From positions 1 to 38,883 of the forward strand of contig CALDYW010000071.1 of the NCBI GenBank assembly GCA_937944395.1: a stretch of 38,883 bases of DNA. The letters are read 5' to 3'. The translations under genes and the position numbers were made by a program. Positions 1 to 38,883 of the stretch are shown here, piece after piece. Under the pieces are notes generated by a model. The model did no database searches, was not told the origin of the DNA, and worked only from the letters and a program-made list of their open reading frames with translations. The DNA is from an uncultured Paracoccaceae bacterium. GTDB lineage: Bacteria > Pseudomonadota > Alphaproteobacteria > Rhodobacterales > Rhodobacteraceae. Numbering within the stretch: the stretch's first letter is position 1; the number at the start of each line of letters is the position of its first letter.

Positions 1-580
1 CGGCGATCTCGACCAGCCGCCGCGCCTGGTGCGCGACCGCGGCCCGGGCGCTGTCGCCCACGGGCTGGCCGGCGGTGTGGCTGTAGCCGTAGGGGTTGCC
101 GCCGGCGGCGAACAGCGCCGGGTCGGTGAAGCCCGGCGCGACGATGATCGCGCCCCAGTGCATGAAGGTGGTGTAGAGCCCGATCAGGGTGGTCTCCTGC
201 CCGCCGTGGGGGTTCTGCGCGCTGGTCGTCGCGGTCACCGCCTTGTTGGCCAGCTTGCCCTGGAACCACAGCCCGCCCAGCGTGTCGATGAAGGCGCGGG
301 CCTGGCTGGCGGCGGATCCGTAGCGCGTGGGGATGGAAAAGAAGTAGGCGTTCGCCCATTCCATGTCGTCGTGCGTCACCGCGGGGATGTGGGCGGTGCG
401 GTCGGCCTGGGCCTTCCAGCCCTCCTGTCCGGCGACGACCTCGGCCGGTGCGGTCTCGGCGAACTTCAGCAGGCGCACCTCGGCCCCGGCGGCGCGGGCG
501 GCCTCGGCGGCGATCTCGGCGATCTGATGGTTGGTGCCAAAGGTCGAATAGTAGATCACGGCAAGCTTGACGGCGCTCAT
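1..580 (-). CDS. wrbA: NAD(P)H:quinone oxidoreductase, WrbA-type (3' end cut by window edge)
   Basis: Flavodoxin-like FMN enzyme that reduces quinones by two electrons, limiting redox cycling in the cytoplasm. The frame starts at ATG 580 behind a GGGGAG ribosome binding site and stays open to the window edge, giving 193 codons of a family usually about 200 residues long, so only a few C-terminal residues are missing. Visible features are the FMN phosphate loop ([12 protein letters not shown], residues 10-21), a PTRYG segment near residue 87, and the WrbA-type stretch [13 protein letters not shown]. It is divergent from pfkB, with 221 bp of shared upstream DNA. The family assignment is firm; the physiological quinone is not known. 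Confidence 0.9.
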
Positions 581-734
581 GGTGCGGACTCCCCGGCTGG
601 TTGCGGACCCTGCAGGAGGTCTTGCCACAGGGCACGGCGCGCACCATTCCGCAGGATCGCAGGATCGCTGTGCGGACTCGCAGGGACTGGCGCGCTGCCG
701 CACGGAATGGCAGGGTCGCCGCGCCCGGAGTCGG

Positions 735-774
735 GCAACACGACGTCCGGCAACACGACGTCCGGCAACACGAC
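735..774. repeat. 15-bp tandem repeat, 2.7 copies, upstream of pfkB
   Basis: The unit GCAACACGACGTCCG occurs twice without change (735-749, 750-764), followed by its first 10 bases (765-774). It lies 27 bp before the pfkB start in the wrbA-pfkB divergent intergenic region. The copies are identical, so they are either recent or conserved. It could be a set of binding sites or simple slippage. The rest of 581-801 shows no clear promoter; CCATTCCG (644-651) and CGGAATGG (702-709) form a distant inverted repeat. Confidence 0.8.
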
Positions 775-801
775 CCCAAGAGCCAGCGGTGCCCGTCCTC
801 G

Positions 802-1779
802 ATGACCCCGATCCTGACCCTCACGCTCAACCCTGCGCTCGACCTCGCAACCTCGGCGCCCTCGGTCTATCCGGGTGCGAAGCTGCGCTGCGGCCCGCCC
901 CGGATCGACCCCGGCGGCGGCGGCATCAACGTGGCCCGCGCCGTCCGGCTGCTGGGCGGCGACGCCTTCGCGCTGGTCGCCGCCGGCGGGCCGACCGGGG
1001 CGCAGCTGATGGCGCTGCTGGCGCGCGAGGGGGTGCGCACGGGGCTGCTCGCCTCGCCGGGCGACACGCGGATCAGCCTGTCGGTCGGCGACGAATCCTC
1101 CGGCGCGCAGTATCGCTTCATGCTGCCCGGGCCCGCCTGGAGCGAGAGCGACGCCGAGATCGCGCTGGCGATGCTCGAGGGCAGCCTCAGCGAAGGCGGG
1201 TTCTGCGTGCTCTCGGGAAGCCAGCCGCCGGGCCTGTCCGACGGGTTCCCCGCCCGCATCGCCGCCGCCTGCGCGCGCCGCGGCGCAAGGCTGGTGATCG
1301 ACACCGCCGGGGCGCCGCTTTCGGCCTTCGCCGACGATCCCGGACCGGGGGCCGAGGTCCTGCGGATGAACGACGACGAGGCCGAGGCTCTGGCCGGACG
1401 GCCGCTGCCCGACGGGGCGGCGACCGCCGCCTTCGCGCGCGACCTGGCCGCACGCGGCGTGGCGCGGATGGTGGTTCTCGCGCGCGGCGCCGAAGGGTCG
1501 GTGCTGGCCACCGCCGACCGCACGCTGCGCGGGATCCCGCCCGAAGTGCCGGTGCGCAGCCGGGTCGGCGCCGGCGACAGCTTCGTCGGCGCCTTCACCC
1601 TCGCCCTCGCCCGCGGCCTGGCGCCGGCGGCGGCGCTCTGCCACGGCGTCGCCGCCGCCTCGGCCGCGGTGATGACGGAAGGGACGGCGCTCTGTCGGCG
1701 CGAGGATGCCGAGCGCCTTCTGCCGCTCTGCCGCGTCGAGCCGGTCCGAGCGGGGCCGGCCGGGGCCGAGCGGGCCTAG
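802..1779 (+). CDS. pfkB: 6-phosphofructokinase 2 / 1-phosphofructokinase family (PfkB) sugar kinase
   Basis: Ribokinase-fold kinase, 325 residues, predicted to phosphorylate fructose 6-phosphate (or a related hexose phosphate) with ATP in the cytoplasm. It resembles E. coli PfkB over its whole length: TLTLNPALD at the N-terminus, the glycine-rich substrate motif [17 protein letters not shown]-like GAQYRF, and the C-terminal signature [12 protein letters not shown] with the catalytic Asp at residue 259. The frame is open further upstream, but ATG 802 is where similarity begins, so the upstream codons are excluded. The stop overlaps the stop of the convergent phosphatase-fold gene through a shared CTAG. 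A fructose-1-phosphate or tagatose-6-phosphate kinase is a less likely alternative. Confidence 0.85.
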
Positions 1780-2753
1780 AAGCGCACCCGCGCCGCCACG
1801 GCGCGGTGGTCCGACGGCCAGGGCATCACCGCCAGATCGCTGCGCGGGCCGTCCTCGCCCAGGATCACCGCATCCTCCACCGCGAGATCCGCCCCCCGGA
1901 CCAGGACGAAGTCGATCCGGTCGTGCTTGTCGGCGGGGTCGTCCTCGGTCGACCACATCGGCGTCCAGGTGAAGGCGGGCTTGGCCACCGGATCGGGATG
2001 CACCGCGCGATAGGCGTCGATGAAGCCGGCCTCGGCCAGCCGCCGCGTCGCCGGCCAGACCACGGCGACCGGCTGGAGGCCGGCCGCGACCGCCGCGGGC
2101 GTCCAGTCGAGATGGCTGGGCTCGTTGAAGTCGCCGGTCACGAACACCGCCGCGGCATGCTCGGCGGCGCGGAGATCGTCGAGCAGAAGGTCGAGCGCCG
2201 GGCCGCGCGTGCGCTCGGCCCAGGCGACAAGCTCGCCGGGGTCGGTGGTGAAGGGGGCGGGACCGTATTCGATTCCGACCGCCTGATAGGGCTGGTAGGG
2301 CTCGTCGTCGAGATGGATGTTGAACAGCCAGACCGGGCGGCCGTCGGCGTCGATCCGAACCCCGAGGTCGTTCGCGCTCGCGCCGGTGATCGGAAAGCGC
2401 GAGATCACCGCATTCGACCACAACGCCGCGTTCGCGGCCCGCTGCTCGTGGAGGTGCCAGCCGAGCGCGGCCGCCAGCGCCGGCGCCACCGAATCGCCCG
2501 CGGGCGGACAGTGCTCGGCTGTGCAGGGGTCGGGCTCGCGCCGGGTCTCCTGCAGCCCGACGATGTCGGCCCCCGCGGCGCGGATCGCGGCCAGCGTGGC
2601 ATCGATCGGCTTGCCCTCGTTGGCGCCCCCGCCCCAGATGTTGAAGCTCATCACCGTCAGCGCGAGATCCCCGGCAGCGGCGGGCGGGGCGACAGGCCCG
2701 GCGGCGAGAACGGCGGCGAGAACGGCGGCGAGCCTGGCGGCGGTCACGCGCAT
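1776..2753 (-). CDS. secreted endonuclease/exonuclease/phosphatase family protein
   Basis: Predicted exported metal-dependent hydrolase of the EEP (DNase I-like) fold, 325 residues. ATG 2753 is preferred over the in-frame GTG 21 bp upstream because AGAGGAA lies 7-8 bases before it. An Ala-rich signal peptide (about residues 1-28) precedes the fold. Catalytic-type motifs appear in order: MSFNIWGGG (Asn), LQETR (Glu), FNIHLDD, VTGDFNEPSH (Asp, Asn), KHDRIDFVL and PSDHRAVAA (Asp-His pair). The family includes nucleases, phosphodiesterases and inositol or sphingolipid phosphatases, and the substrate cannot be read from sequence. The gene stands alone between convergent pfkB and a ynfA remnant on its own strand. 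Confidence 0.8.
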   Translation of the reverse strand: MRVTAARLAAVLAAVLAAGPVAPPAAAGDLALTVMSFNIWGGGANEGKPIDATLAAIRAAGADIVGLQETRREPDPCTAEHCPPAGDSVAPALAAALGWHLHEQRAANAALWSNAVISRFPITGASANDLGVRIDADGRPVWLFNIHLDDEPYQPYQAVGIEYGPAPFTTDPGELVAWAERTRGPALDLLLDDLRAAEHAAAVFVTGDFNEPSHLDWTPAAVAAGLQPVAVVWPATRRLAEAGFIDAYRAVHPDPVAKPAFTWTPMWSTEDDPADKHDRIDFVLVRGADLAVEDAVILGEDGPRSDLAVMPWPSDHRAVAARVRF

Positions 2754-2817
2754 GGCAAGGTTCCTCTGCGGCACAGCGATGCATAGACCGGGGCCTGTAA
2801 CGGGCGGGTTACGCGCC

Positions 2818-3141
2818 TCAGCCGCGCGGACCCCAGAGGATCAGCCCCGACCCGGCCAGCGCGAGGGCGCTGCCGGCAAGATCCCAGCGGTCGGGGCGGA
2901 TGCCCTCGACGGCCCGGAGCCACGGGAGCGAGGCGCCGAGATGGACCCCGGCGCAGCCGGCGAAGACGCGCCCCGCATGATCGGTCGGCACGAAGGCGCG
3001 CCCCCGGCGATCAGCGACAGCGCCGCGCCCCCGGGGATCAGCCACAGCGTCGAGGCCCCGGCGCGCCGCCGGGCCCGCGACGGCGGAGCAGCCGGCGATC
3101 TCGGACAGCGCCGCCAGCGGCAGCGCCGGCGCAGCGGTTAT
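2818..3141 (-). pseudogene. frameshifted YnfA-like (UPF0060) small membrane protein remnant
   Basis: The minus strand carries pieces of a YnfA/UPF0060 protein, a small four-helix inner-membrane protein of about 108 residues. The pieces are split over two frames. LAALSEIAGC and then, after the interruption, AGRVFAGCAGVHLGASLPWL and RPDRWDLAGSALALAGSG are in one frame; the middle helix (ASTLWLIPGGAALSLIAG) is in another. The frame changes at about 3060-3085 and again at about 2995-3008, next to a C run. The expected start is ATA (3141-3139), overlapping the nadE stop, and no ATG, GTG or TTG fits. Two shifts plus a lost start suggest a true pseudogene, although sequencing error in GC-rich runs is possible. 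Confidence 0.65.
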
Positions 3142-4799
3142 CCCGAAGGATCCCGCCAGCGGTTGACGATCGGATAGCGCCGGTCGAGCCAGAAGGCGCG
3201 GTCGGTCAGCCGCGTTCCCGGCGCGGACTGGAAGCGCTTCCACTCGGCGGCATAGACCATCGCCTCGACCCGGCGCACGGTGGCGGCGTCGAAGCCCTGC
3301 GCGACCAGGTCGGCGACGCTGGCCTCGCGGTCCACGAGGCCCTCGAGGATCGCGTCGAGCAGGGGATAGGGCGGCAGCGAGTCCTCGTCGCGCTGGCCCT
3401 CGCGCAGTTCCGCCGAGGGCGCGCGGCCGATCACCCGCTCCGGGATCGCGGCGCCGGGCGGGCCCAGCATCCACGGCCGGTGATGGGCGTTGCGCCAGCG
3501 GCAGACGGCGTAGAGGCGGGTCTTGTAGAGATCCTTCACCGGGTTGTAGCCGCCGGCCATGTCGCCGTAGATGGTGGCATAGCCGACCGCGACCTCGGAC
3601 TTGTTGCCGGTGGTCAGGAGCATCTCGCCGAACTTGTTCGACAGCGCCATCAGCAAGAGCCCGCGCAGGCGGCTCTGGATGTTCTCCTCGGTCACGTCCT
3701 CGGGCCGCCCGGCGAAGAGCGGCGCCAGCGTCTCGCGGACCGCCGCGAAGGCCGGGCCGATCGGGACCGTGTCGAGCCGGCAGCCGAGACGGCGGGCGAT
3801 CTCGGCGGCGTCCTCGCGCGAGGCGGCGGAGGTGAAGGCCGAGGGCAGCATCACCGCCCGCAGGTTCGCCGGCCCCAGCGCGTCGGCCGCGATGGTCGCC
3901 ACCAGGGCCGAGTCGACCCCGCCGGAGAGGCCGAGCAGGACCCGGCCGATGCCGGATTTCGCGGTATAGGCGCGCAGGCCCTCGACCATGGCGCGGTAGT
4001 CCTGTTCCTCGTCCGCGGGCAGGGGCGCGCGCGGTCCGGGGACCGCGCGCCAGCCGACCTCGGTCTCCTCGAAATCCACCGCCGCCACCGCCTCGTCGAA
4101 GACCGGAAGCTGCAGCGCCAGCGCACCGCCCGGGTTCAGCACGAAGGATCCGCCGTCGAACACCTGGTCGTCCTGCCCGCCGACGGTATTCAGATACACC
4201 AGCGGCAGGCCGGTCTCGACGACCCTCGCGACCATGAGGTTGAGCCGCAGGTCGAGCTTGCCGCGGTGGTAGGGCGAGCCGTTCGGCACCAGCAGCACCT
4301 CGGCCCCCGATTCCGCCAGCGCCTCGGCCACGTCGGGATACCAGCTGTCCTCGCAGATCGGCGAGCCGATCCGCAGCGGGCCGATGCGGTAGGGTCCGTG
4401 GATCCCGCCCGAGGCGAAGAGCCGCATCTCGTCGAACACGCCGTCGTTCGGCAGGTGGTGTTTCAGCACCCGCGCCACGGCGGCGCCGCCGGCGAGGACG
4501 TGATAGGCGTTGTGGAGCCGCCCGCCGCTGCGCCAGGGCGCCCCGATCGCCAGCGCCGGGCCGTCGGCGCAGTCGGCGGCCAGTGCCGACAGGTGGCGCG
4601 CGGCATCGTCGAGGAAGGCGGCGCGGCGCACGAGATCCTGCGTCTGGTAGCCGGTCAGGAACATCTCGGGCAGCGCCACGAGGTCGGCGCCGAGGCGGCG
4701 GCCCTCGGCCCAGGCCGCGCGCGCCTTGGCGGCGTTCGCGGCAAGGGCTCCCACGGTCGGATCGAGCTGGGCAAGGACGAGGCGGAACCGGGCAGACAT
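3138..4799 (-). CDS. nadE: glutamine-dependent NAD(+) synthetase
   Basis: Last step of NAD synthesis: amidates deamido-NAD using ATP and ammonia released from glutamine. It has 553 residues, normal for the two-domain form. The N-terminal nitrilase-type glutaminase domain (about 5-255) shows the catalytic triad E45 (PEMFLTGY), K113 (LKHHLPNDG) and C149 (PICEDSW). The C-terminal ATP-pyrophosphatase domain begins near residue 275, with the P-loop SGGVDS at 292-297 and the family motif TTGNKSEVAVGYATIYGDM. ATG 4799 is chosen because AAGGGA lies seven bases upstream and the family starts here; a longer frame to 4826 lacks support. Its stop overlaps the presumed start of the ynfA remnant, suggesting they were once co-transcribed. 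Confidence 0.95.
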   Translation of the reverse strand: MSARFRLVLAQLDPTVGALAANAAKARAAWAEGRRLGADLVALPEMFLTGYQTQDLVRRAAFLDDAARHLSALAADCADGPALAIGAPWRSGGRLHNAYHVLAGGAAVARVLKHHLPNDGVFDEMRLFASGGIHGPYRIGPLRIGSPICEDSWYPDVAEALAESGAEVLLVPNGSPYHRGKLDLRLNLMVARVVETGLPLVYLNTVGGQDDQVFDGGSFVLNPGGALALQLPVFDEAVAAVDFEETEVGWRAVPGPRAPLPADEEQDYRAMVEGLRAYTAKSGIGRVLLGLSGGVDSALVATIAADALGPANLRAVMLPSAFTSAASREDAAEIARRLGCRLDTVPIGPAFAAVRETLAPLFAGRPEDVTEENIQSRLRGLLLMALSNKFGEMLLTTGNKSEVAVGYATIYGDMAGGYNPVKDLYKTRLYAVCRWRNAHHRPWMLGPPGAAIPERVIGRAPSAELREGQRDEDSLPPYPLLDAILEGLVDREASVADLVAQGFDAATVRRVEAMVYAAEWKRFQSAPGTRLTDRAFWLDRRYPIVNRWRDPSG

Positions 4800-4918
4800 C
4801 GGCAGATCCCTTCTGACCCGCCCCACTTAGCAGAACCCGGCGCGAGGGAAAGCGCGCGCCGCCGCCGCGGCCGGCCGCCGCGGCCCGGCAGGGCGCTGCC
4901 CGCGGCCCCGATAGGCCA

Positions 4919-4948
4919 TTGTCAGTCCCGGGGGGGGGCGGCTACTCT
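4919..4948 (+). promoter_or_regulatory. candidate promoter of the MORN gene with a G9 tract in the spacer
   Basis: TTGTCA (4919-4924) and TACTCT (4943-4948) are separated by 18 bases that contain nine consecutive G (4930-4938). It lies about 45 bp before the MORN-repeat gene and is oriented towards it. The boxes match the sigma-70 pattern moderately. The rest of 4800-4989 is GC-rich and shows no other signal. Confidence 0.4.
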
Positions 4949-4995
4949 CCGCGCCGGTCAGGACAGGGGAACCCGAAAGGGGGTCGGAAGTGGGC

Positions 4996-6426
4996 ATGTC
5001 TCGGGCAGGCGCGGCGCTGGTCGCGGGTCTTCTCGCGGCCGCAGCCACGGGCGCAGGGGCACAGGACGGAGCCGAGATCGTCGTCAAGCAGTACGCCGAC
5101 GGCGGGATCTACGAGGGCACGTTCCGCGACGGCAAGCAGCACGGCCGCGGCACTTACCGGCTGCCGAACGGCTACGAATACAGCGGCGAGTGGATCGAGG
5201 GCGAGATCCGCGGCCAGGGCGTCGCGCGCTTCCCCAACGGCTCGGTCTACGAGGGCCAGTTCGTGGCCGGCAAGCCGCACGGCATCGGCCGGATCACCTT
5301 CGCCGACGGTTCGACCTACGAGGGCGACTGGGTCGAGGGCCGCATCGAGGGCCAGGGCCGCGCCGTCTATGCCAACGGGGTCGTCTACGAGGGCGGCTTC
5401 GTCAACGCCATGCATCACGGGCACGGCGTGATGCAAAGCCCGAACGGCTACCGCTACGAGGGCGACTGGGTGATGGGGGTGAAGGAAGGCAAGGGGCGCA
5501 TCACCTATCCCGACGGCGCGATCTACGAGGGCGACATGCTGCGCGGCGAGCGCGCCGGCCAGGGCACGCTGACCATGCCCGACGGGCTGACCTATACCGG
5601 CGCCTGGGCGGCCGGCGAGATCAACGGCCTCGGCCGCCTGGTGCAGCCGAACGGCGACGTCTACGAGGGGCTGTTCGTCAACGGCCAGCGCCAGGGACAG
5701 GGCCGCGTGATCTATGCCAACGGCGACACCTACGAGGGCGAGTTCGTCGCCGACCGGCGCGAGGGCCGCGGCGTCTTCCGCGGCGCCGACGGCTACACCT
5801 ACGACGGCGAGTGGAAGGACGGCGAGATCGCCGGCGAGGGCACGGTGACCTATCCCGACGGCGCGGTCTATGTCGGCAGCTTCGTCAACGGTCTGGCCGA
5901 GGGTCAGGGGAAGATCACCTACGCCGACGGCTCGACCTACGAGGGCGAGTGGCGCGCGGGCGTCATCTCGGGGCGCGGCGTCGCGCGATATGCCAACGGG
6001 CTCGTCTACGAGGGCGAGTTCGCCGATGCCCGGATGCACGGACAGGGCGTGATGACCGACGCCGCCGGCTACCGCTACGAGGGCGGCTGGAAGGACGGGC
6101 TGCGCCACGGCGAGGGCATCGCGACCTACGCCGACGGCTCGATCTACACCGGCGGCTTCGTCGCCGGCCAGCGCGAGGGGATGGGCGAGATCGTCATGCC
6201 CGACGGCTTCCGCTACGTCGGCGAATGGAAGGCCGGGCAGATGCACGGCCGCGGGGTGGCGACCTATCCCAACGGCGATGTCTACGAGGGCATGTTCGCC
6301 AACGGCCGCTACCAGGGCGAGGGGACGCTGCGCTACGCCAGCGGCGCGGTCGCGGAAGGCACCTGGCAGGACGGTGTGCTGACCGCCGACGCCCCGCTTC
6401 CCGCGCCCGCGGAGACAACCGAGTAG
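4996..6426 (+). CDS. secreted MORN-repeat protein, 18 tandem repeats
   Basis: Exported protein of 476 residues made almost entirely of MORN repeats, 23-residue beta-hairpin units typified by Y-x-x-G-x-x-Y-x-G-x-[FW]. After a signal peptide (about residues 1-22, cleavage near AGA-QDG) come 18 complete repeats at residues 32-445 and a degenerate nineteenth at 446-468. Repeats alternate F and W at the core aromatic position, except that repeats 9 and 10 both carry F. Repeat n resembles repeat n+9 (for example both 5 and 14 end GVM; both 6 and 15 contain GYRYEG), pointing to duplication of a nine-repeat block. GTG 4990 is an alternative start. MORN proteins act as lipid-associated scaffolds in eukaryotes; the bacterial role here is unknown. 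Confidence 0.85.
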   Translation: MSRAGAALVAGLLAAAATGAGAQDGAEIVVKQYADGGIYEGTFRDGKQHGRGTYRLPNGYEYSGEWIEGEIRGQGVARFPNGSVYEGQFVAGKPHGIGRITFADGSTYEGDWVEGRIEGQGRAVYANGVVYEGGFVNAMHHGHGVMQSPNGYRYEGDWVMGVKEGKGRITYPDGAIYEGDMLRGERAGQGTLTMPDGLTYTGAWAAGEINGLGRLVQPNGDVYEGLFVNGQRQGQGRVIYANGDTYEGEFVADRREGRGVFRGADGYTYDGEWKDGEIAGEGTVTYPDGAVYVGSFVNGLAEGQGKITYADGSTYEGEWRAGVISGRGVARYANGLVYEGEFADARMHGQGVMTDAAGYRYEGGWKDGLRHGEGIATYADGSIYTGGFVAGQREGMGEIVMPDGFRYVGEWKAGQMHGRGVATYPNGDVYEGMFANGRYQGEGTLRYASGAVAEGTWQDGVLTADAPLPAPAETTE

Positions 6427-6476
6427 CACCGGCCCCCGCGACACGCAGCGCCGGCTCCCGCGACAAGGCCGCCCGG

Positions 6477-6533
6477 GTCGCCCGGCGGGTCGGGAAGGGT
6501 CGGGGTCCGTCGCCCGGCGGGTCGGGAAGGGTC
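6477..6533. repeat. 25-bp direct repeat, two copies, 3' of the MORN gene
   Basis: Positions 6477-6501 and 6509-6533 are identical 25-base copies (each begins GTCGCCCGGCGGG and ends GGGAAGGGTC) with a 32-base period. They lie in the 269-bp convergent gap between the MORN gene and the photolyase. The gap is otherwise extremely GC-rich and shows no coding sign and no clear terminator with a T run. Confidence 0.8.
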
Positions 6534-6695
6534 CCGGGTCCGGGCGGGTCGGCCCGGGCTGCGCCGCCCGCGGCGGCGGGGGCAGGGCCGCGCGCCCCCG
6601 GTTCCCGCCGGCAGCCTCCGCCTTCCCCCCCCGTTCCGGGCCCCGCATCGCGCGCCGGTCGTGGCGCGGCCGGGCGCGGCCGATCGGTCGGTCCG

Positions 6696-8225
6696 TCAGA
6701 CCGGCTCGCCGCGGTCGAGCGCGGCCAGGCGCGCCTCGGCCGTTGCCAGGATCGCGGCGCGGCGGTCTTCGGAAATCCGGTCCCAGGTGCGGAACATCTG
6801 TGCCATCCGCGGGTTCCGCTGCAGAAGCGCGCGGTGCCGGTGCAGGAAGTGCCAATAGAGGGAATTGAACGGGCACGATCCTTCGCCCGATTTCTCCGCC
6901 ACGGAATAGCCGCAGCCCTTGCAGTAATCCGACATCCGGTCGATGTAGGCTCCCGATGCCGCATAGGGTTTCGAGGCCAGCAGCCCGCCGTCGGCGAACT
7001 GGCTCATCCCGATGACGTTCGGCGCCTCGACCCATTCGTGGGCATCGGCATAGACGGCAAGATACCAGCGGTGCACCTCGGCCGGATCGACCCCGGCGAG
7101 CAGCGCGAACAGGCCGGTGACCATCAGCCGCTGGATGTGATGGGCGTAAGCCTCGTCGCGGGTGGCGGCCACCGCCTCGGCGAGGCAGGCCATGCGCGTC
7201 GGCCCGCCCCAGTAGGCGGCCGGCAGCGGGCGGCTGTGGCCGAGGCGGTTGCGCGCGGCGTAGTCCGGGCCCTCGCGGAACCAGATGCCGCGGACGTATT
7301 CGCGCCAGCCGAGGATCTGCCGCACGAAGCCTTCGACCGATTCGAGCGGCGCGCGGCCGGCGCGCCACTCGGCCTCGGCGCGGCGGCAGAGGTCGAGCGG
7401 GTCGAGCAGCCCCGCGTTCAGATAGAGCGCGAGCACCGAGTGCGACAGGAAGCGGTCGCCCGCGAGCATCGCATCCTGTTCGGGGCCGAAGGCGGGCAGC
7501 TGGTGGCGCAGGAAGTGGTCGCGCGAGGCCTCGGCGCCGGCTCGGTCGGTGGCGAACCAGAACGGGCGCAGGCGCCCGAAATGATGCCCGAAGCGCGCCT
7601 CGACCAGGTCGAGAACCGCGGCCGTCACCGCATCGGGCGCATGGCGCAGGGGACCGGGGCGCAACAGGTCGGCCCGCGCCGGGCGGCGGTTCTCGGCGTC
7701 GAAGTTCCAGCGCCCGCCGGCGGGCGCGTCGCCGTCCATCAGGATGCCGGTGCGCCGCCGCATCTCGCGGTAGAAATGCTCCATCCGCAGCTGCCGGCGG
7801 TTGCCCGCCCAGGCGGCGAAGGCGGCCTCGGAGCAGAGGAAGCGGTCGTCCTCGAGGATCGTGACCGCAAGCGGCAGCGCCTCGATCGCGGCGATCAGCC
7901 GCCAGTCGCCGGGGCGGGTGACGATGACCTCGCCCGCCCCCGTCGCCGCCGCCCGGCGCAGAAGCTCGCCGCCGACGGTCTGCCGGTTCTCCGGGTCGTC
8001 GAGGCGGCCGTAGCCGACGCGCCATCCCGCGGCGGCAAGGCTTGCGGCGAATTTCCGCATGGCGGCAAAGGTGAAGGCGATCTTCTTCGGATGGTGCGGC
8101 AGGTTCGCGGCCTCGCCCGCGACCTCGGCCATCACCACGAGGTCGCGCGCAGGGTCGCCCGCGCGCAGCCCGGCGAGAGCGGGCGACAGCTGGTCGCCGA
8201 GAACGAGGATCAGCCGCGGCCTCAC
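6696..8225 (-). CDS. iron-sulfur cryptochrome/photolyase (FeS-BCP, PhrB/CryB group)
   Basis: Flavoprotein of the bacterial (6-4) photolyase/CryB group, which repairs UV photoproducts or senses light. It has about 509 residues. The N-terminal antenna domain starts LILVLGDQLS; the FAD half contains FVRQILGWREYVRG, YAHHIQRLMVTG and GMSQFADGG. Four cysteines at 347, 435, 438 and 451 (MAC, YCKGC, GSCPF) have spacings 88, 3 and 13, matching those I recall for the [4Fe-4S] ligands of Agrobacterium PhrB. The start codons GTG 8228 and GTG 8225 are both possible; 8225 gives a GTGA overlap with the upstream SDR gene, implying coupled translation. Whether it repairs DNA or signals cannot be told from sequence. 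Confidence 0.88.
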   Translation of the reverse strand: MRPRLILVLGDQLSPALAGLRAGDPARDLVVMAEVAGEAANLPHHPKKIAFTFAAMRKFAASLAAAGWRVGYGRLDDPENRQTVGGELLRRAAATGAGEVIVTRPGDWRLIAAIEALPLAVTILEDDRFLCSEAAFAAWAGNRRQLRMEHFYREMRRRTGILMDGDAPAGGRWNFDAENRRPARADLLRPGPLRHAPDAVTAAVLDLVEARFGHHFGRLRPFWFATDRAGAEASRDHFLRHQLPAFGPEQDAMLAGDRFLSHSVLALYLNAGLLDPLDLCRRAEAEWRAGRAPLESVEGFVRQILGWREYVRGIWFREGPDYAARNRLGHSRPLPAAYWGGPTRMACLAEAVAATRDEAYAHHIQRLMVTGLFALLAGVDPAEVHRWYLAVYADAHEWVEAPNVIGMSQFADGGLLASKPYAASGAYIDRMSDYCKGCGYSVAEKSGEGSCPFNSLYWHFLHRHRALLQRNPRMAQMFRTWDRISEDRRAAILATAEARLAALDRGEPV

Positions 8226-8887
8226 CACGGGATCGCCTCGCCCTTCCCGTCGAGGAAGCCGCCGCTGTGCTCGGGCCCGAGGCGGTCCAGCACCGCGAGA
8301 AGGTTGCGCGCCGCGACCTCGGGCGCCACCGCCGGGTGCGCGCCGAGATGCGGGCGGCTGAGCGGCGTCGCCACCGTTCCGGGATGGATCGCCGCCACCA
8401 CGGCCTGCGGATGCGTCCGCGCCACCTCGATCGCCGCGGTGCGCAGGAACTGGTTCAGCGCGGCCTTCGAGGCGCGGTAGCCGTACCAGCCGCCCGCGCG
8501 GTTGTCGCCGATCGAGCCGACGCGCGCCGAGAGCGCGGCAAACACCGCCCGCCGGTCGCGCGGGAGAAGCCGCAGCGCGTGCTTCAGCACGAGGACCGGG
8601 CCGATGGCGTTCAGCGCGAACTGCGCCGAAAGCGCCGCCGCCTCGAGCGCGCGCAGCGACTTCTCGGGCCCCTGCCCCGGCACGCCAAGGCCGCCGGTGG
8701 CCACCAGGACCAGGTCGAAGGGCGGGGCGAGGCCGGCGAGCCCGCGGGCGATGCGGGCCTCGTCGGTGACATCAAAGCCATCGCGCGACCGCGACAGGCC
8801 GGTGACGGCCGCACCGCGCGCCGCGAGCGCCGCCGCCAGTGCCGCGCCGATCCCGCCCGAGGCGCCGATGACAAGGGCCCGTTCCAT
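8222..8887 (-). CDS. short-chain dehydrogenase/reductase, CsgA-like
   Basis: NAD(P)-dependent oxidoreductase of the SDR superfamily, 221 residues, cytoplasmic. The Rossmann motif GASGGIG is at residues 8-14, and the catalytic set is S120, Y137 and K141 (YRASK). HPGTVATPLS follows, as in C-factor/CsgA-like SDRs. Clear ribosome binding site GGAGGAG before ATG 8887. The stop overlaps the photolyase start (GTGA), so the two form one operon; such pairs are common in Rhodobacterales to my knowledge. Substrate unknown. Confidence 0.85.
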   Translation of the reverse strand: MERALVIGASGGIGAALAAALAARGAAVTGLSRSRDGFDVTDEARIARGLAGLAPPFDLVLVATGGLGVPGQGPEKSLRALEAAALSAQFALNAIGPVLVLKHALRLLPRDRRAVFAALSARVGSIGDNRAGGWYGYRASKAALNQFLRTAAIEVARTHPQAVVAAIHPGTVATPLSRPHLGAHPAVAPEVAARNLLAVLDRLGPEHSGGFLDGKGEAIPW

Positions 8888-8977
8888 GCGCTCCTCCGCC
8901 TGCGTCAGCTAGCGGCAGCGGCGCCGGCGTCAATTCGCCCTTCCCCTCGGCCCGCCGCGCCGCTATCGTGCACCGCC

Positions 8978-9067
8978 ATGATCTGCCCTGCCGCCCTTGC
9001 GTCTGCCCCGACCGCCGCGATCCCCGGCCCCGCGGCGCCCGGCCTTCTGCGCCTTAGCCGCCTCTGA
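8978..9067 (+). CDS. candidate leucine leader peptide upstream of leuA
   Basis: A 29-codon frame (ATG 8978 to TGA 9065-9067) lies 83 bp before leuA. Its last eight residues are GLLRLSRL, so leucine codons (CTT, CTG, CTT, CTC) are packed just before the stop. This is the arrangement expected of an attenuator leader peptide, where ribosomes stall when charged leucyl-tRNA is scarce. The hairpin described next begins within the last Leu codon. No strong ribosome binding site is seen. A weak promoter-like pair (TTCCCC 8941, CTATCG 8963) would start transcription close to the ATG, which would make the leader nearly leaderless. The assignment rests on position and composition only. Confidence 0.5.
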   Translation: MICPAALASAPTAAIPGPAAPGLLRLSRL

Positions 9068-9109
9068 GCGTGCCCGCGGGCGCGCCGCTCAGGGGTAGCC
9101 AGCGCCCGC
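9061..9109 (+). promoter_or_regulatory. candidate leuA attenuator hairpins
   Basis: Bases 9061-9070 (CCTCTGAGCG) pair with 9086-9095 (CGCTCAGGGG) over ten positions, nine Watson-Crick and one G-T; the loop contains the self-complementary GCCCGCGGGC. The 5' arm covers the last Leu codon and stop of the leader frame. An alternative helix pairs 9076-9083 (GCGGGCGC) with 9102-9109 (GCGCCCGC), which cannot coexist with the first. No T run follows, so a textbook intrinsic terminator is not present; control could be Rho-dependent or translational. Confidence 0.45.
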
Positions 9110-9150
9110 TCCGCAGAAGCCCGACCCTCAGCCTTGACGAGAGACCCGCC

Positions 9151-10728
9151 ATGACCGGCATTGCCGACGAGGACCGCGTCCTGATCTTCGACACCACGCT
9201 CAGGGACGGCGAACAGTCGCCCGGCGCGACCATGACCCACGAGGAGAAGCTCGAGATCGCCGAGCTTCTCGACGAGATGGGCGTGGACATCATCGAGGCG
9301 GGGTTCCCGATCGCCTCGGAGGGCGACTTCCGCGCCGTCACCGAGATCGCGCGCCGCACGCGCAACGCGGTGATCTGCGGCCTCGCCCGCGCCAACTTCA
9401 GGGACATCGACCGCTGCTGGGAGGCGGTGCGCCACGCCCGGCGCCCGCGCATCCACACCTTCATCGGCACCTCGCCGCTGCACCGGGCGATTCCGAACCT
9501 CGACATGGACCAGATGGCCGAGCGCATCCACGACACGGTGACACATGCGCGCAACCTCTGCGACAACGTGCAGTGGTCGCCGATGGATGCCACGCGCACC
9601 GAGCCCGACTACCTCTGCCGCGTGGTCGAGATCGCGATCCGGGCGGGTGCGACGACGATCAACATCCCCGACACCGTGGGCTACACCTATCCGCGCGAAA
9701 GCGCCGAGCTGATCCGGATGCTGCGCGCCCGCGTGCCCGGCGCCGACACGGTGATCTTCGCCACCCACTGCCACAACGACCTCGGCATGGCGACCGCCAA
9801 TGCGCTGGCGGCGGTGGAGGCGGGCGCGCGGCAGATCGAATGCACCATCAACGGCCTCGGCGAGCGGGCGGGCAACACCGCGCTCGAGGAGGTGGTGATG
9901 GCGATGAAGGTGCGCCACGACATCCTGCCCTACCGCACCGGCATCGACACCACGAAGATCATCAACATCTCGCGCCGGGTCAGCGCGGTGTCGGGCTTTC
10001 CGGTGCAGTTCAACAAGGCGATCGTCGGCAAGAACGCCTTCGCCCACGAAAGCGGCATCCACCAGGACGGGATGCTGAAGAACGCCCAGACCTTCGAGAT
10101 CATGCGGCCCGAGGATGTCGGGCTGAAGGAAACGAGCCTCGTCATGGGCAAGCACTCGGGGCGGGCGGCGCTCAGGGCGAAGCTGTCGGACCTCGGCTAC
10201 GAGCTCGCCGACAACCAGCTCAACGACGTGTTCGTGCGCTTCAAGGCGCTCGCCGACCGCAAGAAGGAAGTCTATGACGACGACCTGATCGCGCTCATGC
10301 GCGACAGCGCCGCCACGGGCGCGGCCGACCGTCTGCAGGTGAAGTTCCTGCGCGTGATCTGCGGCACCGAGGCGCCGCAGTCGGCCGACCTGATCCTGTC
10401 GATCGACGGCGTCGACCAGCAGGTGACCGCCCAGGGCGACGGGCCGGTGGACGCGGCCTTCAACGCGGTCAAGAAGCTCTTCCCGCACCGCGCGCGGCTG
10501 CAGCTCTACCAGGTGCATGCGGTGACCGAGGGCACCGATGCGCAGGCCACCGTCAGCGTGCGGATGGAGGAGGAGGGCCGCATCGTCACCGGCCAGGCGG
10601 CCGATACCGACACCGTGGTGGCCAGCCTCAAGGCCTATGTCAACGCGCTGAACCGCCTGGTGGTACGGCGCGAGAAGACGGCGCCCGGGGGCGACCGCCG
10701 CGAGGTCAGCTACCGCGACATGGCCTGA
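9151..10728 (+). CDS. leuA: 2-isopropylmalate synthase
   Basis: First committed enzyme of leucine synthesis: condenses acetyl-CoA with 2-oxoisovalerate, feedback-inhibited by leucine. 525 residues, the long regulated form. The catalytic TIM barrel begins with DTTLRDGEQSPG (residues about 13-24), carries the metal-binding HCHND, GLGERAGN and the family segment NAFAHESGIHQDG. A C-terminal LeuA regulatory domain follows (from about residue 390). ATG 9151 is chosen because homology begins here and GAGAG lies nine bases upstream; the frame is open to 9070. A leader peptide and hairpin upstream suggest attenuation. In many Rhodobacterales leuA is followed directly by mreB; here a polysaccharide remnant intervenes. 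Confidence 0.95.
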   Translation: MTGIADEDRVLIFDTTLRDGEQSPGATMTHEEKLEIAELLDEMGVDIIEAGFPIASEGDFRAVTEIARRTRNAVICGLARANFRDIDRCWEAVRHARRPRIHTFIGTSPLHRAIPNLDMDQMAERIHDTVTHARNLCDNVQWSPMDATRTEPDYLCRVVEIAIRAGATTINIPDTVGYTYPRESAELIRMLRARVPGADTVIFATHCHNDLGMATANALAAVEAGARQIECTINGLGERAGNTALEEVVMAMKVRHDILPYRTGIDTTKIINISRRVSAVSGFPVQFNKAIVGKNAFAHESGIHQDGMLKNAQTFEIMRPEDVGLKETSLVMGKHSGRAALRAKLSDLGYELADNQLNDVFVRFKALADRKKEVYDDDLIALMRDSAATGAADRLQVKFLRVICGTEAPQSADLILSIDGVDQQVTAQGDGPVDAAFNAVKKLFPHRARLQLYQVHAVTEGTDAQATVSVRMEEEGRIVTGQAADTDTVVASLKAYVNALNRLVVRREKTAPGGDRREVSYRDMA

Positions 10729-10755
10729 TCGGCCGCCCGCCCGGCCCGCCGCGCG

Positions 10756-10784
10756 TTGACAGCGGCGCCGCGGGCGGGTAGCCG
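10756..10784 (+). promoter_or_regulatory. sigma-70-like promoter before the RmlC-like gene
   Basis: A perfect -35 box TTGACA (10756-10761) is followed after 17 bases by TAGCCG (10779-10784). It lies 27 bp after the leuA stop and 20 bp before the next start codon, so it could drive the remnant gene block separately from leuA. Confidence 0.5.
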
Positions 10785-10804
10785 AGGTCACTTCACCGGG
10801 AGGA

Positions 10805-11271
10805 GTGCCCAGGCCGTCGCTTCGGGGTTCGCCGCCGATCGACGGCGTGGTGCTGCGCCCGCTCAGGATCGTGCGGAACGACCGCGGCGAGGTGCGGAAG
10901 TCCGTCCGCAACGACGACGGCGATTTTCCCGGCTTCGGCCAGGTGCATGTCGTCACCACCCTTCCGGGGGTGATCCGCGCCTGGTTCCAGCATGTCCACC
11001 AGACCGACCAGCTTGCACCCGTCGTCGGGCTCACGCGCCTCGGCCTGATCGACGACCGCGCCGACAGCCCGACCCGCGGCGCGGTGATGGACCTGCTGCT
11101 CGACTCCGAAACGCCGGCGATCGTCCGCATCCCGCCGCTGGTCTGGCACGGCTTCACGCCGGTCGGCGGCCTGCCGTCGATCGTCGTGCAGCACGACAAC
11201 CGGGCCTTCGTGCACGCCGCCCCCGACGAGTTCAAGCTGCCGCCCGACGCGCCGCCCCAGCCGTTGTCGTG

Positions 11272-11275
<4 letters not shown>
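10805..11275 (+). CDS. RmlC-family (dTDP-4-dehydrorhamnose 3,5-epimerase-like) cupin protein
   Basis: 156-residue cupin-fold protein related to RmlC, which epimerises dTDP-sugars for surface polysaccharides. Visible: an N-terminal strand GVVLRPLRIVRNDRGEV, the segment IRAWFQHVHQTDQL in place of the usual WHxH region, LGLIDDRADSPTRG, and the family's IPPLVWHGFTPVG. The C-terminus ends in W like its relatives. The start is uncertain: GTG 10805 is used, but GGGAGGA abuts it directly, and GTG 10847 is an alternative. It overlaps the next, broken gene by GTGA. The reading frame looks intact, but its partners are decayed, so it may be a leftover with no pathway. Confidence 0.65.
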
Positions 11276-13702
<2,427 letters not shown>

Positions 13703-13736
13703 GGCCGGGCGACCCGAGGCGCGAGGAACACCGCCC

Positions 13737-14675
13737 TTGGCCAGGGACAGGCAGAACGACGAGGACTTCGTCCGCCCGGTCCGCCGCATCGTCGTGGGCG
13801 GCCTGATGGTCGGCCTCGCGGCGCTGTTCCTGGTCTGGCGGATCGACAGCCCGCGGGTCGAGCGGCTGCGCGCCCAGGTCGTCGATGCGGTGGTGCCGAA
13901 CCTCGACTGGGCGATGGCCCCGGTGACCCGCGCGGTCAAGATGGTCGAGGGGTTCCAGAGCTACGTCAGCCTCTACGAGCAGAACCAGGAGCTGCGCCGC
14001 GAACTCCAGCAGATGCGCGCCTGGCGCGAGGCGGCGATCCAGCTCGAGCAGAAGAACGCGCGGCTTCTCGACCTCAACCAGGTGCGGCTGGACCCGCAGC
14101 TGACCTTTGTGACCGGCGTCGTGCTGGCCGACACCGGCTCGCCCTTCCGGCAGTCGGTGCTCCTGAACCTCGGCGCCCGCGACGGCATCCAGGACGGCTG
14201 GGCGACCATGGACGGGCTGGGGCTCGTCGGGCGCATCTCGGGGGTGGGGCAGACCACATCGCGGGTGATCCTGCTGACGGATGCCTCGAGCCGGATTCCG
14301 GTGACGATCCAGCCTTCGGGGCAGCGCGCGCTTTTGACGGGCGACAATTCCCCCGCACCGCCGATCGACTTCCTCGAGAACCCCGACGCGGTGCGCCCCG
14401 GCGACCGCGTGGTGACCTCGGGCGACGGCGGGCTGTTCCCGGCCGGTCTGCCGGTGGGCCAGGTCGCGCAGGGCCCCGACCGGCGGCTGCGGGTGCTGCT
14501 GTCGGCCGATTACGGGCGGCTCGACTTCCTGCGCGTGCTGCGCTCGCGCCCGGTCGAACGGATCGACGAGCCCGGCGGGCTGGTGCGTCCGGAAGTGCCG
14601 TTCGGCGCCGGCGCCGCGCCGGCCGCCGACGCGACCGGCCCGCTCGCGGCCGGCGAGGGGGGCAGCGGTGGTTGA
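13737..14675 (+). CDS. mreC: rod shape-determining protein MreC
   Basis: Periplasmic scaffold of the elongasome, 312 residues, linking MreB to PBP2 and RodA. One transmembrane helix (about residues 20-36), a coiled coil (about 70-108, with EQNQELRRELQQM), and two beta-barrel domains with the family's GLVGRISGVG and LLTGDNS segments. The C-terminus is a low-complexity Gly/Ala tail. Start is TTG 13737, supported by CGAGGAA at the right distance; no ATG is nearby. The gene begins 34 bp after mreB and overlaps mreD by 8 bp, so translation is probably coupled. Confidence 0.92.
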   Translation: MARDRQNDEDFVRPVRRIVVGGLMVGLAALFLVWRIDSPRVERLRAQVVDAVVPNLDWAMAPVTRAVKMVEGFQSYVSLYEQNQELRRELQQMRAWREAAIQLEQKNARLLDLNQVRLDPQLTFVTGVVLADTGSPFRQSVLLNLGARDGIQDGWATMDGLGLVGRISGVGQTTSRVILLTDASSRIPVTIQPSGQRALLTGDNSPAPPIDFLENPDAVRPGDRVVTSGDGGLFPAGLPVGQVAQGPDRRLRVLLSADYGRLDFLRVLRSRPVERIDEPGGLVRPEVPFGAGAAPAADATGPLAAGEGGSGG

Positions 14676-15207
14676 TCCGCTCACCCTCAGGCTCTGGGGC
14701 GGGCGGGGGCTCTATCTGGGCCTCGTCGCGCTGATCGTGTTCCTGCGGCTGCTTCCGCTCGAGACCGAGCCCGGCGGTCTGACCGCGCCGGATCTCGTTC
14801 TCTGCATCACCGCCGCCTGGGTGCTGCGCCGCCCCGACCATGTGCCCCCCCTCATGATCGCCGGGGTGTTCCTGACCTGCGACCTGCTGTTCCTGCGCCC
14901 GCCGGGGCTCTGGGCGCTGATCGTGCTGGCTGCCGCCGAGTTCCTCAGGGCACGCGAGGCGCTGGCGCGCGAGCTGCCGTTTCCGCTGGAATGGGCGATG
15001 GTGGCGCTGGTGCTTGCCGCCGCGACGCTGGCCGAACTCGTGATCCTCGCCGTCCTGTTCGTTCCCGGCCCGGGGCTCAGGCTTGCGCTCGGGCACATGC
15101 TGGTCACAATCCTCGCCTATCCGGCGGTGGTGGCGACGCTGTGGCTGGCCTTCGGGCTGCGCCGCGCCGCCCCGGGCGAGGTGGACAGTTTCGGACGGCG
15201 GCTGTGA
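14668..15207 (+). CDS. mreD: rod shape-determining protein MreD
   Basis: Integral membrane partner of MreC, 179 residues, with about five hydrophobic segments (for example LYLGLVALIVFLRLLP and VALVLAAATLAELVILAVLF). Family assignment rests on length, hydrophobicity, and its place between mreC and mrdA. GTG 14668 overlaps the mreC end by 8 bp, and its TGA overlaps the mrdA start codon (GTGA). Confidence 0.88.
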   Translation: MVDPLTLRLWGGRGLYLGLVALIVFLRLLPLETEPGGLTAPDLVLCITAAWVLRRPDHVPPLMIAGVFLTCDLLFLRPPGLWALIVLAAAEFLRAREALARELPFPLEWAMVALVLAAATLAELVILAVLFVPGPGLRLALGHMLVTILAYPAVVATLWLAFGLRRAAPGEVDSFGRRL

Positions 15208-17144
15208 GACGAACGCCCCGCGACACCGAGGAGAGCTTCCGCCGCGTGAGCCGGCGCAGCCTTCTGCTGAGCGGCGCCATGGCGGCCGTGGCCGGGGTGC
15301 TGGCCTTGCGGATGCGCTACATGCAGGGCGAACGGGCCGACGAGTTCCGCCTGCTGGCCGAGGAGAACCGGATCAGCATCCGCCTGATTCCCCCCGCCCG
15401 CGGCCAGATCTTCGACCGCAACGGGGTGCTGATCGCCGGCAACGAACAGAATTACCGGATCGTGATGGTGCGCGAGGATGCGCGCGACGTTCCGGCGGTG
15501 ATCGCGCGGCTGAGGGAGCTCGTGGCGCTCGACGATGCCGAGCTCGAACGCGCGCTGCGCGAGATGGAGCGCCGCAGCCCCTTCGTTCCGGTCACCATCG
15601 CCGACCGCGTAAGCTGGGAGGCGCTCTCGGCGGTGGCGCTGAACGCCCCCGCCCTTCCCGGCGTCGCGCCCGAGGTCGGGCTGTCGCGGATCTATCCGTT
15701 CGGGCCCGACATGGCCCATGTCCTGGGCTATGTCGGCCCGGTCAGCGACTACGACCTGAACCGTCTGGACGACCCCGATCCGCTGCTGCAGATCCCGAGG
15801 TTCCAGATCGGCAAGATCGGGGTCGAGGCGCGGCTCGAGCGGCTGCTGCGGGGCACCGCCGGCACGCGGCGGATCGAGGTCAACGCCCGCGGCCGGGTGC
15901 TGCGCGAACTCGACCGCCGCGAGGGCGAGGCCGGCGCCGATGTGCAGCTGACCATCGACCACCGGCTGCAGAACTTCCTGCTCGCCCGCTACGGCGAGGA
16001 AAGCGCGGCGATGGTCATCCTCGATGTCACCGACGGCGACATCCTCGCCATCGCCTCGGGTCCGTCCTTCGACCCCAATCTCTTCGTGCGCGGCATCTCG
16101 GTGGCCGATTACCAGGCGCTGATGGCGCACGATCATCGCCCGCTGGCCGACAAGACGGTGCAGGGCACCTATCCGCCGGGATCGACCTTCAAGATGCTGG
16201 TGGCGCTCGCGGCCCTCGAGGCGGGGCTGGTGCGCCCCGACGAGACCGTGACCTGCAACGGCTTCCGCGAGGTGGGCGGGCGGCGGTTCCACTGCTGGTC
16301 GCGCGGCCACGGGCGGGTGAACCTGCACAAGAGCCTCGTGGAGTCCTGCGACGTCTACTACTACGAAATGGCGCAGCGGCTGGGGATCGACGCGATCGCC
16401 GCCATGGCGCGCCGCTTCGGCCTCGGCGAGCGGTTCGACCTGCCGATGTCGGGGATCGCCGAGGGGCTGGTGCCGTCGGTGGCCTGGAAGGCCGAGCGGC
16501 GCGGCGAGACCTGGCGGGTCGGCGACACGCTCAACGCCTCGATCGGGCAGGGCTATGTCCTGGCCTCGCCGCTGCAGCTGGCGGTGATGACGGCGCGGCT
16601 GGCCACCGGCAAGGCGGTGGTGCCGCGGCTGGTGAAGTCGATCAACGGGGTCGAGCAGCCGGTCCCCGAATTCGCCGACCTCGGCATCACCCCCAACAAC
16701 CTGCGGCTGATCCGCCGCGCGATGGAGGGTGTGGTCAACGAGGGGCGCGGCACGGCGAACGGCAGCCGCATCCTCGCCGCCGACAAGAAGATGGCCGGCA
16801 AGACCGGGACCAGCCAGGTGCGCAACATCACCGCCGCCGAGCGGGCGCGCGGCGTGGTGCGCAACGACCAGCTGCCCTGGAACCGGCGCGATCACGCGCT
16901 GTTCGTGGGCTATGCGCCGATGGATGCCCCCCGGCTGGCGGCGGCGCTGGTGGTCGAGCATGGCGGCGGCGGGTCGGCCGCGGCCGCGCCGATCGTGCGC
17001 GATGCGATCCTGTTCGCGCTCTACGGCGAGATTCCCCCGCTCGCGGCCTATCCCGAAAGCCAGCGCGCGCGCATCCGGACGATGTTCGAGACCCTGCCGG
17101 TGCTCGAGCGGATCCGGCCCGGCAGCGGGGCGAGCCGGGCATGA
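15204..17144 (+). CDS. mrdA: penicillin-binding protein 2 (peptidoglycan DD-transpeptidase)
   Basis: Class B PBP that cross-links murein during elongation, 646 residues. Short cytoplasmic tail with an Arg cluster, one membrane anchor (about residues 17-33), pedestal domain, then the transpeptidase domain. Active-site motifs: S327-T-F-K330 (nucleophile Ser), S381-C-D383, and K533-T-G. The domain RGQIFDRNGVLIA near residue 63 is typical of the class B pedestal. GTG 15204 is chosen because it gives the GTGA overlap with mreD and the basic N-terminus expected; the frame is open further upstream. It overlaps mrdB by ATGA. Confidence 0.95.
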   Translation: MRRTPRDTEESFRRVSRRSLLLSGAMAAVAGVLALRMRYMQGERADEFRLLAEENRISIRLIPPARGQIFDRNGVLIAGNEQNYRIVMVREDARDVPAVIARLRELVALDDAELERALREMERRSPFVPVTIADRVSWEALSAVALNAPALPGVAPEVGLSRIYPFGPDMAHVLGYVGPVSDYDLNRLDDPDPLLQIPRFQIGKIGVEARLERLLRGTAGTRRIEVNARGRVLRELDRREGEAGADVQLTIDHRLQNFLLARYGEESAAMVILDVTDGDILAIASGPSFDPNLFVRGISVADYQALMAHDHRPLADKTVQGTYPPGSTFKMLVALAALEAGLVRPDETVTCNGFREVGGRRFHCWSRGHGRVNLHKSLVESCDVYYYEMAQRLGIDAIAAMARRFGLGERFDLPMSGIAEGLVPSVAWKAERRGETWRVGDTLNASIGQGYVLASPLQLAVMTARLATGKAVVPRLVKSINGVEQPVPEFADLGITPNNLRLIRRAMEGVVNEGRGTANGSRILAADKKMAGKTGTSQVRNITAAERARGVVRNDQLPWNRRDHALFVGYAPMDAPRLAAALVVEHGGGGSAAAAPIVRDAILFALYGEIPPLAAYPESQRARIRTMFETLPVLERIRPGSGASRA

Positions 17145-18280
17145 CCTACCTCGAATACCGCGTCCAGCACGTCCCGACCGGCGTGCGGAAGATCCTCTAT
17201 CTCAACTGGCCGCTGGTCGTTCTGCTGACGGCCGTCGCCGGCGTCGGGTTCCTGATGCTCTATTCGGTTGCCGGCGGCAATCTCGAACGCTGGGCCGAGC
17301 CGCAGATGATCCGCTTCGGCGCGGGCCTTGCGCTGATGTTCGCGGTGGCGATGGTGCCGATCTGGTTCTGGCGCAACATGGCCGCGGTCGCCTATGCCGT
17401 GTCGATCGCGCTTCTGGTCTGGGTCGAGCTGTTCGGCCATGTCGGCATGGGGGCGCAGCGCTGGATCAATCTGGGCTTCATCCTGCTGCAGCCCTCGGAG
17501 ATGACCAAGGTCGCTCTGGTGATGGTGCTCGCGGCCTATTACGACTGGCTCGACCTCAGGCGCACCTCGCGCCCGCTCTTCGTGCTGATCCCGGCGGGGC
17601 TGATCCTGCTGCCGACGGCGCTGGTGCTCAAGCAGCCCGACCTCGGCACGGCGCTCCTGCTGATGCTGGGGGGCGCGGCGGTGATGTTTGCGGCGGGCGT
17701 GCACTGGCTCTACTTCGCGGTCGTGGTCGGCCTCGGCATCGGCGCGGTCTGGGTGGTTCTGGCCAGCCGCGGGCAGCCCTGGCAACTTCTCGAGGACTAC
17801 CAGTTCCGCCGCATCGACACCTTCCTCGACCCTTCGAGCGACCCGCTCGGCGCCGGCTACCACATCACCCAGGCCAAGATCGCGCTGGGCTCGGGCGGCT
17901 GGACCGGCAAGGGCTTCATGCAGGGAACCCAGTCGCGGCTGAACTTCCTGCCCGAGAAGCACACCGATTTCATCTTCACGACGCTCGCCGAGGAATTCGG
18001 CTTCGTCGGCGCCTTCTCGCTGCTCGTGCTCTACGTCCTGATCGTCGGCTTCTGCGTCGCGGCAGCGCTGACCAACAAGGACCGCTTCGCCTCGCTCCTG
18101 ACCATCGGCATCGCGGCGACCTTCTTCCTCTACTTTGCCGTGAACATGGCGATGGTCATGGGGCTGGCTCCGGTCGTGGGCGTGCCGCTGCCGCTGGTGT
18201 CCTACGGCGGATCGGCGATGATCGTGCTCATGGCGGCCTTCGGGCTGGTGCAGAGCGCCCAGGTCCACAAGCCGCGGTGA
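17141..18280 (+). CDS. mrdB: peptidoglycan glycosyltransferase RodA
   Basis: SEDS-family polymerase that makes glycan strands from lipid II, working with PBP2. 379 residues with about ten membrane helices. Family motifs: GAQRWINLGFILLQPSEMTK, LKQPDLGTALLL, FLPEKHTDFIFTTLAEEFGF (containing the Asp needed for polymerase activity in the family), and LPLVSYGGSAMIVLMA at the C-terminus. ATG 17141 overlaps the mrdA stop (ATGA). Last core gene of the rod operon; ghrA begins 5 bp after its stop. Confidence 0.95.
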   Translation: MTYLEYRVQHVPTGVRKILYLNWPLVVLLTAVAGVGFLMLYSVAGGNLERWAEPQMIRFGAGLALMFAVAMVPIWFWRNMAAVAYAVSIALLVWVELFGHVGMGAQRWINLGFILLQPSEMTKVALVMVLAAYYDWLDLRRTSRPLFVLIPAGLILLPTALVLKQPDLGTALLLMLGGAAVMFAAGVHWLYFAVVVGLGIGAVWVVLASRGQPWQLLEDYQFRRIDTFLDPSSDPLGAGYHITQAKIALGSGGWTGKGFMQGTQSRLNFLPEKHTDFIFTTLAEEFGFVGAFSLLVLYVLIVGFCVAAALTNKDRFASLLTIGIAATFFLYFAVNMAMVMGLAPVVGVPLPLVSYGGSAMIVLMAAFGLVQSAQVHKPR

Positions 18281-18285
18281 CCCCC

Positions 18286-19218
18286 ATGCTGCGGATCCTG
18301 TTCTCGGCACCCGACGACCTCTGGACCGCCTATCGCGGCCCGCTCGCGGCGGCGCTGGCGGCCCGCGGGCTCGAGGCCGACCTGACGGCCACGGCCAGCG
18401 ACCCGGCGGCGATCGACTACATCGTCGCCGCGCCCGCGGGCGGCATCTCCGACTTCGGGCCCTTCACCCGCACCCGGGCGGTGCTGGGGCTCTGGGCCGG
18501 GGTGGAGACGTTCCTGGCCAACCCCACGCTCGTCCAGCCGCTGGCGCGCATGGTCGATCCGGCGATGACCGAGGGGATGGTGCAGTATGTCGTCGGCCAT
18601 GTCCTGCGGCTCAACCTGCGCATGGACCGGCACATCCGCGGAACCGGCGGCGTCTGGGATCCCGAGCTGCCGCCCCTGCCCCGCGACACGCCCGTGGCGG
18701 TGCTCGGGCTCGGCGAACTCGGCGGAGCCTCGGCGCGGGCGCTGGCCGGCCTCGGCTTCCCGGTGCTGGGATGGAGCCGCCGGCCCCGCTCGATTCCCGG
18801 CGTGCTCTGCCGATCGGGCGAGGCGGGGCTGTCGTCCACGCTGGCCGAGGCGCGGATCCTCGTGCTGCTCCTGCCGCTGACCCCCGAAACCCGGTTCCTG
18901 ATCGACGCGCAGCGGCTTGCGCTGCTGCCCCGGGGGGCGATGATCGTCAACCCCGGTCGCGGCGGGCTGATCGACGATGCGGCACTGCTCGCGGCGCTCG
19001 AGTCCGGGCATGTCGCGCAGGCGACGCTCGATGTGTTCCAGACCGAACCGCTGCCGCCCGAGCATCCCTACTGGCATCACCCCAGGGTGACCGTGACACC
19101 GCACATCGCCTCCGAGACCCGCCCCGAGACCGCCTCGCAGGTGATCGCCGAGAACATCGCCCGGGTCGAGGCCGGGCTGCCGCTGCTGAACCGGGTGGAC
19201 CGGCAGGCGGGCTACTGA
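18286..19218 (+). CDS. ghrA: glyoxylate/hydroxypyruvate reductase A-type D-2-hydroxyacid dehydrogenase
   Basis: NAD(P)H-dependent reductase of glyoxylate and hydroxypyruvate, 310 residues. It shows the GhrA-type N-terminus (MLRILFSAPDD), the nucleotide-binding GLGELGGASARAL, the active-site Arg in NPGRGGLIDDAALL, the Glu in DVFQTEPLP, and the catalytic His in VTPHIASETRP. It begins 5 bp after mrdB, so it is probably the last gene of the rod operon, a neighbourhood I recall from other Rhodobacterales; no functional link to cell shape is evident. Its 3' end overlaps the convergent SseB-family gene by 7 bp. Confidence 0.9.
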   Translation: MLRILFSAPDDLWTAYRGPLAAALAARGLEADLTATASDPAAIDYIVAAPAGGISDFGPFTRTRAVLGLWAGVETFLANPTLVQPLARMVDPAMTEGMVQYVVGHVLRLNLRMDRHIRGTGGVWDPELPPLPRDTPVAVLGLGELGGASARALAGLGFPVLGWSRRPRSIPGVLCRSGEAGLSSTLAEARILVLLLPLTPETRFLIDAQRLALLPRGAMIVNPGRGGLIDDAALLAALESGHVAQATLDVFQTEPLPPEHPYWHHPRVTVTPHIASETRPETASQVIAENIARVEAGLPLLNRVDRQAGY

Positions 19219-20051
19219 GGCCGGCGCAGCCGCGGCGGGCGGTCGGGGTCCGATCCCGGCGGCCCGGGCGGCCCGGGCGGCCCGGGCGCAGGCGGCGCCG
19301 GGGGCACCGGCGGGGCGGGAACCCCAAGCTCGAGGCCCACTTCCGCAATCGCGCCCGGCACCTCCTCGTCGGGGTGGAGGAAGGCAAGGTCGGGAACCGC
19401 CGACCCCGGCGCGGCCAGGCCCGGACCGGCGAGCGTCAGCGCCTCGGCCAGCGCCAGCGCAAGCGCCGGCCGGAACTCCGGCGGAACCCCGGCAACGACC
19501 AGCAGCGCGCCGCGGGTGCCGTCCGGCCAGTCGGCCTCGACCAGCCAGGCGGCCGTTGCCAGACCCGCCGCCCGGTCGAGCGCCCGGCAGAGCACCCCGG
19601 CCGCGGCGCGCCCGGGCGGCTTGGGCGCGCGGAACCCGGTCGGACGGCCACGCCCGGCGAGGACCGGCACGGAAACTCCCTCTGCCAGCCAGTCCACCCC
19701 TTCGGCCGGGATCAGGATCGCCGAGGGCGCGACGCCGAGGTTCACGCCCAGCGCCAGCCCCCGGCGGTGGAGCAGCCTCGCCAGTGCCCGCCCCGGAAGC
19801 GCCGCATAAGGCACCGCTTCGCCCGCGAAGGCCGCCAGCCGTTCCTCGCCGTCGAAGGCCAGGACAGCCCGCCCCCCGTCCAGGTCGAACAGCGCCGGAA
19901 CCAGCGGCGCCCCGTCGGCCGGCTCGTCGGCCAGCAGCAGCACCAGGTCGCAGCCCGCAAGGCAGGCGTAGAAGCGGCGCCGGGCGGCCTCGTCCTCCGG
20001 CGCGGCCGCCATCGCGGCATGGGCAAGGTCGAGCGGTGTCGCGCCGCTCAT
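19212..20051 (-). CDS. SseB family protein with a Gly-Pro-Pro-rich tail
   Basis: Cytoplasmic protein of 279 residues resembling SseB (named for enhanced serine sensitivity in E. coli); the molecular role is not established. The N-terminal SseB domain (about 1-110) includes FYACLAGCDLVLLL and VPALFDLDGGRAVLAFDGEERLA-like segments; a second half (about 110-235) has the SseB C-terminal pattern. The last 45 residues are Pro/Gly-rich, with three GPP triplets encoded by a 9-bp tandem repeat. ATG 20051 overlaps the UDG stop (ATGA). Being near cysE, a serine-consuming gene, is suggestive but unproven. Confidence 0.75.
   Translation of the reverse strand: MSGATPLDLAHAAMAAAPEDEAARRRFYACLAGCDLVLLLADEPADGAPLVPALFDLDGGRAVLAFDGEERLAAFAGEAVPYAALPGRALARLLHRRGLALGVNLGVAPSAILIPAEGVDWLAEGVSVPVLAGRGRPTGFRAPKPPGRAAAGVLCRALDRAAGLATAAWLVEADWPDGTRGALLVVAGVPPEFRPALALALAEALTLAGPGLAAPGSAVPDLAFLHPDEEVPGAIAEVGLELGVPAPPVPPAPPAPGPPGPPGPPGSDPDRPPRLRRPQ
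19261..19287. repeat. 9-bp tandem repeat (three copies) encoding Gly-Pro-Pro
   Basis: GGCCCGGGC repeats three times without change inside the 3' end of the SseB-family gene. On the coding strand it gives consecutive Gly-Pro-Pro triplets. Such in-frame repeats can vary in copy number without breaking the gene. Confidence 0.85.
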
Positions 20052-20650
20052 GGCCGAAGCGCCTCGCGCACCGCCGCCCGCAGCGCGGGGACGAGCTCGG
20101 CCTCGAACCAGGGGTTGCGCCGCAGCCAGCCGGTGTTGCGCCAGGACGGGTGCGGCAGCGGAAACACCTCCGGCGCCAGCGCCCGCCAGCCCCGCACCGT
20201 CGCGGTAACGCCGGCAGCGGTGCCGAGATGCCAGCGCTGGGCCGCGCCGCCCACGAGGATCCTCAGCACCAGCCCCGGCAGCGCCGCCATGACCTCCCGG
20301 TGCCAGGTGGCCGCACAGAGGGGCGGCGGGGGAAGGTCGGCGCCCCTGGCGTCGTAGCCGGGGAAGCAGAAGGCCATCGGCACCACCGCGACGCGGGCCA
20401 GGTCGTAGAACTCGCCCTCGGTCACCCCCATCCACGCCCGCAGCCGCCGGCCCGAGGCATCGGCGAAGGGCCGTCCCGCCCGGTGCACCCTCAGCCCGGG
20501 CGCCTGACCGGCCACGAGGATCCGGGCACCCGGCCGGAACCAGACCACCGGGCGCGGCTCGTGGCGCGTGGCGGTGCGGGCGAAGCCCGGGGCGCAGAGC
20601 CGGCAGTCCCGGATGCGCTCGGCCAGGTTTCCGGGCGACCCCGGGGTCAT
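20048..20650 (-). CDS. uracil-DNA glycosylase family protein
   Basis: Base-excision repair-type fold, 200 residues. The catalytic-loop motif GQAPG (residues about 50-54) followed by GRPFADASG corresponds to motif 1 of the UDG superfamily, and PHPSWRNTGW near the C-terminus to motif 2. N-terminal cysteines (CRLC, 16 and 19) with later cysteines resemble those that hold an iron-sulfur cluster in family 4 enzymes, but not all four could be assigned. Start ATG 20650 follows from homology; an open frame extends to 20746. Overlaps the SseB-family gene by ATGA. Activity on uracil is assumed from the family only. Confidence 0.8.
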   Translation of the reverse strand: MTPGSPGNLAERIRDCRLCAPGFARTATRHEPRPVVWFRPGARILVAGQAPGLRVHRAGRPFADASGRRLRAWMGVTEGEFYDLARVAVVPMAFCFPGYDARGADLPPPPLCAATWHREVMAALPGLVLRILVGGAAQRWHLGTAAGVTATVRGWRALAPEVFPLPHPSWRNTGWLRRNPWFEAELVPALRAAVREALRP

Positions 20651-20771
20651 CGCCCGCAGGCCGCCGCGCCGCGCTTCCGGCCGCCGGCCCCGCCGGTCCG
20701 CCGGCGGGTGCCGCACGACCGTGCCGGGCCGGGAACCTTCGCGCATCCCGCGGTCACTCGGCAGGCCGGTG

Positions 20772-21578
20772 TCAGAGGTCGCGGATCACCTGATCCATGG
20801 TGACGGCCGGCTGGGCACAGCCTGCCTCGCCCACGATGCGCGCCGGCACCCCGGCCACGGTCTTGCAGGGCGGCACGTCCGCCAGCACCACCGATCCCGC
20901 TGCGATCCGGCTGCAGGTGCCGACCCGGATGTTGCCCAGAACCTTCGCGCCCGCCCCGATCAGCACGCCGTCGCCGATCTTCGGGTGGCGGTCGCCGTCC
21001 TCCTTGCCGGTGCCGCCCAGCGTCACCGAATGCAGCATCGACACGTTGTCGCCCACCACCGCCGTCTCGCCGATCACGACCGCATGCGCGTGATCGATCA
21101 TCAGGCCCCTGCCGATGCGGGCCGCCGGATGGATGTCCACCGAGAACAGCTCGGACGCCCGCATCTGCAGGAAGTAGGCAAGGTCGCGGCGCCCCTCGCG
21201 CCACAGCCAATGCGCCACGCGATACGCGGCGATCGCCTGAAACCCCTTGAAGAACAGGATGGGTTCGATGAACCGATGGCAGGCGGGGTCGCGGTCGTAG
21301 ACCGCCACCAGATCGGCCCGCGCCGCCTGCCCGAGGTCGGGATCGGCGGCATAGGCCTCGTCGGCGATCTCGCGCAGGAGCTGCGCGCTCATCTCGCCCG
21401 ACGACAGCTTCAGCGCGATGCGGTAGGCCAGCGCACGCTCGAGCGTGGGATGATGCAGGATCGAGGAATGGATGAGGCCGCCCAGCAGGGGCTCGTCGCG
21501 CAGGGCCGCCTCGGCCTCCTCGATGATCCGGGACCACACCGGATCAAGGCTCGCCAACTGTGCCCGCCTCTGCGCCAT
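20772..21578 (-). CDS. cysE: serine O-acetyltransferase
   Basis: Makes O-acetylserine from serine and acetyl-CoA, the first step of cysteine synthesis. 268 residues, normal length. The helical N-terminal domain (DPVWSRIIEEAEAAL onward) precedes the left-handed beta-helix of hexapeptide repeats (from about residue 150: HPAARIGRG, DHAHAVVIGETAVVGDN, HSVTLGGTGK, VLIGAGAKVLGN). The active-site region DHAHAVVIGE and the GKEDGDRHPKIG loop are intact. Clear GGGAGG before ATG 21578. It lies directly downstream of the GTA cluster on the same strand, a placement I recall from other Rhodobacterales. Confidence 0.95.
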   Translation of the reverse strand: MAQRRAQLASLDPVWSRIIEEAEAALRDEPLLGGLIHSSILHHPTLERALAYRIALKLSSGEMSAQLLREIADEAYAADPDLGQAARADLVAVYDRDPACHRFIEPILFFKGFQAIAAYRVAHWLWREGRRDLAYFLQMRASELFSVDIHPAARIGRGLMIDHAHAVVIGETAVVGDNVSMLHSVTLGGTGKEDGDRHPKIGDGVLIGAGAKVLGNIRVGTCSRIAAGSVVLADVPPCKTVAGVPARIVGEAGCAQPAVTMDQVIRDL

Positions 21579-21633
21579 CGCCGCCTCCCGCCGACCAGCC
21601 CGTTCTACACCAGATAACGGCCGGGCGCCAGTT

Positions 21634-21936
21634 TCAAGGCCGCGCCCGTCCCGCCGGCGCGGTGCCGTCGAGCAGCGCCTCGAGCACGAGCGCAAGGCAG
21701 GAAAGGTGCGCGCGCTCGCCCCAGGCCGGCGGCGGCGCCAGCGGCCGCGACCGCGCCGCCGCTTCCAGCGTGCCGTCGCCCCACAGCGGATGCCAGCGCC
21801 CGGTTCGCCGCCGATAGCGGTCGGCCGCCTCGGCCTCGGCGACAAGCCGCCGTGCCGTTTGCGCCCGCGCCGCCTCCGGCAGGGCGATCAGGGCCCGGGC
21901 CGCAACGGTCAGGTCCGCCGGCGCCAGCGGTCTCAT
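21634..21936 (-). CDS. small conserved protein next to the GTA cluster, function unknown
   Basis: 100-residue protein, Ala/Arg-rich, probably helical, with a central segment ADRYRRRTGRWHPLWGDGTL that I recall from small genes beside GTA clusters in Rhodobacterales. No signal peptide, membrane segment or catalytic motif is visible. It begins 27 bp after the g15 stop on the same strand, so it may be the last gene transcribed with the GTA operon. Function is not known; being retained here suggests a link to the GTA or to cysE. Confidence 0.65.
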   Translation of the reverse strand: MRPLAPADLTVAARALIALPEAARAQTARRLVAEAEAADRYRRRTGRWHPLWGDGTLEAAARSRPLAPPPAWGERAHLSCLALVLEALLDGTAPAGRARP

Positions 21937-21963
21937 GGCCGCGCCCCGACCGGCCGGGCAGGC

Positions 21964-24900
21964 TCAGGCATCGACCGCAAGTCCGCGCCACGGCCCGGGG
22001 CCGAAGATGTCCGACAGCTGCGCCACCTCGATCACGAAGCCGGGGCCCACCCCGTCGGCCGACCGCATCGCGGCCGTGTAGGTGAAGGCCGGTGCGGTCA
22101 GATCGACCGTCCGGCGCACCGCCTGTCCCACGCGCACGCGCAGCCGGTAGGCCTCGCGCGCCTCGCCCAGCGGCACCTCCTCGGCCTCCCAACTGTCGCC
22201 GCCGATGCGGGTGCGCCTGACCCAGCTCAGCGCCAGCCCGCCCCCCGGCAGCGCGGCGGCGCGCAGATGCGCCACCGGATAGGGCCGGAGCCCCACGCCG
22301 TCGAAGGCCAGCACGCGGTGCTCGTAGGACGGATCGTCGGGCGGCCGTCCCGCCGGCCCGACCCGGTAGTGCCGCGCAAGGCGCCGGGCGGCAAGCGGCA
22401 GGTCGACCTGCACCAGCGCGGCGTTGACCAGCACGAAGGCGCTGCCGGCCGGCCAGACCGCGGGCATCGCGCCGTCGGTGCCCTGTTGCCCGCGCAGCCG
22501 CATCGACAGATCGTAGGTGCCGGGGCCGACCATCACCGCTTCCGCGAACTGGATCAGTTCCCAGTCCCCGGTCTCGGGATCGCCGATCGCGGCCAGGTTC
22601 GCCCCGCCCAGGACCTGCGGAAGCCCGGCCGAGGCCAGTGTCCCCCCGACCACTTCGACCCGCAGCGGCGCACCGCGATCCCACAGGCCCGGCGCCGCCG
22701 CCGGCAGGGGCGTCAGCGTGACGCCGCCGGTGGCCGGTGTCTGCAGCAGCCGGTTCAGTTCATAGCCCGCATCCTCGGCCACCGCGGAATACAGCGCCAC
22801 GCTCCCCGGCCACGGGTCCGCCAGCACGCCGAGATGCGGCGCATGCGGCACCTCGTCGCCGCGCAGCAGCGGCAGATCCAGAAACAGCGGATCGACCGGC
22901 AGCGGCGGCGCGAAGGGCCGGACGCCGGGCAGTTCCTCGGCGCCGTCGCTCGGGGTCTGGACCGAGGGCTCGACCCGCACCGCCTCCAGCAGCCGCGCAC
23001 CGGCGTCCTCGACCCGGTCGATCCGGTAGAGCGCCGCGGGCCCCATGCCGACCAGCCGCACGGTGTCTCCCGCGGTCAGCGCCAGCCGCGACGGCGGCAG
23101 CGCCAGCCGCACCGCGTCGCGCGCCAGTCGCGCCTCGGCCAGCCAGCGTTCCGCGATGCCGCGGGCCTCGGCGCGGGTGAGGACCAGCGCAAGCTCGCCC
23201 CCCGCCACTCCGGTCGTCGGCTCGTCGGGAAAGATCGCCTCGTCCGAGCGCAGGGCATAGTCGCCGTCGGCCTCGACATAGGCCAGCCGAACCCGCCCGG
23301 CCACCTCGGCGGACGCGGCGCGCTCGGCCTCGACGGCGCCCGCCTGCTCGGCCGTCAGCGCCAGATCGTCGGGTCCGAGGTCGGCCACCGGCAGGGCGCC
23401 GCGCAGGCGGAACCTGAGCCACCCCTCGACCTCCGCCGCATCGATCCCGTGCGCCAGGATCAGGGGCTGCAGCGCCGCCCGCGTGGTCCCCGCCCCGACC
23501 TCGGCATAGCCGCGCACGAGGCCGTGCAGACCGGCCGTCTGCACCGCGCGCACCCCGGCCGCAGCGCAGATCTCGGCCACCACCGCCGAAAGCGGCTCGG
23601 CCGTCACCCGGCCGTTCAGCCAGTGCCCGCGGGCGTAGTTCGCGGCGTCGGCCCAGAGACCGGCAAGCCCGGGGAACTGCGGGTGCGGCCGCGTGTCCCA
23701 GGCCCAGGCATGGGCGCGCGCCATGTCGATCATCGGCGCCCCATAGACCTCGGAGACCGGGTTGTTCGCCGGGTCCGACCAGTAGCGCGTCACCGCGCGG
23801 AAATACTGAAGCTGGATCAGGTCGTCGCGCGCGCCGGACGAGAACCTCGGCACGAAGCTTTCCGACGACTTCGGGTCCAGGAACACGTTCGGCTGGTTCG
23901 TGCCCTTGTCGATCGCCGGGCAGCCGAACTCGGTGAACCAGACCGGCTTGGACTGCGGCTCCCAGGCGGTCGGCGCGGGCAGGCGCAGGCCGCCGATCCG
24001 GTCGTGATGGCGGTTCTCCCACCAGCTCCGGATGTCCTTGTAGCGGAAGACCCAAGCCTCGCCATGGGCGCCGTCCTCGATCGGCGCGCGGCGCTGGCTC
24101 TGCCGCTCCTCTTCGGACGGATAGTACCAGTCGTAGCCCTCGCCCCCGGCCACGTTCGCGGTGAGATAGTCCAGATCGTAGATCGACCCGGCCGCGGCGT
24201 CGGCATGGGCGGTGCCGTCGCGCCAGTCGCTCAGCGGCATGTAGTTGTCGATGCCGACGAAATCGATGTTGGCATCGGCCCACAGCGGGTCGAGGTGGAA
24301 GAAGACGTCGCCCGAGCCGTCCTGCGGATGGTAGCCGAAGTATTCGCTCCAGTCGGCGGCATAGCCGATCTTCACCGCCGGCCCGAGGATCGCGCGCACG
24401 TCGGCGGCCAGCGCGCGCAGCGCCGCGACCGCGGGGAAGCTGTTGGCGGGCCCGCGGATCTGCGTCAGTCCGCGCAGTTCCGATCCGATGCAGAATCCGT
24501 CCACGCCGCCGGCGGCAGCACAGAGATGCGCATAGTGCAGGATCATCCGGCGCAGGCCCCAGTCCTCGGGGCCGGCGTAGTCAACCCGGTCCCCCGCGAC
24601 GGCAAAGTGCCCCGGCTGCGCCTGCCCGAAGAAGGCCGCGACCTCGTCCGCCGCCGCCGCGGTCCCGTCGGGCGACCCCGCAAGCCCCGGCGCCAGCGAG
24701 GTGGTGATGCGCCCCCGCCAGGGCAGCACCGGCTGTCCCGGCGTTCCGGTCCAGGGGTCGGGCAGCGTGTTGCCCGCCATCTGCTCCATCAGGATGAAGG
24801 GGTAGAAGATCACCGCCTTGCCGGCGTCCCGCAGCGCCCGGATCGCCTCCATCACCGCCGCATCGGCCGGCGTGCCGCCATAGACCGGCCGGCCGTCGGC

Positions 24901-25884
24901 CTGCGGCACGGTCCCCGCCTGCGCCCGGGTCAGCCCCGAGACGCGCCAGGGCATGCCGCGGCCGTCCAGCGCGGTCTGCTCGACCTTGGGGCGCAGCTCG
25001 GCCTGCCCGCAGCGCAGGTCGCCCGAAAACCACGAGACCACCAGCAGCGTCGAAGCGCAGGCCGGCAGTTCCTCGCCCAGCATCTCCAACGAACGCACGA
25101 GGTCGGTCGCCGTCCCCGGCGCGTTGACGTTCGCCGTCCGCCGCCGCCCCGGCCCCTCGCGGTAGTGCACCGGCGTCGTTGCCAGCGCGTATTCGCCGGT
25201 GCCCGGAACCAGCGCCACGCCGCGGATCAGCCCGGCGTATCCCGGCGCCTGGCCCTCCGCCGGCACCGCCCGGCGCACCACCTCGAACGAGAACTGCGGC
25301 ACCCGGTTGCCGAAGGGTGCCAGCTCGAGATCCTCGATCACGACATAGGCGATGCCGCGATAGGCCGGGGCGTTCCCCGCGCCCTCCACCGCCTCGATCT
25401 TCGGATCGGGCAGCTGGTCCTCGCTGCCGGCATGGACGCGCAGGTTCAGCGCATCGCGGTCGATCTCCACCCCGTCCGCCCAGATCCGCCCCACCCGCGC
25501 GATCTCACCCGCGCAGAGCGCCACCGCCAGGCTCACGCTGTAGCTGAAGTCGCGCACCTCCGGCTCGGGCGGGGCGCCCTTGCCGCCGCCGCGCCGGCGC
25601 ACGCGCTCCTCGAAGCGCGTCGCCCAGATCACCTGGCCGGCGACGCGCGTCCGCCCCCAGAGGCGCGGCACCGGCGCCCCCTCGGAGGCGCCCATCAGCC
25701 GGAAGCGCTCGATCCGTCCGGACTCGACCGCAGCCGAGCCCGCACCCAGAAGCTGCTGGTCGATCGCCCGGCCGATGGTCGCGCCGACCGCCCGGCCGAC
25801 CACCGCCGCACCGAGCCCCAGCACCGTGCCGCCGACCGTCGAGCCCAGGGCGGCGCCCAGCGCCGAGAACAGGATCGTCGCCAT
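21964..25884 (-). CDS. GTA megatron / tail-fibre host specificity protein (g15)
   Basis: Largest GTA protein, 1306 residues, forming the baseplate tip that contacts the recipient cell. The N-terminus has a glycine-rich hydrophobic stretch (about 6-45). A GTA TIM-barrel-like, glycosidase-fold domain spans roughly 400-760 (GKAVIFYPFILMEQMAGN, IGSELRGLTQIRG, NIDFVGIDNYMPLSDW, PVWFTEFGCPAIDKGTNQPN), followed by a phage-tail-like domain and a C-terminal beta-rich part. No frameshift is seen over 3.9 kb. Its ATG directly follows the g14 TGA. Whether the barrel keeps hydrolase activity is unknown. Confidence 0.93.
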   Translation of the reverse strand: MATILFSALGAALGSTVGGTVLGLGAAVVGRAVGATIGRAIDQQLLGAGSAAVESGRIERFRLMGASEGAPVPRLWGRTRVAGQVIWATRFEERVRRRGGGKGAPPEPEVRDFSYSVSLAVALCAGEIARVGRIWADGVEIDRDALNLRVHAGSEDQLPDPKIEAVEGAGNAPAYRGIAYVVIEDLELAPFGNRVPQFSFEVVRRAVPAEGQAPGYAGLIRGVALVPGTGEYALATTPVHYREGPGRRRTANVNAPGTATDLVRSLEMLGEELPACASTLLVVSWFSGDLRCGQAELRPKVEQTALDGRGMPWRVSGLTRAQAGTVPQADGRPVYGGTPADAAVMEAIRALRDAGKAVIFYPFILMEQMAGNTLPDPWTGTPGQPVLPWRGRITTSLAPGLAGSPDGTAAAADEVAAFFGQAQPGHFAVAGDRVDYAGPEDWGLRRMILHYAHLCAAAGGVDGFCIGSELRGLTQIRGPANSFPAVAALRALAADVRAILGPAVKIGYAADWSEYFGYHPQDGSGDVFFHLDPLWADANIDFVGIDNYMPLSDWRDGTAHADAAAGSIYDLDYLTANVAGGEGYDWYYPSEEERQSQRRAPIEDGAHGEAWVFRYKDIRSWWENRHHDRIGGLRLPAPTAWEPQSKPVWFTEFGCPAIDKGTNQPNVFLDPKSSESFVPRFSSGARDDLIQLQYFRAVTRYWSDPANNPVSEVYGAPMIDMARAHAWAWDTRPHPQFPGLAGLWADAANYARGHWLNGRVTAEPLSAVVAEICAAAGVRAVQTAGLHGLVRGYAEVGAGTTRAALQPLILAHGIDAAEVEGWLRFRLRGALPVADLGPDDLALTAEQAGAVEAERAASAEVAGRVRLAYVEADGDYALRSDEAIFPDEPTTGVAGGELALVLTRAEARGIAERWLAEARLARDAVRLALPPSRLALTAGDTVRLVGMGPAALYRIDRVEDAGARLLEAVRVEPSVQTPSDGAEELPGVRPFAPPLPVDPLFLDLPLLRGDEVPHAPHLGVLADPWPGSVALYSAVAEDAGYELNRLLQTPATGGVTLTPLPAAAPGLWDRGAPLRVEVVGGTLASAGLPQVLGGANLAAIGDPETGDWELIQFAEAVMVGPGTYDLSMRLRGQQGTDGAMPAVWPAGSAFVLVNAALVQVDLPLAARRLARHYRVGPAGRPPDDPSYEHRVLAFDGVGLRPYPVAHLRAAALPGGGLALSWVRRTRIGGDSWEAEEVPLGEAREAYRLRVRVGQAVRRTVDLTAPAFTYTAAMRSADGVGPGFVIEVAQLSDIFGPGPWRGLAVDA

Positions 25885-26328
25885 TCAGATCGTCTCCTCG
25901 GGAAAGGCGAAGGCCGCCACGACCCGCCGCGCCCAGGGCGCGGAGAGCGTGCTTTCGACCACGCCGTGGCCGGCGTAGGCATGGATGAAGCGCGGCGCCG
26001 GAGCCCCGGCCGACAGAAGGCCGAGGTGCTTGGCGACCGCCCCCGCCCGCATCCGGAACAGAAGCACATCGCCGGGCTGCGGCGCCCCGGCGACCGGGCA
26101 CAGGTGCCGCAGCGCCGCCGCCCAGAGCGCTTCCGCGCGCGCGGGCTCCGACCAGTCGGGCGTATAGGGCGGCACCGCCTCGGGCTCGGCACCGTAGAGC
26201 GCGCGCCAGATGCCGCGGATCAGTCCCAGACAGTCGCACCCCGCCGCACGCGCCGCCGCCTGGTGCACATAGGGCGTGCCGATCCAGGCGCGCGCCTCGG
26301 CCACTGCCCGCGCCCGCAACGCGCTCAA
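25885..26328 (-). CDS. GTA NlpC/P60 family peptidase (g14)
   Basis: 147-residue cysteine peptidase carried in the tail, thought to cut murein during DNA entry. Nucleophile Cys lies in AGCDCLGLIRG, the catalytic His in AVAKHLGLL, and the last polar residue in the FIHAYAGHGVVES region. TTG 26328 overlaps the g13 stop (TTGA), and homologues begin at this point (ARAWIGTPYVHQ follows at about residue 13). Confidence 0.9.
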   Translation of the reverse strand: MSALRARAVAEARAWIGTPYVHQAAARAAGCDCLGLIRGIWRALYGAEPEAVPPYTPDWSEPARAEALWAAALRHLCPVAGAPQPGDVLLFRMRAGAVAKHLGLLSAGAPAPRFIHAYAGHGVVESTLSAPWARRVVAAFAFPEETI

Positions 26329-27248
26329 CCGCCCGCCCCCGGACCGACCCGCAGCGCCGGCACGCGCAGCCGCCCGCCGTCGTTGCGGCCCGTGCGGACC
26401 GGATAGCTCGCCAGCCAGTCCTCCCCCGGAATATGCGGAAAGCCGCGATAGTTCAGGAAGTTCTGGAACTTCAGCCGGCAGGTCTCGGGCCGCTTGTCGC
26501 AGCCGGCCTCGATCCGGATCAGGTCGCCCGCCGCAACCGGCAGCGGCAGCGGCTCCCACAGCTCCACCCGCCGCGCGAGGCCCCGTGCCCGGTCGTTCTT
26601 GACGATCCCCGACAGGCCCGCCGCCGCGCCCGACAGCACGGCAAGCCGCCCGCGCTCGAACCAGCGGTCGTCGAAGCCCGCGACCGAGGCGAACAGGAAC
26701 AGCCGGTTCTCCTCTACCGCCTCGGCGGGCCGCTCGGTGGCATAGCCCGGCAGGCTCAGGTCGAAGCGGCAGCGCCCGTCGCCGAGGACGGCCGAACAGG
26801 GCCCCTGGAACACCTGCCCCTGCGGCTGGTTCAGAAGGTCGGTCAGCCCCCGCAGCTCGGCGCGGAAGGCCCCGCCCGCGCGCACGATCTCGCCGATCGT
26901 GCCGCGGAACTGCAACAGGCGCTCGGCGGGATCGGCCCAGTTGACCAGCCAGGCCCGCACCTCGGCGCCGTCCCAGCGCCCGGCCAGGATGTCGGCCTCG
27001 GTCACCGCCTCCGACGACAGACCGCCCAGCGCCTCGGTGTTGTCGAGCGCAAGGCCCGTCGTCTGCAGCAGCACCCGTGCCGACAGCCCGGTGTCGGCGC
27101 GGAAGACGATCCCCTCGAAATGCAGGTCGCGGTCGTGGTCGGTGAAGCCCATCTCCACCCCGTCGCGCCGCCGCACCGCCCAGGCGCGGGCGACCGTCGT
27201 CGCACCGCCGGCCAGATGCGCGATCAGTCCGTCGCGCCCCCCGCTCAC
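26325..27248 (-). CDS. GTA baseplate hub protein, DUF2163 family (g13)
   Basis: 307-residue hub protein between the distal tail protein and g15. Begins GGRDGLIAHLAGGATTVARAW with the family's GFTDHDRDLHFEG. Four cysteines occur as two pairs (GPCSAVLGDGRC and AGCDKRPETC), a pattern that could bind a metal or iron-sulfur cluster, as lambda's tail-tip counterpart gpL does; this is inference. GTG 27248 overlaps the g12 stop (GTGA). Confidence 0.9.
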   Translation of the reverse strand: MSGGRDGLIAHLAGGATTVARAWAVRRRDGVEMGFTDHDRDLHFEGIVFRADTGLSARVLLQTTGLALDNTEALGGLSSEAVTEADILAGRWDGAEVRAWLVNWADPAERLLQFRGTIGEIVRAGGAFRAELRGLTDLLNQPQGQVFQGPCSAVLGDGRCRFDLSLPGYATERPAEAVEENRLFLFASVAGFDDRWFERGRLAVLSGAAAGLSGIVKNDRARGLARRVELWEPLPLPVAAGDLIRIEAGCDKRPETCRLKFQNFLNYRGFPHIPGEDWLASYPVRTGRNDGGRLRVPALRVGPGAGG

Positions 27249-27877
27249 ACCCGCACCTCCACCACCGGAACGGTCGGCACCTCGCCGGCCTGAAAACTCG
27301 CCACGCTGGTCTGGATCCGGTCGGTGTCGAAGCGCACTGGCACATCGAACTCGAAGCCCGCCGTCACCTCCGCCCCCTGCCCCGGCGGCTCGGCGAAAGT
27401 GACGACACCGGTCGTGTGATCGACCTCGTAGTGCACCGTCTCGACGAGGGGATCGCCCCCCACGCCGCACAGCACCGTGCCCGGCACCGGCTTGGCGATC
27501 GGGCGAAGGTAGTCGTTCAGCCCCGACCGGTAGAGTTTCGACAGCGGGAAGTCCGTCCGCACCCCGTCGCCGATCCCGATCCTCTGGTCGAGGAAGTGCG
27601 GCGCCCGCGAGGCCGGGCAGCTCTTGTAGTCGGCCCAGTCCTTCCAGCGGAACCCGAAGAGCTGCCCGCGCCGCGCCTCGAAGAAGGCGATCAGCGCCTC
27701 GACGTCGTCGAGGCTGCGCAGCCCCACCCCGGCGTCATAGCGCCGGCGCGCATGCGCCCAGGGGCTGTTGCGCTCCTCGAACCCGTTGGCCAGCGTCACG
27801 ATCTCCGTGCGCCGCTCGGGCCCGCCGACCGAGCCGAAACTCAGGTTGGCGGGAAAACGCACCTCATGGAACTGCAT
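27245..27877 (-). CDS. GTA distal tail protein, DUF2460 family (g12)
   Basis: 210-residue protein that forms the ring joining tail tube and baseplate. Typical N-terminus MQFHEVRFPANLSFGSVGGP, then ERNSPWAHARRRYDAGVG, FGFRWKDWADYKS and a C-terminal FDVPVRFDTDRI. Full length with no interruption. Starts 9 bp after the g11 stop. Confidence 0.92.
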   Translation of the reverse strand: MQFHEVRFPANLSFGSVGGPERRTEIVTLANGFEERNSPWAHARRRYDAGVGLRSLDDVEALIAFFEARRGQLFGFRWKDWADYKSCPASRAPHFLDQRIGIGDGVRTDFPLSKLYRSGLNDYLRPIAKPVPGTVLCGVGGDPLVETVHYEVDHTTGVVTFAEPPGQGAEVTAGFEFDVPVRFDTDRIQTSVASFQAGEVPTVPVVEVRV

Positions 27878-27886
27878 GGTCCCCCC

Positions 27887-28549
27887 TCAGCGATAGCGCT
27901 GCCCGCGCGACAGGGCCCGCATCGCCTGCGCCGCGATCTGCCCCTGGCTGCGGCGGAAGCCCTCGACATCGGGGGTCGCGATGTTGAACACCACGCTGAC
28001 CGACCGCCCGGCGCCCGCGCTCTGCACGCCGAGCCGCCCGTCGGGCCCGCGCGCCAGCGGCAGGATCGCCTCGGGCCCGGCCTCCCCCATCAGCCCGCGG
28101 CCGCCGCGCATCGGAAACGCCACCGGTCCGCTGACGATGCCGCCCTGCGCGAAGGGCATCACCCGCCCCTGCACGAAGGCGCCGCCCGCGGCGAAGGGGA
28201 TCAGTCCCGACACCAGGCTTTCGATCCCGCCCGCGATCAGCCCGCCGAGCTCACGCTGCACCGGCGCCATCGCCGCCGCATAGGCGGCGTTGGCGATCGA
28301 CAGGGCAAGGCCCTTCATCGCATCCGACAGCCGCATCCCCTCGAACACCACACCGTCGAAGGCCTGGCGCAGCCCGCGCCCGATCGCGGCGCCAAGGCCC
28401 GCCACGTCGCGCCCGGTCAGCGCGAGCGATTCGCGCATGCGTGCCAGTTCGGCGTCGAAGGCCGCGGCCATGCCCTGCGCGCCGGCAAGGCTCGCCTCGA
28501 GTGCCCGCGCCTGCTCCTCGAGGCCCGAAAGCCCCTCGATCTCATCCAT
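27887..28549 (-). CDS. GTA tail tape measure protein (g11)
   Basis: 220-residue tape measure protein, short as expected for the roughly 50-nm RcGTA tail. N-terminal helical region (EEQARALEASLAGAQ), a hydrophobic middle (GLALSIANAAYAAAMAPVQRELGGLIAGG), then Gly-rich loops FAAGGAFVQGRVMPFAQGG and GEAGPEAILPL typical of tape measure C-termini. ATG 28549 overlaps g10.1 by 8 bp. Confidence 0.9.
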   Translation of the reverse strand: MDEIEGLSGLEEQARALEASLAGAQGMAAAFDAELARMRESLALTGRDVAGLGAAIGRGLRQAFDGVVFEGMRLSDAMKGLALSIANAAYAAAMAPVQRELGGLIAGGIESLVSGLIPFAAGGAFVQGRVMPFAQGGIVSGPVAFPMRGGRGLMGEAGPEAILPLARGPDGRLGVQSAGAGRSVSVVFNIATPDVEGFRRSQGQIAAQAMRALSRGQRYR

Positions 28550-28745
28550 CTTTCGCCTCCCGCCGGCGGTCGGGGAATGCCGCCGCCAGTTCCTCCAGCC
28601 GCGCCCGCGTCATCGCCGTCGCACCCGCCTCCCGGCCCAGCATCAGCCGCAGTTCCGCCGGCGTCAGCGCCCAGAACTCGGCCGGCGTCAGCCCGAGGCC
28701 GCGCAGCCCCGCCCGCATCAGCCCGGGCCAGTCGATCGCGCTCAC
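28542..28745 (-). CDS. GTA small tail assembly chaperone-like protein (g10.1)
   Basis: 67 residues, with the pattern LGLTPAEFWALTPAELRLMLG seen in small genes between g10 and g11 of GTA clusters. Probably a helical chaperone for the tape measure protein, by analogy with phage genes at the same place. GTG 28745 overlaps the g10 stop (GTGA). Confidence 0.82.
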   Translation of the reverse strand: MSAIDWPGLMRAGLRGLGLTPAEFWALTPAELRLMLGREAGATAMTRARLEELAAAFPDRRREAKDG

Positions 28746-29059
28746 GTGCCCGGCACCGCGAAGGCGCGCACCAGAAGCTCCGCCGCCGCCCGCGCCGCAG
28801 CCGCGACGCCGCCCGCGATCTCGGCCCCGCGCAGATCCTCGGCGGTCCCCCGCCAGCCTCCGCCGCGCAACCCCGCGGCCAGCACCATCAGCACGTCGCG
28901 GGCCGAGAAGGCGCCGCCCTCGAACCGCTCGACCAGCGCGACGAGGCTTCCTGCGCCAAGCGCGGTCTCGAGTTCGGCCAGAGCGCCGAGGGTCAGCTTC
29001 ATCACCCGCCGCTCGCCGTCGATGACGAGCGCGACTTCGCCTGCGAAGGGATTGGCCAT
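28742..29059 (-). CDS. GTA tail assembly chaperone family protein (g10)
   Basis: 105 residues, begins MANPFAGEVALVIDGERRVMKLT and continues LGALAELETALGAGSL and [19 protein letters not shown]. Related to tail assembly chaperones that sit between tail tube and tape measure genes. ATG 29059 overlaps the g9 stop by one base (TGATG). An open frame extends to 29326 but is the shadow of g9. Confidence 0.87.
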   Translation of the reverse strand: MANPFAGEVALVIDGERRVMKLTLGALAELETALGAGSLVALVERFEGGAFSARDVLMVLAAGLRGGGWRGTAEDLRGAEIAGGVAAAARAAAELLVRAFAVPGT

Positions 29060-29472
29060 CAGAGCGGCGTGAAGCTCAGCGCCCCGGCCGAGGCCAGCGT
29101 CAGTTCGTAGGTCGCCTCGCCGTTGTGGCTGCCGGCATATTCGATCGAGGTCATCTGGAACGGGCCCTGCACGATCCCGAAACCCGGGATGATCACCTGG
29201 AAGTCCGGCGTCGAGCCGTCGAAGAAGATCTGCCGCGCGCGCTCGTCCGTCGCGGCATCGCGGAAGACGCCCGAGCCGCTGACCTGCGCCGCCTTCACCC
29301 CGGCCCCGCCAAGAAGCTCGCGCCACCTGCCCTGGCTCTCGAGGCTGGTCACGTCCACCGTCTCGGCATTGAAGCTGATCCGGGTCGCGCGCAGCCCCGC
29401 CACCGTCTCGAACTGGCCGTCGCCCGTCATGTCGAGCTTGATCAGAAGGTCCTTGCCGCTCTGCGCCGCCAT
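29059..29472 (-). CDS. GTA major tail tube protein (g9)
   Basis: 137-residue tail tube subunit of the TP901-1 type. Sequence NGKDLLIK-like GKDLLIKLDMTG, RISFNAETVDVTSLESQG, SGSGVFRDAATDERARQ, FFDGSTPDFQVIIPGFG. ATG 29472 is preferred because GGAG lies eight bases upstream; GTG 29481 would add three residues. Starts 21 bp after the g8 stop. Confidence 0.92.
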   Translation of the reverse strand: MAAQSGKDLLIKLDMTGDGQFETVAGLRATRISFNAETVDVTSLESQGRWRELLGGAGVKAAQVSGSGVFRDAATDERARQIFFDGSTPDFQVIIPGFGIVQGPFQMTSIEYAGSHNGEATYELTLASAGALSFTPL

Positions 29473-29493
29473 CGCGCTCACTCCGTCATGGGT

Positions 29494-29904
29494 TCAGGAA
29501 AGGTCCACGCGGGCGCGAAACGTCAGGTCGATCCGCCGCCGGTCGGCCGCGCCAACCCGACGCGCCCGCGCGCGCAGGAACCACAGGTCCACCAGGCGCC
29601 CGCGCGCCAGGATCAGCGGCGCGCCGACCAGCGCATCCGAAACCGCCACCGCGATCGTCTTGGCCGTCTGGAATCCGGCCGCGTCGGTCACCACGCTCAC
29701 CGTCAGGTCGTGCTCGGCGCCGTCGCCCGTCTTGTCCGACCGGTCGCGCACCTCCTCGGGGCCGATGCTCACGAAGGTCTTCGGCACGGGCCCCGCCGGC
29801 ACCGCATCGTAGATCGCATCGCCGACCAGCCCGTCCAGCGTCACCGATCCGCGCAGCCGCTGATAGACCGCGGCCTGCAGGGCGGCCGAGGCGCCATAGC
29901 TCAT
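29494..29904 (-). CDS. GTA tail terminator protein, DUF3168 family (g8)
   Basis: 136 residues; caps the tail tube at the head side. Typical start MSYGASAALQAAVYQRLRG, then IYDAVPAGPVPKTFVSIG and a segment HDLTVSVVTDAAGFQTAK. ATG 29904 overlaps the g7 stop (ATGA). Confidence 0.9.
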   Translation of the reverse strand: MSYGASAALQAAVYQRLRGSVTLDGLVGDAIYDAVPAGPVPKTFVSIGPEEVRDRSDKTGDGAEHDLTVSVVTDAAGFQTAKTIAVAVSDALVGAPLILARGRLVDLWFLRARARRVGAADRRRIDLTFRARVDLS

Positions 29905-30239
29905 GTCGCCACCTCCTCGCGCGCATGGCAGATCAGATAGTGCCCGCGGCGGTCGAACTCGGTCACCGCCTGGATCGGATAGAGCCTCGCCCCCTCCCGG
30001 AAGCGCTGTCCGGGCCGCGGACGCGCCAGCGATCCCGGCACCCCGGCGCGCACGATGATCCGCATCGGCACCGACGACTTCGGGAACACCTCCTCGGCCG
30101 CCTCGCGGCCGGTGCCGGGCCGGACCTCGGCCCAGTGCACCGCCAGCTCGCTCCAGATCTCGGCCAGCCCGCCCGACCCGTCCGGCACCTGCTGGGCACC
30201 TTCCAGCACCAGGCGCCGCTCCAGCCGGGGAAGTCTCAT
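29901..30239 (-). CDS. GTA head closure / head-tail adaptor protein (g7)
   Basis: 112 residues, beta-rich. MRLPRLERRLVLEGAQQVPDG and the end HYLICHAREEVAT match GTA stopper proteins joining head and tail. ATG 30239 overlaps the g6 stop (ATGA). Confidence 0.88.
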   Translation of the reverse strand: MRLPRLERRLVLEGAQQVPDGSGGLAEIWSELAVHWAEVRPGTGREAAEEVFPKSSVPMRIIVRAGVPGSLARPRPGQRFREGARLYPIQAVTEFDRRGHYLICHAREEVAT

Positions 30240-30835
30240 CGCCGCCCCCCGCCGAAGCCGCGCAGGTTCCGCCAGCGCTCGATCAGGGCCATCACCCCGA
30301 AATCCATCGCTCCGGGCTCGGCACCGGCGCCCTGCCGGTGCTCGTAGTAGTGCGCGGCCAGCATCAGCACGGCCTGCCGCAGGTCCACGGGCACCGCCGC
30401 CCAGTCGGGCCCGAAGCCCGCCGCGAAGCGCACCACGGCCTGACCGCCGGCAGGAACCGCGGGCAGGATCGCGCCGGTCGCCACGATCTTCGGCCGGTGC
30501 GCATCGCTGACCAGCCGAAAGCGCGCCGGATCGACCACCGTCTCGGCGCCGTCACGGTCGCGCAGCCGCACCTGCGTCACCGCCGCCACCGGCGCCACCG
30601 GCAGGGGCTGCGAGTCGGCCCCGCGCCAGTTCTCCAGCGTCAGCAGGAAATCCCGCGTGATCAGCGCCTTGCCGGTCCGCGCCTCGACCGCCGACAGCGC
30701 TGCCCGGAGCAGCTCGCGCAGATAGGCATCCCCGTCCGGCACCTCGGCAAAGCCGGTTCCCAGCCGCAGCTGGTCCTTCAGCGCCTGGACCGGCAGCACG
30801 CTGTCCGGCACCGGCGTCTCCTCGACGAGAAGCAT
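30236..30835 (-). CDS. GTA head-tail connector protein (g6)
   Basis: 199 residues, head completion protein family. Starts MLLVEETPVPDSVLPVQALKDQ-like, then AYLRELLRAALSAVEARTGKAL, and ends AALIERWRN-type MALIERWRNLRGFGGGRR. Strong ribosome binding site AGGAGGAACAGG before ATG 30835. It is preceded by 171 bp holding two competing hairpins; an open frame continues through that gap, but the strong site fixes the start. Confidence 0.9.
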   Translation of the reverse strand: MLLVEETPVPDSVLPVQALKDQLRLGTGFAEVPDGDAYLRELLRAALSAVEARTGKALITRDFLLTLENWRGADSQPLPVAPVAAVTQVRLRDRDGAETVVDPARFRLVSDAHRPKIVATGAILPAVPAGGQAVVRFAAGFGPDWAAVPVDLRQAVLMLAAHYYEHRQGAGAEPGAMDFGVMALIERWRNLRGFGGGRR

Positions 30836-30921
30836 CCTGTTCCTCCTGCCACGCTCCGGCCGAAGAGACGGGCGCGCGCCCCCCCCGGTCGCTCGGACGG
30901 AGGCAGCAGCTAGACGACGCG

Positions 30922-30989
30922 GGGGAAGGCCCCTTGCAGGGCCGGCGCGCGCCCGCCGGGCCTTCCCCGGCCTTTCGGGAGGGGAAGGC
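30922..30989 (-). promoter_or_regulatory. two mutually exclusive hairpins between GTA capsid and connector genes
   Basis: Reading in the direction of GTA transcription, three 9-base segments follow the g5 stop: A GCCTTCCCC (30989-30981), B GGGGAAGGC (30968-30960), C GCCTTCCCC (30930-30922). A pairs with B (9 bp, 12-base loop), or B pairs with C (11 bp with the two flanking pairs, 25-base loop). Neither is followed by a T run. Arms are exact complements. The layout resembles an attenuator, or could protect the 3' end of capsid mRNA. Confidence 0.55.
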
Positions 30990-31006
30990 TTGACGTGCAA
31001 CGGGCG

Positions 31007-32212
31007 TCAGCTCGTCGCGAACTTCAGCAGCTTGATCGCCGCGAAGTCGCTGACGTCGCCGCCGACCCGCTTCGTGGCATAGAACAGCACATGCGGCTTG
31101 GCCGAGAACGGGTCGCGCAGCACCCGCAGATCGGGCCTCTCCGCAATCGTGTAGCCGGCGCGGAAGTCGCCGAAGGCGATCGCATAGGCGTTGTTCGCGA
31201 TGTCCGGCATGTCCTCGGCGATCAGCACCGCATAGCCCATCAGGCGCGCCGGCTCGCCCGCCGCCAGCCCGTCCGACCACAGGAAACGCCCGTCGGCATC
31301 CTTCATCTTGCGCACCGCGCCCGCGGTCTTCGAGTTCATCACGAAGGTCGCGTTGGTGCGGTAGTCGGCCCCGAGGGAATACACGAGGTCCACGATCGCA
31401 TCGGCCGGATTGGTGGCGTGGAAGTCGCCCGCCGCCCCGGTCGGCACATAGCCGAGGTTGCCCCAGGTCCAGACCGCCTCATCGACCTTCGGGTGGGCGA
31501 GAAAGCCCTTCGGCTTGTCCACGCCGTCGCCGTTGATGAAGGCCGCCGCCTCGGCGCGGGCGAACTTCGACGCGATCCGGTCGGCAAGCCAGCTCTCGAT
31601 GTCGAAGGCGGAATCGTCCAGAAGCCGCTGGCTCGCCTTCGGCATCGCGCTGAGCTCGTGCAGCCGGATCGAGATCCGCTCGATCAGCGGCGTCGCCGTC
31701 TCGGTCACCGGGCCGGCCTCGGTGCCCCAGCCCGAACCGATGTCGGAATGGTCGATCAGCACATCGTAGGACGTCGCCATCACGTTGACGACGCTGGCGA
31801 TCCGGCGCAGCGACGCGGTCGTGCGCAGCACCCCCTGGATGGTCTCGGCGGTCTGCGGATCGACCAGGAAGCCGCCCTCGGCATTGACCGCCGTGGACAG
31901 CGCCTTGCCCTCGAGCGCCAGGCCCCTGAGCGCGTCGTCGTCGCCGCGGCGCAGATAGGCGTCGAAGGCCTTCTGATGAAGGTCCGGCCCCTCTGCCGCG
32001 GCGGAAAGGGCGTGGCGCGCGCTCGGCGCGGTCTTGCGGTCCAGCATGGTCAGTCGCTCGTCCTGTTGTTGCAGCCTGGTCAGAATCTCGGCCCTGAAGC
32101 CCCTGAAGTCCTGAAGGAAACCGGTCACGGCGGATTTCAGTTCCGCAGCCCCCGGCGCGCCCTCGCCGGGCATGTCCTGCCCGGTCCGAACCCTGGTTTC
32201 GGTCGTCGTCAT
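31007..32212 (-). CDS. GTA major capsid protein (g5)
   Basis: 401 residues, HK97-fold shell protein of the GTA head. N-terminal helical delta/scaffold region (about 1-105, with DFRGFRAEILTRLQQQDERL), then the mature capsid starting near AEGGFLVDPQTAETI. Family segments LHELSAMPKASQRLLDDSAFDIESWLADRI, EAAAFINGDG-like EAAAFINGDGVDKPKGF, and MNSKTAGAVRKMKDADGRFLW. Preceded by GGGAAAAGG before ATG 32212. The protease encoded by g4 would remove the N-terminal region. The longest and likely most abundant structural product. Confidence 0.95.
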   Translation of the reverse strand: MTTTETRVRTGQDMPGEGAPGAAELKSAVTGFLQDFRGFRAEILTRLQQQDERLTMLDRKTAPSARHALSAAAEGPDLHQKAFDAYLRRGDDDALRGLALEGKALSTAVNAEGGFLVDPQTAETIQGVLRTTASLRRIASVVNVMATSYDVLIDHSDIGSGWGTEAGPVTETATPLIERISIRLHELSAMPKASQRLLDDSAFDIESWLADRIASKFARAEAAAFINGDGVDKPKGFLAHPKVDEAVWTWGNLGYVPTGAAGDFHATNPADAIVDLVYSLGADYRTNATFVMNSKTAGAVRKMKDADGRFLWSDGLAAGEPARLMGYAVLIAEDMPDIANNAYAIAFGDFRAGYTIAERPDLRVLRDPFSAKPHVLFYATKRVGGDVSDFAAIKLLKFATS

Positions 32213-32255
32213 CGCCTTTTCCCTGAAGTATCGCCCGGCCCGGGCGCCCGCGGCC

Positions 32256-32807
32256 TCAGCCGCCCGCGATCTCCCGCCGGGCCGCGACGAAGGCCGCCGC
32301 GAGCACCGCCAGAAGATCGTCCTCCGCGCGGTCGGCCTTGGCGTCCACCCGCGCGAGGCCGAGCATCGGGAAGGTGACCAGCGACACTTCCCACAGCTCG
32401 ACCTCCGCCAGAATCCGCCCGCCCTCGCGGTCGCGTTCGGCCCGCCGCGTGCGATAGCCGATCGACAGTCCCTCGATCGCCCCGGCGGTGACCAGCGCCG
32501 CCGCCTCGCGGCCGCGCGCCACATCGGTCAGGATGCGGCCCTTCACCCAGAGCCCGCGATCGTCCTCGCGCACCTCGTCCCAGACCCCGATGGGCTCGCG
32601 CGGGTCGTGCTGCCAGAGCATCCTGACCTTCCGCCCGGTCGCGAGCGACCGCGCGAAGGCGCCCCGCTCCACCCGGTCGCCGCCCTGATCGACCTGCCCG
32701 AAGACCGAGGCATAACCCGCGATCGTCGCGCCCTCGCCCAGGGTCAGCCCGCCGCCCCGGGCGAACTTGGTCTCCAGCCCCGAGGGGCCCCAATCCCGTT
32801 CCCGCAT
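32256..32807 (-). CDS. GTA HK97-type prohead protease (g4)
   Basis: 183 residues, S78-family serine protease that trims the capsid protein during assembly. Motifs: GYASVFGQVDQGGDRVERGAF, LWQHDPREPIG (catalytic His), AIEGLSIGYR (catalytic Ser) and LVTFPMLG. ATG 32807. Starts 3 bp after the g3.5 stop and ends 43 bp before g5. Confidence 0.93.
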   Translation of the reverse strand: MRERDWGPSGLETKFARGGGLTLGEGATIAGYASVFGQVDQGGDRVERGAFARSLATGRKVRMLWQHDPREPIGVWDEVREDDRGLWVKGRILTDVARGREAAALVTAGAIEGLSIGYRTRRAERDREGGRILAEVELWEVSLVTFPMLGLARVDAKADRAEDDLLAVLAAAFVAARREIAGG

Positions 32808-32810
32808 CGC

Positions 32811-33065
32811 TCAGCCCCCCAGGCCGAAGTCCAGATAGGCCCGGCCGACCTCGGCCAGAACCACCGCCGCCACGCCGTAGAGCGCGGTCCACAGCCGCCG
32901 CTCCAGCCGTTCCATCGCCACCTCGAGCCGCCCGACATGCAGCTCGATCGCCGCCAGGCGCGCCTCGACCAGCTTTTCGTGCGCCTCGATCCGGTGGACG
33001 CTGGCGAACTCGAAGGGCTCGTAGAGAAACCGCGACCCGCCGGTGTCGCCCTTGCGCCGCGTCAC
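32811..33065 (-). CDS. GTA head formation small protein (g3.5)
   Basis: 84 residues. N-terminal half is coiled-coil-like (RIEAHEKLVEARLAAIELHVGRLEVAMERLERRL) and the C-terminal end hydrophobic (ALYGVAAVVLAEVGRAYL), fitting the small head formation protein (RCAP_rcc01685 family as I recall) found between portal and protease genes. GTG 33065 overlaps the g3 stop (GTGA). Confidence 0.8.
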   Translation of the reverse strand: MTRRKGDTGGSRFLYEPFEFASVHRIEAHEKLVEARLAAIELHVGRLEVAMERLERRLWTALYGVAAVVLAEVGRAYLDFGLGG

Positions 33066-34246
33066 TCCGCCGCGTCCCCGTCCGGCAGCCGGGGCAGGCC
33101 CAGCAGCGCCCGCTTCTCGGCGTCCGTCAGGAACGACGCCGCCGAGACATGCCGCCACAGCGCCTCGCGCTCGGCTGCCAGCGCCGGCACCTGGTCGAGG
33201 TCGGGGCGAAGCTCGACCGCCTCGCCCGAGAAGCCCGCCAGCCAGTGCGACAGCGCCGCCGTCACCTTCGCCGCCAGCGGCAGCACGGTCAGCCGGTAGA
33301 GCGCCCGGTTCGCCTCCTGATAGTTGGCATAGGTCGCGTCCCCCGGCAGCCCCATCAGCATCGGCGGCACCCCGAAGGCCAGCGCGATCTCGCGCGCGGC
33401 CGCCTCTTTGGTCTTGTGGAACTCCATGTCCGAGGGGCTGAAGCCCATCGGCTTCCAGTCGAGCCCGCCTTCCAGCAGCATCGGGCGCCCGGCATTGCGC
33501 GCGCCCATGTGATAGCTCTCGATCTCCTCGACCAGTCGCTCGTACTGGTCGGCGGCCAGGCTGCCGTGCCCGTCCGCGCCGCGATAGACGATCGCCCCCG
33601 AGGGGCGCGCGGCATTGTCGAGCAGCGCCTTCGACCAGGCCGTGGCGGCGTTGTGCACGTCAACCGCCGCGGCCGCCGCCTGCATCGGGCTCAGGCCGTA
33701 GTGGTCGTCCTGCGGGTGCATCGCCTTGACGTGCAGGATCGCCGGCCGCCCCTCGGCCAGGTCGAAGCGGTGCCGCCGGCTTCCCACCGCGTAGTCGTAG
33801 GCCACCGGCCAGCCGTCGGTGCCGGGCACCACGCTCATCCGGTCGGAACGCAGCACATGCAGTTCCCAGGGCAGCCCCGCCGCGCCGGCCACCGCCTCGA
33901 CATAGCCGTTTCCCGTCAGCAGGATCTGGCCGTAGAGCGCCTCGAGGAACTCGGCCCGCCCCTGCGCCGCGTTCGGCCGGCCGATCAGCGCGAGCAGCGG
34001 ATGCGCCTCGTAGCGCCGCACGCTGTCCTGCAGGACCAGCGGCAGGGCGGCGGCCGCCTCGGCGATCAGCTTGACCGCGCGGAAGCCCACCGGATTGCCG
34101 ACGAACCCCGACCGCGTCAGCGATCCGCTGTCGCGCGGGCTCCAGGCGGCGCGGCCGGAGCCGGCCAGCGCGATCACCGCTCCCGCAGCGCTGGCCTTGG
34201 TTTCGGGCGGGGCCTCCGGCCGCCGCCTCAGGAAGTCGAATGCCAT
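33062..34246 (-). CDS. GTA portal protein (g3)
   Basis: 394 residues, HK97-type portal through which DNA enters and leaves the head. Starts MAFDFLRRRPEAPPETK, with GNPVGFRAVKLIAEAAAALPL, LLTGNGYVEAV, MHPQDDHYGLSPMQAA and FGVPPMLMGLPGDATYANYQEANRALY, all family-typical. Ends 3 bp into g3.5. Starts 37 bp after the g2 stop. Confidence 0.95.
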   Translation of the reverse strand: MAFDFLRRRPEAPPETKASAAGAVIALAGSGRAAWSPRDSGSLTRSGFVGNPVGFRAVKLIAEAAAALPLVLQDSVRRYEAHPLLALIGRPNAAQGRAEFLEALYGQILLTGNGYVEAVAGAAGLPWELHVLRSDRMSVVPGTDGWPVAYDYAVGSRRHRFDLAEGRPAILHVKAMHPQDDHYGLSPMQAAAAAVDVHNAATAWSKALLDNAARPSGAIVYRGADGHGSLAADQYERLVEEIESYHMGARNAGRPMLLEGGLDWKPMGFSPSDMEFHKTKEAAAREIALAFGVPPMLMGLPGDATYANYQEANRALYRLTVLPLAAKVTAALSHWLAGFSGEAVELRPDLDQVPALAAEREALWRHVSAASFLTDAEKRALLGLPRLPDGDAAE

Positions 34247-34283
34247 GTCCTGTCCCTCGCCGCCTCGCCCAAGCCCCGTCCCG

Positions 34284-35678
34284 TCACAGCGCCCGCACCC
34301 GCGGCCGGCGGAACCGCGCCGCCGGTTCGAGGACGAGATCGGTCAGCGCCCAGACCAGCGCATCCAGCCGGTCGGGGCTCCCCGGCCCCTCGTAGCCCCG
34401 CGCGGTCATCCGGCACATCTCGTCCTCGAGCCGGCCGAGCCCCCGCACGTGCCCGACCCGCCCCTGCTCGTAGAGCGCCGCCACCGGCTCCGCCCGCGCG
34501 CCCTTGCCCCGCAGCGCCCGCACCGCGCGAAACGGCACCAGCGGATCCACCTGCCGCAGCACCGTCTCCACCAGGTCGCCGCCCTGGTTCACCTCGGCCA
34601 CCAGCCGCTCGGCGCCCCAGCGGTCCCGCGCGGCGATCGCGGCGCGCGCCCATTCGACCGGGCTTGCCCCCTCGACGCTCGCATCCTCCAGCACCACCGC
34701 GCGCCAGTCGGCCGGCCCGCCGTCGGTGATCGCCCCCGCCACGACGATGCCGCAGGCGTCCGACCGCCCGTGGCCGGTCACCGGCGGGTCCACCGCCACC
34801 ACCACCCGGTCGAGCCGCGGCGGCGTGCCGATCCGGCAGGCCTCGAGCATGGCCGTCGTCCACAGCGCGCCCTCGGCATCGGCGATCAGCACGCCCTCCA
34901 GCTCCTGCCGGCCGAGGCGTGTGCCCGCGTAGCGCGCCTGCACCTCCTGCAGGAACGACTCGGCCAGATGGGCACGGTTGGCCTCGGTCGGTGCGGTCGT
35001 CACCACCGTCGATGGCGCCGCGAGAATCTGCTTCAGAACGGCCACGTTGCGCGGCGTCGTGGTCACCACCTGCTGGGGATGGTCGCCCAGCCGCAGCGCG
35101 AACTGCAGATTGTCCCAGGCCTCCTCCGCCTTCCGCCACTTGGCCAGCTCGTCCACCCAGGCCGCATCGAACTGCGGCCCGCGCAGGCTGTCAGGCTCAT
35201 GCGCCGAGAACACCTGCGCCACCGCCCCGTTCGGCCACACCAGCCGCCGCCGGCCGGCCTCCCACTCCGGCTTGCGGTCGGGCGGCGTGCAGGCGAGGAT
35301 CCCGCTCTCGCCGAACACCATCACCTCGCGCACCTGGTCGATGGTCTCGCCCACCAGCGCCACGCGCCGCGCCCGGCCGGGGTCGCCGGCGCACGAGCCC
35401 TCCACCATCGCCCGCACCCACTCCGCTCCGGCGCGCGTCTTGCCGGCGCCCCGTCCGCCCAGGATCACCCAGGTCCGCCAGTCCGCGCGCGCGGGCGGCA
35501 ACTGGTGCGGCAAGGCCCAGAAGCGGAACATCCAGGGCAAAGCCAGCAGCTCCGGCCCCGAGAGCTCAGCCAGGAACGCCTCCTGAACCTCCTGCGGCGC
35601 GGAGGCGAGCCAGGCGGCGCCCGATCTGAGCCCGTGCCTGGTCGAAGTCGATGGAATGGTCGTGCACGATTCCGCCAC
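34284..35678 (-). CDS. GTA terminase large subunit (g2)
   Basis: 464 residues; ATP-driven packaging motor and headful nuclease. ATPase domain: Walker A GGRGAGKTRAG (about residue 73-83), Walker B AAWVDELAKW, then the coupling motif TTTPRN. Nuclease domain: VVAVDPPVTGHG and VAEVNQGGD supply acidic residues. It starts at GTG 35678, inside g1, giving a 113-bp overlap; no ATG lies between this codon and residue 50, so the start is uncertain and may be nearer LASAPQEVQ. Full length otherwise. Confidence 0.93.
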   Translation of the reverse strand: MAESCTTIPSTSTRHGLRSGAAWLASAPQEVQEAFLAELSGPELLALPWMFRFWALPHQLPPARADWRTWVILGGRGAGKTRAGAEWVRAMVEGSCAGDPGRARRVALVGETIDQVREVMVFGESGILACTPPDRKPEWEAGRRRLVWPNGAVAQVFSAHEPDSLRGPQFDAAWVDELAKWRKAEEAWDNLQFALRLGDHPQQVVTTTPRNVAVLKQILAAPSTVVTTAPTEANRAHLAESFLQEVQARYAGTRLGRQELEGVLIADAEGALWTTAMLEACRIGTPPRLDRVVVAVDPPVTGHGRSDACGIVVAGAITDGGPADWRAVVLEDASVEGASPVEWARAAIAARDRWGAERLVAEVNQGGDLVETVLRQVDPLVPFRAVRALRGKGARAEPVAALYEQGRVGHVRGLGRLEDEMCRMTARGYEGPGSPDRLDALVWALTDLVLEPAARFRRPRVRAL

Positions 35679-35907
35679 GGTCTTTCATCCGTTTCTCGAC
35701 CTTCTCGCGTTCCTCGAAGGCCACCAGCGCCCAGCGGCGCAATTCCTGCGTCAGCGCCAGCGCCTCGGCGGTCTTGACCGCCTCCTCGGCTTCCAGGCTG
35801 CGCACCTTCTGACCCAGGGCGCGGATCACCGCGTCCAGCATCACCTTCGCTTCCGCCAGACCGTCCGGATCGGGCGGCGCCCCCTGCGGGGGCCTTTCGT
35901 TCGTCAT
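35566..35907 (-). CDS. GTA small terminase (g1)
   Basis: 113 residues; DNA recognition partner of g2 in packaging. Helical core LAEAKVMLDAVIRALGQKVRSLEAEEAVKT with charged residues, and the C-terminal IDFDQARAQIGRRLARLRAAG. Identified by position as first gene of the cluster and by size; no HTH is obvious by eye. ATG 35907 used. The last third overlaps g2. It follows an approximately 97-nt leader from the promoter-like element at 36011-36039. Confidence 0.82.
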   Translation of the reverse strand: MTNERPPQGAPPDPDGLAEAKVMLDAVIRALGQKVRSLEAEEAVKTAEALALTQELRRWALVAFEEREKVEKRMKDRGGIVHDHSIDFDQARAQIGRRLARLRAAGGSGGVPG

Positions 35908-36002
35908 CTGGATTGCGTCCCGCCTCTCATGCCGTCCGCACGAGCGAAACGAAAAAGCGGCGCAAGGTGCTACCCTCCGCCGCAGATCCACTTCATCTAG
36001 CT

Positions 36003-36039
36003 TGCCTGAATTGATACCTCAGGCAGAACGGAAAGTCAA
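36003..36039 (-). promoter_or_regulatory. GTA promoter with an inverted repeat across the -10 box
   Basis: On the minus strand TTGACT (36039-36034), 17 bases, TATCAA (36016-36011): a good sigma-70 match pointing at g1. A 7-bp-arm inverted repeat, TGCCTGA (36003-36009) and TCAGGCA (36019-36025), with a 9-base centre, covers the -10 box. The region (35990-36060) is much more AT-rich than its surroundings. The repeat could be an operator for the GTA activator GafA or a repressor; this is inference. Confidence 0.65.
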
Positions 36040-36062
36040 GCGATAAATCTGGGGTTGTGCGC

Positions 36063-37232
36063 TCATTCCTCCGCGACCCCCTGCGCCGCGCGCTCCGCCT
36101 CGATCGCGCGCCATCGCGCGACGTTGCGGTTGTGCTCTTCCAGCGTCGCCGCGAAGGCATGTCCGCCGGTGCCGTCGGCCACGAAGAACAGGTAGTCGCT
36201 TTCCGCGGGGTTCAGCGCCGCGGCGATCGACAGCCGCCCCGGATTGGCGATCGGCGTCGGCGGAAGCCCGTCGATCACATAGGTGTTGTAGGGGGTCTCG
36301 GCCCTCAGCTCGCTCTGCCGCAGCCCGCGCCCCAGCACACCCCGTCCCTGGGTGATCCCGTAGATCACCGTCGGATCGGTCTGCAGCCGCATACCCCTTT
36401 TCAGCCGGTTCACGAAGACGCTCGCAACCAGCGGCCGCTCGTCGGCAACGCCGGTCTCCTTCTCGACGATCGAGGCCATGATCAACGCGTCCTCGGGCGT
36501 GTCATAGGGCAGACCCGCCGCCCGCGTCGGCCAGAGCTCGGCCATGATCCGCTGCTGGCGGGCCTGCATCTCGGCCAGCAGCTGCGCCCGGTCGGCACCG
36601 CGGTCCACTTCGTAGCTGTCCGGCGCCAGGCTCCCCTCGGGCGGCAGGTCCGCGACCTCTCCCGACAGGAAATCCGCCTGCCCGAGTTCCTGCACCACCT
36701 GCCAGCTCGTCACCCCCTCGGCCAGGGTCACGCGGAACCGGACGTCCGCTCCGGCCGTCAGCGCGGCATAGTCCGGCGGGATCTCGCCGGCCCCCGGCGA
36801 GAACTTCAGCCGCTCCTCGAACCGGTTCGTCGCCGGGTCCAGCTCGCGCACCACCACCTCGGCCGCTGTCACGCCGATCCGGAAATTCACCTCGACCCCG
36901 CAGGTCGAACGGCCGGCCACGGTCATCGCGGCGACGATCTCCTGCATCGAGGACCCGGGCTGGATCAGGTAGCTTCCGAACTTCAGGTTCGCCGACCGGT
37001 CCTCGTAGTCCGCACCGATACGGAAGATCGCCCCGCTCGAGATCGCGCCGCGCGCCTCGAGCTCGGAGGAGACGCGCGCCAGCGTGGCCCCGCGCGGCAC
37101 CTCGAAGCAGATCGCCTCGGCCAGCGGTCCGGGCGCCGTGTACTGCCGCTGTCCCCAGGCGATCAGTCCGGCAAGCCCTGCCAGGATCACGACGAACAGC
37201 GTCAGCGCGTTCGAGGCAAGGCTGCGCCACAT
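36063..37232 (-). CDS. mltG: endolytic murein transglycosylase MltG
   Basis: Inner-membrane YceG-family enzyme that cuts nascent glycan chains, 389 residues. One transmembrane segment near the N-terminus (about 8-27), a LysM-like domain, and the catalytic domain with E257 in ASIVEKETG and the family end YNTYVIDGLPPTPIANPG, LNPAESDYLFFVADGTGGHAFA. ATG 37232 overlaps the fabF stop by one base (TGATG), so fabF-mltG form an operon. The GTA promoter begins within 25 bp of the stop, and no terminator separates them. Confidence 0.95.
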   Translation of the reverse strand: MWRSLASNALTLFVVILAGLAGLIAWGQRQYTAPGPLAEAICFEVPRGATLARVSSELEARGAISSGAIFRIGADYEDRSANLKFGSYLIQPGSSMQEIVAAMTVAGRSTCGVEVNFRIGVTAAEVVVRELDPATNRFEERLKFSPGAGEIPPDYAALTAGADVRFRVTLAEGVTSWQVVQELGQADFLSGEVADLPPEGSLAPDSYEVDRGADRAQLLAEMQARQQRIMAELWPTRAAGLPYDTPEDALIMASIVEKETGVADERPLVASVFVNRLKRGMRLQTDPTVIYGITQGRGVLGRGLRQSELRAETPYNTYVIDGLPPTPIANPGRLSIAAALNPAESDYLFFVADGTGGHAFAATLEEHNRNVARWRAIEAERAAQGVAEE

Positions 37233-38494
37233 CAGCCCTGTCCCCGGCCCAGCACCAGCGTCGCATTGGTGCCGCCGAAGCCGAACGAGTTCGAAAGCGC
37301 CACGTCGATGCGCCGCCGAACCGCCCGCTTCGCGGCCAGGTCGATCCGCGCCTCGACCGCGGGCCGTTCGAGATTGATGGTCGGCGGTGCCACCTGATCG
37401 CGCAACGCAAGGATGCAGAAGATCGCTTCGACCGCGCCCGCCGCACCCAGCAGGTGCCCGATCGAGGACTTGGTCGAGCTCATCGTCGCCGCCGCCGCAT
37501 GGTTCCCGAGCAACCGCTCGACCGCGGCCAGCTCGATCACGTCGGCCATGGTCGAGGTGCCGTGCGCGTTGATGTAGTCCACCGCAGAGGGCGGCAGCCC
37601 TGCCCGCGCCAGCGCCGCCCGCATCGCCCTCTCGCCCCCCTCGCCGTCCTCGGATGGCGCGGTGATGTGGAAGGCGTCGCCCGACAGGCCGTATCCGAGC
37701 ACCTCGGCATAGATCCGTGCCCCGCGGGCAAGCGCGTGCTCGCGCTCCTCCAGCACCACGACGCCCGCCCCCTCGCCCATCACGAAACCGTCCCGGTCGG
37801 CGTCCCACGGCCGGCTCGCCGTCTCGGGCGCCTCGCCGCGCCGGGTGGACAGCGCCTTGCAGGCGTTGAAGCCGGCGATCCCGATCTCGCTGATCGGGCT
37901 TTCGCAGCCGCCGGCCACCATCACGTCGGCATCGCCCCACTGGATCAGCCGCGCCGCATCGCCGATCGCATGCGCGCCGGTCGAGCAGGCGGTGACAACC
38001 GCATGGTTCGGCCCCTTGAACCCGTAGCGGATCGACACCTGCCCCGATGCCAGGTTGATCAGCGCGCCCGGAATGAAGAACGGGCTCACCCTCCGTGGCC
38101 CGCGGTCCCGGATCAGCACCGCCGTCTCGGCGATCGAGGTCAGCCCCCCGATCCCCGACCCGATCATCACGCCCGTCCGCAGCCGCTCGGCCTCGCCCGG
38201 CGCCTCCCAGCCGGCATCCCGAACGGCCTGCACGGCAGCGGCCATTCCGTAGAGGATGAAGTCATCGACCTTGCGCTGCTCCTTCGGCTCCATCCAGTCG
38301 TCGGGGTTGAAGGTGCCGTCGCTGCCGTCGCCGCGCGGCACCTCGCAGGCATAGGTCGTCACGACATTCGTGGTGTCGAACCGGGTGATCGGCCCCGCGC
38401 CCGACTGTCCCGCCAGCAGCCGGCTCCAGGTTTCCTCCACCCCGCAGGCGAGCGGCGTGACCAGCCCGAGCCCGGTGACGACGACGCGACGCAT
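37232..38494 (-). CDS. fabF: beta-ketoacyl-ACP synthase II
   Basis: Condenses malonyl-ACP with acyl-ACP in fatty acid elongation. 420 residues. Catalytic set: C170 (TACSTGAH), H311 (NAHGTST) and H347 (SSIGHLLG), with K342. Start ATG 38494 with MRRVVVTGLGLVTPL. An open frame continues upstream to 38791 but is GC-rich and unlike the family. acpP, which usually precedes fabF, is not present within the 350 bp shown here. Confidence 0.96.
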   Translation of the reverse strand: MRRVVVTGLGLVTPLACGVEETWSRLLAGQSGAGPITRFDTTNVVTTYACEVPRGDGSDGTFNPDDWMEPKEQRKVDDFILYGMAAAVQAVRDAGWEAPGEAERLRTGVMIGSGIGGLTSIAETAVLIRDRGPRRVSPFFIPGALINLASGQVSIRYGFKGPNHAVVTACSTGAHAIGDAARLIQWGDADVMVAGGCESPISEIGIAGFNACKALSTRRGEAPETASRPWDADRDGFVMGEGAGVVVLEEREHALARGARIYAEVLGYGLSGDAFHITAPSEDGEGGERAMRAALARAGLPPSAVDYINAHGTSTMADVIELAAVERLLGNHAAAATMSSTKSSIGHLLGAAGAVEAIFCILALRDQVAPPTINLERPAVEARIDLAAKRAVRRRIDVALSNSFGFGGTNATLVLGRGQG

Positions 38495-38844
38495 GCCCAC
38501 CCCCTGCACTGTGCTGCCGGACCGCCTGATACCCGGCCTGCCATGCCCGCGCAACTCGGCCGGCCCGACGGGCCGGGCCCGGCGCCCGCGCACGCCCCGT
38601 CCCGCGCAACACCGATCGCACCGGCACGCGCACGCGCGAAGGCCGCACGGACCCGCCTGCGCGCAGGCGGGAAAGGCGCCCCGCGGGCATCCTGCCCCAG
38701 CCCCGCGGGCCCCCTGCCCCCGCGTGCCGGCCCCTCGGGGTCGGTTCGGCAAAGCGGATCGGCACGGGCGGGCACCCGGGTTCGGCGACACGCTGCGGAC
38801 CCGCGATCTGTGGTCCGCCCGGCTGTCGGAATGCCCCCCGGCCC
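38495..38844. other. non-coding GC-rich region upstream of fabF with palindromes
   Basis: 350 bp with no recognised gene. It contains a perfect 20-bp palindrome at 38652-38671 (half site CCCGCCTGCG) and CGGCCCG-A-CGGGCCG at 38561-38575. Neither is followed by a T run on either strand. The upstream promoter of fabF or the end of a preceding gene's terminator could be here, but no -10 box is clear. Confidence 0.6.
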
Positions 38845-38883
38845 TCAGCCCGCCGCCGCGCGGGCCGCGATCGCGCGGATCCG
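38845..38883 (-). CDS. possible C-terminal end of an upstream gene
   Basis: The last 39 bases read, on the minus strand, RIRAIAARAAAG and a TGA stop. It could be the tail of a gene that continues beyond the window, but 12 codons are too few to judge, and it does not match the expected acpP end. Confidence 0.15.
   Translation of the reverse strand, partial: RIRAIAARAAAG

Follow-up and report, generated by a model that had tools for sequence, protein, structure and literature searches.

A structured RNA element with a near-constant loop between the capsid and adaptor genes of Rhodobacteraceae gene transfer agents

The gap between the major capsid gene (g5) and the head-tail adaptor gene (g6) of Rhodobacteraceae gene transfer agents (GTAs) carries a structured RNA element, and its existence and nature as a structured RNA are virtually beyond doubt. 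It consists of an outer stem (P1) and an inner stem (P2), whose sequences vary freely by compensatory substitution, and of a barely changing loop about 23 nt long. It is apparently undescribed, and we regard it as a new family of RNA that belongs to a known kind, the intercistronic structured element.

Results

Location and architecture of the element

The window, the whole stretch of 38,883 nt that was analysed, carries its GTA genes on the minus strand, so that the 171-nt gap between g5 and g6 reads from 31006 to 30836 in the sense of the mRNA (Table 1). The capsid protein encoded by g5 was 58-82% identical to the capsids of genomes of the same family, and in RcGTA the product of g6 serves as the adaptor (PMC7296036). 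Some Rhodobacteraceae GTA clusters (L014, L018, L232, L238, L344, and L349) had an extra gene of about 100 codons (e.g. MSGYLMKAAG...) between g5 and g6; phages MW202777 and OP947159 likewise had a gene at this position, of about 140 codons.

Table 1. Coordinates of genes, segments and RNA features around the g5-g6 gap of the window
Feature	Position	Strand	Basis or remark
g5, GTA major capsid protein gene	31007..32212	minus	ORF; putative start codon
Segment A = GCCTTCCCC	30981-30989	minus	
Hairpin 1 (segments A + B)	30960..30989	minus	9-bp stem, no U-tract behind; pair probability 0.998
Segment B = GGGGAAGGC	30960-30968	minus	
Whole conserved RNA element (P1, P2, loop)	30867..30957	minus	model R1 match, 57.1 bits; covariation
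P1 5' arm	30944..30957	minus	minimum free energy fold, conserved pairing
Mini-hairpin between P1 and P2 5' arms	30928..30943	minus	fold; other rows of alignment A1 are gapped here
Segment C = GCCTTCCCC	30922-30930	minus	
P2 5' arm	30915..30926	minus	fold, P2 covariation; overlaps part of segment C
Conserved loop TCTAGCTGCTGCCTCCGTCCGAG	30892..30914	minus	one C-to-G change versus consensus TCYAGCTGCTCCCTCCGTCCGAG
P2 3' arm	30881..30891	minus	fold, P2 covariation
P1 3' arm	30867..30880	minus	minimum free energy fold, conserved pairing
g6 ribosome-binding site AGGAGG	30842..30847	minus	sequence reading
g6, head-tail adaptor gene	30236..30835	minus	ORF; g6 homologues after the gap in relatives

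Two structures follow each other in the gap. Hairpin 1 is formed by segments A and B, and the P1/P2 element sits directly 3' of it. A counterpart of hairpin 1, a perfect stem of 7 bp or more, was found in 63 of 70 element-bearing gaps; it mostly started 10-20 nt past the capsid stop, its sequence was not conserved, and it had no U-tract. Hairpin 1 may be older than the P1/P2 element. In relatives the consensus of P1 was about GGGCGCGYGCC / GGCGCGCGCCC, and the nearly constant loop had the consensus UCYAGCUGCUCCCUCCGUCCGAG, with the form UCYAGCUGCUCCC(C)UCCGUCCGAG among relatives. The mini-hairpin at 30928-30943 is an insertion in the genome of the window and overlaps part of segment C. The junction of P2 and P1 seems to tolerate added helices, of which this mini-hairpin would be one; an apparent extra stem was inserted between the P2 and P1 3' arms in L100 and L395. 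Two loci from other alphaproteobacterial families (L028 and L030) had a GC hairpin right after the capsid stop, without the P1/P2 element.

The stems covary as a sense-strand RNA

The pairing of P2 was measured in a gapless alignment anchored on the loop. With the arms of 146 distinct sequences, 1130 of the 1168 cells paired, compared with 960 +/- 9 when the arms were re-dealt among them. A second test used 100 distinct sequences in which the loop was fixed by the search pattern and the stems were free. In this set 94.3% of the P2 cells were paired, versus 79.4% after shuffling and at most 50% when the arms were slid, and cells changed on both sides numbered 150 versus 43 in the shuffled set. 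None of 500 shuffles reached the covariation score of P2. When P1 and P2 were taken together, 18 of 21 pairs showed changes on both sides; this alignment was fitted to the model, and the 100-sequence P2 test is the cleaner one. Moreover, the combinations in P2 included 227 G-U versus 8 A-C, and from this excess we conclude that the active form is the sense (mRNA-strand) RNA. On the same counts, a DNA cruciform and a structure of the antisense strand were rejected. A small ORF or the remnant of a coding gene was rejected as well, since loop lengths spanned all three phases and every frame was broken.

The element is tied to one gene pair in one family

A covariance model (R1) built from 17 sequences was used to scan 296 Rhodobacteraceae genomes, one per genus, 235 of which had a close capsid. 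Matches were obtained in 149 of the 296, about half of the sampled genera, as a single copy per genome except for one draft genome (83% completeness) with two. In all 113 model matches with listed capsid coordinates, the element lay on the strand of the capsid match, 32-93 nt past it. Model R1 found no match among the genomes sampled from the class outside the Rhodobacteraceae. The phages closest by their capsids (46-48% identity; MW202777, MW091529, and OP947159) gave no significant match.

The same linkage emerged from searches of IMG/VR. The exact loop pattern occurred in 62 contigs, directly behind g5 in all 62, and was followed by g6 in every one of them where g6 was on the contig. With a looser core pattern, 95 of 98 further matches adjoined g5/g6 and the other three looked like chance. 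The matches listed from named genomes were in Rhodobacterales or unclassified proteobacterial bins, and the carriers listed include Rhodobacter capsulatus DSM 1710 and SP108, Ruegeria, Celeribacter, Salipiger, Tateyamaria, and Leisingera. The copy of R. capsulatus is flanked by the C-terminus of the capsid (AIKLLKFAAS stop) on one side and by MMLNEV of g6 on the other. Many of the IMG/VR records of about 14 kb (L031-L092 and L243-L340) are Rhodobacteraceae GTA clusters, not viruses.

About a third of the family genomes with a close capsid gave no model match, which indicates that some lineages can do without the element. The no-match clusters inspected were of two kinds, either divergent elements that kept roughly YAGC...CCG..CGAGC, or short gaps with hairpin 1 alone. 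The copy in the window itself scored low (57 bits versus up to 86) and departed from the others by a single change in the loop, a bulged P2, and the mini-hairpin; judging from these departures, it may be drifting. CCTCC was kept in 31 of 40 low-scoring copies. Some of the copies that had lost it retained YAGC and CCGUCCGAGC, and CCUCC is therefore not a strict core.

The three 9-base segments do not form a switch

The first-pass annotation had drawn attention to this gap through three exact 9-base segments behind the g5 stop codon, A and C identical and B their complement, and had proposed that they form two competing hairpins. The segments are real, as such a triple never arose when the gap was shuffled 3000 times with its dinucleotides preserved. 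The competition was not borne out by folding of the gap, in which the mean pair probability was 0.998 for A:B versus 3.5e-9 for B:C, and forcing B:C carried a penalty of 12.3 kcal/mol (-86.7 versus -99.0). Nor was the arrangement kept in relatives. When 70 distinct element-bearing g5-g6 gaps were compared, any 9-mer triple of this kind was present in two, the window and L015, and the latter is an unrelated case with different segments. The compensatory changes found in the gap fell in the P1 and P2 stems. A mutually exclusive A:B/B:C switch was rejected on the energy gap together with the absence of conservation. A classical attenuator, which had been suggested from the geometry of the segments, is not indicated either, because neither hairpin of the window carries a proper U-tract. 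The interval first singled out, 30922-30989, is in the right place after the g5 stop, but the conserved part, 30867-30957, reaches well outside it. The whole gap was only modestly more stable than GC-rich shuffled versions of it (z = -1.8), and a search by folding energy would on its own have revealed nothing special here.

Comparison with described RNA families

In 18 loci, no family of Rfam 15 was found at its gathering score. Permissive Rfam searches returned weak sub-threshold matches alone, among which the single matches to CrfA, HTT-AS1_3, and SNORD71 were taken as chance. The SNORD71 match (L374:188-275) had 29.1 bits against a gathering score of 34 and was read as a chance match in a bacterium. 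The literature searched held no description of the element, with an earlier account in subscription-only papers being possible. The initial statement that no switch had been described at the g5-g6 site agrees with these searches, as neither Rfam nor the literature searched contained one.

Discussion

A candidate boundary between capsid and adaptor output

The capsid of RcGTA is a T=3 lattice from which five hexamers are missing, the g6 adaptor is dodecameric, and the g7 stopper is hexameric (PMC7296036). From this architecture we counted about 145 capsid, 12 adaptor, and 6 stopper copies per particle. Stable hairpins are therefore present between genes of unequal product stoichiometry, as in decay terminators of the puf type. 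We favour, tentatively and at a little short of even chances, the reading that the element is an intercistronic processing or stability boundary which is read through its loop and uncouples capsid from adaptor output. This reading is favoured because of the strong stems behind the capsid gene, the near-constant loop, and the precedent of puf. The polycistronic GTA mRNA carries a plain GC hairpin behind the capsid stop and then the long P1/P2 stem, which presents the loop. Hairpin 1 and P1 would block 3'-5' exonucleases, so that a long-lived stretch of capsid mRNA would have its 3' end there, and the long P1/P2 double strand would be a candidate site at which the transcript is cut or ends. The constant loop would be bound by a putative trans-acting factor, either protein or RNA, that sets how often cutting or ending takes place. 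The outcome would be that a single promoter yields capsid in large excess (about 145 copies versus 12 of the adaptor and 6 of the stopper). A plain stability element needs no constant loop, and the loop factor is to that extent an additional assumption of this proposal. Of the original suggestion that a control element in this gap makes capsid more abundant than the downstream proteins, the RNA element, its covarying stems, and a fitting capsid/adaptor boundary have held, and the form of a switch has not.

The closest parallel is the puf mRNA of R. capsulatus, for which segmental stability and processing by RNase E have been described, and whose processing and stabilising structures lead to more light-harvesting than reaction-centre protein (PMC6238624; see also Chen et al. 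1988 on puf mRNA, as listed in PMC9690577). Both the pufA-pufL region and the GTA gap have GC-rich hairpins between operon genes that are needed in very different amounts, with the hairpins directly behind the abundant gene, and R. capsulatus is also among the hosts of the GTA element. The two differ in that no constant loop is described for puf in the literature consulted, and in that differential stability has been shown for puf and is proposed here for the GTA element. They belong to different operons, and we claim no homology between them.

Alternative explanations

The main rival, which we consider unlikely, is a leaky terminator under antitermination. P1/P2 or hairpin 1 would halt some polymerases behind the capsid gene, and read-through would be set by the loop or by a modified polymerase (GafA). 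Immediately after capsid gene 10 of T7, an intrinsic terminator with a U-tract lowers the expression of the genes that follow, and in put of HK022 and EAR of Bacillus the RNA of the transcript makes RNA polymerase resist downstream terminators. With its GC-rich stems immediately 3' of the capsid gene, the GTA element resembles the T7 terminator as a candidate control point in the same position, but its U-tract is weak or absent and its loop is the conserved part. TTT was found within 9 nt past P1 in 44 of 146 copies versus 9 in a control stretch, and this short T-run fits a leaky terminator equally well. TTTT, however, followed P1 in just 16 of 146 copies. In the window, where no promoter or intrinsic terminator was predicted, there was no terminator-like site and hairpin 1 lacked a U-tract. 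GTA biology does offer precedents, since GafYZ of Caulobacter lets RNA polymerase bypass a GTA terminator (PMC11150451) and GafA binds the omega subunit of RNA polymerase (PMC9638019). That terminator, terGTA of Caulobacter crescentus (PMC11150451), is likewise a structured, GC-rich, RNA-level control point in a GTA structural operon. However, it sits behind the first gene, is built of three 150-bp repeats, has had its termination shown, and belongs to another family, and model R1 matched nothing in the genomes sampled outside the family of the window.

We think it improbable that the element is the source of a 3'-UTR-derived sRNA whose CU-rich loop serves as an anti-Shine-Dalgarno seed on other mRNAs, in the manner of CcsR, RS0680a, and SmelA075. 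A constant CU-rich loop on freely varying stems is indeed the anatomy of the alphaproteobacterial RNAs SmelA075/SmelA099 and RS0680a/CcsR1-4 (PMC3927594), the CcsR RNAs derive from a 3' UTR, and sRNAs of such origin are common in R. sphaeroides (PMC8625941). Those RNAs have two to four loops, whereas the GTA element has one loop motif per locus, and hairpin 1 adds no conserved loop. Its loop is CU-rich and contains CCUCC in most copies. It also keeps a bipartite core (YAGC ... CCGUCCGAGC) beyond CCUCC, and the loss of CCUCC from some elements that retain this core is a point against the sRNA reading. Moreover, the GTA element, known from sequence, lies inside an operon, is tied to one gene pair, has no terminator of its own, and is always coupled to GTA expression.

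Control in cis of g6 translation, in which CUCCG of the loop would pair with the g6 Shine-Dalgarno sequence CGGAG and keep adaptor synthesis low, seems to us quite improbable. In a survey of the g6 start regions of L031-L210, this sequence was CGGAG in 103 of 131 clusters (TGGAG in 19 and AGGAG in 2), and g3 and g8 use AGGAG. Yet a reading of the gaps indicated that element-free clusters mostly retain CGGAG, g9 favours CGGAG too, although more weakly, and g6 of the window has AGGAGG. The loop is too constant for covariation with a partner to show. A search for another pairing partner of the loop in 41 non-redundant clusters found no conserved one, as the best position, in 14 of 41, barely exceeded the 13 of 41 obtained with a shuffled loop.

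A DNA-level site (a protein-binding palindrome or a cruciform) or a small-gene remnant is very remote, even with inverted repeats flanking a constant centre, given the G-U excess in P2 and the loop lengths in all three phases. The attenuator with alternative A:B and B:C hairpins has next to no chance, in spite of three segments that exist and are not chance, on the pairing energies and the lack of A-B-C conservation reported above.

Significance

RcGTA serves as the textbook example of a gene transfer agent; its structure is solved and its activators are known, and no control step between its promoter and the particle was described in the papers searched. A more far-reaching reading, which we regard as doubtful, holds that the element is a new RNA class specific to Rhodobacteraceae GTAs, that a dedicated factor reads the loop, and that the element gates all genes downstream of the capsid gene; RNA polymerase modified by GafA could be this factor, or else one of the GTA proteins, for instance the capsid itself. 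If this were true, an RNA-based control would set the number of complete particles built. A loop that hardly changes while its stems vary freely predicts a specific ligand, and the presence of the element in the RcGTA structural operon of R. capsulatus means that it can be precisely targeted by deletions and point mutations. Such work would give access to the way in which a domesticated virus adjusts the proportions of its components. Treated as an RNA family, the element would also be of use in distinguishing GTA clusters from phages, as 157 IMG/VR 'viral' contigs have the core motif beside GTA capsid/adaptor genes.
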